From: Cytophaga aurantiaca DSM 3654
GTDB taxonomy: Bacteria; Bacteroidota; Bacteroidia; Cytophagales; Cytophagaceae
Length of the DNA: 64,000 nt
NCBI RefSeq assembly: GCF_000379725.1
Contig: NZ_KB903663.1
Span: 62,001-126,000 of the forward strand
Direction: 5' to 3'
Shown here: piece by piece, positions 1 through 64,000 of the stretch
Position numbering within the stretch: position 1 is the first letter of the stretch
Layout: each line of letters opens with the position of its first letter
The notes under the pieces: generated by a model
The model's input: only the letters and a program-made list of their open reading frames with translations
What the model was told of the DNA's origin: nothing
Database searches by the model: none
Translations under genes and position numbers: made by a program

Positions 1-1
1 A

Positions 2-406
2 TTGTATGTAAAAATACTTTTTGCTGACTACGATGAACAGATCGCTGTTATCGAAATGCTCGGCGAATGGAACGACACCTTACACAACGACATCATGCAT
101 CTGAAGCGCAATGTCATTGATTTATTAGTTGCAGAAGGAATTACAAAATACATTCTCATCGGCGAGAACATTATGAACTTCCACGGAAGTGATGATGAAT
201 ATTATGCTGAATGGTTTGAAGAAATTGAAGATGGCTGGATCGCTGCTGTTAATTTCAGAGAACACGTATTAGAAGAATGGAAAAAATTCAATCTTGATTA
301 TTACATTAATTTCGGCGGAACACTTGAAGTGTTGAATTGGAGAACAATGAGTCCGCAGGTATTTTGTAAGGCAGTAGAAACGCTGATTCAGAAGAGACTA
401 GGATAA
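2..406 (+). CDS. Conserved hypothetical protein, 5' end at the window edge
   Basis: The frame is open from base 2 to a TAA at 404-406 and gives about 134 residues of an acidic, aromatic-rich soluble protein (motifs MLGEWN, GSDDEYYAEWFEE, YYINFGG). There is no signal peptide or membrane segment. The first codon in view is TTG and no ATG lies near it, so the true start may be just outside the window. I do not recognise a named family; it reads like a small conserved protein of Bacteroidota with no known function. It converges on the lipoprotein gene that ends at 502, and a strong 28-bp hairpin separates the two. Confidence 0.6.
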   Translation: MYVKILFADYDEQIAVIEMLGEWNDTLHNDIMHLKRNVIDLLVAEGITKYILIGENIMNFHGSDDEYYAEWFEEIEDGWIAAVNFREHVLEEWKKFNLDYYINFGGTLEVLNWRTMSPQVFCKAVETLIQKRLG

Positions 407-422
407 CTTTATTAAAACAAAC

Positions 423-490
423 AAATCACAAAACACAAATTCCAAACGAATAGTGAATGCCGTTCGTTTGGAATTTGTGTTTTGTGATTT
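423..490. repeat. Perfect 28-bp inverted repeat, likely bidirectional terminator (repeat family A)
   Basis: Bases 423-450 and 463-490 are exact reverse complements with a 12-base loop. The arm contains CACAAATTCCAAACGAA. The element lies between two convergent genes, as a bidirectional terminator would. The same CAAATTCCAAAC word pairs again at 27081-27092 and 27186-27197, which makes this a dispersed repeat family and not a one-off hairpin. Confidence 0.85.
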
Positions 491-501
491 GGAATTTGTT
501 T

Positions 502-1098
502 CTATTTCTCCATTACAATGAATTTTTCTCTTTTCATTCTTGTAATTACAGCATCCCATATTTCATCAATCGTTCTGTTAATATCTACCGGATTTAATGT
601 AGATGTTACACCCGACCAAAGTAATTTATCCTGTGAAACTGAAAACACGTTTGTTTCAACGATGTAGTTTTTATCCTGTTGATAATAACCCGGTGAATAG
701 AAACCTCCGTAGTTCATTCCGTACCAGCCGTAGTAGCCGCCTTGATACGTACCAGGCACATAGGAAGTACTGTTTTGTATGTCTACTAAATGCAAGGTCA
801 ACACACCATCATATCCTTCTTTTTTTACGAATGCTTTAAATGATGCTTCATCCATATTTTGTTGATCCGGACCAAGGTTCATATATGAAGTTCTAAAAGC
901 AGGATTTTTTGCAGCTATTTTATCTTCCGCAATTCTTCTTGTTGTTTCATCTTTAAAAAGAGCAACTACCATTACTTTTTTAAATTGTTCTTTTGTGTAT
1001 GTCGCTCCCGGTGCTTTCCAGCTGCTCTGCATAGTTGTAGAAGAACATCCGGCTAAAAACAATACCGTAAGGAGTATAAAAATCTGCTTCATATTCAA
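502..1098 (-). CDS. Hypothetical lipoprotein
   Basis: 198 residues. The N-terminus is a lipoprotein signal: a short basic start, a hydrophobic run and the lipobox LAGC with Cys near residue 18. The mature part has a Gly/Tyr-rich stretch (YQGGYYGWYGMNYGG) around residues 120-135, then a region ending WDAVITRMKREKF. Overall it resembles periplasm-facing lipoproteins of the DUF4136 kind, but I cannot assign a function. A TACCTTTA box (reverse of 1146-1153) resembles the TAnnTTTG -7 promoter element and would place the transcript start close upstream of the gene. The stop codon abuts a family A repeat. Confidence 0.75.
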   Translation of the reverse strand: MNMKQIFILLTVLFLAGCSSTTMQSSWKAPGATYTKEQFKKVMVVALFKDETTRRIAEDKIAAKNPAFRTSYMNLGPDQQNMDEASFKAFVKKEGYDGVLTLHLVDIQNSTSYVPGTYQGGYYGWYGMNYGGFYSPGYYQQDKNYIVETNVFSVSQDKLLWSGVTSTLNPVDINRTIDEIWDAVITRMKREKFIVMEK

Positions 1099-1180
1099 TG
1101 TAAGTTAAGTTGTATATATATTATTTATTAAATGTCATTATAACATAAAGGTACATAAGTCATTGCGCTAGTCCAATAGT

Positions 1181-3079
1181 TTACTTTTTTTTCTGGTTGT
1201 CCATTTCCAGAATTTTATCACGCATTTCTTTACTATCCCAGGCATGATCGTTTGCAGACGGCACTATTTGCCTATCGCTTTGCAACAACTCTTCCTGTAA
1301 TGCAATCTGCTCGCGCACATCCGAAATATATACCTTCATATCTTTTCGGTTTTTAGACAATGTGCGTAATGCAGCTTCATCGTATTTGATAAAATTTTGC
1401 CCTGCACGAAAAGCTGAATAGGTTCTATAGCCTAATTTTTTCATTACATCCACGCCCAAACGAATAGACGTATCCAAATGCTCGCGGTAAATATTTTCGA
1501 CTCCTTCATCCAATAATTCATACGTATCCATTCTATTTTTAGAACGTACCATGATCTCTAAATTTGGAAAATGCTGTTTAACAATTTTAACAATCTCTAA
1601 ATTGGTTTCCGGAGAATCAATAGCAATGATAAGTATACTTGCTTCAGCTGCTCCTGCTGCTTCCAGAATATCTACACGCGTTGCATCTCCATAAAAAACA
1701 TTGAACCCCATCTTCCTCAATAAGTCTACTTGATCTGAACTATTGTCCAGCACCGTCGCCACAACTCCATTCGCACGCAAAAAACGCGCAAGTGTAGTTC
1801 CGAAATGTCCAAAGCCTACAAGCAATACATTGTTTCGTTCTTCAATACGATCTGCTCGTTTTGTTGTTTGTTCATTCTTTGCAGCACGCACTTTTGGTAA
1901 GACCCATTTATCTAAGACAATCAACAGCAATGGACTTATCGTCATGCTGAGTGCTGTTACAGCCATCATCATGTCTGTTTGTTCCTGCGTTAAAATATTG
2001 TGGCTTCCGATAAATGAAAACAATACAAAAGCGAATTCACCTACCTGAGATAAGCCAATTGCAAAGATTAAATTTTGATCTAAACTCAGTTTTGCTTTTT
2101 TACCTATCAGGAACAATACAATGGCTTTAATAAAAATCACAGCACATGTTAATACAGCTACTGTTCCCGCATGTGCATACATCAAATTAAAATCAATGGA
2201 TGCTCCTACGGATATAAAGAACAAGCCCAACAACAAGCCCTTGAAAGGTTCCAGATCTGATTCGAGTTCGTGCTTAAATTCGCTATTCGCTAAAATAACA
2301 CCTGCAAGAAATGTTCCAAGCGCCGGACTCAATCCAACCTGCTGCATCAACAATGCAATTGCAACAACAATTAACAATGCACTCGCTGTAAACAGTTCAC
2401 GCATGTGTGTTTTAGCAATCAATCGCAGCATCGGCACAATTGCATATCTTCCAACCAATACAATTACACCAACGGCAGCAAGTACAGCACCCGTCTGCAG
2501 CCACTTCGGTAATTCTTCAATACCACCTGCCCCATGTGTATCTATGGAGTTTGTAATAGGAAGAAATACAAGTAGAGGTAGAATTGCCGGAATTGGAATA
2601 ACGGCAATATCTTGAAATAATAGCACCGCAAATGAAAACTCACCCGAAGGCTCTTTCATCAATCCTTTCTCTTTCAACGATTGTAATACAATTGCAGTGG
2701 ATGACATTGCAAATGCAAACCCAATTGCCAATGCACTTTGCCACAGCAAACTCGCCGCAATACCAATTGCCATTACAACTGCAGTTGTAATCAGCACTTG
2801 CGATAAACCAACGCCAATGATCTGCTTGCGGATCTTCCAGAGATGTGCGGGCTCTAATTCCAAGCCAATTAAAAAGAGCATCATCACCACACCAAATTCG
2901 GCGAAGTGCATAATGTCTTTCCCTTCATGCCCGATGAAACCCAATACAAACGGGCCGATCAGCATGCCTGCTATGAGGTAACCCAAAACAGATCCCATTG
3001 CAAACCGTTTCGCAATCGGAACACATATTACAGCTGCACTTAAATAAATAACAGCCTGAAATAAAAAACCATTTCCCAT
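1181..3079 (-). CDS. kefB: KefB/KefC-type monovalent cation:H+ antiporter (CPA2 family)
   Basis: 632 residues. The first about 390 residues are a chain of hydrophobic segments typical of the Na+/H+ exchanger fold, with SVLGYLIAGMLIGP near the N-terminus and ALGTFLAGVILANSEF further on. Then comes a Rossmann TrkA-N/RCK domain opening with LLVGFGHFGTTLARFL, the nucleotide-binding glycine motif. The C-terminal tail is charged. Proteins of this class exchange K+ for H+ and are gated by ligands on the RCK domain; KefB and KefC in enterobacteria are held shut by glutathione and opened by its electrophile adducts. The gene lies 10 bp downstream of a KefF-like flavoprotein gene, the expected partner. 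The thiol that gates it here is unknown. Confidence 0.88.
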   Translation of the reverse strand: MGNGFLFQAVIYLSAAVICVPIAKRFAMGSVLGYLIAGMLIGPFVLGFIGHEGKDIMHFAEFGVVMMLFLIGLELEPAHLWKIRKQIIGVGLSQVLITTAVVMAIGIAASLLWQSALAIGFAFAMSSTAIVLQSLKEKGLMKEPSGEFSFAVLLFQDIAVIPIPAILPLLVFLPITNSIDTHGAGGIEELPKWLQTGAVLAAVGVIVLVGRYAIVPMLRLIAKTHMRELFTASALLIVVAIALLMQQVGLSPALGTFLAGVILANSEFKHELESDLEPFKGLLLGLFFISVGASIDFNLMYAHAGTVAVLTCAVIFIKAIVLFLIGKKAKLSLDQNLIFAIGLSQVGEFAFVLFSFIGSHNILTQEQTDMMMAVTALSMTISPLLLIVLDKWVLPKVRAAKNEQTTKRADRIEERNNVLLVGFGHFGTTLARFLRANGVVATVLDNSSDQVDLLRKMGFNVFYGDATRVDILEAAGAAEASILIIAIDSPETNLEIVKIVKQHFPNLEIMVRSKNRMDTYELLDEGVENIYREHLDTSIRLGVDVMKKLGYRTYSAFRAGQNFIKYDEAALRTLSKNRKDMKVYISDVREQIALQEELLQSDRQIVPSANDHAWDSKEMRDKILEMDNQKKK

Positions 3080-3089
3080 AATACTATTG

Positions 3090-3686
3090 TTAAACCGGTT
3101 TCATACAAATTTCATTTAAAAACCTAATCTCATTCATACGAGATTCTTCAAAAGTACCTTCCGACATTTTCGTTAATAAAATAACATACTGTTTAGAAAA
3201 GCGCTGTAATTCCTCGTCTGTTAAGCGATGTGAGCCTTGCACTAAAAACGGTGGAAAATATTTCATCTTACACAAATACGCAGTCTGTTCAAACGGTCTT
3301 AAATATTCCTGTATGGTAAAACGATTATGCCCTTCTGCATTATAGGTTGCATTTGCTCCACCGGTAGTCATCACGTTAAAGACGATCTTATCTTTCAACG
3401 CAGTTCCTCCCGGACCATATGCCCAGCCAAACTCCAATACCATATCCATCCACTGCTTCATCAACGGTGGACAGCTATACCAATAAAAAGGATGCTGCCA
3501 TATAATAATGTCGTGTTCCAGCAACAATTGTTTTTCGGTTTCTACATCGATATTAAAATCCGGATACAATTCATACAAATCATGAAAGGTAATATTCGCT
3601 GCAGAGGGAATATGTTTTAGTAAGGTGTTATTCGCTCTGGATTTCTCCATTCGCGGGTGAGCGAAGAGGATTAATACTTTTTTCAT
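3090..3686 (-). CDS. kefF: KefF/KefG-like NAD(P)H quinone oxidoreductase, antiporter subunit
   Basis: 198 residues with the flavodoxin-like fold of the NQO1/KefF family: a start of KKVLILFAHPRMEKSRAN, then DIIIWQHPFYWYSCPPLMKQWMD and GGTALKDK. These are the FMN-binding loops and substrate-side residues typical of the family. In enterobacteria KefF binds the KefC antiporter and is needed for full activity. Here the gene is the first of a two-gene unit with the KefB-type antiporter, 10 bp apart, on the same strand. It could also act as a free quinone reductase. No strong promoter was recognised upstream; the gap carries a repeat element. Confidence 0.85.
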   Translation of the reverse strand: MKKVLILFAHPRMEKSRANNTLLKHIPSAANITFHDLYELYPDFNIDVETEKQLLLEHDIIIWQHPFYWYSCPPLMKQWMDMVLEFGWAYGPGGTALKDKIVFNVMTTGGANATYNAEGHNRFTIQEYLRPFEQTAYLCKMKYFPPFLVQGSHRLTDEELQRFSKQYVILLTKMSEGTFEESRMNEIRFLNEICMKPV

Positions 3687-3800
3687 AAATTGTTTATTTA
3701 TAAAATAGATTCAAGAATTCCTCTCTTAAATCTATTCGTCTTTCTTTTTTATTCTTCCGTTCTTTTGCCTTGATGCAAAAGAACCAAAAGATCAAGGCTG

Positions 3801-3920
3801 ATTTCAAATAAGCTAAAATTTTGGTTCATTCCGCTAACGCTGCAAAACCGTCTTGAAAAAAGACTAGTTGCAGCGTTCAAAAAGCTCCATGAACCAAAAT
3901 TTCTTAACGCAATTTGAAAT
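3801..3920. repeat. Nested long inverted repeat in intergenic space
   Basis: Three pairs of arms nest around one centre: 3801-3809 with 3912-3920, 3816-3829 with 3889-3902 (14 bp, AAATTTTGGTTCAT), and 3836-3845 with 3868-3877 (AACGCTGCAA). The flank at 3766-3797 contains TTGCCTTGATGCAAAAGAAC, a sequence I associate with dispersed intergenic repeats in this phylum. The whole resembles a mobile palindromic element without coding capacity. No ORF is seen from 3687 to 4047. Confidence 0.7.
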
Positions 3921-3980
3921 GAGGCCGGTGAGGAGTGCGCTATTTATACGAATAAGATTTTAATTCAGTTCATACTAAAG

Positions 3981-4020
3981 CCTCATCCCCAGCACTTCTC
4001 CTGAAGAGAGAAGGGAGTAC
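3981..4020. repeat. Repeat family F copy (CCTCATCCCCAGC ... AGAAGGGAG)
   Basis: CCTCATCCCCAGCACTTCTC followed by GAAGAGAGAAGGGAG forms an imperfect hairpin. It is a near copy of 11170-11207, where the stem is perfect. It lies just downstream of the SprT gene end and could serve as a terminator. Confidence 0.6.
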
Positions 4021-4047
4021 GTACTATCAACTTCACCACTATATCGA

Positions 4048-4668
4048 TTACACATCCGAGCTACCTTTCTTCACTTGCATTGCCTTTGCAACCGTGTATT
4101 TTCGGCCAGTTGCGAGTTGCAGACAAAGTGCGCGTTTTTGTTTAAATGCTTCAATTTTAAACAAATCATTTTTTATCAGGAACACATCGCCGACTTTTAA
4201 ATCTTCAAGGAAAATATATTCATGCGCATCTTTATCGTATCTGCTCAAGACCTTCATTAATGCCACATCCCCACATGAAGAAGCGGAGGGTTCGTTGAAC
4301 ATGTGCAAATGCAACGCGAGCAATACATCTGCCGGAAACACTTCCGGTTTTAAAATGGGATACATAACTTCTTTAAAAGCAGATTGCCATTCTTCGCCAT
4401 GAGGCTTTACAGACAAACCATGGCGGATGGTAGTTACCAAGTGTGCTACTTCATGTAAATAGGTTACTAAAAAGGAATAGGTATTCAATCCCCGGTTTAC
4501 GGTGATGGTATGCTTTTTTGTTCTTGGGTCGAAGGTGTAATCACCGAGTTTTGTTTCTCTGTCGCGGCTGGCTTTAAAATGGAACCTACCCAAACGCCAT
4601 AGTTCTATAGAGTAGTCAATTGCTGCAAGCGGCAAATGGGCACGAAGTATGTCCGGGGTAGAACGCAT
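4048..4668 (-). CDS. SprT-like zinc metalloprotease domain protein
   Basis: 206 residues. The zinc-protease motif HEVAH lies at residues 72-76, with a third candidate ligand in KPHGEEW (His90), the layout of SprT/SPRTN-type domains. The C-terminal third (EDLKVGDVFLIKNDLFKIEAFKQKRALC) looks like a small beta-rich domain. There is no signal peptide, so it is cytoplasmic. Eukaryotic SPRTN degrades DNA-protein crosslinks; the bacterial role is not established, so I give no symbol. It stands alone, with a hairpin terminator at 4697-4723 separating it from the upstream lipoprotein gene. Confidence 0.8.
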   Translation of the reverse strand: MRSTPDILRAHLPLAAIDYSIELWRLGRFHFKASRDRETKLGDYTFDPRTKKHTITVNRGLNTYSFLVTYLHEVAHLVTTIRHGLSVKPHGEEWQSAFKEVMYPILKPEVFPADVLLALHLHMFNEPSASSCGDVALMKVLSRYDKDAHEYIFLEDLKVGDVFLIKNDLFKIEAFKQKRALCLQLATGRKYTVAKAMQVKKGSSDV

Positions 4669-4696
4669 GCCCTAAGGTACGAAGTATATAAAAAAG

Positions 4697-4723
4697 AAAA
4701 AACCGCTCATGGAGCGGTTTTTT
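4697..4723 (-). terminator. Intrinsic terminator of the small lipoprotein gene
   Basis: AACCGCTC (4701-4708) pairs with GAGCGGTT (4712-4719) across a three-base loop, extended by A and T runs on both sides. On the minus strand the hairpin is followed by a U-run. It lies 30 bp beyond the stop of the 59-residue lipoprotein gene. Confidence 0.85.
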
Positions 4724-4752
4724 CATAATTCAATGGACCGAAGTCCGGTGAA

Positions 4753-4932
4753 TTAGTGAGCAGCTTTAGTAGTGTCAACTTTAGCTGAATCAACAGTAGT
4801 TACTACAGGAGTAGTATCCATTGGAACAACTACAGCAGCTGAATCAGTAGTAACTTCTACTGGAGCTTTTTCTGCGCAAGATGCGAAAGCAAATACTGCA
4901 GCAACAGATAATAATGCGAATACTTTTGTCAT
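4753..4932 (-). CDS. Small Val/Thr-rich lipoprotein (59 residues)
   Basis: The ATG is at 4932 and the stop at 4753. The product starts MTKVFALLSVAAVFAFASCA, a classic lipoprotein signal with lipobox FASC (Cys19), and continues with about 40 residues rich in Thr, Val, Ala and Asp (EVTTDSA, PMDTTPVVTTVDSAKVDTT). It has a promoter-like sequence upstream (TAAATTTG, 4965-4972) and a strong terminator downstream, so it is a complete single-gene unit. The tail looks unstructured, perhaps an envelope linker or filler. The function is unknown. An opposite-strand frame over the same bases is its shadow. Confidence 0.8.
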   Translation of the reverse strand: MTKVFALLSVAAVFAFASCAEKAPVEVTTDSAAVVVPMDTTPVVTTVDSAKVDTTKAAH

Positions 4933-4964
4933 GATTGTAATAATTTATAGTTTATTTTCGTTTA

Positions 4965-4994
4965 CAAATTTAGTACTTTTTTCAATTATCCAAG
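4965..4994 (-). promoter_or_regulatory. Promoter of the 59-residue lipoprotein
   Basis: Read on the minus strand, TAAATTTG (4972-4965) matches the Bacteroidota -7 consensus TAnnTTTG, with CTTG (4994-4991) 18 bases further up as the -33 element. It lies about 33 bases before the ATG at 4932. Confidence 0.6.
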
Positions 4995-5069
4995 ACATCT
5001 GCATCTTTTTTTTATTTAAAAGCAGATATTTTGCGATAATTTCAATAAAGCCCCTTTAAGTTTTATGTA

Positions 5070-6377
5070 TTATTTTTTTCTGAATACAATAGAAACCGGA
5101 ACTCCTTCAAAATCAAAATAGTCCCTGATTTTATGTTCCAGGAATCTACTATACGATTCTCCTACGTACTGAGGCAAATTACAGAAGAAGGCAAACGTCG
5201 GCGATTTCGTTGGAAGCTGTGTAATATATTTAATCTTAACGTATTTTTGTTTTGTTGCCGGCGGTGGATTGTACTCAATTTCCGGAAGAATCTTATCGTT
5301 CAACTCAGATGTTGCAATACGCTTACCTTTGTTGTCATAAACCTTCATAATTGCTTCAACTGACTGGAATAAACGCTGTTTGTTCAATACAGAAATGAAC
5401 ATAATCAACGGATAATCAATTGGTTTTAACGCCTGACGGATGTTTTCCTGGAATTCCTGAGCCGTTTTTGAGTCTTTTTCAATCAAATCCCACTTATTTA
5501 CCAGAATCACAATCCCCTTCTTATTATTATGGGCCATCCAGATGATGTTCATATCCTGAGATTCAATACCACGTTCGGCATCGATCATGATCACACAAAC
5601 ATCCGATTCTTCCAATGCTTTTACTGAACGCAGAATGGAATAAAATTCCACATCTTCTTTTATACGGGATTTCTTACGAATACCAGCCGTATCAACAAAG
5701 ATGAATTCTTTACCAAAAGCATTATAATGTGACGTAATGGAATCTCTTGTTGTACCTGCAATGTCTGTAACAATGCTGCGGCTCGTTCCCAACAATGCGT
5801 TTACATAAGAAGATTTTCCGGCATTCGGACGACCTAATACAGCAATTTTTGGAATGCCTTTATTTGGGTCTTCTTCGCCGTCATCTTTGAAATGAGAAAT
5901 TACTTCATCCAGCAATTCTCCTGTACCTGTACCGTTTTGAGAAGAGATCGGCCAAACTTCACCCATACCCAATTCATAAAACTCTGCACTCATGTGCAAA
6001 CGATTGTGATTGTCTGATTTGTTTGCAACCAAGATCACAGGCTTTTTAGAACGACGGATTTTATTTGCAAATTCTGAATCTAAATGATGTACACCTACAT
6101 CCGAATCAACAATAAATAAAATTACATCTGCTTCTTGAATTGCAATATCGACCTGGTCTCTGATCTGTCCTTCGAAAATATCGCTTGAACCTGTTACATA
6201 TCCTCCTGTATCAATAACAGTAAAGAATTTACCGCACCATTCTGCATCACCGTAATGACGATCTCTTGTTACACCGCTCTCATCGTCCATGATGGCAACT
6301 CGCGCTCCAACCAACCGATTGAACAGTGTTGATTTACCAACATTGGGTCTACCAACTATGGCTACTATATTTGACAT
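5070..6377 (-). CDS. der: Ribosome-assembly GTPase Der (EngA)
   Basis: 435 residues, the usual length. There are two tandem G domains. The first has GRPNVGKST near residue 8, DTGG and NKSD; the second has GRPNAGKSS near residue 181, DTAG and NKWD. A C-terminal KH-like domain ends with FDFEGVPVSIVFRKK. Der is essential for late assembly of the 50S subunit. The gene lies 7 bp after era in the same direction, so the two assembly GTPases are co-transcribed. All motifs are intact and the start is the only reasonable one, opening MSNIVAIVGRPN. Confidence 0.97.
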   Translation of the reverse strand: MSNIVAIVGRPNVGKSTLFNRLVGARVAIMDDESGVTRDRHYGDAEWCGKFFTVIDTGGYVTGSSDIFEGQIRDQVDIAIQEADVILFIVDSDVGVHHLDSEFANKIRRSKKPVILVANKSDNHNRLHMSAEFYELGMGEVWPISSQNGTGTGELLDEVISHFKDDGEEDPNKGIPKIAVLGRPNAGKSSYVNALLGTSRSIVTDIAGTTRDSITSHYNAFGKEFIFVDTAGIRKKSRIKEDVEFYSILRSVKALEESDVCVIMIDAERGIESQDMNIIWMAHNNKKGIVILVNKWDLIEKDSKTAQEFQENIRQALKPIDYPLIMFISVLNKQRLFQSVEAIMKVYDNKGKRIATSELNDKILPEIEYNPPPATKQKYVKIKYITQLPTKSPTFAFFCNLPQYVGESYSRFLEHKIRDYFDFEGVPVSIVFRKK

Positions 6378-6384
6378 ATTCTGA

Positions 6385-7281
6385 TTAATCTAATTTATAC
6401 CCAAACTGACGCAAGTAAAATTCTTTACTTCTCCAGTCTGGCTCTACTTTTACAAATGTTTCTAGGAAAACTTTTTTGCCGAAGAATTCTTCCATGGATT
6501 TACGGGCCTGGGTCGCCGTACGTTTCAAGGCCTCACCACCTTGTCCAATCACAATTCCTTTTTGAGATTCGCGCTCTACAATAATTACTGCTTGTATGCG
6601 CAACAAATCTTTCTGGTCTTTGAAAGATTCTATAAGTACTTCCGAACTATACGGAATTTCTTTGCTGTAATTTTTAAATATTTTTTCTCTGAAGATCTCT
6701 GAAGCGAAGAAACGTTCAGGTTTATCTGTCAGTTCATCTTTATCGTAAAATGGTGGATGCTCCTGCAAATGCGACAACACCCATTTCAATACCATATCCG
6801 AATTGAAGTTTTTCAATGCTGAAACGGCTAAGATGGAATCTGCTTTCGGAAATTCAAGTTTCCATTTTTCAATCAAGGCATCAATTTCTTCCTGCGTTGA
6901 AAGATCTATTTTGTTCAAGACCAATAATACCGGTACTTCTACATTGCCCAAACGCTGCAATACCAGCGAATGGTCTTCCGGATCTTTTACATCCAGCACC
7001 CACAAAATCATATCTGCGTCTTCCAGGGAGAAGTCTACAAAACGCATCATGGATTTCTGAAGTTCGTATTTAGGCTCTATAACACCTGGAGTGTCAGAGT
7101 AAACAATTTGAAAATCAGGATCGTTGATGATACCCATTACCCGGTGACGTGTGGTCTGGGCTTTAGGCGTAATAATAGATAAGCGCTCCCCTACCAGACA
7201 ATTCATCAAGGTCGATTTGCCGGCATTTGGTCTGCCAACAATGCTGACAAAACCCGCTTTATGTGTTTTTGTGTTCTCCAT
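6385..7281 (-). CDS. era: GTPase Era
   Basis: 298 residues. The G1 motif is GRPNAGKST, the switch II region has DTPGV and the G4 motif is NKIDL. The C-terminal KH domain contains the RNA-binding loop VIGQGGEALKR. Era binds the 3' end of 16S rRNA and guides 30S assembly. An earlier in-frame ATG at 7308 would add nine residues, but the -7 promoter box at 7298-7305 lies downstream of that codon. The ATG at 7281 (MENTKTHKAG) is therefore the real start. It is the first gene of the era-der unit. Confidence 0.95.
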   Translation of the reverse strand: MENTKTHKAGFVSIVGRPNAGKSTLMNCLVGERLSIITPKAQTTRHRVMGIINDPDFQIVYSDTPGVIEPKYELQKSMMRFVDFSLEDADMILWVLDVKDPEDHSLVLQRLGNVEVPVLLVLNKIDLSTQEEIDALIEKWKLEFPKADSILAVSALKNFNSDMVLKWVLSHLQEHPPFYDKDELTDKPERFFASEIFREKIFKNYSKEIPYSSEVLIESFKDQKDLLRIQAVIIVERESQKGIVIGQGGEALKRTATQARKSMEEFFGKKVFLETFVKVEPDWRSKEFYLRQFGYKLD

Positions 7282-7297
7282 TTGTGTTTGTAATCCA

Positions 7298-7305
7298 CAA
7301 AGGTA
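7298..7305 (-). promoter_or_regulatory. era-der promoter, -7 box TACCTTTG
   Basis: On the minus strand the sequence is TACCTTTG, a full match to TAnnTTTG. The transcript start would fall near 7292, about 10 bases before the era ATG at 7281. It excludes the upstream ATG at 7308. No clear -33 TTTG was found. Confidence 0.6.
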
Positions 7306-7375
7306 CAAAAAAGATTTGGCTTCAGCGTTAACTTATTAGGTTTGAATATGATATAATATGAGGGTTTTCCTACAT

Positions 7376-7412
7376 GGAAGAGGTTTTAAGTAGTATGTTT
7401 TAAGTTTTAAGA
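7376..7412. repeat. Repeat family B fragment (GTTTTAAG units)
   Basis: The run has three GTTTTAAG units (AGGTTTTAAGTAGTATG, then GTTTTAAGTTTTAAG). It matches the palindromic units that fill the gaps of the arginine operon. A separate small hairpin follows (CTTAGAG near 7430 with CTCTAAG near 7450). Confidence 0.55.
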
Positions 7413-7482
7413 ATGCTTCGCTAACCTACCTTAGAGTTGGCGAAGAGCTCTAAGGATAAGAAGAGTAGATCAGAGAACCTCT

Positions 7483-7788
7483 TCAGTACTTTCCCGGCGA
7501 ATCTCTGTTATAGAAACGCAATATCATTTTCCCGAAAATAAAAAACATCGCCATTACAAGCACAGCTGCTAATAACATTCCGTTTTTCAAAATAGCTGCT
7601 AAGCCGTATTGAATCTGAATTAATACCAAACTTATGACAAACTGAATAAACGCATACACAATGTTTCCCGCCGGACTGAAGCCAAAAGGACCAAGGAATT
7701 TTGTTTTGGTTATTCCCAATATAAAATGCGGCATAGCATTGGCCAGAAATAACCCGATGAAGAAATCGATGATGAATTCGTCGCTCAT
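7483..7788 (-). CDS. Small hypothetical membrane protein
   Basis: 101 residues with three likely membrane spans: one around residues 5-25, one around 43-65 and one around 70-92. Between the first two are the polar turn GITKTKFLGPFGFSPAGN. The gene overlaps the end of the broken DUF2071 gene by four bases (ATGA type), so the two were made as an operon. I do not recognise the family. No catalytic motif is visible. Confidence 0.7.
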   Translation of the reverse strand: MSDEFIIDFFIGLFLANAMPHFILGITKTKFLGPFGFSPAGNIVYAFIQFVISLVLIQIQYGLAAILKNGMLLAAVLVMAMFFIFGKMILRFYNRDSPGKY

Positions 7789-8665
7789 TTTATCTTAACT
7801 ATTTTTTCTTTGTGTGAAATAAACATTACGTTGGGCATTAGAAATGCAAAACATTCTGCACCCTGTATAATTTCTTTCAGCCAGTTACTTTCAAGCTTCG
7901 TTATTTTTAATGGTTTAATTTCATTAAGCTTAAATTTTAATTCTATATGACCAACTGCATACACACCTGCTTCCGGCTGTGCAGCAATGGCAGCATCCTG
8001 ATTACAGATCAGTTCGATTAATTTTGTCTTATCAGAACTTATTACATTAAATGCTGAAGGAATATTCCAGGAATCTGCAAGCGTTACTTCCGTATGTAAA
8101 TCAGGTGCATTACTGCAACCCGATTGTATTTCTGTTATGATACGTTGTTCTTCAGTAATGTGTTTAAAACTATGTGGTAAATGCGTCTGCAAAACACTGC
8201 TGGCGATTCTACTGCCTAATGCATATGTGCGCTCATTCATGCAGTTTTTGATAAAAAATATTGCCGGTTGTTGTATTCCGAAATCATGTATATTTTCTAC
8301 ATAAAACCGCCAGTTGCTTTGAACCGGAGATGCGAACATTTTTTTAAACCGATTAAAAAATGATGGACGAAAATTTCCATGTTTGTAAGTAAGAACGGTC
8401 AATAGTACGTTTCCTGAGTACGTTTGTAATTTAACTTCTTTCGGAATAGGTGTCGGATCGCAGTCTCCGGTACCATCCAATTCAGGTATACAACATCGGT
8501 TATATCGCTGACTAATTCTAGTTGTGTAATTGGATAAAACAGCATACGTTTTACCTGAATAAAAAAAATATTATTCAGCAAGCGATTCAGAAATGCACCA
8601 TGAACCGTTTTTCTTGGATAAATAAATGGATCGTGCTGAAATGTCTTCATTACACGAATGTACAT
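7785..8665 (-). pseudogene. DUF2071 (YqjF-like) gene broken by a one-base frameshift
   Basis: Two overlapping frames together make one protein. The N-terminal frame (8665 to about 8445; a second ATG lies at 8650) reads FQHDPFIYPRKTVHG and VVYLNWMVPETAIRHL, the typical DUF2071 opening. The C-terminal frame (about 8445 to 7785) continues IPKEVKLQTYSGNVLLTV and runs to the end. One missing base around 8442-8449 separates them. The family is conserved and uncharacterised (YqjF in Bacillus). The ATG at 8480 that opens the second frame is accidental. The cause may be a true mutation or a sequencing error. Downstream it overlaps the 101-residue membrane gene. Confidence 0.75.
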
Positions 8666-8750
8666 ATTTTAAAATGTTATTTTCCGTTCATCTTACCGAC
8701 TAAGAATAGAGTGTTTATATTTTTTAAGAGAGCAATAAATTATTGCTAAA

Positions 8751-8774
8751 GAGACGCAATAAATTGCGTCTCTA
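8751..8774. repeat. Repeat family D palindrome (GAGACGCAAT)
   Basis: GAGACGCAAT (8751-8760) pairs with ATTGCGTCTC (8763-8772) across AA. The palindrome runs into the stop codon of the DUF2147 gene (TAG on the minus strand at 8774-8772). The same palindrome ends the NUDIX gene at 28404-28425. Confidence 0.8.
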
Positions 8775-9200
8775 CTTTAGTCGCGTCCAGGTTTCAGTGC
8801 TGTATAGAAAGCCTATGTATCCGCGCATGCTTAATGTACCGTCATCGTTCAGCCACAATTTACCGGTATATGTTTTACCATCTCTGCAATCGTAAATTTT
8901 GCCTCCTGTATAATCTCCGTTATCGTAGGTAAAATTCAAAAAAGTAAGCGACCCCAACAACGGACTGTTCCGCTTGGATGCGTCCGGATTTTTGCTGTCT
9001 ACTTTTGGTTTTCCTGTTGCCGGATCATTTGGTTCTGCAAGCCAGATGATCTTTCCATAATACGTGCCGCTGGCTGTTTTATAGATTTCTACATGCGCCT
9101 TTTTATCGGCAGAGAGCCATGTTCCCAGTATCTTGTCGGCTTGAGCAAATACGGATGTTGTTATACATATAAAGAATAGAATACTTAATAAACGTTTCAT
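8772..9200 (-). CDS. DUF2147 secreted protein
   Basis: 142 residues. The signal peptide is MKRLLSILFFICITTSVFAQ, cleaved after AQA or FAQ. The mature part is a beta-rich domain with ILGTWLSADKKAHVEIY, YYGKIIWL and GGKIYDCRDGKTYTGKLWL, which match the DUF2147 family. These proteins are exported and lipocalin-like in outline; their role is unknown. The gene is monocistronic, as the neighbours lie more than 100 bp away. Its final codons run into a family D palindrome, which also provides the stop codon. Confidence 0.85.
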   Translation of the reverse strand: MKRLLSILFFICITTSVFAQADKILGTWLSADKKAHVEIYKTASGTYYGKIIWLAEPNDPATGKPKVDSKNPDASKRNSPLLGSLTFLNFTYDNGDYTGGKIYDCRDGKTYTGKLWLNDDGTLSMRGYIGFLYSTETWTRLK

Positions 9201-9331
9201 AGCTGTATGGTTTACGGTTTATTATAATATACAAAAAATACTGGTCTATTAATTAAACGTATAACAGATTATTTTGTTATAGCCATTATCAATTAAGGCC
9301 TATAGGCGGATTAAATTAAATATAAAATGTT

Positions 9332-9649
9332 TTATGCCGTAAATATTCTAATCAAAATCCAAATTAATACTACAGCAAAGAAACTGTTGAAAATATACGT
9401 ATGGATCCGATGATATTTCATTAATCTTAACATCGTTCGCTTTTTCTCTTCATCTGTTATTTTATCATATATGTGTACTAACATTTTATAAGACTTTCTG
9501 CGAAATGGCTTTGGATCATAGAGTGCAAATGAATCTTTGTTTTTTACTCCCCAATAAAATAAAACAAAATTTCCTAAAAACCCCGCTGCAAAAAGGACGA
9601 GCATTAACGTTTCAATAAAAGGTAATATTTCAACAAGCTTACTATTCAT
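9332..9649 (-). CDS. Small membrane protein of the MBOAT operon
   Basis: 105 residues with two clear membrane spans, around residues 12-33 and 83-103. Between them is a basic cytoplasmic stretch with RRKSYKMLVHIYDKITDEEKKRTMLRLMKYH. It is the last gene of a three-gene minus-strand unit, 24 bp after the MBOAT gene. I do not recognise the family. The position suggests it assists the acyltransferase or its product, but nothing in the sequence proves it. The region 9201-9331 upstream of the DUF2147 gene holds no visible gene. Confidence 0.65.
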   Translation of the reverse strand: MNSKLVEILPFIETLMLVLFAAGFLGNFVLFYWGVKNKDSFALYDPKPFRRKSYKMLVHIYDKITDEEKKRTMLRLMKYHRIHTYIFNSFFAVVLIWILIRIFTA

Positions 9650-9673
9650 TCAAATATTATTTTTTGCATTGGT

Positions 9674-10639
9674 TCAGAATACATTCAATATAAAATCACG
9701 TAAGGGCTCCACAACTTCAATAATAAATACGTGATGAAATAAAAGCGGCATCGGTAAGATCAACCAGGCAAATACCCATACATGTGAGGCAACAGCATTC
9801 GACACAATCAGCTTTACAAATGCTACTTTTCCTTCAGCATACATTGCCAATCCATGCAATACAAAATATAAAAAAGGCAATCCGTAGCCCATCTTCACAG
9901 GAAATGAAATTGCAATTTCATGCAGCATTCCGGATACAAGAAACGAAGCAATCATTGCGAGCGGAATTCCATATGATGTTTTCAAAGGTTTGTATACAAC
10001 CATTGCAGTCATTTCAGAAAAGGCCATGTTCCAGCGTTTACCCCAGAATTCCTTCAAGGATGTTGCCTTGTATGGAGAACGGAATAATTCTTTTACATCC
10101 ACGCCTGAAAAGCGCCAGGATGCTGTACTCAGATTTAATATTCCAAAGTGCAATATGAAACTTAAACCAACAAGCATAACAAGTTCATATAAAAAATAAA
10201 TATGCGCATAATACTTTTGTAGATATACAGAAGCAATTAAAAGAAGTAGTCCAATTATAATTCTTGAAATTCCTTTTACTACGAAAGCTATCACTCCATC
10301 TAAAGGCTTTGCGGGAAATACTTCAAACAAATTCGGACGCATGCCAAACCAGCCCAGTGAAAACGCCAGCCATTGAAGAACATTCAATCCAGGTTTACCT
10401 CTATACGCTTCAACCATAACAATTACTTTCATCGAGACCAACTGCAACGTTGCGATTGCAATCATACGATAGGTTGGCGATTCGTTCGTTGTAAGTAGAA
10501 TCGAAAAAACAGCCGTGCCGATTACAATTGTCCAGCCGACGATTCTGGCTGTTTGAAGGTTTTTTATATATGGTATAAGATATCCCGTATATAAGAGAAA
10601 TATGGCCCACGCAATTAATATTCCTAAAATCAAATCCAT
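9674..10639 (-). CDS. MBOAT-family acyltransferase, wax-synthase-like
   Basis: 321 residues and about eight membrane spans. The central motif TSLKEFWGKRWNMAFSEM followed by FLVSGMLHEIAI is the hallmark of the wax-synthase/MBOAT_2 domain; the His in GMLHEI is the expected catalytic residue. Such enzymes move acyl groups from acyl-CoA to an alcohol acceptor within the membrane. The substrate here is not known: a wax ester, a lipid or a glycan are all possible. It overlaps the upstream membrane gene by 10 bp, which points to coupled translation. Confidence 0.75.
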   Translation of the reverse strand: MDLILGILIAWAIFLLYTGYLIPYIKNLQTARIVGWTIVIGTAVFSILLTTNESPTYRMIAIATLQLVSMKVIVMVEAYRGKPGLNVLQWLAFSLGWFGMRPNLFEVFPAKPLDGVIAFVVKGISRIIIGLLLLIASVYLQKYYAHIYFLYELVMLVGLSFILHFGILNLSTASWRFSGVDVKELFRSPYKATSLKEFWGKRWNMAFSEMTAMVVYKPLKTSYGIPLAMIASFLVSGMLHEIAISFPVKMGYGLPFLYFVLHGLAMYAEGKVAFVKLIVSNAVASHVWVFAWLILPMPLLFHHVFIIEVVEPLRDFILNVF

Positions 10640-11058
10640 GAGTTGTTATATAAGAATGCAAGAAAATAAACACCAGTAAATAAAATAAACAATCCTACTA
10701 AAGCAATTTCACCTAAAGTAAAAAACAACCCTTTTGGAGCATCGGTAGTATCAAAATAAAAGAACTGAATAGCTATACGCGTCAACCAATATACACTGAT
10801 GAAAAGCGTAATGCATGAAGCGAGAAAAGAATGATTGAGCAATTCCTCCGTACCCCAAATAGATATTAAACCAAAACAGATATTAATAACTAAAATGTAT
10901 GCTGCATAAGTCCAGAACATTTGTCGGATCAAGGGTTTAACCTTCGCCAGTTCTGAATTCCAGTTTAATACCTTGGGAATAATGGTGCTGCCAATGCCCA
11001 AAGCGAGATGCAGGATACCACAGATAAAAAGTAATGTATTTAAAATTGATATGCCCAT
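10630..11058 (-). CDS. Four-span membrane protein of the MBOAT operon
   Basis: 142 residues with about four hydrophobic spans (residues 5-25, 48-70, 80-98 and 118-138). No signal peptide cleavage site or catalytic motif can be seen. It is the first gene of the three-gene unit and its last codons overlap the start of the acyltransferase gene. I do not recognise a named family. It may be a small membrane partner of the acyltransferase, by position only. Confidence 0.65.
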   Translation of the reverse strand: MGISILNTLLFICGILHLALGIGSTIIPKVLNWNSELAKVKPLIRQMFWTYAAYILVINICFGLISIWGTEELLNHSFLASCITLFISVYWLTRIAIQFFYFDTTDAPKGLFFTLGEIALVGLFILFTGVYFLAFLYNNSWI

Positions 11059-11169
11059 TCAGTGGAATTATTTGTTCGATATAAATATAGCATATTTCAG
11101 ATATTCATTATCAATATGGTTTACTTAAGGAATAAATCAAATGTTCTACAGATTACATTCATTCTAAAA

Positions 11170-11207
11170 CCTCGTCCCCAGCCCTTCTCCTTCAGGAGAA
11201 GGGAGCG
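11170..11207. repeat. Repeat family F copy with perfect 9-bp stem
   Basis: CCCTTCTCC (11182-11190) pairs with GGAGAAGGG (11195-11203) across TTCA, preceded by CCTCGTCCCCAG. It closely matches 3981-4020. It lies in the 275-bp gap between the divergent membrane operon and hrpB. The rest of that gap shows only AT-rich sequence. Confidence 0.65.
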
Positions 11208-11320
11208 TTGCTTCGTAGTTAATTAAAATACACGTATTCAATCAGTGATTTAAGTAAAAGACATTGTATCCATTATTTAAAATCATTCATTTGATTCGTC
11301 CGTTAAATCCAAAACTTCCC

Positions 11321-11328
11321 TACCTTTA
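11321..11328 (+). promoter_or_regulatory. Candidate -7 box of hrpB, perhaps leaderless
   Basis: TACCTTTA differs from TAnnTTTG at one base and ends only five bases before the hrpB ATG. If used, transcription would begin at or beside the start codon. A TTTG at 11290-11293 is too far away to be a good -33 element, so the call is tentative. Confidence 0.3.
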
Positions 11329-11333
11329 CACCT

Positions 11334-13814
11334 ATGAATCAATACCCGATTGCAGATATTGTTGATGAGATCAAAGCATCTTTGAATCTGCAAACAACTC
11401 TTATTTTACAGGCGCCTCCCGGTGCAGGGAAAAGTACCATCCTTCCCTTAGAGTTGTTGAAATCAGATTGGCTTGGAGACAACAAGATCATTCTTCTTGA
11501 ACCCAGACGTATGGCTGCACGAAGTGTTGCGCAGCGTATGTCAGATCTTCTGGGGGAAGAAGTCGGAAAGACCGTTGGTTATCGCGTACGTTTTGATCAA
11601 AAAATTTCAGCACAAACACGTATTGAAGTTGTAACCGAAGGAATTTTAACACGACGCCTGCAGCAAGACAATATGCTTGAGGGCGTAGGCATGATTATTT
11701 TTGATGAATTCCACGAACGCAGTTTACACAGTGATCTGTCGTTGGCTTTATGTAGAGATCTTCAGCAAGTGTTACGTGAAGACCTGCGCATCTTAATTAT
11801 GTCTGCAACTTTAGACGGAGAGCAATTATCTTCTATCTTAGACAATGCACCAATCATTACAAGCAAAGGCCGACAATATCCAATCGATGTTCGTTACACG
11901 GCCATTGATACCAATGCTCCTATCAGCGGCGAGATAACAAGCGTAATACATAAAATCGTAAAAGAAGAAACGGGCGACATACTGGTATTTTTGCCCGGTG
12001 TACGGGAGATCCAGCAAACAGCAGATGCACTAAATGAGCGATACAGCGATATTGCCATTCGTCCGTTATATGGTGAACTTAGTTTGAATGCACAACAGGA
12101 TGCTATTAAACCTGATACACAACAGCGCCGAAAAATCGTACTCGCTACTTCCATTGCTGAAACAAGTTTAACAATCGAAGGCATACATATTGTCATTGAC
12201 AGTGGTTTGGCACGTGTTCCGAAGTTTGATCCAAACAGCGGAATGACAAAATTGGAAACGGTGAAAGTTACACGTGACGCGGCAGATCAGCGGGCGGGTC
12301 GCGCAGGCAGACTTGGTCCAGGGATCGCTATCCGTTTGTGGTCGGAAGCAACACACAATTATCTGAAAGCGCAACGTGTGCCTGAAATTGTTGAAGCCGA
12401 TCTTGCTCCGCTTGTGTTAGAACTTGCACAATGGGGTGTCAAAAATATTCAGTCAATGACCTGGATAACCCAACCACCAACAGGTTCGGTTGAACAAGCA
12501 CGGACATTGCTTCAGGAATTACAAGCCTTGCAAGACAATGTAATCACCGATGAAGGAAAGGCATTGGCAAACTTACCTACACATCCGCGTACGGCGCATT
12601 TATTGCTTAAAGGAAAAGAAAATAATATCCTTCCGCTTGCCATTGATCTGGTGTGTATACTGGAAGAGCGCGATGCTTTAGGCAAACATGCTGGTGCAGA
12701 CATTACATTGCGTGTTGATGCCTTACGTGCATGGCGTGCAGGCAAACGTTTCCAAGGCGACAAATTTATATTTGAACGCATTGAACGTTCTGTACAATCC
12801 TGGAGAAAGATATTTTCTCTTAAATCTTCTGAGTACGAATTTGATATTGATTCTATTGGTTTGCTCATTGCAGCAGCCTACCCCGAACGCATTGCAAAAT
12901 TAGTAGACACAGCTTCTGCACGATATAGAATGGCGAATAGCCGTAATGTTCGTCTGCATGAAAACGATGTGTTGGTAAAAGAAGAATGGCTGGCTGTTGC
13001 GCATGCAGATGCCGGTGTTGGTGAAGGAAGAATTTATTGGGCTGCTCCCTTGAATCCATCTATGCTGACGGATCGTATGGAACAGCAGGTACGAATCCGT
13101 TGGGATGAAAGCAAAGGTATTTTGCTTCAGCAGGAAGATACCTGCATTGGCAGTCTGGTTGTCTCTTCAAAGTCCTTAAAAGATATTGATGAAACGCTTC
13201 GCTCCAACGCATTGTGTGATGCTGTACGCAAAGAAGGGTTTAAACTTTTTAACTGGGACGAAACCTGCGAGCAATGGCAGGCACGCATTCTGTCGTTAAA
13301 GCATTGGCGACCAATAGAGTCATGGCCGGATGTGAGTTTCGATGGATTGCTATCAACGATTGAAGAGTGGCTTCCGTTCTATTTAAAAAATGTTAAGCGC
13401 AGAGAAGACTTCAAAAAAATTCCATTGTCGGAAGTTTTAAATACCATACTTCCTTGGGAACAGTCGCAGATACTTGCTAAACTTGCACCTACACACATCG
13501 ATGTTCCCAGTGGTTCTGCCATTACACTTGAATACAAAACAGATGCGAGCTCCCCGGTTTTATCTGTTCGCTTACAGGAGTTATTTGGTTTAACGGATAC
13601 ACCAACGGTGAATGAAGGAAAAACAAAAGTTATGATCCATTTACTTTCTCCGGGCTATAAGCCTGTGCAAGTAACACAGGATCTAAAAAGTTTTTGGGCA
13701 AATACCTATCCGGAAGTGCGCAAAGAACTGCGCATGCGTTATCCCAAACATTCGTGGCCGGAAGATCCATGGAACGCAGAGGCAGTGCGTGGTGTTAAAA
13801 GAAAAAACAGTTGA
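11334..13814 (+). CDS. hrpB: ATP-dependent helicase HrpB
   Basis: 826 residues, the normal size for HrpB. In order: Walker A (QAPPGAGKST, about residue 27), the DExH box DEFHERS (about 124), SATLDG (about 162), a helicase C domain ending in QRAGRAGRLGPG, the HA2 region, and the HrpB-specific C-terminal domain with WPDVSFDGLL and YPKHSWPEDPW. HrpB is a DEAH-type RNA helicase of uncertain function that is widespread in bacteria. The gene on its 3' side starts nine bases after the stop, so they are probably co-transcribed. Confidence 0.93.
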   Translation: MNQYPIADIVDEIKASLNLQTTLILQAPPGAGKSTILPLELLKSDWLGDNKIILLEPRRMAARSVAQRMSDLLGEEVGKTVGYRVRFDQKISAQTRIEVVTEGILTRRLQQDNMLEGVGMIIFDEFHERSLHSDLSLALCRDLQQVLREDLRILIMSATLDGEQLSSILDNAPIITSKGRQYPIDVRYTAIDTNAPISGEITSVIHKIVKEETGDILVFLPGVREIQQTADALNERYSDIAIRPLYGELSLNAQQDAIKPDTQQRRKIVLATSIAETSLTIEGIHIVIDSGLARVPKFDPNSGMTKLETVKVTRDAADQRAGRAGRLGPGIAIRLWSEATHNYLKAQRVPEIVEADLAPLVLELAQWGVKNIQSMTWITQPPTGSVEQARTLLQELQALQDNVITDEGKALANLPTHPRTAHLLLKGKENNILPLAIDLVCILEERDALGKHAGADITLRVDALRAWRAGKRFQGDKFIFERIERSVQSWRKIFSLKSSEYEFDIDSIGLLIAAAYPERIAKLVDTASARYRMANSRNVRLHENDVLVKEEWLAVAHADAGVGEGRIYWAAPLNPSMLTDRMEQQVRIRWDESKGILLQQEDTCIGSLVVSSKSLKDIDETLRSNALCDAVRKEGFKLFNWDETCEQWQARILSLKHWRPIESWPDVSFDGLLSTIEEWLPFYLKNVKRREDFKKIPLSEVLNTILPWEQSQILAKLAPTHIDVPSGSAITLEYKTDASSPVLSVRLQELFGLTDTPTVNEGKTKVMIHLLSPGYKPVQVTQDLKSFWANTYPEVRKELRMRYPKHSWPEDPWNAEAVRGVKRKNS

Positions 13815-13822
13815 TCGTATTC

Positions 13823-15841
13823 ATGCGTCCCTTTATTACAATTATTATTTCAGTTGTCTTGAGCTTAATAGCAACCATTGCTTCTGCTCAAAACACGTGG
13901 CTATGGGCTGAATCCATTGACAGATCAAACACGTGGAACGACCCGTATTATAAGCCTTACAATACAGCCGACAAGTTACTTTCGTATCGTGACGACTCTG
14001 CCATTTATTGTACGGATTGCAGCCTTCCAAATTTATTATGGAAAGGTATTGAAGCAAATAAAATAGCAATTTATCAGCTTGACAAAAAAAGCAAATTAGG
14101 TGTACAAAAATTAAGTGCTGCAAAAACAAAATTACTTGCTCAAGTAACTGCAACAGGTTCTGTTGAAACCATGCAGGATCTATTACACATTTCTGAAATA
14201 GCAATTTATCGTCGCCCCGACACAAGCAATACAACACAACTTAACAAATTATCTATAGAATGGATCGCTTTAAAAATTCCGTTTATCAGAGATACCATTT
14301 CACTTTATTTAAAATCAACTGAATGCTTTACCTATTTAAAATCGAATGAATGTAAATGGGTACATCCATTAAATCATCAAACACGATTGAGTATCACAGA
14401 TGCTCTTATTCAACGCAATTACATCATTCGCGATTTCACGATTGTATCTGCTCCAAATCTTAAAGTACTTCCCAATTATAAAAGCAACTTACCACCACTT
14501 GCACAAGCATTAAAGAAAAATGACACACACGATTCAACAGGGAGTCTGGATGTCAATAAAGATAATTTATTGATTCGATTGCAAGCAATCTACAGTGCAG
14601 ATGTTATGTCTGATTATAACAGAGGATTTAACAAAGCGCATCTCGTAGAATTTATTTTACAACTTCATGCTGAAAATAAAATAAAAGGTTACACATATCA
14701 TGAAGCAGGATATTTCACTCCCATGCAGACAAAGGATCTCAGAAATCATTTATTGGTTGAGACAATGGATGAAGAAGACATTACAATTAAAAGATTTCCT
14801 CCTACTGCTTTAACGCAATTGCATACGCTAAAAACTTATACAAAAATTTCAGCGTCGGATCGTATCACCAATGATTGGTTGATCTTTGGTCTGGATAAAG
14901 AAATCTCATCGACCTTTAATAACAGGTATGCAATTGCATTCAAATATGAAGATGTGTTAGCCGCTTTGTCCACAACAAATATAATGTGGTACAATGGAAA
15001 AAATGAAAAAGACAGCATGCGTTTAGATGAAGCCTTACGCAAACAATATATTGCATACAATGATATAACTACTTATTCTGTATATGGAGATATCATTATG
15101 TCATTTACAAATGATTTTTTTTATGAAATTAATTCTTATGGTGCTGTTGAAGTTTTTTTACAGGAATATGCGCACATCGTTTCAAGTGATTTTAAAAAAT
15201 CACTTGAAAAAGTTTTGAAAAGAGAAACAGACACTTCAGTTGTAACATATCAATTGAAGTATGCTTTTACATCTTCAGACAATTCAGTACTTACAAAAAA
15301 TACATTATTAACAGATGCACTTCTGGACGGAATCCGAACAAATAGTATACATGTATACAAAGATGAAAATCTTAGCCAATTAACAAACGCATCATTCGTT
15401 TTAAACAAGCTCGACAAAACGCGTTTCTATAGAACAGGCAATCGAAAAAAGGACAGTATTTATATCAGTAAGATTCCGGTTGAAGATCGCTTTATAAAAA
15501 GTTCGGATTTAAAAGAATTTACACTTAGCAGTAATTATACAACGATTAAGAAAAAATCAATCAATCAAGGTTTTGCTTTAGGTATCTTCATTCCCGCTGA
15601 ATTAAATCCGCAGTATGAAACAGACACTTTGTGTTATGTTTCATTTACTGAGTTTGCGCTTTTCCTTCAAAAAAATAAAGCGTATAAAAAATTAAGTCAG
15701 CAGTTTAAATCTCTTTTAAACGAACGTACGATTCTAACTGTAAAGGACTTCTATGATATCCTTTTATACGATGTAGATGACAGAGATTCGGTGTTGCCGG
15801 ATGATTTGCCGCTGTTTGTTAGAGAGCGGATTCACCCATAA
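13823..15841 (+). CDS. Secreted protein with GldN-like modules
   Basis: 672 residues from the ATG at 13823; a TTG at 13811 is in frame but would overlap the hrpB stop and spoil the signal peptide MRPFITIIISVVLSLIATIASAQ. Inside, a module appears at least twice. It has LLWKGIEANKIAIYQ or LVEFILQLHAENKIKGYTY, then a region such as NHQTRLSITDALIQRNYIIRDF or EKDSMRLDEALRKQYIAYND. These resemble GldN/PorN, the periplasmic gliding/T9SS protein, where NDAQRM-type and GKI-AY-type motifs recur. This match is from memory and is tentative. GldN itself normally sits in a gldKLMN cluster, which is not seen here. Confidence 0.5.
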   Translation: MRPFITIIISVVLSLIATIASAQNTWLWAESIDRSNTWNDPYYKPYNTADKLLSYRDDSAIYCTDCSLPNLLWKGIEANKIAIYQLDKKSKLGVQKLSAAKTKLLAQVTATGSVETMQDLLHISEIAIYRRPDTSNTTQLNKLSIEWIALKIPFIRDTISLYLKSTECFTYLKSNECKWVHPLNHQTRLSITDALIQRNYIIRDFTIVSAPNLKVLPNYKSNLPPLAQALKKNDTHDSTGSLDVNKDNLLIRLQAIYSADVMSDYNRGFNKAHLVEFILQLHAENKIKGYTYHEAGYFTPMQTKDLRNHLLVETMDEEDITIKRFPPTALTQLHTLKTYTKISASDRITNDWLIFGLDKEISSTFNNRYAIAFKYEDVLAALSTTNIMWYNGKNEKDSMRLDEALRKQYIAYNDITTYSVYGDIIMSFTNDFFYEINSYGAVEVFLQEYAHIVSSDFKKSLEKVLKRETDTSVVTYQLKYAFTSSDNSVLTKNTLLTDALLDGIRTNSIHVYKDENLSQLTNASFVLNKLDKTRFYRTGNRKKDSIYISKIPVEDRFIKSSDLKEFTLSSNYTTIKKKSINQGFALGIFIPAELNPQYETDTLCYVSFTEFALFLQKNKAYKKLSQQFKSLLNERTILTVKDFYDILLYDVDDRDSVLPDDLPLFVRERIHP

Positions 15842-15848
15842 AATAAAA

Positions 15849-15876
15849 AAGTCCCACGATAGCTATCGTGGGACTT
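15849..15876. terminator. Bidirectional terminator
   Basis: A perfect 28-base palindrome centred on AGCT, with arms AGTCCCACGAT and ATCGTGGGACT, followed by T-runs on both strands. It lies between two converging genes. The GATAGCTATC core recurs in the terminator at 24968-24995. Confidence 0.9.
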
Positions 15877-15900
15877 TTCATTCAGTATATGTTACTGAAA

Positions 15901-16431
15901 TTATTTTTTGAATGTAGTGTTGTACAATTCAATGCTTTCATTCACGATACGGAATGCTTCTTCTCTTCCTAAGAAATCTTCAACAACAACTTTTTTGTTT
16001 TCAAGTTTTTTGTAGTCTTCAAAGAAACGTTGAACTTCTAAAATTGTATGTGGAGGTAAATCTTTGATATCGTTGTAGTGGTTTACAGAAATATCATCTG
16101 CAGCTACAGCAATGATCTTATCATCACTTTCTCCGCCGTCCAACATACGCATTACACCAATTACTTTAGCATTTACAATACAGAAAGGAACAACTTCAAC
16201 CTGTGAGATAACCAATACATCCAATGGATCTTTATCGCCACAGTATGTGCGAGGAATAAATCCGTAGTTAGCAGGATAATGTACAGATGAAAAAAGTACA
16301 CGGTCCAAACGCAACAAACCAGATTCTTTATCTAATTCATATTTCGCTTTACTTCCGCTGGGAATTTCAATAATACATTGAACTATTGCTGGAGATTCTT
16401 CTCCAAAGGAAACGTCATGCCAAGGATTCAT
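15901..16431 (-). CDS. ppa: Inorganic pyrophosphatase (family I)
   Basis: 176 residues, the family I length. The signature [10 protein letters not shown] (residues 65-74) holds the three metal-binding aspartates, and [17 protein letters not shown] precedes it. The first lysine of the family, in [11 protein letters not shown], is present. The enzyme cleaves PPi to two phosphates in the cytoplasm and drives biosynthesis forward. The gene stands alone and is closed by the bidirectional terminator at 15849-15876. Confidence 0.95.
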
Positions 16432-16519
16432 ATTTTTCTACTATTATTAATATTGCAAATTACGAAAAAATATCACTTTTTGATACTATTCTTATTGCTT
16501 GATTACAAGGACATTGTCA

Positions 16520-17335
16520 TCAATTGGGCATTTTATAATGTGAAGCAATGATTTTTTCGAACCATTTTTTCGGTACTAACCTTCTAACCAGAATGGAAAG
16601 TTTTTGCATGGGCTTTCCTACCAAATAATTCACATCCGGGTTTGAGCTCTTTATAATTTTTTCAATAGCTCTTCCCATTAATATCGGATCTGAAGAATGC
16701 GCAACCTCTGCATTGATCATTGCTTCAATCCGATTGATTTCGTTTGTGTATACAGAGCCGGAACGGCCTGCATGAGCAACTCTGCGATTTTCACTGATGC
16801 TTGTAGCAAAATCACCCGGATCAACCACACAGGCTTTTACACCATAGGGTTTCAATTCCATACGCATTGCTTCAGTAATCATGTGTACCGAGGCTTTGGT
16901 CGCGCTATAGATACCTCTATAAGGCAAGCCCATATACCCAGCTATAGAACTGATGTTGATGATCAAACCCGCTTTGCGTTCACGCATGTGAGGCAACACT
17001 GTCTGACAGGTACGCAAAATACCATATACATTCGTTTCAAAAATTTCTTTTGCCTCTTCTGCTGTACTGTCTTCAATGGAGCCCAGCATGCCGATGCCGG
17101 CATTGTTGATCAATACATCCAGCTTACCTTCTGCATCAATGATACTTTTTAGTGCCGGAGTTATTGTTGCTTCATCCAACACATCTAATGCTACCAACTT
17201 AAATGGAACATCATTTATATAACGCTGCGGATTTCTGCTTGTGCCATAGACGGTATACCCCTTTTCATGCAGATACAAACATATTGATTTCCCAATACCT
17301 GAACTTCCGCCAGTAACTAATACAACCTGATTCAT
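16520..17335 (-). CDS. Short-chain dehydrogenase/reductase
   Basis: 271 residues. The nucleotide-binding motif TGGSSGIGKS is at residues 8-17 and NNAGIGMLG around residue 90. The catalytic Ser lies in INISSIAG and the catalytic pair in YSATKAS. The classical SDR layout is complete; the cofactor is NAD(P)H. The substrate cannot be told. It starts two bases before the stop-side of the DUF3857 gene, as the last member of the MORN/transglutaminase operon. It lacks a signal peptide, so it acts in the cytoplasm unlike its operon partners. Confidence 0.87.
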   Translation of the reverse strand: MNQVVLVTGGSSGIGKSICLYLHEKGYTVYGTSRNPQRYINDVPFKLVALDVLDEATITPALKSIIDAEGKLDVLINNAGIGMLGSIEDSTAEEAKEIFETNVYGILRTCQTVLPHMRERKAGLIINISSIAGYMGLPYRGIYSATKASVHMITEAMRMELKPYGVKACVVDPGDFATSISENRRVAHAGRSGSVYTNEINRIEAMINAEVAHSSDPILMGRAIEKIIKSSNPDVNYLVGKPMQKLSILVRRLVPKKWFEKIIASHYKMPN

Positions 17336-17337
17336 AC

Positions 17338-19305
17338 TTATTTTTTCTGAAGCAGAATAGTAACTTTATTAAAATCTGCAGCAGCATTCACAACACTTCT
17401 GTATTGTTCAAATTCTGAAAGCGGATAATGTATTTGAGAATAGAACTCTTCAATTGTAATGATAATTTTATTTCCTTCAATCTTATATTCTGAGTGGAAT
17501 TTACACGTCACTACACCCTCTTTATTTTTCATTTCCTGAGAAATATTTAGTTTATCCAAATTGGCAAATGTATATCCTTCAGGAATGTTGATCACAATTG
17601 TACGAGCGTATGCACGATTGTAATCACACTCTACAGGCTGCTTTCTTTCTTTCTCCTGATATAACTGAGACTGCTCGCCAATTACTTTACCAACGTTGAA
17701 GATGTATTTATCACCAGCGCTTTCCAATAAAGAAGAAGACTCCATTTTAAAATTCAATACTACAGGAGTAAAAAATGTACATTGATCTCTATCCGTACCT
17801 GTCGCTTCTCCACTAATCATCTGTGCATCTTCAATCGTGCCTTCAGACAATTGTTTCAATACTTTATTTTTATCTTCATCACTTATCAGATCATAAAATT
17901 CTGATATTGGATTTCCTGAGTAACCACCTAATGAACGCGACAAATCAATCAATACATTGTCTTCATCCATTTTGAATGTAAGCGTAACATTCAAGTTGTC
18001 ATATGTTTCTTTGTACGAATTTTCAGGAATGTATTTTACTTCCGAAACGCCTGATCTGATTTCACCAATAACAACCGGCTTAATGAACAAACCATAATTA
18101 TCTAACCACTCATATGGAATCATCGGATATCTCATGCCTACTTCGCCTGGTGCTAAAAACTTTTCTGTTTCAGGGAAATAATATGCATAGTGTGATAAGT
18201 AATCCCATGAATCAAAAGCTTGATCAAATGGAAGCTTCATACGATCAGATGTAACTACAAGCTCATATTTTATTTTAGCCAGTTCAAAAATCTTATTGTA
18301 CAAAATTACTATACCTCTTTCACTCGCTTGCTTGCCTTTCAATATAGACGACAGTGTACTAAACTGAGATCCGCTTGCTTCAACAAGTACATAATGGTTT
18401 TTAACGTATTTTTCAATAGCTTTAATTTTTGATTCTCCATCAGGCAAGGCTGCTAATCCCATGGTATTAATTAATTTTAATACCGCTTTATCAGACTTGG
18501 TATCTACAGGATGTGTATTTGCATAAATATTTTTAGCAACTTCAGCGTAAGAGAATAATCTGGATTTACCATCATTGCTGTATTTATTATATGACAATCT
18601 ATACTCCACACGCATTCTGTTTCTTGCATTGTTTGCAAACATTTCTTCTAACAATACTGGCGCCGATGCATGACTTACTGTTAAATAATTTTTCTCATCG
18701 TATGTTGTGTCTTTCAGTGCAGGAAATCCATTAAAGGATTTTGTCTCAAATACTAAATTATCCGGACAGATAATTTTGAATGTAATATCTTTATTTAGGT
18801 TTTCGAATTGAAAGTATTCTCTTCCGTAAAGTTCGGGCGTACATCTAAGTATATATACATATTCGATTTCAGAACCTACTTCAACGCCTTCAATAGCAAA
18901 TATTTTATACCCTTGATTTTTTTCAAGATCACCGATTTCTTTAATATTATCTTTATTCAGCTCAGTGATTTTCCCAGCCTTGTTTATAGATCTTACCTGC
19001 AGCTGTACTACATCTATAACGCCATACATAGAAATATATACTTTGTTATTATCGTTTACAGCAGCATCATTGTTAACCCGAATGATCTTATGAATAACAT
19101 ACAGCATTTCCAATTTACTTTCATCATTGTATGCGTATTCTAAAATTCGCACATCTTTAATGCGAACGGTATTCTCTGCTTCTTCTTCAGCAGTCAATGT
19201 ATGTCTTACAGGTTTTTCTTCCCAAGAGTAGTCGTCGTTTTCAAAATTACCAAATGATAAAAGTGAAATAAAAAAGAACGAGAGGATTACAAAATACTTC
19301 TTCAT
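17338..19305 (-). CDS. DUF3857 protein with degenerate transglutaminase-like domain
   Basis: 655 residues with a signal peptide (MKKYFVILSFFFISLLSFG). The first half is a DUF3857 domain (VRIKDVRILEYAYNDESKLEML, VHKIIRVNND). The middle should be a transglutaminase-like domain, but where the catalytic Cys normally lies (GDCKD in the paralogue) this protein reads GKQASERGIVILYNKIF, without a Cys. The C-terminal third is beta-rich. The protein is therefore likely a non-enzymatic exported partner. It follows the active paralogue with 8 bp between them. Confidence 0.75.
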   Translation of the reverse strand: MKKYFVILSFFFISLLSFGNFENDDYSWEEKPVRHTLTAEEEAENTVRIKDVRILEYAYNDESKLEMLYVIHKIIRVNNDAAVNDNNKVYISMYGVIDVVQLQVRSINKAGKITELNKDNIKEIGDLEKNQGYKIFAIEGVEVGSEIEYVYILRCTPELYGREYFQFENLNKDITFKIICPDNLVFETKSFNGFPALKDTTYDEKNYLTVSHASAPVLLEEMFANNARNRMRVEYRLSYNKYSNDGKSRLFSYAEVAKNIYANTHPVDTKSDKAVLKLINTMGLAALPDGESKIKAIEKYVKNHYVLVEASGSQFSTLSSILKGKQASERGIVILYNKIFELAKIKYELVVTSDRMKLPFDQAFDSWDYLSHYAYYFPETEKFLAPGEVGMRYPMIPYEWLDNYGLFIKPVVIGEIRSGVSEVKYIPENSYKETYDNLNVTLTFKMDEDNVLIDLSRSLGGYSGNPISEFYDLISDEDKNKVLKQLSEGTIEDAQMISGEATGTDRDQCTFFTPVVLNFKMESSSLLESAGDKYIFNVGKVIGEQSQLYQEKERKQPVECDYNRAYARTIVINIPEGYTFANLDKLNISQEMKNKEGVVTCKFHSEYKIEGNKIIITIEEFYSQIHYPLSEFEQYRSVVNAAADFNKVTILLQKK

Positions 19306-19313
19306 TTGGCAGT

Positions 19314-21245
19314 TTATTTATTTTTTTCCAGTGTTATATTTTCTTTGTATGACTTATTAATTTCAGAAATCATTTTGTTCCATTCCTTGAAATATTTCTT
19401 CTCTAAAAGCAATGAGTTAATATAAATTGTTTTCTTTAAGATTACTGTGTTCCCTTTCTTTTCATAGGTAAACTCAAAGCCTGCTTTGTCATATTTATAG
19501 GATTTATTTTGCGGTACATTTTTCAATGTGTAACCGGCAGGAACTTCAAATACAACCGTTTCTTTCAAAATGGTTGTATTGTCTCTCATGAAATCCAGTT
19601 TCCGATTTAATGTATCAACAATATCTGTGCTATAAATTTTAAACAAATGCAGATTGACAAATATTTCATCTTCATAGGCAACCACATAATCCGGCAATTC
19701 ATACCCATAGGTAAATTCCAGTTTTTTATCTCTGTCTTCAACATTAATAACCTTAGGACCTAAAATATTACACTTATTGTTTCCAAATTTTAAATAGTTG
19801 TTCAGATATTGAATCTTCTCGTCTTTGTTCGTATTTGTATATCTATATGTGAAATTAATTTTAGGATATCCATTAACTGTTCGTAAACCTGTGCCTTGTA
19901 AACGCAAGTTCACAAGCTTACAGTATACGCTATCCAAAACTAAATTACGCTCCATCGGCAAGACCGGAACTTCAACAATTTTGAAATTTTTATCAGACAA
20001 GGATATTAATGCTTGCTTACCCTGAATATGATCTGTAGGAAAACCATAGGGTTGATATTTACCTGTGGCATCTAAAAAGTAGGTTGAATCATTCAAATTA
20101 ATTTCCGCGATCATGTGATTAAAATTACACGGAGATGGCATCGTTGTAATTTTATATGCAATATCACGTGTCCCGATCCATGCAATGTGCGCGTTCAATC
20201 CTGCAGATTTATGAATCTGAGAAATTAAATTTGCCATGTCTTTACAATCTCCATAACGTTTGTTATAAACATCCGAAGCATATCTGGGAATAAATCCGCC
20301 ATAACCATTTTCAAAGGCTACATAATTAATATTGTCTTGTACCCAATAGAAAATATTTTTTGATAATTCGTAATCTGTTTTTGAAACGCTCTTTAATGAA
20401 TCTGACAATTTCTGAATAGCCGGATCTTTTTCATTTTGAACTTTATCTACAAACGTATATAGCCAATTGTATAATCCCTGCTGATTTTCAAAGTATATTT
20501 TATTTCCTTTAGCTGTGTTAATCTTATTCACCTTTATGTATATCTGAGGAGAATAATATCCTATATCAAGAGACTTCCCTTCAAATACCATTGCCGGCAT
20601 ATTTTTCATGCGCCATGTATGAGTTGTATAACTCCCCTTCTTTACTTGTGTGTATTCAATTTGTTTGGGAGACACATTAAATAACAAAGTGTCAAAAGAA
20701 ATTGCATTGTTACATACCAGCACCAACTCAGAAAGATCGCACGGATATTCTGCTGCAAAATTATACGGCGTTATTAATTGCGGCAATAAATAATTTATAT
20801 TATACGATAGTGTAGTAATAGATCCCGCCTGCAGTTGAGGATATACAAATTCATACTCTTGTAAGTCATCATAAAATACTCCTGAACTAAAAGAAGCAGA
20901 TAAGTTGAACTGTTTTACAGGATAGGATTTGTATTTTCCATTTTCAATAGGAGCTTTTGTTTCGGCCTTTATATTTGATACCGGATTTAATGAGCCTGAA
21001 TAAATTTTATCTTCAGAATGATTTTTTGCATTGTCATTCAGATAAAAGCATTCATCATAATGTTCGGCTGTCAAACTCAATGTATCTTTTATCAGATCCA
21101 TCTTATATGTTTGACGCTTTACAAAATATGCTGCAGACTCTCCAGGATACTTGGCTAGATAATCTTTTGTTGATCTTGTTTGTCCAAAAACCGAACACGG
21201 AATCAGGACAAACAAGATCATCTGTATTACTATAGAACGAATCAT
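19314..21245 (-). CDS. DUF3857/transglutaminase-like exported protein
   Basis: 643 residues with signal peptide MIRSIVIQMILFVLIPCSVFGQ. A DUF3857-type N-terminal half leads into a transglutaminase-like core with the triad in place: Cys in YGDCKDMANL (near residue 335), His in FNHMIAEI (near 375) and Asp in FLDATGKY (near 391). The C-terminal part is beta-rich. Such proteins are common in Bacteroidota and are exported; a role as a cysteine protease or crosslinking enzyme is plausible but not shown. It is the second gene of the operon, with a triad-less paralogue next. Confidence 0.78.
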   Translation of the reverse strand: MIRSIVIQMILFVLIPCSVFGQTRSTKDYLAKYPGESAAYFVKRQTYKMDLIKDTLSLTAEHYDECFYLNDNAKNHSEDKIYSGSLNPVSNIKAETKAPIENGKYKSYPVKQFNLSASFSSGVFYDDLQEYEFVYPQLQAGSITTLSYNINYLLPQLITPYNFAAEYPCDLSELVLVCNNAISFDTLLFNVSPKQIEYTQVKKGSYTTHTWRMKNMPAMVFEGKSLDIGYYSPQIYIKVNKINTAKGNKIYFENQQGLYNWLYTFVDKVQNEKDPAIQKLSDSLKSVSKTDYELSKNIFYWVQDNINYVAFENGYGGFIPRYASDVYNKRYGDCKDMANLISQIHKSAGLNAHIAWIGTRDIAYKITTMPSPCNFNHMIAEINLNDSTYFLDATGKYQPYGFPTDHIQGKQALISLSDKNFKIVEVPVLPMERNLVLDSVYCKLVNLRLQGTGLRTVNGYPKINFTYRYTNTNKDEKIQYLNNYLKFGNNKCNILGPKVINVEDRDKKLEFTYGYELPDYVVAYEDEIFVNLHLFKIYSTDIVDTLNRKLDFMRDNTTILKETVVFEVPAGYTLKNVPQNKSYKYDKAGFEFTYEKKGNTVILKKTIYINSLLLEKKYFKEWNKMISEINKSYKENITLEKNK

Positions 21246-21255
21246 AATTTAATTA

Positions 21256-24200
21256 TTAATAAGCAAGCCCACTGCGGTAAAATACTTTCTTAGTCACTTT
21301 ACCTGTTTGATCGTAGTAGATACAAGTACCATTTAACACTCCATACACATATACTTCAATAGATTTCAGCGTACCGTTTGGATAGTATTCTTTACAAACG
21401 CCGTCTTTTTCTCCATAAAAATAATTCTCTTCTTTTGCTACTTTACCATTCAGGAAGTATTGTGTTGACTTGCCTTCTTTTAATCCTGCTACGTATGTAG
21501 ATTCTTTAAATACGGCACCTGTAGAATAATATTCTGTATGCAATCCACTTCTATCTCCGCTTTTTACTGAGAATTCAATAGCTTTTGTTCCGGATGGATA
21601 TTTAGCTTTATAGTCAACAGTTTCGTTGTATACAGGTATTGCAGGTATAAGTTTACCATCAGCACCCGGATACGAATAACTTGTTACGATATCGTATTCG
21701 CATGTTCTGACAAAGATTGCAAGGTTTGCAAGATCAGGAGAATAGTATGTGATCGGACCATGATAATCTCCCATTTTCCATACTACTTCGTAATCTTTCG
21801 TTCCATTCTCAAAATAATCTGTCCAAAGACTGTCTTTGTAACCGTTTTTATATACCCCAACGGTTTCTACCTTTTGATTTGGATAATAGTATTTCCAAAG
21901 TCCGTTTCTTTGATTGTTCTTGTAATATCCAACCACAGCTAATTTACCATCTTCATCATAATTTTTAACTTCGCCGGTTCTGTTTCCTTTCGAATAATTC
22001 AAGGTTTCTTCAATCTTTCCATTCGCATATTTAAAAGTCAATACACCTTCGATCAAACCATTCTTCATTTGGTACTGAACTTTTGTTTGTCCATTCGGAT
22101 AAACTGTTTTGTATTCACCGGTACCGCGAACGAAGGTATTTGTATATGCGATCTTACCTAATGTATCAAAGTGGTTTGTAAATTTTAAAAACCCGTATTG
22201 ATAATACTCTTCCATTATCTTTGCTCCGGTTACTGAATATTCTACCATGTAACGGTCTTTTACATCGTCCACATAATAATATTCATAATCCAACTTACCG
22301 TTTGGATAATAGCCTATCCAATATCCTTGTTTTTCGCCTTCAACAAAATAACCAGTTTGCTCTAATTGTTTATTTCTATAGTAGCCTTTATACAAGCCGT
22401 CAGCATAACCATTTTTGTAATTTTTTTCACTTTCAACAGCGCCGGTTGAATAATAATTAATTGACAAACCATTTAAATCACCTTTTGAATATTGGTTCTT
22501 ACTTTCCAAATAATTATTCTCATTATAGAATTTCCATTCACCTTCTTGCAAACCATCTTTAAAGGTTCCTTCTGAACTAAGTGTTTTGCCATCCGGGTAA
22601 TATCCTTTGTAAATTAATACACCACCTTTTTCTTTACCTGAAGAAACAACTGTTCCTTTTTTATCATACATCGTGTATGATGTTAATTTGTTGTCTGAAT
22701 AAATATACGCACCATGAAGTATTCCATCAACATCATACTCTTTCTGATCGCCAAGTTTCTTGCCTTTTAGATCATACGTTGAAACTTGTTTCAACTTACC
22801 ATTCTTATGATATGCAACCCACTTGCCTGCTAAATTACCCTGAGCATTATACGCACCTGAATCCAATATTTGTCCGTTATCATAATATTCGATCCATACA
22901 CCAGTAGCATTACCTAATGTATATTGTCCTTTCTTTTTTACTACGCCATTTTCATGATATTCTATCAAAGCACCTTCCTGCTTATTATCCTTATAAGACA
23001 CTTTCTTTAAAAGCGCTCCTGAAGAATAATACACCAGCTGCTCGCCTTCTAAATTGCCTGCTTTGTATTGTAGTTTAGTGTCCACACTTCCATCACGATT
23101 GTATGTTTTGGTTACACCATCCTGTTTATTATCAACAACATTTTTTTCGAATATTAAATTTCCAACATCGTTAAACTCTTCAACAGCACCTTGGATTTTA
23201 TTATCAACCAGAAAGATTCTGGATGTCACCTGACCATTTGTATTATATGTTTCATACAAACCATTATACTCACCATTTTTATAATTGGCAATCTCATTTA
23301 ATCCTCCTCTATAAAAATAATATCTCCATTCTCCTTCTTTCATGCCTGCATCGTTGTATGCACCTTCAGCTTGCTTAAAGCCATTTTCATAAAAATAGAT
23401 CCAATTACCTTTGCGGGTAAGATCTTCGGAATTGGGATTTTTATATTCTCCGATAGATTTCACACGATCTGAATCAAAGAAATAGAACGTTGCCGGGGAA
23501 GTTTTCCCATTAACTGTAAGCGTTTGAGTTTGTCTTCTCTTATGCCAGTATTTATAAACCCAGCTCTTAAATTCAGTAATCTTTTTTTCATTCTTCTTAT
23601 ATCCTTTTTCAAGCGAAGTACTATTCACACCATGATACGACTGATAGATCATTGGTGCAAAATATTTCTTTTCTCTAAGCTCAATAAAAAACGGAACATA
23701 GTTTTTCATGAAAAAACCTGTATCCTTCGGGTTGTATTCCAATTTATCAATCACCATTTGAGTTTGATTGATAATGGCATCTTTAATGTTTGTTTCGTTT
23801 TTAAATTTAACGGATAAAGCAATTTTAGAAGCAATTAATAATTCCAGATCATAAAAATTATCCGACTTGCGCGAAGAAGATCCATTGCTGGTTTTAAGTT
23901 TTACTGAGCTTATCTCATCCAGGTGAGTAATATTTGAAGACGCATATCTACTCTTTGGTGAACACATTAAACTCATATAAAAAGAGAGCATGGCAGTTAC
24001 CGTATGTCCCTTCTTTAGCTCTAATTGCCCGAGCCTATTTAATGACCCTGCATGAAACGGATTATATTGCAATGCGTTTTTGTAAGATTGAAAAGCCATA
24101 TCCGGATTTTCCATATTTTCATATACAAGACCAATGTTATACCACAAGGTAAAATCATAAGGAGCATATGTAAGTCCTTTTTTATAAGCAGCGATCGCTG

Positions 24201-24555
24201 AATCATGCTTGCCTGCACCATCGTATGCAGTACCTAAACTATTATATATAGTATACTCTTCTCCTCTAGGATCCTTTAATGCTTCCCAACATACTCTGGC
24301 CGCTTCCGTAAATTGAGAGTCTAATGAATAGGAATACGCTAATTCCTGTAAGGCTACAACATAGTTCGTATCGTTACGAGTAATTTGCTTATAATATTCT
24401 ATAGCCTCTTTGTAGTCGCCATTATCATGGGCCTCCAAACCTTTGTTCAATAATTCTCCTGAATTGATCAGTAAGTTTTTTTCATTGATGGTTTGTGCAG
24501 ACAGGGTTGAAATAAACATCACACATGTGATGCATAACAGAAAAGTACTTTTCAT
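21256..24555 (-). CDS. Exported TPR/MORN-variant repeat protein (1099 residues)
   Basis: The ATG at 24555 opens MKSTFLLCITCVMFISTLSAQ, a signal peptide; the earlier ATG at 24597 would add 14 residues before it. Residues about 25-190 are TPR repeats (NDTNYVVALQELAYSY, FTLWYNIGLVYENMENPDMA). From about residue 360 to the end runs a long chain of MORN_2-type repeats, of the pattern YYPNGKL, GYYKNGxxxGxWxxYY. These bind or organise partners and are seen in YwqK-type antitoxins and exported scaffold proteins. It is the first gene of the four-gene unit, with 10 bp to the next. The scaffold role is inferred. Confidence 0.82.
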   Translation of the reverse strand: MKSTFLLCITCVMFISTLSAQTINEKNLLINSGELLNKGLEAHDNGDYKEAIEYYKQITRNDTNYVVALQELAYSYSLDSQFTEAARVCWEALKDPRGEEYTIYNSLGTAYDGAGKHDSAIAAYKKGLTYAPYDFTLWYNIGLVYENMENPDMAFQSYKNALQYNPFHAGSLNRLGQLELKKGHTVTAMLSFYMSLMCSPKSRYASSNITHLDEISSVKLKTSNGSSSRKSDNFYDLELLIASKIALSVKFKNETNIKDAIINQTQMVIDKLEYNPKDTGFFMKNYVPFFIELREKKYFAPMIYQSYHGVNSTSLEKGYKKNEKKITEFKSWVYKYWHKRRQTQTLTVNGKTSPATFYFFDSDRVKSIGEYKNPNSEDLTRKGNWIYFYENGFKQAEGAYNDAGMKEGEWRYYFYRGGLNEIANYKNGEYNGLYETYNTNGQVTSRIFLVDNKIQGAVEEFNDVGNLIFEKNVVDNKQDGVTKTYNRDGSVDTKLQYKAGNLEGEQLVYYSSGALLKKVSYKDNKQEGALIEYHENGVVKKKGQYTLGNATGVWIEYYDNGQILDSGAYNAQGNLAGKWVAYHKNGKLKQVSTYDLKGKKLGDQKEYDVDGILHGAYIYSDNKLTSYTMYDKKGTVVSSGKEKGGVLIYKGYYPDGKTLSSEGTFKDGLQEGEWKFYNENNYLESKNQYSKGDLNGLSINYYSTGAVESEKNYKNGYADGLYKGYYRNKQLEQTGYFVEGEKQGYWIGYYPNGKLDYEYYYVDDVKDRYMVEYSVTGAKIMEEYYQYGFLKFTNHFDTLGKIAYTNTFVRGTGEYKTVYPNGQTKVQYQMKNGLIEGVLTFKYANGKIEETLNYSKGNRTGEVKNYDEDGKLAVVGYYKNNQRNGLWKYYYPNQKVETVGVYKNGYKDSLWTDYFENGTKDYEVVWKMGDYHGPITYYSPDLANLAIFVRTCEYDIVTSYSYPGADGKLIPAIPVYNETVDYKAKYPSGTKAIEFSVKSGDRSGLHTEYYSTGAVFKESTYVAGLKEGKSTQYFLNGKVAKEENYFYGEKDGVCKEYYPNGTLKSIEVYVYGVLNGTCIYYDQTGKVTKKVFYRSGLAY

Positions 24556-24825
24556 AAAATTTAGGAGTGAATAAAATTTAAAAACACTTTTTAACAATTA
24601 TAATATATAATGTGAATTGAGCAATTAAGTTACAACATGAACCGAATTTAACTTGAAATAGTATATTCAATAAGGTTTGTGTTTTAAAAAGCAATCTTCA
24701 TTTTCGGGGTATTTTATTGCCTGAAACTCTCTATACTGAACGCTAACCCAATATATCCCTCTTAAAATTATTTTACAACAAAGATTAACTTACGTTCACA
24801 TAAAAATAACAGGAGAATCCCCCAT

Positions 24826-24833
24826 CAAACTTA
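24826..24833 (-). promoter_or_regulatory. Candidate -7 box of the MORN-repeat operon
   Basis: On the minus strand the sequence is TAAGTTTG, matching TAnnTTTG, 271 bases before the ATG at 24555. No good -33 element is seen at the right spacing. The rest of 24598-24967 shows no gene. Confidence 0.3.
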
Positions 24834-24967
24834 TTGTATGTATAAATCAACGAATTACACCAATATCACTATAAGTAGGTATTATATATGATGGTATTTA
24901 ACCAAACAACTTTAAGTATACGGCAAATTGCACTGGAAGGTTATTTCTTAAAAGGCTAAGGAAAAAA

Positions 24968-24995
24968 AAGAGTCCCGATAGCTATCGGGACTCTT
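24968..24995 (-). terminator. dnaK terminator
   Basis: A 28-base perfect palindrome, AAGAGTCCCGAT / ATCGGGACTCTT around AGCT, followed on the minus strand by an A/T run. It lies 26 bases past the dnaK stop. Its core is shared with the terminator at 15849-15876. Confidence 0.9.
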
Positions 24996-25021
24996 TTCAT
25001 TATTATCCATTGAGACTTGAA

Positions 25022-26920
25022 TTACTTCTTATCTCCGTCTACTTCTTCAAATTCAACGTCTGTAACGCTATCAGAAGGACCAGATTGGTTAGCGCCTGCT
25101 CCCGGCTGACCAGCACCTTGTTCAGCGCTGTACATTTCCTGAGAAGCTGCTTGCCATGCCGTATTGATAGCAGCCATTGCTACATCAATTGCAGAGATAT
25201 CTTTTGCTTCGAATGCTTTTTTCAATTCTTCCAAAGCACCTTCAATCGCAGACTTATTACCAGCAGAAAGCTTGTCGCCAAACTCTTTCAATTGTTTTTC
25301 AGTTTGGAAAATCATTGAATCCGCTTGATTGATTTTTTCAATCTTCTCTCTTTCTTCTTTATCTTTTCCTTCGTTCGCTTTCGCTTCGTTTTTCATACGC
25401 TCGATTTCATCAGCAGATAAACCTGAAGATGCTTCGATACGGATTTTTTGCTCTTTGCCAGTTCCTTTATCTTTAGCAGATACGTTCAAGATACCGTTTG
25501 CATCAATATCAAACGTTACTTCAACTTGAGGAACACCTCTTGGAGCTGGTGGAATATCACCCAAGTGGAAACGACCGATAGATCTGTTGTCCTTCGCTAA
25601 TGCACGCTCACCTTGCAATACATGAATCTCAACCGATGGCTGGTTATCAGATGCAGTAGAGAATACTTCAGATTTTTTAGAAGGAATCGTTGTGTTTGCT
25701 TCGATCAATTTCGTAAACACACCACCCATTGTTTCAATACCAAGAGACAAAGGAATAACGTCTAACAATAAGACATCTTTCACTTCACCTGTTAATACAC
25801 CACCTTGGATCGCTGCACCTAAAGCAACTACTTCATCCGGGTTAACACCTTTAGAAGGTTTTTTGCCGAAGAATTTTTCAACTTCATCCTGAATTCTTGG
25901 AATACGAGTAGAACCACCTACCAAGATTACTTCGTCAATTTGGCTGATTGATAAACCTGCATCTTTCAATGCTTGTTTACAAGGCTCAAGCGTACGTTTG
26001 ATCAAGCTATCTGCAAGTTGTTCGAACTTAGCTCTAGTTAATGTTTTAACCAAGTGCTTAGGCATACCGTTTACAGGCATGATATAAGGCAAGTTGATTT
26101 CTGTAGAAGCTGAACTTGACAATTCAATTTTAGCTTTTTCAGCAGCTTCTTTCAAACGTTGTAATGCCATTGGATCCTGACGAAGATCTAAACCTTCTTC
26201 AGATTTGAATTCGCCAGCCAACCAGTCAATGATCACTTCATCAAAGTTATCACCACCTAAGTGTACATCACCATTTGTAGATTTTACCTCAAATACACCG
26301 TCGCCTAATTCAAGTACTGACACGTCAAACGTACCACCACCTAAATCGAATACAGCAACTGTCATGTCTTTGCCTTTTTTATCCATACCGTAAGCTAAAG
26401 CAGCAGCAGTAGGTTCATTGATGATACGTTTTACTTCTAAACCAGCAATTTGACCTGCTTCTTTAGTAGCTTGACGTTCTGCATCGTTGAAATAAGCTGG
26501 AACTGTAATAACAGCTTCTTTTACTTCGTGACCTAAGTATTCTTCTGCAGTAGACTTCATTTTCTGAAGAATCATTGCAGAAAGCTCTTGAGGTGTATAT
26601 TGTCTGTCGCCGATACGAACTCTTGGCGTATCGTTGCTGCCAGCTTCTAATTTGTATGTTGCACGATCAGCTTCACTTTTAGATTCGCTGAATTTTTTAC
26701 CCATGAAACGTTTAATCGAACTGATTGTGTTTACAGGGTTTGTAATTGCCTGACGTTTAGCAGGATCACCTACTTTACGTTCACCGTTTTCAAGAAACGC
26801 TACTATTGAAGGCGTTGTTCTTTTACCTTCGCTGTTTGGAATCACAACAGCTTCACTACCTTCCATTACTGCAACGCAAGAGTTTGTTGTTCCTAAGTCG
26901 ATACCGATAATTTTTCCCAT
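25022..26920 (-). CDS. dnaK: Molecular chaperone DnaK (Hsp70)
   Basis: 632 residues. The nucleotide-binding domain has [11 protein letters not shown] at the start and [13 protein letters not shown] near residue 193; the substrate-binding domain follows, and the tail ends [10 protein letters not shown], a close form of the EEVD-like end. DnaK folds and refolds proteins with DnaJ and GrpE, neither of which lies in this window apart from a J-domain protein at 63215. It is a single-gene unit with a terminator at 24968-24995. The promoter region has a sigma-54-like motif. Confidence 0.97.
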
Positions 26921-26971
26921 ATCTATTTTTATTCTGTTTATTACTTTTTATCCTTTGTTTCAACCCAAATG

Positions 26972-26986
26972 GCAATAGCTGTGCCA
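26972..26986 (-). promoter_or_regulatory. Sigma-54-type (-24/-12) promoter of dnaK
   Basis: On the minus strand TGGCACAGCTATTGC matches TGGCACN5TTGC exactly, with the invariant GG and GC elements at the right spacing. It lies about 52 bases before the ATG at 26920. A single good match in an intergenic region is unlikely by chance but does not prove use. Confidence 0.55.
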
Positions 26987-26994
26987 AGGGAGTT

Positions 26995-27018
26995 TTATGA
27001 CACAATTTATGACATAAT
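26995..27018. repeat. Tandem 12-bp direct repeat next to the dnaK promoter
   Basis: TTATGACACAAT (26995-27006) is followed at once by TTATGACATAAT (27007-27018), identical but for one base. It lies eight bases upstream of the sigma-54-like -24 element and could be an activator or regulator site. Confidence 0.45.
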
Positions 27019-27057
27019 GGCATTTCAAGCTTGAATTATGGCGTAAAACCTTCTAAT

Positions 27058-27197
27058 ACAAAATTCCAAATAACAAAAAACAAATTCCAAACTGCCTAAA
27101 ATACAGGAAAGATGGATATTTGGATATTCATAAATAAGGGCTGAATTTAAAACTCATATTGTTGTTTCTGGAATTGGTTTTCTCCGTTTGGAATTTG
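27058..27197. repeat. Repeat family A inverted copy in the dnaK-ispD gap
   Basis: CAAATTCCAAAC at 27081-27092 pairs with GTTTGGAATTTG at 27186-27197; further copies of AAATTCCAAA lie at 27061-27070. This is the same word as at 423-490. It occupies most of the gap between the divergent dnaK and ispD genes. Confidence 0.65.
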
Positions 27198-27265
27198 GCC
27201 ATTAGCCATAGGAACTTTCAAAATAAAATTCAATCTTGTTTCAACCTTTAATATTAAGATACGCT

Positions 27266-27943
27266 ATGAATAGATATGCCGTAATTGTTGCAGGAGGATC
27301 GGGTTCAAGAATGGGAAGCGATACACCCAAACAATTTCTTCCGATTGGAAATGCACCCATATTAATGCATACCATTAAACGCTTTTTTACAAGCAATGAA
27401 TTGGTAAATATTATTCTGGTGTTACCTGAAGAGCAAATGGATCGCTGGCATCAGCTGTGTGAAAAATATTCTTTTTCAATTCCCCACCTGATTGTTTCAG
27501 GCGGAAAAAACAGATTTCAGTCGGTACGAAACGGTTTAAACAGCATAGGTGTTAACGAAGGCATTGTTGCTATTCACGATGGAGTCCGTCCATTCATCAG
27601 CAAACGTATTATTGAAGAGGCATACAAGACTGCAGAAGAAAAAGGAAATGCGATTGCTGCCGTTGAATTGAAAGATTCCATTCGATTGGTAGATAAAAAA
27701 GGGAACAAAACTGTTGAGCGAGAAAATTACCGCATCATTCAAACACCTCAAACGTTTAAAATTGGGTTGATCCGGGATGCATTTCAAAAAGCTAAAAATG
27801 ATCAGTTTACAGACGATGCAAGTGTTGCAGAAGCAGCAGGTTATTCAATAGAACTTATCGAAGGTTCGTATGAAAATATTAAGATTACTACGCCTGAAGA
27901 TTTGGCAATGGCTGAAGCAATTCTGAAGAAGTTCGATTATTAA
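27266..27943 (+). CDS. ispD: 2-C-methyl-D-erythritol 4-phosphate cytidylyltransferase
   Basis: 225 residues from the ATG at 27266 (MNRYAVIVAGGSGSRMG). The TTG at 27236 lies in frame but would put a non-family extension before the nucleotide motif. The N-terminal AGGSGSRMG is the CTP-binding loop; later VAIHDGVRPF, ELKDSIRLV and TDDASVAE are the family motifs. It makes CDP-methylerythritol in the MEP pathway to isoprenoids. The NUDIX gene begins 53 bp after it in the same direction. Confidence 0.94.
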   Translation: MNRYAVIVAGGSGSRMGSDTPKQFLPIGNAPILMHTIKRFFTSNELVNIILVLPEEQMDRWHQLCEKYSFSIPHLIVSGGKNRFQSVRNGLNSIGVNEGIVAIHDGVRPFISKRIIEEAYKTAEEKGNAIAAVELKDSIRLVDKKGNKTVERENYRIIQTPQTFKIGLIRDAFQKAKNDQFTDDASVAEAAGYSIELIEGSYENIKITTPEDLAMAEAILKKFDY

Positions 27944-27996
27944 ATCTTAATACTGCTGAATTGCGTATATATTATGTACACCAACACTATACCAAT

Positions 27997-28404
27997 ATGA
28001 CGCCCTTGCCCACAATTGCTGTTGTTTGTGCTGTAATAAAAGAGAACAACAGTTATTTTATTGCTCAACGTAGTGCCAGGATGAAGATGCCCTTGAAATG
28101 GGAATTCCCCGGCGGCAAAGTAGAACAAGGCGAATCCAATGCGCATGCCATTATACGTGAAATGAGGGAAGAATTCGATATAGATATTGAAGTAGTAGAG
28201 GAACATCCCTATTACTTGCACGACTATCCAACATTTACGTTAAAGCTTATTCCTGTTGAGGCTGCCATTAAAGGCGGAGAGATTATCTTGAAAGAACATG
28301 CAGCGTATAAATGGGTGACTGCGTCAGATCTTTTCTCTTACGATTTTTCTGAAGGCGACATCAAAATTGTAAAGGCGCTGAATAAAAGAGACCGCGCTCT
28401 GTAG
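27997..28404 (+). CDS. NUDIX hydrolase (MutT-like)
   Basis: 135 residues from the ATG at 27997. The NUDIX box GGKVEQGESNAHAIIREMRE, continuing into EF, fits Gx5Ex7REUxEExGU, with the catalytic glutamates in place. It opens TIAVVCAVIKENNSYFIAQRS and has KWEFPGGK, which is typical of MutT, so an 8-oxo-dGTP-cleaving role is plausible; other NUDIX substrates cannot be ruled out. Its stop codon (28402-28404) is the first part of a family D palindrome. It is probably co-transcribed with ispD. Confidence 0.87.
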   Translation: MTPLPTIAVVCAVIKENNSYFIAQRSARMKMPLKWEFPGGKVEQGESNAHAIIREMREEFDIDIEVVEEHPYYLHDYPTFTLKLIPVEAAIKGGEIILKEHAAYKWVTASDLFSYDFSEGDIKIVKALNKRDRAL

Positions 28405-28500
28405 AGACGCAATTCATTGCGTCTCCAATCAGACGTGCTAATCAAGACGTAATAAATTACATTTGCATCTATGCTCAAGAGGCAATAAATTGCGTCTCTA
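28402..28500. repeat. Repeat family D, one full and two decayed palindromes
   Basis: GAGACGCAAT (28404-28413) pairs with ATTGCGTCTC (28416-28425). A second degenerate copy, AGAGGCAATAAATTGCGTCTCT, spans 28479-28500, and a third weak one lies near 28444-28470. The first matches 8751-8772 base for base in its arms. Confidence 0.7.
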
Positions 28501-28517
28501 CTCCAATTATTTAAAGA

Positions 28518-28976
28518 ATGAACAACAACGATATCCTTCGACGCTTACGCTATACATTCGATTTCAACGATGATAAAATGATTGCACTTTTTGCATTGGC
28601 AGATCAGACAGTCACCCGTGAAGAGATCAGTAATTGGATGAAGAAAGATGACGACCCGGATTTTAAAGAATTATACGATAAAGAGCTCGCAGTATTTTTA
28701 AATGGCTTTATCATCGACAAGCGCGGAAAGAAAGATGGACAAGCACCGGTGAATGAAAAAAGTTTGAACAACAACATCATTTTCAGAAAGCTAAAAATTG
28801 CACTAAATCTACAGGACGATGACATACTTGATATATTAGATTTAGCAGGTTTGCGTTTTGGCAAACATGAATTGAGTGCGCTTTTTAGAAATCCAAATCA
28901 GAGCCAATTCCGCCCTTGCAAAGATCAGGTGTTGCGTAATTTCATTCACGGACTGCAATTAAAGTATCGTCCATAA
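28518..28976 (+). CDS. DUF1456 (YehS-like) protein
   Basis: 152 residues made of two similar halves, each with an LRRLRYTFDFND or FRKLKIALNLQD start followed by helical segments. This is the double-repeat layout of YehS/DUF1456. The first half has MIALFALADQTVTREEISNWMKK and the second DILDILDLAGLRFGKHELSALFR. The protein is cytoplasmic and of unknown function. The gene is alone, 113 bp after the NUDIX gene with family D repeats between. Confidence 0.87.
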   Translation: MNNNDILRRLRYTFDFNDDKMIALFALADQTVTREEISNWMKKDDDPDFKELYDKELAVFLNGFIIDKRGKKDGQAPVNEKSLNNNIIFRKLKIALNLQDDDILDILDLAGLRFGKHELSALFRNPNQSQFRPCKDQVLRNFIHGLQLKYRP

Positions 28977-29080
28977 AATCTAATTTACATGTTCTTTACG
29001 TTTATCTTCCGATAACGAATTTATTGGAATCTCACCGTAGAAATAAACCATTCCAACTACGGCTTCTTAAACAGTTTTTT

Positions 29081-29665
29081 ATGGAAAATGCATCTGTTGC
29101 AATTAAAGAATGGGTTGAACTTTATACCTCAGAGATGGTATCCTGGGCGTATTATAAAACCTCTCAACAAGAAACCGCCGAAGACCTTGTACAGGAAACA
29201 TTTATCGCAGCTTTTCAATCGTTCCACACATTTGAAAATAAAAGTAAACCTAAGACATGGCTTTTTTCAATTCTCAAAAATAAGATCATCGACCATCACC
29301 GAAAATGTTATAGAGATGCAGTTCTGCCCGCCAACAAAGTAAGTGAAGAATACAGTGCCAATTTATTTGGTTTTTTATTTGAAGCCGATGGACAATGGAA
29401 AAAAGATCGGAAAAATATAAATTGGGGTACAGATACCGAAGAATTATTAGATAATCCGGAATTCAATGTAGTTTTAGCAGATTGTTTGAATAGATTGCCT
29501 GCAAGCTGGAATGCTGCAATGCAATTGAAATATCTCCAGGAAAAAGATCAAAAAAATATTTGTCAGGAATTAGAAATTTCTGCGACTAATTACTGGCAGA
29601 TCATTCATAGAGCTAAATTGCAGCTTAAAGCCTGCTTAGAAAATTATTGGTTTAAAAATGAATAA
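29081..29665 (+). CDS. ECF sigma-70 family factor
   Basis: 194 residues from the ATG at 29081 (MENASVAIKEWVELYTSEMVSWAYYK); a TTG-type start at 29024 is not needed. Region 2 contains TAEDLVQETFIAAFQSF and TFENKSKPKTWLFSILKN, and region 4 ends the protein with NRLPASWNAAMQLKYLQEK and ELEISATNYWQIIHRAKLQ. These are the marks of an extracytoplasmic-function sigma factor. It overlaps the next gene, a ZAS anti-sigma factor, by eight bases and precedes the KCG-peptide operon that it most likely controls. Confidence 0.9.
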   Translation: MENASVAIKEWVELYTSEMVSWAYYKTSQQETAEDLVQETFIAAFQSFHTFENKSKPKTWLFSILKNKIIDHHRKCYRDAVLPANKVSEEYSANLFGFLFEADGQWKKDRKNINWGTDTEELLDNPEFNVVLADCLNRLPASWNAAMQLKYLQEKDQKNICQELEISATNYWQIIHRAKLQLKACLENYWFKNE

Positions 29666-29933
29666 AAATAATCCGTTTGTAGTTTCATGTGAGAAATCGA
29701 GTTTTTTAATAGAAAAAAAACTTGCGGGTGCTCTTTCGATGAAAGAACACAGTCAATTATTTATTCATAAGCTGATCTGTGATGTTTGCAGAAAATATGA
29801 AAAGCAAAGTATCTTATTAGATAACCTGCTTCGCAAAAAGATTGCCGGTAATAATTCTACTTCACCTTCGGCAAATATAGATCAAAACAGGATAGAAAAG
29901 CTCAAATCAACGATTTTGGGCAAATTGAAATAA
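29658..29933 (+). CDS. ZAS-type anti-sigma factor
   Basis: 91 residues. It carries HKLICDVC, i.e. Hx3Cx2C (His37, Cys41, Cys44), the zinc-binding core of the anti-sigma domain. A further Cys at 11 (SCEKSS) may be another ligand. No membrane span is present, so it is a soluble anti-sigma. In the family, oxidation or loss of zinc releases the sigma factor; binding of copper or thiol stress at these Cys is a reasonable idea here but is not shown. It overlaps the sigma gene by eight bases. Confidence 0.75.
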   Translation: MNKNNPFVVSCEKSSFLIEKKLAGALSMKEHSQLFIHKLICDVCRKYEKQSILLDNLLRKKIAGNNSTSPSANIDQNRIEKLKSTILGKLK

Positions 29934-29958
29934 TTTTTTTTAAAAAAATAACATTTTT

Positions 29959-29988
29959 TGTCAGGATGTATAGAAAGCTACGACTATA
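29959..29988 (+). promoter_or_regulatory. Candidate ECF-sigma promoter of the KCG-peptide operon
   Basis: TGTCAGGA (29959-29966) and CGACTATA (29981-29988) are separated by 14 bases and stand about 38 bases before the ATG at 30027. The layout resembles ECF-dependent promoters. It is the only promoter-like sequence in the 93-bp gap. The proposed pairing with the upstream sigma factor is an inference. Confidence 0.4.
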
Positions 29989-30026
29989 CATTTGAAATTA
30001 ATTTTTAAACACAAAAAATTACAACA

Positions 30027-30320
30027 ATGGTTAAAAAATCAAAAAGCATTTTATGGACTGCAGTAGCTGCAGGTGCAATGTTAGGCGCAACAAGTATTTT
30101 CTCAAGCTGCAGCACTGAATCTAAAGAAGTTACTACAGAAGTTAAAGCGGATAGCGCTGAGCACAAATGTGGTGCTGAAACAAAATGTGGCGCTAGCAAA
30201 GATTCTGCTGAAGCTAAATGTGGTACAAGCAAAGACTCTGTTGAGGCTAAATGCGGCGAGCACAAAACTACTGAAGCTAAATGTGGCGAAGGTAAGTGTG
30301 GTGCTGACAAAAAGAAATAA
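30027..30320 (+). CDS. Cys-rich precursor peptide with six KCG motifs (bufferin/HvfA-like)
   Basis: 97 residues. The N-terminus (MVKKSKSILWTAVAAGAMLG, ending ...SIFSSC) is a signal sequence with a possible lipobox Cys at residue 28. The mature part has seven Cys at 28, 48, 54, 65, 76, 86 and 91. The last six each sit in KCG, and the last reads EGKCG, the core motif of HvfA-type bufferin peptides. The rest is Lys, Glu, Ala and Ser. Such peptides are ribosomally made and modified by MNIO enzymes into copper-binding forms in the periplasm. The enzyme genes follow directly. The number of motifs here looks high. Confidence 0.8.
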   Translation: MVKKSKSILWTAVAAGAMLGATSIFSSCSTESKEVTTEVKADSAEHKCGAETKCGASKDSAEAKCGTSKDSVEAKCGEHKTTEAKCGEGKCGADKKK

Positions 30321-30330
30321 TTTTGTCTGA

Positions 30331-30358
30331 AGGCGGAGAGTCTTCTCCGCCTTTTTTT
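30331..30358 (+). terminator. Attenuating terminator between precursor and enzyme genes
   Basis: AGGCGGAGA (30331-30339) pairs with TCTCCGCCT (30344-30352) across GTCT and is followed by a T-run. It lies 10 bases after the precursor stop and before the MNIO gene. Partial read-through would give more precursor than enzyme. Confidence 0.85.
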
Positions 30359-30379
30359 ATTAACCTAATCTGTATTATC

Positions 30380-31213
30380 ATGGTTGGTATTGGTTTCAGA
30401 AAAGATTTTGCAAAAGACTTCTTAAGCACTACAACACTTAGGCCCGACTTCATTGAAGTTGCGCCGGAGAATTGGATTGGCATTGGTGGCTTCTGGAAAA
30501 AAAAGCTGCATGAAGCATTAGAAAAATATCCGTTATATACCCATGGATTATCTTTATCTATAGGTAGTCCGGACGAGTTGGATTTTGAATTATTAAAAGG
30601 AGTTAAGAAATTTTTAACAGAAACAGGTGCATGCGTATACTCTGAACATTTGAGTTATTCCAAATGCGACAATGCACATGTATATGATTTATTACCTATC
30701 CCATTTACATCCGATGCTGTGAAGCATATTTCCAAACGTATACAAACTGTTCAGGATTTTCTTGAACGCAAAATTGCTATTGAGATTGTAAGCTATTACT
30801 CTCCTGTTGCAGCAGAGATGAGTGAAATAGAATTTGTAAATGCAATCCTTGAAGAAGCCGATTGCGATCTATTACTTGACGTGAACAATATTTATGTAAA
30901 CGGTTTTAATCATGCATATAATCCAAATACATTTATCGATGCACTTCCGCTAGAACGTGTTGCTTATATCCACATGGCAGGCCACGATCAGGTTTCGGAA
31001 ACATTGATCATAGATACACACGGTGAAGCAATCATAGACCCGGTGTATGATCTTTTTGAATATACAATGAATCAACTTCAACGTGACGTGCCTGTTTTGC
31101 TGGAACGGGATTTTAATATTCCTCATCTTTCAGAATTGCAGCATGAAATGGATCGGTTAAAAAAAATAAAAGTAACCAGCTTAACAAAAGAATTTCATGG
31201 CATACATCGATAG
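30380..31213 (+). CDS. DUF692 multinuclear iron oxidase (MNIO), bufferin-modifying enzyme
   Basis: 277 residues from the ATG at 30380; a TTG at 30323 would have to start before the terminator hairpin and is rejected. The fold is the TIM-barrel of DUF692. Visible metal-type residues are His55 in THGLS, His90 in SEHLSY, Glu135 in IEIVSYY, Asp168 in LLLDVNN, His198 in IHMAGH, the His214 region in IDTHGE, and Glu242 in LERDF. These enzymes use two or three irons to convert Cys residues into oxazolone or thiooxazole groups (MbnB, BufB). Its end overlaps the next gene by 17 bases. Confidence 0.88.
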   Translation: MVGIGFRKDFAKDFLSTTTLRPDFIEVAPENWIGIGGFWKKKLHEALEKYPLYTHGLSLSIGSPDELDFELLKGVKKFLTETGACVYSEHLSYSKCDNAHVYDLLPIPFTSDAVKHISKRIQTVQDFLERKIAIEIVSYYSPVAAEMSEIEFVNAILEEADCDLLLDVNNIYVNGFNHAYNPNTFIDALPLERVAYIHMAGHDQVSETLIIDTHGEAIIDPVYDLFEYTMNQLQRDVPVLLERDFNIPHLSELQHEMDRLKKIKVTSLTKEFHGIHR

Positions 31214-31949
31214 TACACAGAAGTACCAGCGTATGCTCTCCAATTATACGCGTACAGGTATTGAAGCAAAAATCCCCGGCACAAAACAGGAAGGCATTGC
31301 GCGTTACAGAACAATGATCTACAACGTAGTCAATGATTCTTTATCAACAGCTTATCCATTAGCTAAAAAACTTCTTACAAAAGATGAATGGGATAATATG
31401 GTGCAGCATTATTTTTCTTCGCATGCATGTGTATCTCCCTATTTATGGAAAATGCCATTCGAGTTTTTCGAATTTGTAAAAGAGAATGAATCCGAACTTC
31501 TAACGAAATATCCTTTCTTAAGCGACCTTTTGCTTTATGAATGGGTAGAAATTGAAGTATTCATGATGGAAGATGTGGAAGTATCGTTTTCCAAAATTGG
31601 ATCTATTGCCTCAGACGCTCTTGTATTAAACCCTTCATGTATCTTGCAATATTTTCAATATCCTGTTTATAGCAAAGTAGCAACAGAGATCACATCTTCT
31701 AATCAAGCACATTATTTTATGCTTACGCACCGTAATCCAGAAACAAACCTCGTTCGGTTTATGGAAGTAGCGCCAATGTTTGCCCGCATGATCGAATTGC
31801 TTGATGAGAGACCATTCACAATTGAAGAATTGACAAATCAATTTTCTACTGAATCAAAAATAGAAATATCTCAAACCATAAAAACGAACATTGAATCTTT
31901 TTTTAAAAAATGTCTAACAAAAGAAATTATTCTTGGTTTCAAAAATTAA
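31197..31949 (+). CDS. DUF2063 (BufC/HvfC-like) partner protein
   Basis: 250 residues. The N-terminal half contains GIARYRTMIYNVVNDSLSTAYPLAKKLL, the DUF2063 domain thought to bind the precursor peptide for the MNIO partner. The C-terminal half is a second helical domain. In the known operons of this type the MNIO enzyme and this protein act as a pair. It overlaps the MNIO gene by 17 bases, which points to coupled translation, and is followed 18 bp later by the DoxX gene. Confidence 0.85.
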   Translation: MAYIDSTQKYQRMLSNYTRTGIEAKIPGTKQEGIARYRTMIYNVVNDSLSTAYPLAKKLLTKDEWDNMVQHYFSSHACVSPYLWKMPFEFFEFVKENESELLTKYPFLSDLLLYEWVEIEVFMMEDVEVSFSKIGSIASDALVLNPSCILQYFQYPVYSKVATEITSSNQAHYFMLTHRNPETNLVRFMEVAPMFARMIELLDERPFTIEELTNQFSTESKIEISQTIKTNIESFFKKCLTKEIILGFKN

Positions 31950-31967
31950 CTTTTTAAACAATACATT

Positions 31968-32408
31968 ATGTTTCCAGAAAAAATTAAAATCGCTTATCAT
32001 AACTATGTAGCGGGTACTGCAAAGCTTCAGAATCTATCTCTATTATTGATCCGTCTGGTATTGGCATACGGCTTTTATAATCCCGCACTGATGAAAGTTA
32101 AAAATATAGATGGCATCATTGCCTGGTTCGCAAGTATGGGTATGCCTATGCCAGCTTTGAATGCATATCTAGCTACCACAACGGAATTGCTAGGCGTGTT
32201 ATTATTAACATTAGGTCTGGGAGTCCGCCTCATTACAATTCCATTGATCATTACTATGATCGTAGCAATTGCTACTGTGCATTGGAGTCATGGATTTGAA
32301 GCAGGAAATAATGGCTTTGAAATTCCTTTATATTATCTCTTGATGTTATTTGCGCTCTTAACATTCGGCGCAGGAAAATACAGCTTAGACGCGGCAGCGA
32401 AAAAATAA
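31968..32408 (+). CDS. DoxX-family membrane protein (BufD-like)
   Basis: 146 residues with four membrane spans typical of DoxX: LSLLLIRLVLAYGFYNPALMK, then LGVLLLTLGLG, LITIPLIITMIVAIATV and LYYLLMLFALLTFGAG. DoxX proteins are often the last gene of such operons (HvfABCD, BufABCD). The role there is unknown; a link to electron transfer or peptide export has been suggested. It is the last gene of the unit and is followed by a strong terminator at 32434-32464. Confidence 0.85.
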   Translation: MFPEKIKIAYHNYVAGTAKLQNLSLLLIRLVLAYGFYNPALMKVKNIDGIIAWFASMGMPMPALNAYLATTTELLGVLLLTLGLGVRLITIPLIITMIVAIATVHWSHGFEAGNNGFEIPLYYLLMLFALLTFGAGKYSLDAAAKK

Positions 32409-32433
32409 TACCTATAGTTTATTTTCGAAATCA

Positions 32434-32464
32434 AACACCAGCTTTCTTGTCAAAGGCTGGTGTT
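32434..32464. terminator. Terminator of the KCG-peptide operon
   Basis: AACACCAGC (32434-32442) pairs with GCTGGTGTT (32456-32464), with further A/T pairs outside. It sits between the operon and the convergent kinase gene and probably stops both. Confidence 0.85.
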
Positions 32465-32491
32465 TTGATTTTAAACGAATATTTTTGTTTT

Positions 32492-33811
32492 TTATTTATT
32501 CGGCAATTCAATTAAAAATTGCGTGTATACATTCACTTTCGATTTGACAGAAATAGTGCCGTTTAATTTTTCAACCATTTCCTTCACTATATATAAACCA
32601 AGTCCGGAGCCTTTGCTTTGATTACTGGCTCTATAAAACATATCAAAAATATTTACTAATTTTTCTTCCGGTATCCCTATCCCATTATCTTTTATTATAA
32701 TCGTTGTCGATTTGGGGGAAATATTTATATCTATTTCAATGGTTGGACGTTCATTGCTGATCCGATAATATTTAAACGAATTTGAAATTAGATTGCTTAG
32801 TATGGTTTGAATGCGATATGTATCCGAGTAAAATTGTGCGATTCCTCCGATCCGAATAATCTTGTGAACATTATTAGAGTGCTCAAAAAAACTCAACTCT
32901 TCAAATATGTCCTTTAACATGGATCTAAAATCAATAGGATGCAGTTGCGATTCTGTTTTAATATTTTTTGACAAATGAATAATCTGCTGAATGTGTAGAT
33001 CCAGTTTATTTACACAATTCTCCTGCATTTTTGCCAGTTCTTCAATTTTATTAAGATCCTTTTCTGTTTTTACTAAATGAATCAATCCCATCAAAGAGGT
33101 TAACGGAGAGCGCATATCATGAGAGGTTCGGTATACATAACTATCCAACTCTTCATTCAGTTTTTTTAATGAATTATTTTTATAAAGCAGTTTGCTGTTT
33201 AAATCAACCAATTTAGCATTCATATATTGGTTCACACGAAGAATCACATAAAAAAACAAAACGGCAAAAAGTCCTGTAAATATATAATTGAATTCGTATT
33301 CAAATTTATTCGTTGCTTTATCATTTCCCAATAAATTATAATCACCTATTTCTAATATAATAATTAAAAAAGATGTGAACGATAAAGAAAGTAATATGTA
33401 TTTATAATCGTCAATACTATAAAATGCAAAGGTTGCAAAAACTATAATAAGCATAGAAAGATTCATACCGGAATCACGGCCCAGGGATGCGGCTTTGATA
33501 AACATAAACAGACTACCGATAATCATCATGATCAATTTGGCCTGATTATAATAGCCCTTTTTAATTAAGAGCAAAACAATCGGAATAACCGTTGAAAAGA
33601 AAATGAGATAGTTAAGTATTATTAAAAATGAAATACCTAAAAATAAACCCATAAGTATATAAAGAAGACCTGAAGCTAATGCCACTAAGCACATCGCAAC
33701 GAGCAATTCAATTCGAATGATCTCATCGTACGAAACTTGTTGCGCAGATAAAAATCTAAGATTAATAAATCTTCGAATAATTTTACTTCTAATAAGATCT
33801 AATAGTTTCAT
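32492..33811 (-). CDS. Membrane sensor histidine kinase
   Basis: 439 residues. About six membrane spans fill residues 30-200. A coiled segment (LVDLNSKLLYKNNSLKKLNEE) leads to the H-box SHDMRSPLTSLMGL with His near residue 231. The ATP-binding domain has LISNSFKYY, IIIKDNGIGIP and GSGLGLYIVKEM. No receiver domain is attached and no response regulator gene is next to it. The signal is unknown. Two genes further along the strand lies a hybrid kinase, so a shared pathway is possible. Confidence 0.88.
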   Translation of the reverse strand: MKLLDLIRSKIIRRFINLRFLSAQQVSYDEIIRIELLVAMCLVALASGLLYILMGLFLGISFLIILNYLIFFSTVIPIVLLLIKKGYYNQAKLIMMIIGSLFMFIKAASLGRDSGMNLSMLIIVFATFAFYSIDDYKYILLSLSFTSFLIIILEIGDYNLLGNDKATNKFEYEFNYIFTGLFAVLFFYVILRVNQYMNAKLVDLNSKLLYKNNSLKKLNEELDSYVYRTSHDMRSPLTSLMGLIHLVKTEKDLNKIEELAKMQENCVNKLDLHIQQIIHLSKNIKTESQLHPIDFRSMLKDIFEELSFFEHSNNVHKIIRIGGIAQFYSDTYRIQTILSNLISNSFKYYRISNERPTIEIDINISPKSTTIIIKDNGIGIPEEKLVNIFDMFYRASNQSKGSGLGLYIVKEMVEKLNGTISVKSKVNVYTQFLIELPNK

Positions 33812-33885
33812 ACCTCACACAGAAATACTTTCCTGATTATATTGAATATAATAATTTAAAAAGTAGCTGGTAATGAAATGTTAAA

Positions 33886-34101
33886 CTAGTATTCTATTTT
33901 TTTAAAACGTTTTACCTTATCCCCGTTCAATTCAATTTCTTCATTAAACATCTCTAGCGGTCTTACCCAAAGCTGTTCGGGATTTTTAACAGCAAAATAG
34001 ACAATTAATTCTTCTTCCGTTTCACTGTGTTTCGCCACACCGACGACTTCGTACTCATTGCCCTTATAATGTTTGTAAATCCCTTTTATACTCATAAACA
34101 T
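33886..34101 (-). CDS. DUF1653 protein
   Basis: 71 residues, a compact domain with GIYKHYKGNEYEVVGVAKHS and LWVRPLEMFNEE, which are the standard DUF1653 motifs. The ATG at 34101 or the one at 34095 may be used. It starts five bases before the stop of the hybrid kinase gene and looks co-transcribed with it. The function of the family is unknown; the domain is often found alone or fused to enzymes. Confidence 0.85.
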   Translation of the reverse strand: MFMSIKGIYKHYKGNEYEVVGVAKHSETEEELIVYFAVKNPEQLWVRPLEMFNEEIELNGDKVKRFKKIEY

Positions 34102-34106
34102 ATTTC

Positions 34107-36689
34107 TTATGCTTTCGACTCGGCAAGTTTCATTGTAATTTCCAAAGCAATAAGTACACTTACTTTCTCTAATACAAGTAATTCATTCACTATAGATTCT
34201 ATCGAGTTTTTTTCTTTTATCTTATACTCTATATCCGTGATAAGTGCAATTTGCTTTTTAATATCCAAAATACGTACGCAGGATTTATATTGATGTAATA
34301 ATAAAGATACCCCTGCAATATTTTGTTTATTAACAGCATCTTTTATTTCTTTTATCAATTCATTATTCTGGTATTGAAATGATTTCAACATCTCTTCACA
34401 AATTAACGGATCGTAATTAGATATTTTTTCAATAAACGAAAAATTGGTATAATAATACTTATTACTCTCGCCCTTTAGAACAGTATTAAAAACAAGTTTT
34501 TCAATAATTACATACAAGTCTTCCTTTTTATAAGGCTTTCCCAAGTGCGCATTCATACCGGCATCAAGACACATATCAATATCCTCTTGAAAAACATTTG
34601 CCGTTATACCTACAATCGGAACATTATTTTTTTGCTCGCGCAATTTCCTTGTTGCTTCAATACCATCACACTCCGGCATTTGCATATCCATTAATATAAT
34701 ATCAAATTTTACTTCAGAAGCTTTTTCTACAGCCAACAAACCATCCTCTACTGTCTCATACGTACAGCCTAATGAGTCTAATGTATATTGCGCCAATATA
34801 CGATTCAGCTCATTATCTTCCGCAACCAACACATGTACCGGTTTAGCAAAAGGTTTTAATGAAATATTTTTAGTCCCATACTCCGGATTATTTTCGCCAA
34901 GTTTAAACGGGATCGTAAAATAAAATCTACTGCCATACCCTTTAGAAGCATCATCATAATATACCGGGCTTGTAACATGTATTGTACCTTTCATTAAATG
35001 AACAATTTCGCGCACAATTGTTAAACCCAATCCAGCACCGCCATACCTTGTAGAAATAGTATCATTTGCTTGTGTAAAGCTCTCAAATATTTTATTCTGT
35101 TTGTCTTTCTGAATACCAATACCTGTATCCGTTACAGAGAACTCAACATGACATACATCTTCCTTTGTATCGGTAAGACTAAGCAAAACAGTAACATTTC
35201 CGTTACTTGTAAACTTCAAGGCATTCCCTACAAGATTAACCAATACTTGCGAAACACGAGCAGAATCACCTTTCAAACAATCCGGAATATTCTCATCAAT
35301 CAGTAAATTGAAATTAATTCCTTTTTCCGAAGCACTAAATTTAAAAGGGTTCAGAACAGAACGTATACTCTCTTTTAAATAGAAAGATTTATTTTCAATA
35401 ACTACTTTCCCTTCTTCAATTTTACCTATGTCCAAAATATTCCCAATAAGCTTCAATAACAATTCCCCCGATACAGATATGTTATTCAGTAATTCTTTCT
35501 GCTCGGTTGAAAGTTTCTGTTTATTTAAAATTTCGGTAAAACCCAATATTGCATTAATGGGTGTACGAATCTCGTGGCTCATGTTTGACAAAAATCGCGT
35601 TTTAAACTGGCTCGCCATTTCAGCCTTTTCTTTCTCAAGACGCATCAATTCTTGTTTTTCAAGTGCATTGATCTCTGCCCTTTTTAATGCTGTTATATCT
35701 ATTACTGCTCCATTTACAAGAGTAACCTTGTCATGTTCGTCCGCAAAAACATATCCATTTGTTAACAGAATTTTTTCTACACCATTTAATGTACGTATCG
35801 TAAATTCATGTGAATAAGCAGAATTCGGTTTAATTATTCTTTTTCTTCGTTCTTTTAAAAATTCAGGATCTTCTAAAATTAAAGAGTCAATAAAGCCCAT
35901 TTCAGGTGCAACTCCTTTTGACACGTCAAATATGTTATACATTTCATCGGACCAGTATATTTTATTATTTACAATTTCATACTCAAATGTTCCCATCTGA
36001 GTTACTTGTTGTGCATATTCCAATAACCTATTTTTCTTTTCGAGTTCTTTTACCAATGCTCCTCTTTCTCTAAGATCTTTCATAATAAAAAGATATGCAA
36101 GTCCTAAAATAATAAATCCCAAGACACCTGATATAATAATGGTGGTTGGTGTAGCACGGCTTAAGCTCTCTGCCCGATCATTTCGTGCAACAAGCAGTTC
36201 TTCTTCATTTTTTTTCATCGTTTCAATTAAACTATGAATGAGATCCGTTGAAGAATGCCCTTTTTTCATCATTTGAAGAACCTCATTCTGCCTAGCGCCA
36301 CTGTTTGAAAGAAGTGCCAGCTGATTAAAAAGAAAAAAACGTTCCGCAATTACTTTTCGAAGTGTGTCAACAAATATTTTTTGTTCAGCATTATCCGACA
36401 CAAGGGAATCTAATGTGTATAATTGTTTCTTTACACTCTCTGCTAATATATGGTTTTGATGTATATGTATTGAATCACCTGTAATAACATACCCTCTAAC
36501 ACCAGATTCAGCATTTTTTACATCTGAATAAATACTTTCTAATTCCAAAAAAACAATATTGGTATGTTGTACCGATTTTGTTGCAGATCGTAATGCTGTA
36601 ATATTGAAATACGAATAAATATATGCGGATATCAATACAATAAACGCAATTGAAAAAATAAGATTGAGAGATCGTATTGAAAGTTTCAT
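34107..36689 (-). CDS. Hybrid sensor histidine kinase with receiver and Hpt-like domains
   Basis: 860 residues. In order: a membrane span (about 8-28), a CHASE3-type periplasmic domain (SVQHTNIVFLELESIYSDVK, SGVRGYVITGD), a second span (about 187-207), a PAS domain, the H-box MSHEIRTPINAILGF (His near 370), the ATPase domain with GIGIQKD and GGAGLGLTIV, a receiver with MDMQMPECDG (phospho-Asp near 667), and a C-terminal Hpt-like helical domain with LLHQYKSCVRIL (His near 796). It is thus a complete phosphorelay in one protein, save for the last response regulator. Confidence 0.9.
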   Translation of the reverse strand: MKLSIRSLNLIFSIAFIVLISAYIYSYFNITALRSATKSVQHTNIVFLELESIYSDVKNAESGVRGYVITGDSIHIHQNHILAESVKKQLYTLDSLVSDNAEQKIFVDTLRKVIAERFFLFNQLALLSNSGARQNEVLQMMKKGHSSTDLIHSLIETMKKNEEELLVARNDRAESLSRATPTTIIISGVLGFIILGLAYLFIMKDLRERGALVKELEKKNRLLEYAQQVTQMGTFEYEIVNNKIYWSDEMYNIFDVSKGVAPEMGFIDSLILEDPEFLKERRKRIIKPNSAYSHEFTIRTLNGVEKILLTNGYVFADEHDKVTLVNGAVIDITALKRAEINALEKQELMRLEKEKAEMASQFKTRFLSNMSHEIRTPINAILGFTEILNKQKLSTEQKELLNNISVSGELLLKLIGNILDIGKIEEGKVVIENKSFYLKESIRSVLNPFKFSASEKGINFNLLIDENIPDCLKGDSARVSQVLVNLVGNALKFTSNGNVTVLLSLTDTKEDVCHVEFSVTDTGIGIQKDKQNKIFESFTQANDTISTRYGGAGLGLTIVREIVHLMKGTIHVTSPVYYDDASKGYGSRFYFTIPFKLGENNPEYGTKNISLKPFAKPVHVLVAEDNELNRILAQYTLDSLGCTYETVEDGLLAVEKASEVKFDIILMDMQMPECDGIEATRKLREQKNNVPIVGITANVFQEDIDMCLDAGMNAHLGKPYKKEDLYVIIEKLVFNTVLKGESNKYYYTNFSFIEKISNYDPLICEEMLKSFQYQNNELIKEIKDAVNKQNIAGVSLLLHQYKSCVRILDIKKQIALITDIEYKIKEKNSIESIVNELLVLEKVSVLIALEITMKLAESKA

Positions 36690-36704
36690 ATCAAGAATTT
36701 TGTC

Positions 36705-36746
36705 AAAACAGGCATTGAATAATTAAAATTATTCAATGCCTGTTTT
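36705..36746. terminator. Perfect 20-bp hairpin between the hybrid kinase and argH
   Basis: AAAACAGGCATTGAATAATT (36705-36724) pairs exactly with 36727-36746, loop of two bases. It lies 43 bases past the argH stop. It is one of the longest perfect stems in the window and should end arginine-operon transcripts. Confidence 0.85.
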
Positions 36747-36789
36747 GAGTAAATCAAAAAACCATTAAAATTGATTTTATTCTCTTATA

Positions 36790-38127
36790 TCACATTTGCT
36801 TCAATAACGCTTGTATTGCTACATCTACTTTATTGAATTCAAAGGCATCCAATACCTTCTGCATAGAAGCTTTAATTTCTTTATGCATAAGATTTCCTAT
36901 GCTGCCTTCGTGCGTATGATTGATGGTATCTAATGCTGTGAATGTTTTATCTTCGATCATACCACCGACCTTTTTATATGCATCACGGAAAGGTGTTCCT
37001 TCCAGAACCATATTGTTTACCACCTCTACACTATACATGTACAAGTACTTCGGGTCTTTCACAATATTCTCTTTTACTTTTACCTGCTTCAGCATAAAGT
37101 TTGCAATACGCAAACAATCATTGATATCCTGAAAAGCAGGAATAAAGTTTTCTTTGATCAATTGCATATCGCGGTGGTAACCGGACGGAAGATTTGCCAT
37201 GATCATAGAGATCTCATTTGGCAATGCCTGCAAACGATTGCAACGTGCACGGATCAATTCAAATACATCCGGATTTTTCTTATGTGGCATAATACTTGAA
37301 CCTGTTGTCAATTCATCCGGCAAGGTCATGAAATCAAAATTCTGATTCATGTATAAGCATACATCCATTGACATTCTACCTAAGGTAGCTGCAATTGAAG
37401 CTAGCGCAGCAGTAACATTTTTCTCTGTTTTACCACGGCCCATTTGCGCATATACAACATTGTGATTCAACTCTGCAAAACCCAACAGGTTTGTTGTCAT
37501 GGTGCGGTTCAACGGAAACGAAGAACCGTAACCTGCTGCAGAACCCAATGGATTTTTATTGCTGATGCGATAACCTGCAAGCATCATATGCATATCATCT
37601 GCTAAACTCTCTGCATAGGCACCAAACCACAAGCCGAAAGAAGAAGGCATAGCAATCTGCAAATGTGTATATCCAGGAATAATAACAGATTTATATTTAT
37701 CACTTTGAGAAATAAGTGTATCGAATAACTCTTTTGTATTTTCAACTGTCTCACGAATGGCGTGACGAGTAAACAATTTTAAATCGACAAGCACCTGATC
37801 GTTACGGGAACGGCCGCTGTGGATCTTCTTACCTAAATCACCAAGGCGACGTGTTAAGATCAACTCAACTTGTGAGTGTACATCTTCAACACCGTCTTCA
37901 ATCGTAAATTGACCTTCTTCGATCTCTTTATAAATTGTACGAAGTTCATTCAGCAATACAGGAAGTTCTTCTTTGCCAATCAATCCAATACTCTCCAGCA
38001 TCGTGATGTGTGCCATTGAACCCAGTACATCAAACGGTGCAAGGAACAGATCCATTTCGCGATCTTTTCCAACAGTGAAACGTTCAATGTCTTTATTTAC
38101 TTCTGTATCTTTTTGCCACAATTTCAT
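36790..38127 (-). CDS. argH: Argininosuccinate lyase
   Basis: 445 residues. The fumarase-superfamily signature GSSIMPHKKNPD lies near residue 283, with HSGRSRNDQV and GYTHLQIAMPSS before it. The enzyme splits argininosuccinate into arginine and fumarate, the last step of arginine biosynthesis. It is the last gene of the minus-strand arginine operon and is followed by the hairpin at 36705-36746. Confidence 0.95.
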   Translation of the reverse strand: MKLWQKDTEVNKDIERFTVGKDREMDLFLAPFDVLGSMAHITMLESIGLIGKEELPVLLNELRTIYKEIEEGQFTIEDGVEDVHSQVELILTRRLGDLGKKIHSGRSRNDQVLVDLKLFTRHAIRETVENTKELFDTLISQSDKYKSVIIPGYTHLQIAMPSSFGLWFGAYAESLADDMHMMLAGYRISNKNPLGSAAGYGSSFPLNRTMTTNLLGFAELNHNVVYAQMGRGKTEKNVTAALASIAATLGRMSMDVCLYMNQNFDFMTLPDELTTGSSIMPHKKNPDVFELIRARCNRLQALPNEISMIMANLPSGYHRDMQLIKENFIPAFQDINDCLRIANFMLKQVKVKENIVKDPKYLYMYSVEVVNNMVLEGTPFRDAYKKVGGMIEDKTFTALDTINHTHEGSIGNLMHKEIKASMQKVLDAFEFNKVDVAIQALLKQM

Positions 38128-38220
38128 AATAGTGTCCAGTTACGAGTTGCTAGTTACTAGATGTAACAGCAATGTTAATTTAATAATTTTGTACTAGAGA
38201 CTAGAAACTAGCGACTAATA
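38128..38220. repeat. Repeat family C (CTAGTTACTAG) copy 1
   Basis: The gap between argH and argE has TTGCTAGTTACTAG near 38147-38160 and CTAGAGACTAGAAACTAGCG near 38194-38213. On the minus strand the argE stop TAG (38210-38208) lies inside this repeat, so the last residues ISR are repeat-encoded. Confidence 0.75.
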
Positions 38221-39275
38221 ACTATTTCTGACAATACTTTAATGTACTTCTCAATTCCCTCTTCGATCTCGATCAACCAGATAAATTCATTAGCTGTATG
38301 CGAACGGGCAGAATTGCCTGGCCCCATTTTAACAGATGGCACCGGAATCAATGCCTGATCGGATGTAGTTGGTGAACCGTATGTTTTAGCACCATGCTTG
38401 ATTGCTGCATGCACCAATTCATGGTCCGGATCAATGAATGACGGCCGTAAACGTACCGAACGCGGATTTACTTCAGACTGAATATTATCGTCGATGATCT
38501 TTAATACTTCTTCGTTTTTATATTCTTCCGTAATACGTACATCAATTGTGAAGTGACATTTCTCTGGAACTACGTTGTGCTGGTAACCTGCATTGATAAT
38601 GGTTACCGACATTTTCATAGGTCCCAAATGCGGGGAGATGCGTTCGAATTTATAATTACGGATCCAGTCGATATCTTTTAATGCAATGTAGATGGCATTC
38701 TCTCCTTCTTCGCGTGCAGCATGTCCTGCCTTACCCACAGCAACGCAATCAACAACCATCAGACCTTTTTCAGCAACTGCAATATCCATTAGTGTTGGTT
38801 CACCTACGATTGCAAAATCAATCGGACCAAGTTTTGGATAAACCAATTCCAATCCATCAAAACCTGAAATTTCTTCTTCAGCCGTTGCAGCTATACAGAA
38901 ATTGTATTTCAAATTTTGTTCGTTGTAGAAATGAAGGAAGGTAGCAATCAACGAAACCAAGCAGCCGCCTGCATCGTTGCTTCCCAAACCAAACAACTTA
39001 CCATCTTTCACAATCGGCTCGAACGGATCGTTTGTATACCCAGGGTTAGGCTTTACTGTATCATGATGAGAGTTCAACAAGATCGTTGGTTTGTTCTTAT
39101 CAAAATGTTTATTGAACGCCCAAACGTTATTTTTTTCACGAATGGTTTCAACTCCACGTTCAACCAAAAAAGTATTTAAGATCTCTGCAGTGTTGTGTTC
39201 TTCTTTACTGAACGACTCTGTTTTGATCAAGGTCTTCAATAATTCAATGGCGTCTTTTTGCAATTTCTGTAACAT
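38208..39275 (-). CDS. argE: M20-family deacylase of arginine biosynthesis
   Basis: 355 residues. M20 metal-site motifs are present: LLNSHHDTVKP, FGLGSNDAGGC, TAEEEISGFDG and the late CHFTIDVRITEE dimerisation region. In this phylum the enzyme acts on N-acetylcitrulline (or N-succinylcitrulline) made by ArgF', not on N-acetylornithine. Which acyl group is used here is not visible. It lies between argB and argH, in the same direction. DapE is the closest alternative, but the operon favours arginine. Confidence 0.85.
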   Translation of the reverse strand: MLQKLQKDAIELLKTLIKTESFSKEEHNTAEILNTFLVERGVETIREKNNVWAFNKHFDKNKPTILLNSHHDTVKPNPGYTNDPFEPIVKDGKLFGLGSNDAGGCLVSLIATFLHFYNEQNLKYNFCIAATAEEEISGFDGLELVYPKLGPIDFAIVGEPTLMDIAVAEKGLMVVDCVAVGKAGHAAREEGENAIYIALKDIDWIRNYKFERISPHLGPMKMSVTIINAGYQHNVVPEKCHFTIDVRITEEYKNEEVLKIIDDNIQSEVNPRSVRLRPSFIDPDHELVHAAIKHGAKTYGSPTTSDQALIPVPSVKMGPGNSARSHTANEFIWLIEIEEGIEKYIKVLSEIVISR

Positions 39276-39277
39276 GA

Positions 39278-39402
39278 CTTTAGTTTCCAGTTTCGAGGTG
39301 CTAGTTACTAGACGTATCTATCAACCACCCTGTTTTAATATTATTAATTTTATTTCTATTGTCTAGTACCTAGTAACTAGTGGCTAGAAACTAGCTTCGT
39401 TC
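39278..39402. repeat. Repeat family C (CTAGTTACTAG) copy 2
   Basis: GTGCTAGTTACTAGACG near 39298-39314 and CTAGTACCTAGTAACTAGTG near 39363-39382 pair in part. The argB stop TAG (39379-39377) and its last five residues (LVSSH) lie within the repeat. Confidence 0.75.
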
Positions 39403-40174
39403 CAACTGTTTTGTTTTCATTTATTAATTCTACCAATGACTCGGCCTGACAAATAATGACAGAAGAAACACCAGCGTTTATAGCAGCAAAAGAGTTATCC
39501 AATTTCGGGATCATTCCTTTGTTGATTACTCCTGTTGATTTCAACTCTTCATACGTTGACGGATTGATATCGCTGATCACAGAATCTTTATCTTCGAAAT
39601 CTCTCAATACACCTTTCAATTCAAAGCAGTATACAAGATTCACAACAAACGTATTGGATAAAGCAACCGCCAATTCAGAAGCAACCGTATCCGCATTTGT
39701 ATTCAGCATTGTTCCCTTACCATCGTGTGTAAGCGGAGCCATAACCGGTGTAATACCTTGTGATAACAAATGCACCAACGGCTGCGAATGTACTTTTTCT
39801 ACATCACCCACAAAACCATAATCAATACCATTCTTAAGCGGACGTTTAGAAGACAACATGATGTTTGCATCTGCACCGGTTAAACCAATAGCATTGCAGC
39901 TATTTGCCTGAAGTTTGGCAACAATGTTTTTGTTGATCAAACCACCGTATACCATGGTAACGATCTTCAAGGTTTCAGCATCGGTAATTCTTCTGCCGTC
40001 TACCATCTGCGCTTCAATGCCCAAACCTTTACTGATCTCCGTAGCTACTTTTCCACCACCGTGAACCAGTATTTTATTTTCTTTCAGTGACGCAAAATCA
40101 TAAAGGAAGCTTTGTAGTGCCTCCGGGTTATCGATGATGTTGCCTCCGACTTTAATTACGTATAGTTTCTGCAT
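39377..40174 (-). CDS. argB: Acetylglutamate kinase family enzyme
   Basis: 265 residues. The amino-acid-kinase motifs VIKVGGNII at the N-terminus, LVHGGGKVATEISKG around residue 38, and TNADTVASELAVALS near 155 are intact. It phosphorylates N-acyl-glutamate, the second arginine step. It could use N-acetyl or N-succinyl substrate. It lies between the four-helix-bundle gene and argE. The final residues LVSSH are coded by an intergenic repeat. Confidence 0.93.
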   Translation of the reverse strand: MQKLYVIKVGGNIIDNPEALQSFLYDFASLKENKILVHGGGKVATEISKGLGIEAQMVDGRRITDAETLKIVTMVYGGLINKNIVAKLQANSCNAIGLTGADANIMLSSKRPLKNGIDYGFVGDVEKVHSQPLVHLLSQGITPVMAPLTHDGKGTMLNTNADTVASELAVALSNTFVVNLVYCFELKGVLRDFEDKDSVISDINPSTYEELKSTGVINKGMIPKLDNSFAAINAGVSSVIICQAESLVELINENKTVGTKLVSSH

Positions 40175-40356
40175 GCAAGTAATAAGTTTTAAGTAATAAG
40201 TTTTAAGACTCGATACTTAACGTTTGCTTTCTTATGATATTAATTAATTACTTTAACTTTATTATTAAGCATCTTAAATCCAAAGACTCCTATTTATTAA
40301 CCTCAACTGTTAACTAATAGCGCTCTTAAAACGTAGAACATATTACTTAATAAGTT
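40175..40356. repeat. Repeat family B with a decayed copy of a four-helix-bundle gene tail
   Basis: AAGTAATAAGTTTTAAG-type units stand at 40178-40208 and 40337-40360. Between them, minus-strand 40262-40195 resembles the last about 20 codons of the intact gene at 40357-40722, with AAGCAAACGTTAAGTATCGA kept exactly, but with indels and a stop. It is a dead duplicate of that 3' end. Confidence 0.6.
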
Positions 40357-40722
40357 TTAAGACTCGATACTTAACGTTTGCTTTTTTATAAGACTAATTA
40401 ACATTGCTTTAACTTCATTTATCTGAGAGAATAATTCATTATATATTTCTTCTTTCAAATATGACAGGTCTTTAGACAATATTATATAATATTCAGTTTC
40501 ATTTGCAGAACCTAATGCGATTTCAAAGAATCGTCTACAATCTCTGCGTGAAGATTTACCACAACCTTCTGCAATATTAGCAGCAATGGATACAGATGAC
40601 CTCCTGAACTGGCTTGTTAAACTGAACAATTCCTCTTTAGGAAATAGTTTAGTTTGACAATATACATTTAAAGTTAATGCATGGCTTTTATTCCAAACAT
40701 GCAACTTTTTATAATTCTGCAT
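40357..40722 (-). CDS. Four-helix-bundle protein (S23/IVP family)
   Basis: 121 residues. The family motifs are clear: LHVWNKSHALTLNVY, then SLTSQFRRSSVSIAANIAEG, then FFEIALGSANETEYYIILSKDL. These proteins form pentameric helical bundles and were first found coded in intervening sequences of 23S rRNA genes; their role is unknown. Here it interrupts the arginine operon between argB and argF' and is flanked by family B repeats. A decayed copy of its tail lies on its 3' side, which suggests movement or duplication. Confidence 0.9.
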   Translation of the reverse strand: MQNYKKLHVWNKSHALTLNVYCQTKLFPKEELFSLTSQFRRSSVSIAANIAEGCGKSSRRDCRRFFEIALGSANETEYYIILSKDLSYLKEEIYNELFSQINEVKAMLISLIKKQTLSIES

Positions 40723-40769
40723 AGCTATTGAAAAAAATCATTAATTTATTTAAATCTTAAGATATCCCC

Positions 40770-40806
40770 CTCTTAAAACTTATTACTTAGAACATATTAC
40801 TTAATA
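40770..40806. repeat. Repeat family B at the argF' end
   Basis: TCTTAAAACTTATTACTTAGAAC and CATATTACTTAATAC. The argF' stop TAA (minus 40799-40797) is read from the AAGTAATA word of the repeat. Confidence 0.7.
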
Positions 40807-41747
40807 CTTTCCAGCATACTTTTGAGAACCGCCTGTGCAGCCCATACTCTATTTCCTGCTTCCTGGATAACCAGTGAATTCGGCCCATCCAGAATTTCGT
40901 CTGCTAATTCAATACCACGACGAACAGGCAAACAGTGCATCACTTTTGCATTGTCTGTTAATTTCAATTTTTCATTGGTCATCATCCAATGACTGTCCAT
41001 GGAATGTACCTTACCATAATCTTCGTACGAAGACCAGTTCTTTACATATACATAGTCAGCACCTTCTAAGGCTTTGTCCTGATTGTATTCAATGCGGGCA
41101 TTGCCCGTGAATTCTTTTGCTAAATTATACCCTTCGGGGTGCGTGATCACAAACTCTACATCTGCACGTGTCATCCATTCAGCGAATGAATTTGCAACAG
41201 CTTGCGGTAAGGATTTAATATGTGGTGCCCAGGTTAATACAACCTTCGGACGAGCTTTTGTTTTTGTCTCTTCAATTGTAATCAGATCAGCAAGCGATTG
41301 TAATGGGTGCAATGTTGCACTCTCTAAACTTACAATCGGTACACCTGCGTATTTTATAAATTTATTGAAAAAGTCTTCGGAATAATCTTCGTGCTTATCA
41401 ACCAAGCGTGGAAAAGAACGAACACCAATGATATCGCAATACTGGCCCATAACCGCAGCAGCTTCACGAATGTGTTCAACTGTGTTGTGGTTCATGATCA
41501 CCCCGTCTTGTGTTTCAAGTGCCCAGCCTTCTTTATCCATGTTCATTACGATCGTATCCATCCCCAGATTCTTTGCAGCTTTCTGCGTACTGATACGCGT
41601 ACGTAAACTTGGATTTAAGAAAATCAAACCAATCGTTTTATTTTCACCAAGCTTTTTAAAATTGTATGGATTCTTTTTTAATTCTAATGCTTCTTTAACC
41701 AAGCCTGGAATATCAAGAACGTCTTTTACAGAAATAAAATTTTTCAT
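40797..41747 (-). CDS. argF': N-acylornithine carbamoyltransferase
   Basis: 316 residues from the ATG at 41747; an ATG at 41771 would overlap the parvulin gene by 17 bases and adds a non-family tail. The motif FLNPSLRTRIST binds carbamoyl phosphate, HPLQSLAD and HCLPVRRG are further active-site loops. The stretch IMNHNTVEHIREA has Val90 where the Bacteroides succinyl enzyme has Pro90 and the Xanthomonas acetyl enzyme has Glu. The substrate acyl group is therefore open. It lies between the parvulin pair and the four-helix-bundle gene. Confidence 0.9.
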   Translation of the reverse strand: MKNFISVKDVLDIPGLVKEALELKKNPYNFKKLGENKTIGLIFLNPSLRTRISTQKAAKNLGMDTIVMNMDKEGWALETQDGVIMNHNTVEHIREAAAVMGQYCDIIGVRSFPRLVDKHEDYSEDFFNKFIKYAGVPIVSLESATLHPLQSLADLITIEETKTKARPKVVLTWAPHIKSLPQAVANSFAEWMTRADVEFVITHPEGYNLAKEFTGNARIEYNQDKALEGADYVYVKNWSSYEDYGKVHSMDSHWMMTNEKLKLTDNAKVMHCLPVRRGIELADEILDGPNSLVIQEAGNRVWAAQAVLKSMLESIK

Positions 41748-41754
41748 CGAATAA

Positions 41755-42144
41755 TTATTTGCAAGGGACAATTTTTTTATCTGTTACTTTAACTACATGA
41801 ACTCCCCATTGTGTTCTTACCGCAAAAGGAGTATTTAATTCAGCAGCAAAACATGCATCTTCAAATGGTTTTACCATCACACCACGTTCAAACCAATCTA
41901 ATTCGCCACCTGTCTTAGCAGTACCATCACAACCATATTTTTTGGCTAAAACAGCAAACGACTCTCCTGCATTAATTTTTGTAATAATTTCTTGAGCTAA
42001 TTTATCAGCTTCCTCAAATTCAGTTTCTGTTTTATTAGGAGCAGAGAGTAAAATATGATATGCTTTAACACTGCAACATTTTTTTTCTACAAAAGAAAAA
42101 AAAGTGACCACACATATAGCCAATAAGAAAGCGAAGTATTTCAT
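41755..42144 (-). CDS. Single-domain parvulin PPIase, exported
   Basis: 129 residues. A signal peptide (MKYFAFLLAICVVTFFSF) precedes one parvulin domain with AYHILLSAPN, GELDWFERGVMVKPFEDACF and TQWGVHVVKV. Cys residues in KKCC, GCDG, DACF and the C-terminal PCK could form disulfides in the periplasm. It is a paralogue of the next gene upstream, nine bases away, and both lie in the arginine operon between argD and argF'. The reason for this location is unclear. Confidence 0.85.
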   Translation of the reverse strand: MKYFAFLLAICVVTFFSFVEKKCCSVKAYHILLSAPNKTETEFEEADKLAQEIITKINAGESFAVLAKKYGCDGTAKTGGELDWFERGVMVKPFEDACFAAELNTPFAVRTQWGVHVVKVTDKKIVPCK

Positions 42145-42152
42145 GAAATTTC

Positions 42153-42536
42153 TTATTTACAAGGAGTACTCTTTTCGTTCACATTGATAACATGTACTCC
42201 GAACTGTGTTGTCACAATTGTAGGTTGGTTAACAGCTACACTAAAACATGAATCTTCGAATGGCTGTACCATTGCGCCGCGCGTAAACCATCCTAAGTGA
42301 CCGCCTTTACTTTTTGTACCGTCAGATCCATACTGCAAAGCTAGATCTTCAAATGATTCACCCTTTTCCAACTTTGCAAGAATTACTTTTGCCGTATCTT
42401 CAGCGGCTTTGAATTCTTCTGGCGTCTTAGCCATTGTTAATATATGACTTGCTTCCACTCCATCACACTCTTGTGCTGAATTTGAGCATGAACACATTAC
42501 TAGTGCCACAAGTAAAATCGAAAGAACGTTTTTCAT
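42153..42536 (-). CDS. Single-domain parvulin PPIase lipoprotein
   Basis: 127 residues. The lipobox is VMCSC with candidate Cys 15 or 17. The parvulin domain has EASHILTMAK, GGHLGWFTRGAMVQPFEDSCF and TQFGVHVINV. Cys in QEC, DSCF and the terminal PCK match those of the neighbouring paralogue, so the disulfide pattern is likely shared. It is 27 bp from argD. An envelope-folding role is expected; there is no obvious tie to arginine synthesis. Confidence 0.85.
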   Translation of the reverse strand: MKNVLSILLVALVMCSCSNSAQECDGVEASHILTMAKTPEEFKAAEDTAKVILAKLEKGESFEDLALQYGSDGTKSKGGHLGWFTRGAMVQPFEDSCFSVAVNQPTIVTTQFGVHVINVNEKSTPCK

Positions 42537-42563
42537 ATTTTTTTAAACTGAAGGCCAAAAGAT

Positions 42564-43715
42564 TTACGCGTTTTTCAAACTCTTTTCCAACACTGCTTTT
42601 AACGCATCTAAGAATGCATCTGCATCTGATTTTTTCAAATTCAATGCAGGTAAAATACGAATCGTAAATTTATCTGAAGATGAACCCGTAAACATTTTGT
42701 ATTCGCTTAACAAGGTATTGCGAATGTCTGCACATGGAATTTCAAGTTCAATACCAATCATTAAACCTTTACCACGCACTTCTTTTACACCTTGTATCTT
42801 GCGTGCTTCTTTTATAATATAATCGCCTATTTGAGCTGTATGCTCTATTAAATTTTCTTCTTTGATCACATCCAACACAGCAATTGCTGCAGCACATGCC
42901 AAATGGTTACCGCCAAATGTTGTACCTAACAAACCGTGTTTTGGTTTTAAATGCGGAGCAATACTGATTGCACCAATTGGAAAACCATTACCCATCCCTT
43001 TTGCCATTGTGTAAATATCAGCTGATACACCCGCAAAATCATGAGAGTAGAATTTACCGCTGCGACCATAACCACATTGAACAGAGTCAGCAATGTAAAC
43101 CGCATTATGCTGATCACAAAGCGTACGAATCTTTTTCAGCATAGAAATGGATGCTTCATGAATACCACCAACGCCTTGTATACCTTCAGTAATTACCGCA
43201 CAAATGTGCTTGCCATTTAACTTGAATGTTGCTTCTAACGCTGTTTCATCGTTCCATGGCAAGAAGATGATGTTGTCTGTTTCATTCACAGGTGCTACGA
43301 TAGAAGGATTGTCGGTAGCGGCAACAGCTAATGATGTTCTTCCGTGGAAACCTTTTTTGAAAGCAATGATCTTTTTCTTGCCATTGTGGAATGAAGCAAG
43401 TTTCAATGCATTTTCATTTGCTTCTGCACCTGAGTTGCAAAGAAACAATTGATAATCGTCATGACCGCTCAATGCTCCTAATTTATCTGCTAACTCTTGT
43501 TGAAGAGAAATGATAACGGAGTTGGAGTAGAAACCAATTTTATTTAATTGATCGGTAATTTTTTGTACGTAGTACGGATGTGCATGTCCAATAGAGATCA
43601 CAGCATGACCACCATACAGATCTAAATATTCAGTACCTGATGCATCCCAAAGACGAGAGCCTAATGCTTTTACAGGTTCGATTGGGATTAGGGGATAGAC
43701 GTCGAATAAACGCAT
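42564..43715 (-). CDS. argD: Acetylornithine aminotransferase family enzyme
   Basis: 383 residues, class III PLP aminotransferase. It opens YLDLYGGHAVISIGHAHPYYV and has the PLP-lysine motif in YTMAKGMGNGFPIGA, preceded by VYIADSVQCGYGRSGKF. It converts N-acyl-glutamate semialdehyde and glutamate to N-acyl-ornithine. Its start is clear, with MRLFDVYPLIPIEPVKALG. Family B repeats lie upstream of its start, between it and argC. Confidence 0.93.
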   Translation of the reverse strand: MRLFDVYPLIPIEPVKALGSRLWDASGTEYLDLYGGHAVISIGHAHPYYVQKITDQLNKIGFYSNSVIISLQQELADKLGALSGHDDYQLFLCNSGAEANENALKLASFHNGKKKIIAFKKGFHGRTSLAVAATDNPSIVAPVNETDNIIFLPWNDETALEATFKLNGKHICAVITEGIQGVGGIHEASISMLKKIRTLCDQHNAVYIADSVQCGYGRSGKFYSHDFAGVSADIYTMAKGMGNGFPIGAISIAPHLKPKHGLLGTTFGGNHLACAAAIAVLDVIKEENLIEHTAQIGDYIIKEARKIQGVKEVRGKGLMIGIELEIPCADIRNTLLSEYKMFTGSSSDKFTIRILPALNLKKSDADAFLDALKAVLEKSLKNA

Positions 43716-43749
43716 ATTGTTAATATTTTAATTTTGTGGTATAAATTCC

Positions 43750-43845
43750 AAAAGAGTAATAAGTTCTAAGTAATACGTTTTAAGAGATGAAACTCGTTAG
43801 TGCAGTTCTTAGAACTTATTACTCAAAACGTATTACTTTAAAATG
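43750..43845. repeat. Repeat family B palindrome between argC and argD
   Basis: Left arm GAGTAATAAGTTCTAAGTAA and following units (43755-43787), right arm CTTAGAACTTATTACTC and TATTACTTTAAA (43808-43842). The two arms are largely complementary. The argC stop TAA (43840-43838) is at the outer edge. Confidence 0.75.
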
Positions 43846-44809
43846 ACGCTGCCTTCAACCTTAAGCCCGTAGTCTCTTCTAAACCGAACATCAAATTCAT
43901 ATTCTGAACCGCATGACCGGAAGCACCTTTCAATAAGTTGTCGATAATGCTAACGATCATTAACTGATCACCGTGTTTTTCCAGATACAACAAACAGTTG
44001 TTTGTATTCACCACTTGTTTCAGATCAATGTTCTCATCTACCACATGCGTGAATGGATGCGATGCATAATACGCTTTGTATTTTGCAACGGCTTCTTCAA
44101 TTGTCCAGCTGCACGGCGTATACATGGTTGCTATGATACCACGTGTAAAGTCGCCACGGTATGGAATGAAATGAATGTTTTTATCTAATGAAGATTGCAG
44201 ATTTTTTAAACTCTGACGAATCTCTTTTAAGTGCTGATGATTTAGTGCCTTGTAAACAGACATATTATTATTTCTCCAGCTGAAGTGAGAGGTCTGCGAT
44301 AACGATTGTCCGGCCCCCGTCGAACCTGTAATACCAGATACATGCACATCACTCGTTAACACTTTCTCTGCAGCAAGCGGCAGTAAGCCCAATTGAATTG
44401 CTGTAGCGAAACAACCTGGATTAGCAATATTTTTTGCGTTCTTAATTTTATCACGCTGCAATTCAGGCAAGCCGTAAATAAAATCGTTGCCTTCTTTTTC
44501 AATACGAAAATCCTGACTTAAGTCAATGATCTTAATATGCGACTCAATCGGATTTGCCCGTAAGAATTTTATTGCATCACCATGACCAACACACAAGAAC
44601 AATACATCAATAGCGCTGCTTAATTCGCTACTAAAAATAATATCTGTGCTGCCGATCAAATCCGTATGTACTTTATAGATTGGATTACCTGCGTTACTGT
44701 TGCTATGTACAAATACAATATCCGCATTCGGGTGATTCACCAAAATACGAAGCAACTCGCCGCCTGTATATCCTGCACCACCAACGATGCCTATTTTTAT
44801 CTTTGTCAT
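43838..44809 (-). CDS. argC: N-acetyl-gamma-glutamyl-phosphate reductase
   Basis: 323 residues. The Rossmann start is IGIVGGAGYTGGELLRILV, the active-site Cys lies in IANPGCFATAIQLGLLPL, and STGAGQSLSQTSHFSWRNNN follows. The enzyme makes N-acyl-glutamate semialdehyde with NADPH. It lies between argG and argD. The stop codon abuts a family B repeat. Confidence 0.95.
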   Translation of the reverse strand: MTKIKIGIVGGAGYTGGELLRILVNHPNADIVFVHSNSNAGNPIYKVHTDLIGSTDIIFSSELSSAIDVLFLCVGHGDAIKFLRANPIESHIKIIDLSQDFRIEKEGNDFIYGLPELQRDKIKNAKNIANPGCFATAIQLGLLPLAAEKVLTSDVHVSGITGSTGAGQSLSQTSHFSWRNNNMSVYKALNHQHLKEIRQSLKNLQSSLDKNIHFIPYRGDFTRGIIATMYTPCSWTIEEAVAKYKAYYASHPFTHVVDENIDLKQVVNTNNCLLYLEKHGDQLMIVSIIDNLLKGASGHAVQNMNLMFGLEETTGLRLKAASF

Positions 44810-44814
44810 TTTTG

Positions 44815-44960
44815 TAATGTTTTAAGTTTTAGGTAATAGGTTTTAAGATTGCTCTATCAAATCATTTCCTAATACTTCTTTTAACTATTCTAAAACATTC
44901 AATTTTAATTATCGTTGTGTAACGACTTCTTAAAACTTAAAACGTATTACTTAGAACTTA
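44815..44960. repeat. Repeat family B between argG and argC
   Basis: TTTTAAGTTTTAGGTAATAGG near 44818-44838 and CTTAAAACTTAAAACGTATTACTTAGAAC near 44930-44958. The argG stop TAA (44949-44947) lies inside and the last codons (SK) are repeat-encoded. Confidence 0.7.
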
Positions 44961-46146
44961 CGTCTTCGTTCACTCTATGGTAAATCATTGTCTGATTACC
45001 GAATATTTTAGAGAAGCCTTTTACATCGTCGCCAGACCATGCATTGTTCTCTTCGCCGTATTTACCAAACTTAGCAGACATTAAGTCGTGTGCAGATTCA
45101 ATACCGATCACATGGAAACGGTATGGTGCAGCAAACACTTTTACTTTACCTGTAACATTTACTTGTGTATCTTCTAAGAACGTTTCAATATTCCTCATTA
45201 CCGGCTCAAGGAATTGACCTTCGTGTACAAAATTTCCGTACCAGTTACCCAATTGCTCTTTCCAGTACATCTGCCATTTTGTAAGCGTATGCTTTTCTAA
45301 TGTATGATGCGCCTTGATGATTACCATTGGTGCAGCAGCTTCAAAGCCTACGCGACCTTTGATACCGATGATGGTATCACCCACGTGAATGTCACGGCCG
45401 ATACCATACGGAGCAACGAGCTTATTTAATTCAACAATTGCATCGGTTGATTTCATGCGCTTGCCATTCAAACCAACCAATTGTCCTTTTTCAAATTCCA
45501 ATTCAATTTCTTCTTCACCTGTTTTTGTAACCTGTGTAGGGAATGCACTTTCCGGAAGTGTTTTATCTGACGTCAATGTTTCTTTACCACCAACGCTTGT
45601 ACCCCAGATACCAACATTGATTGAATATGCAGCTTTGCTCCAGTCGCGCACAACACCTTTTTTCTTCAGGTATCCAATTTCCGCTTCACGTGATAATTTC
45701 ATATCGCGGATCGGTGTGATGATCTCGATACCCGGATTCATGATCATGAATACAACATCGAAACGAACCTGATCGTTACCTGCACCAGTAGAACCGTGTG
45801 CCACTGCAGTAGCGCCAACCTTCTTTGCATGCTCAGCAATAGCCATTGCCTGGAACACACGTTCTGCACTTACAGAAAGCGGATAGGTATTGTTACGAAG
45901 AATGTTTCCGTACACCATGTACTTCACACATTCAGCATAATATTTTTCAATGATGTCAAGTGTAGTGTGAGACGTAACACCCAATTCGTATGCCTTCTTT
46001 TCAATATCTGCTAATTCTTCTTTAGAGAACCCACCTGTGTTAACAATAGCAGTATGCAATTCATACCCTAGATCTTCTGATAAATACTTTGCGCAATACG
46101 TTGTGTCCAATCCGCCACTAAAGGCCAATACTACTTTCTTTTTCAT
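44947..46146 (-). CDS. argG: Argininosuccinate synthase
   Basis: 399 residues. The P-loop-like motif VVLAFSGGLDTTYCAKYL stands at the N-terminus, and AHGSTGAGNDQVRF lies near residue 115. It joins citrulline and aspartate with ATP. It is the second gene of the operon, about 116 bp after the GNAT gene, which carries one arm of family B repeat. The last two residues and the stop are repeat-derived. Confidence 0.96.
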   Translation of the reverse strand: MKKKVVLAFSGGLDTTYCAKYLSEDLGYELHTAIVNTGGFSKEELADIEKKAYELGVTSHTTLDIIEKYYAECVKYMVYGNILRNNTYPLSVSAERVFQAMAIAEHAKKVGATAVAHGSTGAGNDQVRFDVVFMIMNPGIEIITPIRDMKLSREAEIGYLKKKGVVRDWSKAAYSINVGIWGTSVGGKETLTSDKTLPESAFPTQVTKTGEEEIELEFEKGQLVGLNGKRMKSTDAIVELNKLVAPYGIGRDIHVGDTIIGIKGRVGFEAAAPMVIIKAHHTLEKHTLTKWQMYWKEQLGNWYGNFVHEGQFLEPVMRNIETFLEDTQVNVTGKVKVFAAPYRFHVIGIESAHDLMSAKFGKYGEENNAWSGDDVKGFSKIFGNQTMIYHRVNEDVSSK

Positions 46147-46237
46147 TTTTTTGTAAGCTTAATGCTGAAGGTCAAAACCTAAAGCTTTTATTCGTTATGA
46201 TTTTAATTTAGAGAGAACTGTTTTAGTAAAGCGCAAA

Positions 46238-46275
46238 TGCCTTTCTTAAAACATAGAACTTATTACTTTAAACCT
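46238..46275. repeat. Repeat family B at the end of the GNAT gene
   Basis: CTTAAAACATAGAACTTATTACTTTAAAC; the GNAT stop TAA (46265-46263) uses the AAGTAATA word, so the terminal GLK-stop is in the repeat. Only one arm is seen here. Confidence 0.6.
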
Positions 46276-46958
46276 TCAGCGAGTCCAAGAAATATCAGCA
46301 CCTTGTCGCTGCCTTTACCCAGAGACTTCAGCAACTTATGATTCTTGATGCGTTGCCATCTTTCCCAAAGTTTAGACTCCGTGATGAAATCCCACTTCTT
46401 CTTTTTCTTTTCTTCCGGATCGTACACCATAGCGGTACACATGCACATCTTACGATCTTTGCTTTTTAAGATCTCGTAATTGATGCAGCTTGAACAGCCT
46501 TTCCAGAATGTTTCGTCGTTGGTAAGCTCCGTGTAGTGCGCAGGTCTGTAACCCAGTTCAGAGTTGATCTTCATAACAGCCGCAGAGGTTGTTAATCCGA
46601 ATAACTTTGCATCAGGGAATTTTTTACGCGACAATTCAAAAGCTTTTTCTTTGATCTTGGTAGCCAAACCATATTGACGGAAGTCAGGCGCTACAATCAA
46701 TCCGGAGTTTGCCACATACTTGCCATGACTCCAGGATTCAATATAGCAAAAACCTGCAAAATCGCCGGCCTTCGTTATAGCTATAATAGCCTTGCCTTCA
46801 TCCATCTTCTGACGGATGTAGTCCGGGCTACGCTTAGCAATACCTGTTCCGCGTGCCTTGGCACTTTCAGCCATTTCATCAACAATGGCTTCTGCTAAAT
46901 GTTTATGTTCCGGTCCTGCTACTACTACTTTAATATCAGATACGCTTAATTTTTTCAT
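46263..46958 (-). CDS. GNAT acetyltransferase, probable first enzyme of arginine synthesis
   Basis: 231 residues from the ATG at 46958 (MKKLSVSDIKVVVAG); an ATG at 47012 would add 18 non-family residues. The GNAT core has VANSGLIVAPDFRQYGLATKIKEKAF, the acetyl-CoA loop. The C-terminal half carries a Cys cluster (GCSSCINYE and KMCMCTAMVY), possibly metal-binding. As the first gene of the arginine operon it most likely makes N-acetylglutamate (ArgA role) in a genome region without argJ. The substrate is inferred from position. Confidence 0.75.
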   Translation of the reverse strand: MKKLSVSDIKVVVAGPEHKHLAEAIVDEMAESAKARGTGIAKRSPDYIRQKMDEGKAIIAITKAGDFAGFCYIESWSHGKYVANSGLIVAPDFRQYGLATKIKEKAFELSRKKFPDAKLFGLTTSAAVMKINSELGYRPAHYTELTNDETFWKGCSSCINYEILKSKDRKMCMCTAMVYDPEEKKKKKWDFITESKLWERWQRIKNHKLLKSLGKGSDKVLIFLGLAEGLK

Positions 46959-47055
46959 TTCAAATAGACGCTTCAATACTGGCTTGGATCCTGTAGATTC
47001 AACTAGTATCAAAGATGGATTAAATACTGTTATGAAACTGTGAAATGTTTGTGAT

Positions 47056-47222
47056 ATCAGCCGGTTTATAGGCTGGGGTTGAGAGTAGTTTCCACGTAAG
47101 AAACCAAAGGTTAAATCGGCCTAGGGCCTAGGTTGGGTGGGTGCACAAAATAAGCTAACCGCCCCAAAAGTATTGGGGGTGGAAAGAAACACTATGTAGT
47201 TAGACTTTTGCATTTAACCTTT
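47056..47222 (-). ncRNA. Structured 5' leader of the arginine operon (candidate regulatory RNA)
   Basis: Read on the minus strand from the promoter at 47237-47267. An 11-bp stem pairs 47222-47212 (AAAGGTTAAAT) with 47116-47106. Inside are CCCCAA/TTGGGG (47178-47173 with 47167-47162), CTAAC/GTTAG (47203-47199 with 47159-47155), then downstream GTTTC/GAAAC (near 47105 and 47090) and CAGCC/GGCTG (near 47075 and 47060). The leader is about 270 bases long and far more G+C-rich and structured than the nearby gaps. I do not recognise a known riboswitch class. Confidence 0.5.
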
Positions 47223-47236
47223 ATAAATTCAGTCAA

Positions 47237-47267
47237 CAAATGTAGTTCAAAATTCATTTTATACAAA
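47237..47267 (-). promoter_or_regulatory. Arginine operon promoter, full -33/-7 match
   Basis: On the minus strand TTTG (47267-47264), 19 bases, then TACATTTG (47244-47237). Both elements and the spacing fit the Bacteroidota sigma-A consensus TTTG-N19-TAnnTTTG exactly. The transcript should start near 47231. Confidence 0.8.
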
Positions 47268-47592
47268 GCATTAACCCTTTTTTTACAGAATTAGTTTCCT
47301 TCAAAAGCTTGAGACGAAATTACTTACAGCGAAAATCTTTCAGCCTCAGCATCTTCTTAAACACGGACATCCTGAATGTTCTCTTCCTATGAAAATGTAC
47401 TTGTAAATTATTGATAATTAATAAAATAAAATGGATGAGGTGCATACATTTCAGAAGCCCCAAACGGCTATATGGAAGAAGATCAATCATATTTCTGTCT
47501 AAAATCCGGTATCTATGCCACTCCGAAACTGCTAAATGGCAAAATAATAGTAGTTTTACAGACCAAAATAGAAGTTCAAGAACAATTTTAGT

Positions 47593-48417
47593 ATGATCAT
47601 TATTATCGATTGCGAAGACCAGAAAGGCTTAATTCATAAAATCACCGGTGTATTGGCGAACTTAAATCTCAATATTACACGCAATAGAGAATTTGTTGAA
47701 AAGCAGCTGAATCGATTTTACATGCGTACAGTTGTAGAAGGTGATGTAGATGCGGCTGTTTTAAAATCTGCCTTAGCAGCAGTTTTGCCTGTAGACCATA
47801 GCTTATCTATCAGCACAGGCGAATTGAAAAAAATTGTCATCATGGTTACCAAGGAAGAACATTGTTTGACCGAGTTGATCAGTAAATATTATTTTGGAAA
47901 TCTGAAAGCACACATCGTTGCGGTGATCGGGAATCACGAGCATTTAAAGGCCTACACAGAGAAATTCAATATTCCATATCACTTCATTTCGCACGAAAAT
48001 AAAAGCAGAGAAACGCACGAAGCAGAATTGTTGGCATGTCTAAAATCATACAACCCGGATTACATCGTGCTTGCGAAGTTTATGCGTATTCTGAGCGATG
48101 ATTTTACCTCACATTATCCATCCCGCATGATCAATATTCACCATAGTTTCTTACCTGCATTTAAAGGCGCAAACCCTTATAGACAGGCTTATGAGCGTGG
48201 TGTGAAGATCATTGGGGCTACAGCGCATTTCGTAAATCAGGATCTGGACGAAGGTCCGATCATTCACCAGGAAGTTATTCCGATCGACCATACCTTAAGC
48301 CCAATTAAGATGGCTGCTGCAGGTAAAGACGTAGAAAAACTGGTTTTATCGAAAGCACTGCAATTGGTATTGGATCAGAAAGTGTATGTGAGTGGGAATC
48401 GAACGATTATTTTTTAA
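47593..48417 (+). CDS. purU: Formyltetrahydrofolate deformylase
   Basis: 274 residues. An N-terminal ACT domain (IIDCEDQKGLIHKITGVLANL) is followed by a formyl-transferase-like hydrolase domain with NIHHSFLPAFKGANPYRQAY and GATAHFVNQDLDEGPIIHQ; the His-rich motif is the active site. PurU frees formate from formyl-THF and balances one-carbon pools. It is transcribed away from the arginine operon. The 580-bp gap before it holds the arginine leader and promoter but no other gene that I can support. A weak AT-rich hairpin (48434-48441 with 48453-48460) follows. Confidence 0.93.
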   Translation: MIIIIDCEDQKGLIHKITGVLANLNLNITRNREFVEKQLNRFYMRTVVEGDVDAAVLKSALAAVLPVDHSLSISTGELKKIVIMVTKEEHCLTELISKYYFGNLKAHIVAVIGNHEHLKAYTEKFNIPYHFISHENKSRETHEAELLACLKSYNPDYIVLAKFMRILSDDFTSHYPSRMINIHHSFLPAFKGANPYRQAYERGVKIIGATAHFVNQDLDEGPIIHQEVIPIDHTLSPIKMAAAGKDVEKLVLSKALQLVLDQKVYVSGNRTIIF

Positions 48418-48484
48418 ATAAATCGCTCTCTATTTCAAATACTTAAATTTCTTATTTGAATAGAATTCTTATTGTCTAATATTT

Positions 48485-48499
48485 TTAGTAAATTACTAA
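48485..48499 (+). promoter_or_regulatory. Candidate LexA-like operator before umuD
   Basis: TTAGTA-AAT-TACTAA is an inverted repeat with three-base centre, 22 bases before the umuD ATG. Flanking ATAT bases extend the symmetry. An SOS operator is expected here, but I know no fixed consensus for this group. Confidence 0.4.
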
Positions 48500-48521
48500 T
48501 ATATTTAGAAATAAGAGTCTT

Positions 48522-48941
48522 ATGCAGATATTCCATACCCTTCCTGAAGCGCTTCATGCCCCGATTCCATTGGCAGATGGTGCTGTTTCCGCTGGTTTCC
48601 CGAGCCCGGCCGGCGATTATTTAGATACCCGCATCGATATTTTTGAATACCTGGTACAGCATCCAACCGCTACGTTTTATGTACGTGTGAAGGGCAACTC
48701 CATGATCAACGCTTCTATACACGACGGAGATTTACTGGTAGTCGATCGTTCTATAGAGCCGAGAAACAATCAGATTGTCGTGGCGATTTTAAACGGTGAG
48801 TTTACCGTGAAACGCATAAGCAAACACAACAACAAACTTTACCTTATTCCTGAAAACGAAAAGTTCAAACCTATGGAGATCACTGAAAACATGGGATTTG
48901 AAGTGTGGGGCGTGGTGACGTATGTGATTCATAAACCGTAA
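48522..48941 (+). CDS. umuD: UmuD-like S24 autoprotease
   Basis: 139 residues. The self-cleavage pair is Ala24-Gly25 (AVSAGFPSP), the catalytic Ser60 lies in VKGNSM and Lys97 in FTVKRIS. These positions match those of E. coli UmuD (24/25, 60, 97). RecA-stimulated cleavage yields UmuD', the partner of polymerase V. The gene is followed by umuC, 118 bp away, the gap holding family B repeats; normally the two overlap. Confidence 0.92.
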   Translation: MQIFHTLPEALHAPIPLADGAVSAGFPSPAGDYLDTRIDIFEYLVQHPTATFYVRVKGNSMINASIHDGDLLVVDRSIEPRNNQIVVAILNGEFTVKRISKHNNKLYLIPENEKFKPMEITENMGFEVWGVVTYVIHKP

Positions 48942-49060
48942 TGTTTTAAGTTCGAAGTTTTAAGTTTTAAGTTTTAAGAATGCATTAACGAATCATATTC
49001 TTAAAATTTTAAACTTAGTCAGAGCGCTCTTAAAACTTATTACCTAAAACTTAAAACTCT
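48940..49060. repeat. Repeat family B between umuD and umuC
   Basis: AATGTTTTAAGTTCGAAGTTT and further GTTTTAAG units (48942-48980), then CTTAAAATTTTAAACTTAG and TTAAAACTTATTACCTAAAACTTAAAACT (49001-49058). The umuC start codon follows at once. Confidence 0.75.
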
Positions 49061-50322
49061 TGTTTGCTCTCATCGACTGCAACTCCTTCTACGTTTCCTG
49101 TGAACGTGTCTTCCGGCCTGATCTCCGGAACAAGGCTGTCGTTGTGCTCAGCAATAACGATGGTTGCGTGATCTCACGTTCGGATGAAGCCAAAGCCCTT
49201 GGTGTTAAGATGGGTGAACCATTTTTTAAGATGAAAGAATTGGTGCGCGATGGAAAGGTCATTGCATTTTCGTCAAACTATACCTTGTATGGAGACCTTT
49301 CAGAACGGGTAATGCAGACACTCGAAGCCATTGTTTCCGACATAGAAGTGTATTCCATAGACGAAGCTTTTTTACATTTGAATGAAAGTCATACGGATCT
49401 TGAAACACTCGGCCATACCATTCGAAATATGGTAAAGCAATATACCGGAATTCCTGTAGGCGTGGGCATTGCGCCAACAAAGACCTTAGCGAAACTTGCA
49501 AACCGGCTTTCAAAAAAAACAGGTGGTGTTCGTGTAATCCATCCCGATCAGATTGAAGAAACATGGAACGAATGCGCGCTGCAGGATGTATGGGGCATTG
49601 GCAGAAGAAATGCAAAACGTCTGCAGGCAAACTTCATTGATACCATTGAACAATTTGCAAATCAACGGGAAGAATGGGTACGCCAACATTTTTCTGTAAT
49701 AGGCTTACGAACGTATAAAGAATTAAAAGGTATCCCATGCATTGAGATGGAAGGGCCGTTAACAGAAAAAAAATCTATTTGTACGTCACGTTCCTTCGGA
49801 GAATTACAAAATACATTTGCTCCCATCCAGGAAGCCCTATCCACACATGCTGCAAGCTGTGCAGAAAAATTACGCAAACAAAAATGTGCTGCCGGCGGCA
49901 TGTATGTTTCGTTATCAATGAGTCGGTTCACGAAACAAACGGGCGACAAATATTTAGGCATTTACATTAAACTACCGCAGGCAACAAACAATACAGCAAC
50001 ACTCATACAGCATGCATCAAAAGGATTACAAAAATTATTTCAGAAAGGAACGTATTATAAAAAGTGCGGCATCACCGTTACCGATATTGTTCCGGAAGAA
50101 AAAGTTCAGCTTAATTTATTTGAAGCAAAGCAGGATACAAAATTACAGGCCCTCGAAAATACAATCGATATTCTAAATAAGAAGCTGGGTAAAAATATCC
50201 TGCGCCACGCTATACAAGGCTCTGACAACAATACCTGGAAACTGCGCTGCGACAATCTATCTCCCAATTATACAACGAGATTGGGGGAAGTGCTGGTAAT
50301 TAATGTAAGTAATACGTTTTAG
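49060..50322 (+). CDS. umuC: UmuC-like Y-family DNA polymerase
   Basis: 420 residues, beginning at a TTG (49060) with [19 protein letters not shown]. An in-frame stop lies 13 bases before and no ATG exists near, so the TTG start is forced. Catalytic residues show in DCNSFY and YSIDEAFL, with [18 protein letters not shown] and the UmuC C-terminal domain after. It does translesion synthesis with UmuD'. The last residues (VSNTF) and stop come from a family B repeat. Confidence 0.93.
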
Positions 50323-50402
50323 GTTTTACGTTTTAAGAATGTTCTTAATAACATGTAATCTAAATTTTTAGATTCTTAAAACGTAAAACATATTACTTAG
50401 AA
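50306..50402. repeat. Repeat family B between umuC and the DEAD-box gene
   Basis: GTAAGTAATACGTTTTAG and CGTTTTAAG (50305-50338) pair with CTTAAAACGTAAAACATATT and TTACTTAG (50374-50400). Both converging genes end within it: umuC at TAG 50320-50322 and the helicase at TAA 50395-50393. Confidence 0.8.
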
Positions 50403-51766
50403 CCTTCTTCGACCACTACCTTTTGATGAAAATGCTTCGTATTATGAATATTATTAATCAATTGATTCTGATATCTTGATTCTATTTCAAACGTAGCATG
50501 TGCTCTGTACATCAGTATATGACTGATCGCTTCTTCTTTCACTCCGGATTGCAGTGTTAAAAATTCTTTTAGTGTATCTGCATTTTGTTCGTGACGTGTA
50601 CCCACATTGATAGTTAATGTAACAGGGCGTGATTCTATCCGGTCTATTTCAACATCGAGTTTTATCGAAGAGAATTTTATACGCAGTGCATCTTCAAAAT
50701 CATCTTTGTGATACACTTCATCTTCCTGCAACATACAAATCGAAACGCCCTTCTTTCCTGCCCTACCTGTGCGCCCACTGCGGTTTACATACTGCGCTTC
50801 GTTATCGGGCAAATGATAATGGATCACATAATTCAGATCCTGTACATCAATACCTCGCGCAGCCACGTCTGTAGCAATAAGTACCTGGATACGTTTGTCT
50901 TTAAACGCAACCATTACTTTCGTGCGCTCAAATTGATTCAAATCACCATACAACGAATCTGCCACAACATTAAAACCTTTCAATTGTTGTCTGAGTAATT
51001 TTGCAGCAGCTTGCGTACGACAAAATACAATGCCGCGCTCCGTAGAATGTTCCAATAAAAATGTTTTTAGATATTCTAACTTATATCCGTATTGATATGC
51101 AATGTATTGATGATCAATGTTCCGGTTTACATACTCTTGCGGCTTGATACGAATCTCTTCAACATCGCTCCCCATATATTGTCTAACAATGTGTTTGATT
51201 GCAGCAGGCAAGGTAGATGTAAATAACAGCTTACGAACAGAAGGTTTGCAGGCACGAACAATTTTATCTATGTCCGGCTCAAAGCCCATGTTCAGCATTT
51301 CATCGGCTTCATCTAAGATCAAGAATTTCAGGTAACTTAAATCAACAACTTTTCTGGCAAGCAGGTCCAGCAAGCGGCCGGGTGTAGCAACCAGTATATG
51401 TCTTGGAACTTCTAACTTCTTAATATTCTCTTCGATCTTCTTTCCACCATATACAGCTTCTGTATGAATCCGAACAATGTATCTCGAAAACACAAAGAGA
51501 TCTTTTGCAACCTGCTGTCCCAGTTCCCGTGTTGGTACCAATACCAATACCTGTGTCTGTTGCAGCTTAGGATCTATCTGCTGTAACACCGGCAATCCAA
51601 ATGCTGCTGTTTTTCCCGTACCTGTTTGCGCAACAGCAAGCAGATTCTTAGTTGAACTCAGAATAAACGGAATTGCTTTCTCCTGAATTTCAGAAGGTAT
51701 TGAAATATTATTTTCGGTGAGTGATTGAAGCAGCGCGGCGTTTAAACCTAGTTCAGAGAAAGTCAT
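50393..51766 (-). CDS. DEAD-box RNA helicase with DbpA-type RNA-binding tail
   Basis: 457 residues. Q motif FSELGLNAALLQSL, Walker A AQTGTGKTAAF, DEAD box LDEADEM, and HRSGRTGR-like NRSGRTGRAG are present. Motif III reads TST (LLFTSTLPAA) where SAT is usual. The C-terminal about 75 residues (TLTINVGTRHEQNADTLKEF) resemble a DbpA/CsdA-type RNA-binding domain. It probably acts in ribosome assembly or mRNA handling. The last residues SK and the stop lie in a repeat. Confidence 0.88.
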   Translation of the reverse strand: MTFSELGLNAALLQSLTENNISIPSEIQEKAIPFILSSTKNLLAVAQTGTGKTAAFGLPVLQQIDPKLQQTQVLVLVPTRELGQQVAKDLFVFSRYIVRIHTEAVYGGKKIEENIKKLEVPRHILVATPGRLLDLLARKVVDLSYLKFLILDEADEMLNMGFEPDIDKIVRACKPSVRKLLFTSTLPAAIKHIVRQYMGSDVEEIRIKPQEYVNRNIDHQYIAYQYGYKLEYLKTFLLEHSTERGIVFCRTQAAAKLLRQQLKGFNVVADSLYGDLNQFERTKVMVAFKDKRIQVLIATDVAARGIDVQDLNYVIHYHLPDNEAQYVNRSGRTGRAGKKGVSICMLQEDEVYHKDDFEDALRIKFSSIKLDVEIDRIESRPVTLTINVGTRHEQNADTLKEFLTLQSGVKEEAISHILMYRAHATFEIESRYQNQLINNIHNTKHFHQKVVVEEGSK

Positions 51767-51869
51767 TTGAATGTAATTGAAAATGCTGAATATGTGAATA
51801 CGTAATCAATACGCAATATACGTATATAATGAACTACATCATCAAAGAGCATGCATGTACTGAAAGTAA

Positions 51870-53204
51870 TTAGGTCCTTGCCTCTTCTTTTGCCAGGAAA
51901 GATTTCAAATAGCCTTCCTTCAAATGCTCGTATACAGACTTTTTATTCACCAGCATGGTAAAAAGATATGCGAATATACCAGCCAACATTAGGTAAAAAA
52001 TAACCGAGTGCCTATCTGTCATCTCCAGCACCAATATAGCCGATGTAAAAGGAGAATGTGTAACGCCTGTTAAAAAGCCAACCATGCCTGCCAGTATCAA
52101 CAGGTTAGTATGTTCTGTTGCAATATCAGCAACATATGCTATAAACGCACCAACGGTACCGCCTGCACTTAATGAAGGTGCAAAAATGCCGCCTGCACCA
52201 CCACTTCCAAAGCTTAATATTGGCCCAAAGAAGCGACTTACCATTAAAGAAAAACTAATGTCCTTATTATTTATGAATAACAGATTTTCCAATATTTCTT
52301 TACCCGCGCCTGCTACAGCATGATTGAAAAAATAATAAATCGAAGCAAAAGACAATGAAAAAATCAAAACAACAACTACATGTTTCCGAAGTGTTTTAAA
52401 TGTTTGTTTCCACTGATGAATGGCTAAAATCAGACTACCAAACATGCCGCCTAAAAATCCTGCAATAGCTGCTGTAAGTATCACCCATAAAATAAATGAA
52501 TACTCATAAATGCTCACTTTGGGAAATCCTAAATACAAATATGGGCCTAACATCGCTTGAGCTGTCATTCCGGAAATAATTACTGCAACAAATAAGGTGG
52601 TTCTGAATTTTGAAAATTGCACGCGTGTCAGTTCTTCTATAGCAAACACAATACCCCCAAGCGGTGTATTAAATGCAGCCGCCAAACCGGAAGCAGCACC
52701 CGTTAAAATCATTAATTGTGCGCTGAATTTTTCCCATTTTTCAGGCAATGCATGATGCATAAAACTAAAAATAGACGCGGAGATTTGTATCGTAGGTCCT
52801 TCTCTTCCGATTGCACCACCGCCACCAAGCATAATCAAACTACTTATTACCTTAACAACAGATACTTTTACATTTAATAATTGCCTGCTTAATGTGGATT
52901 TGCCTTCCATCTCTACAGCTGCCATTACTTGTGGAATGCCACTACCGGCAGACATTGGTGCAAAAAACTGAACCAAAAACCATGAAGTCAAAAATGCGAC
53001 AGGTGTTATAATAAAAATTGCTTCCGGATAGTCATTTAAGATTTCAGTACTTATTGCTTCTACATAAATAAAACTTTTTGCATAAAGCACAGCCGTAACC
53101 CCAACTAAGACAGACGCTATCCACAATGGAATGAGCTGATATGCTGTCCGATGAAATTCCTGATAATCAAATTCTGAAAGTCTTTTGCGGAAATACTCTT
53201 TCAT
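51870..53204 (-). CDS. ClC-family chloride channel/antiporter
   Basis: 444 residues. The selectivity motifs are GSGIPQV (near residue 90), GREGPTIQIS (with the gating Glu) and GGIFAPSLSAGG. About ten to twelve helices. With the gating Glu present an H+/Cl- exchanger is likely, though channels also have it. No CBS domain is attached. It stands alone. A region of about 100 bp on each side has no gene. Confidence 0.9.
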   Translation of the reverse strand: MKEYFRKRLSEFDYQEFHRTAYQLIPLWIASVLVGVTAVLYAKSFIYVEAISTEILNDYPEAIFIITPVAFLTSWFLVQFFAPMSAGSGIPQVMAAVEMEGKSTLSRQLLNVKVSVVKVISSLIMLGGGGAIGREGPTIQISASIFSFMHHALPEKWEKFSAQLMILTGAASGLAAAFNTPLGGIVFAIEELTRVQFSKFRTTLFVAVIISGMTAQAMLGPYLYLGFPKVSIYEYSFILWVILTAAIAGFLGGMFGSLILAIHQWKQTFKTLRKHVVVVLIFSLSFASIYYFFNHAVAGAGKEILENLLFINNKDISFSLMVSRFFGPILSFGSGGAGGIFAPSLSAGGTVGAFIAYVADIATEHTNLLILAGMVGFLTGVTHSPFTSAILVLEMTDRHSVIFYLMLAGIFAYLFTMLVNKKSVYEHLKEGYLKSFLAKEEART

Positions 53205-53312
53205 ATAATCAATGATAGCACATTTTAATTAAAATGACAATCATTGGAGATTTAAATTCGCGGCTAAGATATTTAATCAGAAAATATTTTAAGAAAATAC
53301 AATTCGTTTTAT

Positions 53313-53684
53313 CTACTGCTTATTCTTCTTTTTATAGGTAAAGAAATACGTAATCAAATTCAGTTCTTCTGCTGATACGCGTGCTTCGGATACTTTATCT
53401 TCATGAATTTCATTGGCTATTCGGATTGAATATGCGCCCATCTGTTCTTCTGTAAAATCCGGTATAACCATTTTACCTTTCACCTTTTTGGTGTGACAGC
53501 TTGCACAATTTATTTCATACAACACTCTGCCCTTTTCACTCAATCTATAATACTCTTCCTGAATGGGCTTCGCCATGGCATCCGGAAAAACATACTCAAT
53601 CTTCTTTTGTGATACACACGAACTAACGATCAGCACACTTATAAAAACCACAACAATAACAATACAAATATTTCTGAAATACAT
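53313..53684 (-). CDS. Small cytochrome c lipoprotein
   Basis: 123 residues. The N-terminal lipoprotein signal ends VLIVSSC. One haem motif CASCH lies near residue 60 with a possible distal Met in KGKMVIPDF. It probably passes electrons to the di-haem peroxidase coded next upstream on the same strand, 68 bp away, with tandem family E repeats between. It could also be a membrane-bound partner of another oxidase. Confidence 0.82.
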   Translation of the reverse strand: MYFRNICIVIVVVFISVLIVSSCVSQKKIEYVFPDAMAKPIQEEYYRLSEKGRVLYEINCASCHTKKVKGKMVIPDFTEEQMGAYSIRIANEIHEDKVSEARVSAEELNLITYFFTYKKKNKQ

Positions 53685-53705
53685 ACACTAATTATTATCT
53701 ATTTT

Positions 53706-53752
53706 ACTGACCACTGTTTACTGACCACTGTTTACTGACCACTGTCCACTAA
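53706..53752. repeat. Repeat family E: three 14-bp tandem units
   Basis: ACTGACCACTGTTT at 53706-53719 and 53720-53733, then ACTGACCACTGTCC at 53734-53747. They lie between the peroxidase and cytochrome c genes. The peroxidase stop TAG at 53755-53753 sits at the edge. Confidence 0.85.
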
Positions 53753-55684
53753 CTAATACACTCCTCCAACCTTACGCTGCAGCAGCATTTTATCTTTTGA
53801 AACCGGTAATTGCAGCGGCGGTTTTTCAAATGTTATATTTTCATTTAGCGACTCAATGAACACAACAATTTTTTTAATTTCCAACGGAGTTAAATGCAGC
53901 GAATCGGAACTCAAGGTTTGATTGGGAACCGTTAATCCTCTGCCCACTCCTCCACCATTATTATAAAACTCAATCACCTCTGTAAGATTATTGAACACAC
54001 CGTTGTGCATGTAAGGCTTGGTATAGGTAGCGTTACGAATAGATCCTGTGCGGAATGCATGATGCATTTCATCGGAAGTATAAATGGTTGAACGCCCTTT
54101 ATCTGCACTCAATGCAGCAAACTGTTTATCTCCCGGAACACCGATCACTTCAAATTCTGAATTTACATACGGAGGTTTCACCCCATTGAATTGCGGAACA
54201 AAATGGCAGGTAGCGCATTGTGCTTTGCTCATGAATAAATTAAATCCTTCCTGAACCACTGGATCTATTGCTTTCTTTTGAATCATAGCTTCATCAAACG
54301 GAGCATAGCTGTTGCTGAACTTCGTATAATACGCTGTCAATGCAGAGGTAAGATGATCTATGGTAATTTGTGTTTCTTGAGGAGTATACTTCAATAGTTT
54401 TGTAAACCGCGTATTATATTCTTTGCAGTTCAACACTTTTCTTAATGCTTCAATTTCTGTACTGCCCATTTCTATAGGATTGATCAATACAGCCTTTGCC
54501 TGATTTTGCATGGTAATGTGTGCACCATCCAGCATCAGCAAATGATTGAGCCGAACATTTATCAGTGAAGGAGTATTTCTAGGCAAACGGTTTAGACGAT
54601 CAAATTGCAATGCTGTTTGAACAGTAGTATCTGTAAAGTATTGCGTTGGCAAATGACAAGATGCACAGCTGCGCAGGTTGTTGCCGGATAAGATCGGATC
54701 GTAAAACAACAACTTGCCCAGGTCATTGATCTCTTTAAGAGCTACCGTATCGCTCACCCGTGAAAAAATCCCTTTTGGATTCTGAGCAAAATACAAATCT
54801 TTATCGAATATAGATGTGCTGTTTTTATTCAGTGAATAATCAACCATACTTTTACTTGACACATTGTATTCAAGAATCATCTTTTGATTCAACACATAGA
54901 GCGGATTTATATATTGTTGAATAAATGTAAAGTGATCAAATGTATTTATGTCGTTTGATTGGTTGAATACAAATTCAATAGTTCTTTTGTAAAGACTTAA
55001 ATATTCTTCATTCAATGCTGTTTCAGGAAAACTTTTATTGTATGCTGCATATAATTGATCAACGTCTTTCAACATGCGCAACAATTCCGGAAGTACCTGT
55101 TCTGTATCCGGACATTCAAAGCCTGTGGTATAGATGGCTGCAAGGTTTAATAAATATAATCTGTTGCACAAATAAAAATGGTGGTACGTGCGAATATGCT
55201 TCGTAATTGAATCGGCAAGATATGCATTTGTTGCCACTACAGATTCTCCGATCAAACGTTTCAATTCTGTTTTATCAATCTGTTCTTCTTCAAGATATAA
55301 ATAAGTCAGGGTCAAACCCGCAGCTTCTCTTTTATAGGGAGCCTCATGTTTTTCAAATACTTCTGTTTCCCATTCTACCGGAAGCGGTCCATTTATTTTT
55401 TTATATGAGATGGGCTCTAAATAACGCATCCAGAAATCAACACCTTTCAGTTGCACACGCGTTTGCTGAATAGCGCCTCTGATTTTTTCGATCTGCATTT
55501 CGTTCGACAGATCGCTTTCATCTATTAATTGAAACAATGCTTTTTGCTTCTGCTTAAATTCCTGTACTCTATTGAAATAAAGTGATTGGTAATCGGACGA
55601 GTCATTTGAACCTGTTTTAGATATAAACGAAATAGACACAAACAATGTACCCAATAACACCAGCGATAATATGTATTTCTTCAT
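53753..55684 (-). CDS. Di-haem cytochrome c peroxidase (MauG/CcpA type) with N-terminal extension
   Basis: 643 residues with a signal peptide. The first about 300 residues are helical and of unknown type. Then LRSCASCH (near residue 340) and AQCATCHFVPQFNG (near 491) give two haem c sites, in the CcpA layout, with FRTGSIRNATYTKPYMHNG as the family signature. The enzyme reduces peroxide in the periplasm using electrons from a cytochrome, probably the one coded next. The N-terminal extension is about as long as the enzyme core and is the odd part. Confidence 0.85.
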   Translation of the reverse strand: MKKYILSLVLLGTLFVSISFISKTGSNDSSDYQSLYFNRVQEFKQKQKALFQLIDESDLSNEMQIEKIRGAIQQTRVQLKGVDFWMRYLEPISYKKINGPLPVEWETEVFEKHEAPYKREAAGLTLTYLYLEEEQIDKTELKRLIGESVVATNAYLADSITKHIRTYHHFYLCNRLYLLNLAAIYTTGFECPDTEQVLPELLRMLKDVDQLYAAYNKSFPETALNEEYLSLYKRTIEFVFNQSNDINTFDHFTFIQQYINPLYVLNQKMILEYNVSSKSMVDYSLNKNSTSIFDKDLYFAQNPKGIFSRVSDTVALKEINDLGKLLFYDPILSGNNLRSCASCHLPTQYFTDTTVQTALQFDRLNRLPRNTPSLINVRLNHLLMLDGAHITMQNQAKAVLINPIEMGSTEIEALRKVLNCKEYNTRFTKLLKYTPQETQITIDHLTSALTAYYTKFSNSYAPFDEAMIQKKAIDPVVQEGFNLFMSKAQCATCHFVPQFNGVKPPYVNSEFEVIGVPGDKQFAALSADKGRSTIYTSDEMHHAFRTGSIRNATYTKPYMHNGVFNNLTEVIEFYNNGGGVGRGLTVPNQTLSSDSLHLTPLEIKKIVVFIESLNENITFEKPPLQLPVSKDKMLLQRKVGGVY

Positions 55685-55710
55685 TTTTAGTCAACCTTAT
55701 ATAAACAAAT

Positions 55711-55742
55711 AAACGGGTTGCGCGACAACACGCAACCCGTTT
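55711..55742 (-). terminator. Terminator of the PhoX-like repeat gene
   Basis: AAACGGGTTGCG (55711-55722) pairs with CGCAACCCGTTT (55731-55742), loop of eight. It stands 21 bases beyond the stop of the 1460-residue gene and before the peroxidase start. Confidence 0.88.
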
Positions 55743-55762
55743 CAACTAGCATGAAAAAAATA

Positions 55763-58700
55763 TTAATGCATTACAACAATTCTTATTTTTTGTGAATACG
55801 TTTCGGTAGTAATTTCTACAATATATGTTCCATTACTTAATGTAGAAGTATTCAATAAAATATTCTGTTCTCCACTTTCTAACTGTTTCTTAATAGATGG
55901 TAATACTTCTCTTCCCTGAACATCGTAGACTGATACAGTTACCTGCCCATTATTGTTCAGTATTAAAGAAAGGGTTGCGGTACCACTTGTCGGATTAGGA
56001 TACAGTTTAATGTTTGCATTTTTATTATCGCCAACAGTAACACCTGTAGTAAGAGGCACAGCATTTTTAGTATCCGGATTTGTGAATGCTAATAATTGAC
56101 CGCCTTCTACCAATTCCGTTGTTGTATTGTAGTGTGCCTGAACAACTGTTAAGAACATTCCTTTACCTAAAATTGACTCTACATCTAAGATACCTGAAGC
56201 TTCTTCATCAATGGTCAAAAAGTTTACACCACCTGTCATGAATCTTGTACTGTCGTGGTAAGCAATTTCTTTCAATGCATCTGTTGCCATTGTGTATTGC
56301 CATACTTTACCAACGTGTGCGTTACCACCAACATCTTCAACTAATAATACGTGACCGTAATTATCGATCGTAATGTTGTCTAACATTTTTTGACCTTCTG
56401 TACCATCCAATACGGCAGTGATTGTACCACCCAATTCCGGATTCGCAATATCAGTGAAAGACAATTTCCACAAACGGCTCGGATCAGCAAAAGCGTTTGT
56501 TGTTGCAAAGTAAAAGTCAGTTGGATGTTTCGGATCCCACGCTCCATCTTCTGGACGTAAGAATGTTGTTACACCATGGTTCACACTATTTGTATTCAAG
56601 TCTGTTAACGATGTAGATTTAACATCTCCAAGATTATACAATGTGAATGCTGTTCCTGCTGTAGGAATACCTGCACTTGTTTCAGTCAATAAACCTGTTA
56701 CGGCAACACCATATAAGTTACCGTTTGTTAAACCAGCCTTCTCAATCTCAGTACCTGTATTTGTTTTCGTACCAATGTAGAAATATACTTGTCCACCCGG
56801 ACCATCGTCCATACCTGCTACAATTGTTTTGTTACCCTCTGTTGGACTTGCAACTGCATTCTCCCAAGCAAATTTACCAAAGCCTGGTAATTCATAGGAT
56901 GTCCCTGCATTCGCACCTGTAACGATGTGGGCCATTGCACGACCAAGATTTCCTTCTTCACCGTTCATGAAGATTCTTGCTTGTGTACCTAAACCTGTTG
57001 CACTGTTATAGAATGCTGTAGGTGCTGCAAGATCTGCTGAACAGAATCTGTTGAATGGTGCAGTTTGTGGATTCGCAGTATTATAGGTTGTATAACCTGT
57101 ACCGTTCCATAAATTTACATTCTGCATTAAGTCACCACCACTTACAACAGATAGATCTGATTTATTAATTACCCACTTAGAAACAAATGCACCAATTGCA
57201 CCATGTGCACGTACAATACCTTTTGTATCGCCCAATTCATGGTTCATCACCACTGTAAATGTTCCGTTGCCATTATCGAATGCACCAAGTCCATCCGGAA
57301 TACCAACCATTTTGTAACCTCCAACATTATCACCAACGCTCAGGATTGAAGTAAATTCAACTCCAGGTGCAAATGGTACTAAGTATGGATTTTGAGTTGT
57401 ACTGCTTCCTGATTTACCAACAGAGATTGTGTTGTTGCTATTCTTTGTATCAGGGTTTGTGAATGCAAGCAATTGACCGCCTTCTACCAACTCTGTTGTT
57501 GTAGCGTAGTGTGCCTGAACAACTGTTAAGAATTTACCTTTACCTAAAATAGATCCTACATCTAAAACACCAGAAGCTTCTTCATCTTCTGTCAGGTAGT
57601 TTAATCCACCTGATATAAATCGAGTACTATCGTGGTAAGCAATTTCTTTCAATGCATCTGTTGCAATGGTGTATTGCCATACTTTACCAATGTGTGGGTT
57701 ACCACCAACATCTTCAACCAACAATACGTGACCGTAATTATCAATTGTAATGTTGTCTAACATTTTCTGACCTTCTGTGCCATCCAATACTGCAGTGATT
57801 TTACCACCTAATTCCGGATTCGTAATATCTGTGAAAGACAATTTCCACAAGCGGCTTGGATCAGCAAATGCATCGGTTGTTGCGAAATAAAAATCATTTG
57901 GATTTTTTGGATCCCATGCACCATCTTCAGGACGTAAGAATGTTGTTACTCCTGCATTCACACTGTTTGTATTCAATGTTGACAACGAAAGTGCTTTAAC
58001 ATCTCCAAGATCTGCTAACGTAAATGCTGTGCCTGCTGTCGGAACACCTGCAGTTGTTTCAGTTAATAAACCTGTAACTGCAACACCAAATAATTTTCCG
58101 TTTGTTAAACCAGCCTTTTCAATGTCAGTACCTGTATTTGTTTTTGTACCGATGTAGAAATATACTTGTCCACCCGGGCCATCATCCATACCTGCAACAA
58201 TTGTTTTGTTACCTTCTGTTGGACTGGCCACTGAATTTTCCCAAGCGAATTTCCCAAAGCCTGGTAATTCATACGAAGTACCTGCGCTAGTACCTGTAAC
58301 AATATGTGCCATTGCACGACCAAGATTTCCTTCTTCACCATTCATGAAGATTCTTGCCTGTGTACCTAAACCTGTTACACTGTTGTAGAATGCTGTAGGT
58401 GCTGCAAGATCTGCTGAACAGAATCTGTTGAAAGGTGCAGTTTGTGGATTCGCAGCATTGTATGTTGTGTATCCAGTGCCGTTCCACAAGTTTACATTCT
58501 GCATTAAATCTCCACCGCTCACAACAGACAGATCTGATTTATTAATTACCCATTTAGAAACAAATGCACCGATTGCACCATGTGCACGTACAACACCTTT
58601 TGTATCCCCCAATTCATGGTTCATCAATAACGTAAATGTTCCGTTGCCATTATCGAATGCACCAAGTCCATCCGGAATACCAACCATTTTATAACCGCCA

Positions 58701-60145
58701 ATATTATCACCAACGCTCAGGATTGAAGTAAATTCAACACCCGGTGCAAAAGGTTTTAAGTATGGAGTTTGTGAAGTGCTGATACCTGTTGTACCTTGTG
58801 CAAGATCAGGTACAAGTGTTTTATAGTTGTTTAATTTTTTCGAACCTTGAAGTCTGTATGTAACAAGATGTGACTTGATACCTGTTGCACTTGCAATACC
58901 ATTCGCAGATGGAGAAGACTGTCCATAATCGTTATCGTTAATAATCGCAATTGTACTGTCATTGATAATAGCCAAACCTTCTGCTTTTTCTAATGCATGA
59001 TCCCAGCCAATTGAGAACAGATCTACAAAAAGTGTTTTCTTAACAGGAACGATTCCGTTTGCAGTTAATCCGGCAAGGTTTACAAGACCTTCAACCGTTG
59101 AACCATTATACAACGCAGATGTGACAGCTGTAGCTCCCGTAATATTTATTTTATAGATATTTTTAATATCTGTTGTTCCTCTCAATGCTGCTTCAATAAC
59201 TAAAAAAGTTGAATCGCTGATTGCAGCCATATCACTTAGCTTCCAGTCTTTTAAACGAATCTGATTTCCACCGGTTCCTACAACACCTTCATTCAAATAC
59301 ACAAATACTTTTGTAGCATTTGTTGCCGGATCAATTTCCAATAATCTATGCACTTGTGATGCTTCACCAATTGCAGTTGTCGGATACAACAACGGACTTT
59401 GGATTAATGCATAAATTTTACCGCTTGGAGTAATTGCGATGTTCTCAAAACCTCTGTTGTTTTTACGATACTTAAATACGGTATCAATAGCGATGTCTTG
59501 AGGCTCAATACCTACACGATACGGAGTAAAACGATTGATAACAACACCGTTCTTATTTAATTTCCAGATTGTCGGACCACCTTCTTCGCAAATCCAGAAG
59601 TTGCCTTGTTTATCTACAACAATACCTTCAGAGTCAATTCCCCACACATCTTTAGGAGCAATCTTTGAGCTGAAGTTTGCACAAGTCAATACGGTATCTG
59701 TAGAAGCTTCTTCACCTAAAACACTTCCCAAGCCTACCGGATTCAATACACCTGTTGCACCTGAACCATTCGGACGCTTCATTGTGATTGTTTGCAAGAT
59801 CTGAATAGAATCGCCATGGATACGAATTCTATGGATCTTCGGTGCATAATTCTGAAAGCCATAAATCTTATCATACGTAGGACGACATGCTGAAGGGTTC
59901 GCACTTGCAGCGTCTACGTTAACACCTCTATCGGATACTGTCCAGAATTCAGTTCCATTAGTTCCGGCAATAGGATACAATCCTGAAAACCCAGCTTCAT
60001 GGAAATCAATATTCTGAAATGTTCCAATGAGCGCTGAATTATTATTCACATAATCCTGTAGTTTGACGATTTGTGCTTTCACTTCTATTTGAGTGATCAG
60101 CAAAACACCAAAACAAACAAGCATGCTTTGTAAACTTTTTTTCAT
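55763..60145 (-). CDS. Large secreted protein: phytase-like domain, two PhoX-like domains, T9SS sorting tail
   Basis: 1460 residues with signal peptide ending IEVKAQ. Residues about 30-440 look like the esterase/phytase-like domain (SGLYPIAGTNGTEFWTVSDRG, VDKQGNFWICEEGGPTIWKL). Then come two near-identical PhoX-type (DUF839) domains, about 465-905 and 925-1365, each opening SILSVGDN and with MNHELGDTKG and TTFLRPEDGAWDP. They repeat with a period of 459 codons. The end (IKLYPNPTSGTATLSL ... KIRIVVMH) is a type A T9SS sorting domain. PhoX binds calcium and iron and acts on phosphate esters; activity here is inferred. Confidence 0.85.
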   Translation of the reverse strand: MKKSLQSMLVCFGVLLITQIEVKAQIVKLQDYVNNNSALIGTFQNIDFHEAGFSGLYPIAGTNGTEFWTVSDRGVNVDAASANPSACRPTYDKIYGFQNYAPKIHRIRIHGDSIQILQTITMKRPNGSGATGVLNPVGLGSVLGEEASTDTVLTCANFSSKIAPKDVWGIDSEGIVVDKQGNFWICEEGGPTIWKLNKNGVVINRFTPYRVGIEPQDIAIDTVFKYRKNNRGFENIAITPSGKIYALIQSPLLYPTTAIGEASQVHRLLEIDPATNATKVFVYLNEGVVGTGGNQIRLKDWKLSDMAAISDSTFLVIEAALRGTTDIKNIYKINITGATAVTSALYNGSTVEGLVNLAGLTANGIVPVKKTLFVDLFSIGWDHALEKAEGLAIINDSTIAIINDNDYGQSSPSANGIASATGIKSHLVTYRLQGSKKLNNYKTLVPDLAQGTTGISTSQTPYLKPFAPGVEFTSILSVGDNIGGYKMVGIPDGLGAFDNGNGTFTLLMNHELGDTKGVVRAHGAIGAFVSKWVINKSDLSVVSGGDLMQNVNLWNGTGYTTYNAANPQTAPFNRFCSADLAAPTAFYNSVTGLGTQARIFMNGEEGNLGRAMAHIVTGTSAGTSYELPGFGKFAWENSVASPTEGNKTIVAGMDDGPGGQVYFYIGTKTNTGTDIEKAGLTNGKLFGVAVTGLLTETTAGVPTAGTAFTLADLGDVKALSLSTLNTNSVNAGVTTFLRPEDGAWDPKNPNDFYFATTDAFADPSRLWKLSFTDITNPELGGKITAVLDGTEGQKMLDNITIDNYGHVLLVEDVGGNPHIGKVWQYTIATDALKEIAYHDSTRFISGGLNYLTEDEEASGVLDVGSILGKGKFLTVVQAHYATTTELVEGGQLLAFTNPDTKNSNNTISVGKSGSSTTQNPYLVPFAPGVEFTSILSVGDNVGGYKMVGIPDGLGAFDNGNGTFTVVMNHELGDTKGIVRAHGAIGAFVSKWVINKSDLSVVSGGDLMQNVNLWNGTGYTTYNTANPQTAPFNRFCSADLAAPTAFYNSATGLGTQARIFMNGEEGNLGRAMAHIVTGANAGTSYELPGFGKFAWENAVASPTEGNKTIVAGMDDGPGGQVYFYIGTKTNTGTEIEKAGLTNGNLYGVAVTGLLTETSAGIPTAGTAFTLYNLGDVKSTSLTDLNTNSVNHGVTTFLRPEDGAWDPKHPTDFYFATTNAFADPSRLWKLSFTDIANPELGGTITAVLDGTEGQKMLDNITIDNYGHVLLVEDVGGNAHVGKVWQYTMATDALKEIAYHDSTRFMTGGVNFLTIDEEASGILDVESILGKGMFLTVVQAHYNTTTELVEGGQLLAFTNPDTKNAVPLTTGVTVGDNKNANIKLYPNPTSGTATLSLILNNNGQVTVSVYDVQGREVLPSIKKQLESGEQNILLNTSTLSNGTYIVEITTETYSQKIRIVVMH
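56065..58760 (-). repeat. Tandem 1377-bp in-gene duplication of the PhoX-like domain
   Basis: CACCAACGCTCAGG stands at 58708-58721 and again at 57331-57344, so the period is 1377 bases. Similarity is high at the DNA level across most of the unit, which points to a recent duplication that could recombine. Confidence 0.85.
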
Positions 60146-60171
60146 AGCAATTATTTAGTTTTTGTTTGCCT

Positions 60172-60179
60172 CAAAAGTA
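60172..60179 (-). promoter_or_regulatory. Promoter -7 box of the PhoX-like gene
   Basis: TACTTTTG on the minus strand, an exact TAnnTTTG, 27 bases before the ATG at 60145. The -33 position reads ATTT and is weak. The rest of 60180-60424 has no clear gene. Confidence 0.5.
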
Positions 60180-60424
60180 CGTCGGCTAGATTCTGAAGAA
60201 ATTATGAAGATGTTATATAACTGTTAGCATACTCATAATATGGGTAACACATATTTAATATTTGGTATTGCCTCTCCTGCATATCAAGTATAAAATTCGT
60301 TGCTTCCTTACTATTACTATATAGTATAGAACACGGAATCTGCTTCTTTTATTTTTTTCAGGAATGCTACCTGTATCTTTTTGAAAAAATAACATTATAG
60401 TAATATACCAAATGAAATCTTGCC

Positions 60425-61867
60425 ATGAATGTGAGAAACTACATGTTACTGTCCGCCACAAGCATTGTCTTTATTATTTGCTCCTGCAATAAAAAACAAG
60501 ACACGTCTTCTACTCCACTGGTACATAATGCAGCAGAACAAACCCGTGCAGACTCTATTCTTTCCAGTATTGGAGGTCAAACCAAAATCGTTAAGATCAA
60601 TCCTTCAAAAGAAAATAATATTATTTCTAAAAAGGGAATTCAATTTTCGATCCCTGCAAACGCATTTGTTACAAAAGACGGATTGAAACCAAAAGGGAAC
60701 GTACAGGTAACAATTTCAGAATATCACAATCCGGCAGATATATTGGTTTCAAAAATTCCAATGCTGTATCAAACAAAAAACGGTGCTGCTCAAATGGAAT
60801 CCGCAGGAATGTTTTCAATTACGGCAACCGCAAAAGATGAAGAGCTACAGCTCGCACCGAATAAAGATATTGCTGTTCAGGTTCCTTCAAAAAAATCCGA
60901 CATAAATTTTAATTTATATTATTTCGACCCAATTGCAAATGCATGGGTACAAACAGTTGATTCATTATCCATAGATCAAACTGAACCGAAAGCCCACCAT
61001 GCACCTTCCGGAAAAACATCCATACAAATTGTAGATGCCGGAATCAATGTGGAATGGTCAGCAGTAGAAGCGAATAAACGTATGATTGATGGAAAAGTAA
61101 TTTCTCTTGTAAAGCCCGATTGTAGTTATAAAAATACAGATTTCAATTTCACGGTTGCTACCGATAATTTTCCTGAATTGAATCTGTATAAAGATCTTGT
61201 CTGGATTGGCTCTGCCAACAAAGACGACAGACAAGTTGAAGCCGCATTTGATAACGATCAATTCATCAATGCATCCATTATAGAAAGAGAAACTCCATTA
61301 AACAGATACCTGATGGCCTTCCAATTCAGACATACGAAGTTCAATGCATACATGAAAATTGCAAGTAAGTCTGAAGCCTGTGAATTGAATGAAGAACTCT
61401 ATTTGTCTTATTATGATAGCCGTCCGGTAGATGAAAATAAAATTGAAAAGATTGCAACAAAAGCAAAAAAGTCTAAAAGCCAGTCAACCATTTTTAGAAG
61501 TTTTGCGATCAATAAATTAGGTTTGTGGAATTGCGATCGTTTATATGTATTGACCGCAAAGATGAATATTACGCCGCGATTCAGAAGTATTACTACGGGT
61601 GAATCTTACGAATCAACTACGACTTATATGATCGATAAAAAAATAAATTCTGTCTGGACCTTCACCAATAATATTATTACGCTGGATCCGGATTCCGATA
61701 ACATTATTTTATTTATAAATGGTAAAGGAAAAATCTGTTATGCACGTTTAAATAAATTATCTAAAACACATAAGGAAAAAGAAATTAATTTAATTATTGA
61801 TGTGGAAGAAATGGAAGAGAATCCGGACAATACAGAGGCGTTAGATAAACTGTTGCAGAGCATATAA
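60425..61867 (+). CDS. Hypothetical lipoprotein
   Basis: 480 residues. A lipoprotein signal ends FIICSC (Cys near residue 19-21). The next part (IISKKGIQFSIPANAFVTKDG, GNVQVTISEYHNPADIL, GAAQMESAGMFSITATA) looks like a beta-rich ZU5-like or surface domain seen in several Bacteroidota lipoproteins. The C-terminal half is unassigned. It is a single gene with a hairpin at 61873-61913 after it. I give no function. Confidence 0.72.
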   Translation: MNVRNYMLLSATSIVFIICSCNKKQDTSSTPLVHNAAEQTRADSILSSIGGQTKIVKINPSKENNIISKKGIQFSIPANAFVTKDGLKPKGNVQVTISEYHNPADILVSKIPMLYQTKNGAAQMESAGMFSITATAKDEELQLAPNKDIAVQVPSKKSDINFNLYYFDPIANAWVQTVDSLSIDQTEPKAHHAPSGKTSIQIVDAGINVEWSAVEANKRMIDGKVISLVKPDCSYKNTDFNFTVATDNFPELNLYKDLVWIGSANKDDRQVEAAFDNDQFINASIIERETPLNRYLMAFQFRHTKFNAYMKIASKSEACELNEELYLSYYDSRPVDENKIEKIATKAKKSKSQSTIFRSFAINKLGLWNCDRLYVLTAKMNITPRFRSITTGESYESTTTYMIDKKINSVWTFTNNIITLDPDSDNIILFINGKGKICYARLNKLSKTHKEKEINLIIDVEEMEENPDNTEALDKLLQSI

Positions 61868-61872
61868 AAGTA

Positions 61873-61913
61873 AGATTGCTGTATGGATCCAATCATGATC
61901 GGTACAGCGATCT
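61873..61913. terminator. Bidirectional terminator
   Basis: AGATTGCTGTATGGATC (61873-61889) pairs with GATCGGTACAGCGATCT (61897-61913) with some G-U or mismatched pairs. It lies between two converging genes. Confidence 0.7.
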
Positions 61914-61914
61914 T

Positions 61915-62511
61915 TTATGCGAATAGTCGAAATGTTAATCTGATAATAATAAATAAACTGTGAACTAGTAAATACAATGTCAAATTGCGTTCGCCCAAAT
62001 TTACATACTTATTTTTCAATAAAACTGTGCCGCATAAAGCTGCTATCGGGTAAAATAAAAACTTACTATATGTCGCCCAAAATCCATGCAAAACAAGTAT
62101 GCTAATAGCCATAGCAAATTGTACAATTAGACATAAGCTTAACATCAACATTTCATACCGTACTACCTTTGATGTAGTCTTTACAGAATTGTATAAAAAT
62201 AAACATGTCATGATCATACTACCTAACAAGCCGCCAAAGAACATTATGGGCCCAAACGGCCAGTGCATAATTCTAAATAAATCTCCAATGCTCCCAAGTA
62301 TAAGGAGACCTATAACAATTGAATACAGCCAATCTGTTTTTTTATTTTCGAAAATCAGATGCCACAGAAAAATAAATTCAGCAACATACGCCACCCAAAC
62401 AAATGATTGACTTGCAGAATCGGCAAGTATCAATAGTGTTTTACTGATTATAAGCAAAAGCAAAGGTGCTATTGCAAAGAGTTGTGTCGAACGTTTAATA
62501 TTACTAATCAC
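61915..62511 (-). CDS. Six-span hypothetical membrane protein
   Basis: 198 residues and about six membrane spans, with HWPFGPIMFFGGLLGSMIMT near residue 85. A faint likeness to GldL-type gliding membrane proteins (MHWPFGP and FFGGLLG) and to lysoplasmalogenases was noted, but neither is convincing. It lies 48 bp after a 142-residue membrane gene in the same direction; family E repeats lie between. The function is unknown. Confidence 0.65.
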   Translation of the reverse strand: MISNIKRSTQLFAIAPLLLLIISKTLLILADSASQSFVWVAYVAEFIFLWHLIFENKKTDWLYSIVIGLLILGSIGDLFRIMHWPFGPIMFFGGLLGSMIMTCLFLYNSVKTTSKVVRYEMLMLSLCLIVQFAMAISILVLHGFWATYSKFLFYPIAALCGTVLLKNKYVNLGERNLTLYLLVHSLFIIIRLTFRLFA

Positions 62512-62529
62512 TATTTATATCTAATTTTT

Positions 62530-62561
62530 ACTGACCACTGTCTAACGACCACTGACCACTA
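62530..62561. repeat. Repeat family E, two 14-bp units
   Basis: ACTGACCACTGTCT (62530-62543) and AACGACCACTGACC (62544-62557). The next bases ACTATA hold the stop TAG of the 142-residue gene (62561-62559, minus). The word matches 53706-53747. Confidence 0.75.
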
Positions 62562-62987
62562 TATCAAATCATCATCCTCTTCTTCTATATATTCAAGATT
62601 CCGTTTGTACACCTGATACAAGATCCAGCTGAACGGATAGATCCAGATAACATCGTTAAATACATTTACCCAGAAAAAGGAAGCATCTAACTGATTGGTA
62701 AAAATATAATGTATCGAACCGATTGGCCCTAATATCTTTCCGATCAAACCAACCATTATAAGCGGCCAGTAACGTGCCGGATCACGCGAAGCAAAATAAT
62801 ACGCAATCCCATACACTCCAACCAACATACCAACACATTGCAAAACGATAATGACAAATATAGAATCGCTGTCGTCAAATAAAATCACTTTGGGATAAGC
62901 CAAAATCAATACCCCCCAAAAAATATTGTATATGGCCGCTAAAGTCATAATGAGTCTTGATATGACCCGAATCGTTTCTTGTTTCAT
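62559..62987 (-). CDS. Four-span hypothetical membrane protein
   Basis: 142 residues with four membrane spans and a very acidic C-terminus (LEYIEEEDDDLI). The second loop carries YFASRDPARYW, a basic cytoplasmic stretch. I do not recognise the family. It is the upstream member of a pair with the six-span gene. The stop codon is part of a family E repeat. Confidence 0.65.
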   Translation of the reverse strand: MKQETIRVISRLIMTLAAIYNIFWGVLILAYPKVILFDDSDSIFVIIVLQCVGMLVGVYGIAYYFASRDPARYWPLIMVGLIGKILGPIGSIHYIFTNQLDASFFWVNVFNDVIWIYPFSWILYQVYKRNLEYIEEEDDDLI

Positions 62988-63178
62988 AAATGGTCTTTGG
63001 TTAATAGTATAATATATCTATTTTTTATGACAATTTATATTTTCAGATGATACGTTTTTATCCGTGAAGCGGTTGTGAATACCCGCATTTATAGCTGCTG
63101 AAAAGAGATTTCAAGGCCATTTTGTTAAAATTTACCATTCAATAACGATCATAGGCACATTTACTTATTCTTTATGGT

Positions 63179-63186
63179 TATATTTG
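63179..63186 (+). promoter_or_regulatory. Promoter -7 box of the J-domain/KTSC gene
   Basis: TATATTTG, an exact TAnnTTTG, 29 bases before the ATG at 63215. No TTTG is seen at the usual -33 position. Bases 62988-63178 hold no gene. Confidence 0.5.
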
Positions 63187-63214
63187 TAGCGTTAAAATCA
63201 GAATTACAGGAAAT

Positions 63215-63667
63215 ATGAAAAAGGTAGCCGATTATAGAAAACTATTAGGCGTAGATAAAACTGTTGAATTAAAGGAGTTAAAAACCATTTACCGGAATTT
63301 AATGAAGGAATGGCATCCGGATAAATTCAACGACAATGAAACTGCAAAGCTTGAAGCAGAAGAAAAAAGTAAAGAGTTTATTGAAGCATACAATTTCTTA
63401 ATGAGCATTGCTCCAGAAACAGTTGAATCGTTCAAAGAAGAATTTCTTCATACAATCACAAACGCAAGTATGATCGATTACCAATACAAAGCACGTGTAT
63501 TAGAAGTAAAATATTCTGACGGTGCTGTGTACGAATTCTTTGATGTGCCAAGCAACATTTATAACAAATTATTAAACTCAGATGTACCGGGAAGATTTGT
63601 TCGTCGTAATATTTGTGGTGGCGAATTTGTTTACAGAAAGACTGCAAACCCTGCGAATGTAGACTAG
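63215..63667 (+). CDS. J-domain/KTSC fusion protein
   Basis: 150 residues. The N-terminal about 70 residues are a J-domain with DYRKLLGVDKTVELKELKTI and the HPD motif in EWHPDKFND. The C-terminal half is a KTSC domain: MIDYQYKARVLEVKYSDGAVYEF with VPGRFVRRNI. The J-domain should stimulate an Hsp70 such as the DnaK coded at 25022-26920. KTSC is often seen with RNA- or lysyl-tRNA-synthetase-related proteins. Its function here is unknown. A strong terminator follows. Confidence 0.85.
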   Translation: MKKVADYRKLLGVDKTVELKELKTIYRNLMKEWHPDKFNDNETAKLEAEEKSKEFIEAYNFLMSIAPETVESFKEEFLHTITNASMIDYQYKARVLEVKYSDGAVYEFFDVPSNIYNKLLNSDVPGRFVRRNICGGEFVYRKTANPANVD

Positions 63668-63696
63668 TTCAACGTTTGAGGTTTAACAAATAAAAA

Positions 63697-63721
63697 AAGA
63701 GAGGCTGAATAGTCTCTCTTT
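63697..63721 (+). terminator. Terminator of the J-domain/KTSC gene
   Basis: AGAGAGGCT pairs with AGTCTCTCT across GAAT, with A- and T-runs outside. Confidence 0.85.
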
Positions 63722-63739
63722 TTTTATGCACTCTTTCGC

Positions 63740-63927
63740 TTAAGGCCTAAGGCGAAAAGCCTAAAGCTTATGATGCATTTTGATTCAGCAAGACTTTTGT
63801 TTTTAAAAGCTTTAAGTCTTAGGCTTTCTGCATTAAGCATTAAAAAGAGCTGCTGTTATATTTAACAGCAGCTCTCTTAATAAGAAACGCAAAAGCATTA
63901 GGCGTTTGGCGTTAAGCCTTATGCTTA
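63740..63927. repeat. Repeat family G (AAGGCCTAAGGC-type) inverted copies
   Basis: AAGGCCTAAGGCGAAAAGCC and TAAAGCTTA at 63741-63770 pair in part with AAAGCTTTAAGTCTTAGGC at 63807-63825. AAGCATTAGGCGTTTGGCG and TTAAGCCTTATGC (63893-63925) continue. No gene is seen from 63722 to 63924. The stop of the last gene lies at the edge. Confidence 0.6.
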
Positions 63928-64000
63928 CAAAGACACATTATCCAAATTCAAAAACTGAAGATTACCATCTTCACCAAGTGTGATCCCTACAACACTTTCT
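63925..64000 (-). CDS. C-terminal end of a gene running out of the window
   Basis: Minus-strand codons from 63999 to 63925 read ESVVGITLGEDGNLQFLNL, then DNVSL and stop TAA (63927-63925). The frame is open to the window edge and the next bases form a repeat. It is too short to name. The Gly-Glu-Asp-Gly turn suggests a beta-rich domain. The start lies beyond 64000. Confidence 0.5.
   Translation of the reverse strand, partial: ESVVGITLGEDGNLQFLNLDNVSL

Follow-up and report, generated by a model that had tools for sequence, protein, structure and literature searches.

The closest described relatives of the locus reported here come from Neisseria and Haemophilus. The Neisseria operon NMB2140-2145 comprises the same six gene types, including rpoE (PMC2893595), ordered in N. 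meningitidis and N. gonorrhoeae as DoxX, precursor, MNIO, DUF2063 protein, sigma-E and MseR, and the published sigma-E promoter consensus is GTMAGBWTT...CGTCTAAH (PMC2893595). In H. influenzae a ZAS-controlled ECF sigma factor, RpoE2/HrsE, drives the RiPP operon hvfABCX (oxazolin) in trans, and RpoE2-dependent hvf genes are induced by HOCl (PMC7907618). Oxazolin, fontiphorin and gonophorin are captophorins; Cu(I) is bound by related thiooxazole peptides, and copper or gold often induces their clusters (PMC13097082). In Caulobacter an ECF sigma is likewise tied to an MNIO operon and to metal stress, in the form of sigF-NrsF and the Buf1 bufferins. Corynebacterium glutamicum provides a precedent of another kind, namely PrshA, a demonstrated SigH-dependent promoter within sigH that drives the anti-sigma gene rshA (PMC3489674), which is the one precedent for an internal anti-sigma promoter that we found in the literature.

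Searches with Pfam and NCBIfam profiles of a 64,000-nucleotide stretch of the Cytophaga aurantiaca DSM 3654 genome (the window) delineated a cassette at 29081-32408, all on the + strand, in the order ECF sigma, ZAS-type anti-sigma, KCG precursor, MNIO, DUF2063 protein and DoxX. Its features are:

29081..29665, +, ECF sigma factor, TIGR02943-like, RpoE2/SigE type, 194 aa (Pfam Sigma70_r2 2.3e-17, Sigma70_r4_2 1.3e-7)
29561..29586, +, intragenic copy of the promoter motif inside the sigma gene, TGTCAGG-N15-CGAC (same codons in 53/107 Bacteroidota loci)
29658..29933, +, anti-sigma factor of the soluble zinc-binding type (ZAS), 91 aa, C11-x25-H37-x3-C41-x2-C44 (NF052368 4e-8, below cut-off)
29959..29984, +, putative promoter of the precursor, of sigma-dependent type, TGTCAGG-N15-CGAC (conserved motif)
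30027..30320, +, HvfA-type precursor, 97 aa, six KCG (NF050137, KCGExKCG_twice, 36.1 bits against a cut-off of 19.5)
30329..30354, +, intrinsic terminator hairpin in the precursor-MNIO gap (11-bp stem and T run)
30380..31213, +, MNIO (DUF692), HvfB family (PF05114 3.6e-97; NF003818, HvfB, 385.5 against a cut-off of 360)
31197..31949, +, DUF2063/HvfC partner protein, PME-type 1, RRE (PF09836 59.9 against 27.2; NGO1945_C 45.5 against 27)
31968..32408, +, DoxX/HvfX membrane protein (PF07681 1.9e-19; NF050144, HvfX, 132.2 against a cut-off of 80)
32433..32465, +, probable operon-end terminator (13-bp stem, then a weak T run)

The six genes, the Hx3Cx2C of the anti-sigma, the six KCG motifs and the overlaps of 8 bases (sigma/anti-sigma) and 17 bases (MNIO/DUF2063) are all as described in the original prediction, which had not included the terminator at 30329-30354, the motif at 29959-29984 or its copy at 29561-29586. 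The true start of the MNIO gene is the ATG at 30380. The sigma factor matches TIGR02943 (2.9e-41, 141 bits) below the cut-off of 162, and the DUF2063 protein falls marginally under that of the HvfC equivalog NF050145 (138 against 142); a sequence search of the PDB with the DUF2063 protein gave no match at 0.001. The six-gene order recurs in many Bacteroidota genomes with differing flanks and sigma identities of roughly 40-64%, indicating that the cassette is not a chance assembly and agreeing with the proposal of a Bacteroidota member with a conserved sigma/anti-sigma link. A sister species of the same genus also carries it (locus L036). Cytophaga hutchinsonii is a genetically tractable organism.

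The gene set is not new, being already known from Neisseria and Haemophilus, and the sigma-RiPP fusion of the original prediction is not new either, in view of NMB2140-2145 (PMC2893595) and Haemophilus RpoE2/HrsE (PMC7907618). With Neisseria the cassette further shares the C-x25-HxxxCxxC spacing of the anti-sigma and a promoter motif that fits the sigma-E consensus. However, the Neisseria gene order places the sigma gene downstream of the sigma-dependent promoter, so that it self-amplifies, and the gonococcal sigma gene has no internal motif, whereas the sigma gene in the window lies upstream of both motif copies. In Haemophilus the sigma gene sits at a separate msrAB locus, while in the window the sigma and anti-sigma genes stand at the front of the RiPP operon. 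The KCG-repeat precursor, HvfB-type MNIO, DUF2063 partner and DoxX are those of fontiphorin, oxazolin and gonophorin; the chemically characterised captophorins, however, are from Pseudomonadota, as against a Bacteroidota locus here, with a sigma/ZAS pair in cis and a lipobox-bearing precursor.

By its profile scores the cluster is of the HvfABCX/captophorin (HvfA/oxazolin, EGKCG) type and not Buf1, so that of the proposed BufABCD/HvfABCD affiliation the HvfABCD(X) part stands. The precursor exceeds the HvfA-type cut-off, the MNIO and DUF2063 homologies hold on profile search, and the MNIO fits HvfB (385 against a cut-off of 360) better than BufB (265 against 310). A Buf1 operon with its sigma under NrsF-type regulation, as in Caulobacter, could be entertained, since Buf1 clusters with sigma factors have been described; but Pfam and NCBIfam profiles detected no DUF2282 in the precursor and no NrsF in the anti-sigma, which carries the ZAS motif instead, and we dropped this reading as having next to no probability. 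In an alignment of the MNIO to 3BWW the catalytic N, D and H are conserved and the DVNN, DTHGE and His/Glu segments are kept; residues N175, D242 and H244 are essential in HvfB. The precursor has a hydrophobic N-terminus with a lipobox-like FSSC28, and lacks the LGSGxxxR segment present in most of its relatives, which may call for a different recognition by HvfC. Its description as unusually repeat-rich did not hold: six Cys sites are found in HvfA too, relatives reach as many as nine, and a precursor with 58 Cys is the longest on record. In 26 of 28 captophorin loci the RNA between the precursor and MNIO genes is structured (z of at most -2.5).

The anti-sigma factor is best classified, from its motif, as a soluble protein of the zinc/thiol type (class I ZAS), as had been predicted. 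The ligands C11, H37, C41 and C44 are the only invariant columns across 18 such proteins, and their spacing fits the class I pattern C/H-x23-26-H-x3-C-x2-C. A ZAS-type protein is found at 98 of 106 sigma loci, 97 of them with the x25 spacing, and only 2 of the 98 have a TM-like segment. The fold model is all-helical with moderate pLDDT (75), and its top PDB match is the zinc form of RsiW, a weak one (E=1.0); a profile search gave 0.15 to RsiW.

The candidate promoter motif of the sigma factor, TGT[AC]AGG-N15-CGNC, agrees with the published Neisseria sigma-E consensus (PMC2893595). One copy lies 42 nt before the precursor ATG, and the motif is kept ahead of the precursor in most captophorin loci, including loci without an adjacent sigma gene. 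Across 530 kb of sigma loci we counted 70 matches, against 2 for a reversed control. The 300 bases upstream of the sigma gene in the window contain no exact motif, both sites being downstream of its start. At the genome scale no larger regulon emerged, as the strict pattern matched 4 times in genome G000 and 3 times in G002, and the reversed control did so at least as often. One in-genome match precedes a DsbD-like operon, which we do not claim as a regulon member because the sister species has only a decayed form of the site.

The second copy lies within the coding letters of the sigma gene itself, where it encodes CQELEISAT in region 4.2 and precedes the ATG of the anti-sigma gene by 71 nt; the orientation is correct and, at the level of sequence, its promoter-like elements are complete. 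While about half of the sigma family has no exact internal motif, the copy was seen in 24 of the 60 loci of a first set, where about one would be expected given the encoded residues and local codon usage. After filtering for non-redundancy at 70% identity it was found in 18 of 45 loci of this set (0.81 expected, P about 2e-24) and in 24 of 37 held-out loci (0.69 expected, P about 2e-39), the P-values being nominal since the loci are still related. The constraint acts on nucleotides: of 184 columns, the three with the strongest synonymous bias are motif codons 168, 162 and 161, in that order, and residue 168 is T, P, A or S depending on the locus, with a codon that is always NCG wherever the motif is kept. 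Further, the internal copy (53 loci) and a copy upstream of the sigma gene (8 loci) never occur together (P=0.003, nominal as loci are related), and the internal copy is present at 52 of 98 loci with a downstream anti-sigma gene and at none of 8 without it (P=0.006, likewise nominal for related loci).

These patterns bear on what the internal copy might be. It sits in a conserved helix-turn-helix where C, K/Q and E are common, and could be a mere by-product of the need for CQE...AT in DNA binding, written in ordinary codons. This is very improbable, and largely refuted by the codon test: the copy exceeds expectation in both sets, its third base stays G at a variable residue, and it is missing where an upstream copy exists or the downstream anti-sigma gene does not. 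Alternatively, the site might bind sigma-RNA polymerase only to restrain transcription of the sigma gene, as a roadblock, pause site or decoy, which its orientation and complete elements would fit; but its absence where no anti-sigma gene follows, a distance to the anti-sigma start that suits a 5' UTR, and the active promoter of C. glutamicum make this unlikely. We consider it fairly likely that redox-type ECF sigma genes across Bacteroidota are dual-coding, the codons of the region 4.2 helix-turn-helix serving as the sigma's own promoter for the anti-sigma gene, with a hard-wired negative feedback that in this genome would govern copper-peptide production. As in sigH-rshA, a promoter in the sigma gene would serve only a ZAS anti-sigma; the C. 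glutamicum case, however, is from a single actinomycete with another promoter consensus, while the present one is seen as codon-level conservation across a phylum.

Taken together, the locus is best explained, we think with good probability, as a stress-switched operon for a captophorin, a copper-associated thiooxazole peptide, with two sigma-driven sites and negative feedback. In the unstressed cell the soluble zinc-type anti-sigma would hold the ECF sigma, until its C/H/C/C zinc site is oxidized at the thiols or attacked by a metal, setting the sigma free. With RNA polymerase, the free sigma would start transcription before the precursor gene, giving precursor and then, by partial read-through of the terminator, MNIO, HvfC and DoxX; a second start within the 3' end of the sigma gene would yield extra anti-sigma. 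HvfB/HvfC would convert the cysteines of Lys-Cys-Gly to 5-thiooxazoles (-4 Da per Cys) in the cytoplasm, and the peptide would be exported, here probably as a lipoprotein, to bind Cu(I) or another thiophilic metal in the envelope. Because the sigma gene is upstream of both sites, the feedback would be negative without self-amplification: on the best reading, thiol or metal stress frees a sigma that raises the output of peptide and anti-sigma but not of sigma itself.

The inducer is uncertain, since neither H2O2 nor diamide nor singlet oxygen elicited a response from N. meningitidis sigma-E (PMC2893595). The system might instead be chiefly a response to oxidants (hypochlorous acid or thiol stress), with a peptide that guards against oxidants or other metals rather than copper. 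Elsewhere the same sigma/anti-sigma family adjoins genes for MsrA/B, MsrP, cytochrome b561, AhpC/TSA, DUF417 and rhodanese proteins, and this company, the induction of hvf by HOCl (PMC7907618) and the unconserved site before the DsbD-like operon all point that way. On the other side stand the Cu(I) binding and the copper or gold induction reported for related peptides (PMC13097082), and as copper itself attacks thiols the two readings overlap; we hold the oxidant one to be possible but somewhat doubtful. A captophorin-specific sigma lineage is rejected, as the sigma tree implies 5-12 changes in captophorin linkage, and with Msr and peroxiredoxin neighbors elsewhere the sigma predicted to be dedicated is so at most locally.

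The proposed stress-switched captophorin operon extends the stress-induced copper-RiPP system of Neisseria and Haemophilus to a phylum-wide Bacteroidota form with its sigma/ZAS switch in cis, and the promoter motif offers a means of finding regulon members. It also exposes an evolutionarily maintained, codon-level overlap between the DNA-binding domain of a sigma factor and the promoter that it would recognize. This overlap predicts two directly comparable circuits within one family, an internal site giving negative feedback only and an upstream site giving self-amplification. If this is true, the DNA-reading domain of a regulator and the DNA that it reads would be one and the same stretch of sequence.

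The six-gene layout of the original prediction was recovered in full, and a Pfam and NCBIfam scan bore out both the likeness of the precursor to HvfA and the MNIO/DUF2063 homology:

29081-32408, forward strand: whole cassette, six co-directional genes
First gene: ECF sigma
29561-29586: internal motif copy in the sigma gene, codons for CQELEISAT of region 4.2, 71 bases 5' of the anti-sigma start
Second gene: ZAS-type (zinc-binding-type) anti-sigma, 91 aa, 8-base overlap with the sigma gene, C11-x25-H37-x3-C41-x2-C44
29959-29984: promoter-type motif, 42 bases 5' of the precursor
Third gene: precursor, 97 aa, six KCG sites; HvfA-like repeat profile 36.1 bits, cut-off 19.5
30329-30354: terminator-like hairpin between the precursor and MNIO genes
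Fourth gene: DUF692/MNIO enzyme, real start ATG 30380; HvfB 385.5, cut-off 360
Fifth gene: DUF2063 protein, 17-base overlap with the MNIO gene; HvfC 138, just below 142, both Pfam domains above cut-off
Last gene: DoxX; HvfX 132, cut-off 80

The genome holds a single MNIO of the HvfB kind and a single HvfA-like precursor. The FSSC lipobox of the latter is a variant rather than a novelty, since oxazolin precursors of lipoprotein type were predicted previously (PMC12636315). Captophorins, the products of such operons, are 5-thiooxazoles that bind Cu(I) (PMC13097082, PMC13419390). Structured intergenic RNA separates precursor and MNIO in 26 of 28 captophorin loci, an arrangement consistent with more precursor than enzyme being made; two Chitinophaga loci (L026, L027) carry many TTGGCAGT-type direct repeats there, and elsewhere a single hairpin is seen.

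The joining of a sigma/anti-sigma pair to a RiPP operon is already known from the literature: Neisseria meningitidis NMB2140-2145 is a single operon of that kind under sigma-E, with MseR as its ZAS anti-sigma, and the same arrangement is reported in gonococci (PMC2893595). The gonococcal locus L182 reads DoxX-precursor-MNIO-DUF2063-sigma-ZAS; the plasmid collection lists its record (NZ_CP119140.1), a whole chromosome by size at 2.17 Mb, among the plasmids. The Haemophilus influenzae hvf operon is controlled in trans by RpoE2/HrsE, with HOCl as inducer (PMC7907618).

As anticipated, the order from sigma to DoxX recurs in relatives, both in a genome of the same genus (L036) and, with unrelated flanks, in Chitinophaga, Carboxylicivirga, a Draconibacterium MAG, several Flavobacteriales MAGs and further Bacteroidota families. 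The operon is uncommon among sampled Bacteroidota, with HvfB above cut-off in 7 of 395 genomes. At the thresholds used, another genome of the genus (G001) had neither MNIO nor a sigma of this type, and the whole cassette is therefore variable within the genus. The DUF1456 gene 5' of sigma (28518-28976) lies outside the cassette; it is retained in the sister species, and none was seen beside the remaining captophorin loci.

The anti-sigma family is soluble, adjoins sigma in 98 of 106 sigma loci and has four invariant zinc-type ligands, and neighbours of the sigma family include methionine-sulfoxide repair, thioredoxin/CcdA and peroxiredoxin genes (in Bacteroidota as well as on plasmids of Klebsiella and Burkholderia). 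Because of these features, the favoured candidate trigger is cytoplasmic thiol or metal attack, in which copper, HOCl or both may act. In meningococci, neither H2O2 nor diamide nor singlet oxygen elicited a sigma-E response (PMC2893595). Five loci (L104, L107, L111-L113) have sigma/ZAS followed by DUF417 (RclC-like) and MsrA/B, with the motif 5' of DUF417, in what looks like a methionine-oxidation/hypochlorite-response operon. Sigma/ZAS pairs akin to the window's sigma also occur in eight loci without captophorin genes (L052, L053, L094-L099); their putative targets, rhodanese-like and unknown genes, are undescribed.

By-eye comparison of precursor upstream regions yielded a common TGT[AC]AGG-N15-CG[AT]C, which agrees with the sigma-E consensus published for Neisseria, GTMAGBWTT...CGTCTAAH (PMC2893595), the match reaching into the flanking letters. 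It is kept 5' of the precursor in L024, L028 and L034, where sigma is not adjacent. Since other family members have it 5' of DUF417-MsrA/B, DUF1223, peroxiredoxin or the sigma gene itself, the motif is the putative site of the whole sigma family, not a captophorin-specific one. An exact copy (G000:C2:244496-244521; L087, L196) stands about 45 bases 5' of a DsbD_N protein gene, followed by one for a DsbD_TM-thioredoxin protein; it is degraded in the sister species, and so could be either fortuitous or a recent addition to the regulon.

The motif had been derived from precursor promoters, so that finding a copy in coding DNA, inside the sigma gene, counts as an independent result. This copy lies at the equal position in the sister species. 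With expectation derived by sampling synonymous codons from local usage, the first set had it in 24 of 60 sigma genes against 1.0 expected (18/45 against 0.81 after a 70% identity cut), and a held-out draw of Bacteroidia genomes in 29 of 47 (non-redundant, 24/37 against 0.69). A synonymous-bias scan over 184 codon columns ranked three motif codons highest: 168 (G, z=8.2), 162 (G, 5.7) and 161 (T, 4.4). At position 168 the residue varies by species among T, P, A and S, and its codon ends in CG wherever the motif is retained. The exact internal motif is missing in about half of the family; the sigma genes of L104, L107 and L111-L113 keep all but its first base (AGTCAGG).

The simplest reading of these sequence patterns is a sigma-dependent promoter for the anti-sigma gene, which would be transcribed from within the sigma gene. 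Internal and sigma-upstream copies are mutually exclusive (53 vs 8 loci, none shared; P=0.003, nominal, relatedness ignored). With loci cut by a contig end set aside, the internal site occurs in 0 of 8 loci that lack an anti-sigma gene immediately 3' of sigma, as against 52 of 98 otherwise (P=0.006, likewise nominal and ignoring relatedness). In line with the model's prediction, the permuted captophorin operon L043 (G064), with its ZAS gene 3' of DoxX instead of sigma, has a sigma gene without the internal motif. The principle has a precedent in the demonstrated PrshA promoter inside Corynebacterium glutamicum sigH (PMC3489674); the open-access literature searched gave no case of such a promoter conserved at codon level throughout a phylum. 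Within the proposed circuit the hairpin at 30329-30354 would favour precursor over enzyme, and whereas the Neisseria sigma is self-amplified, in captophorin loci with the internal site the sigma gene begins 5' of both sites, so that sigma would not be.
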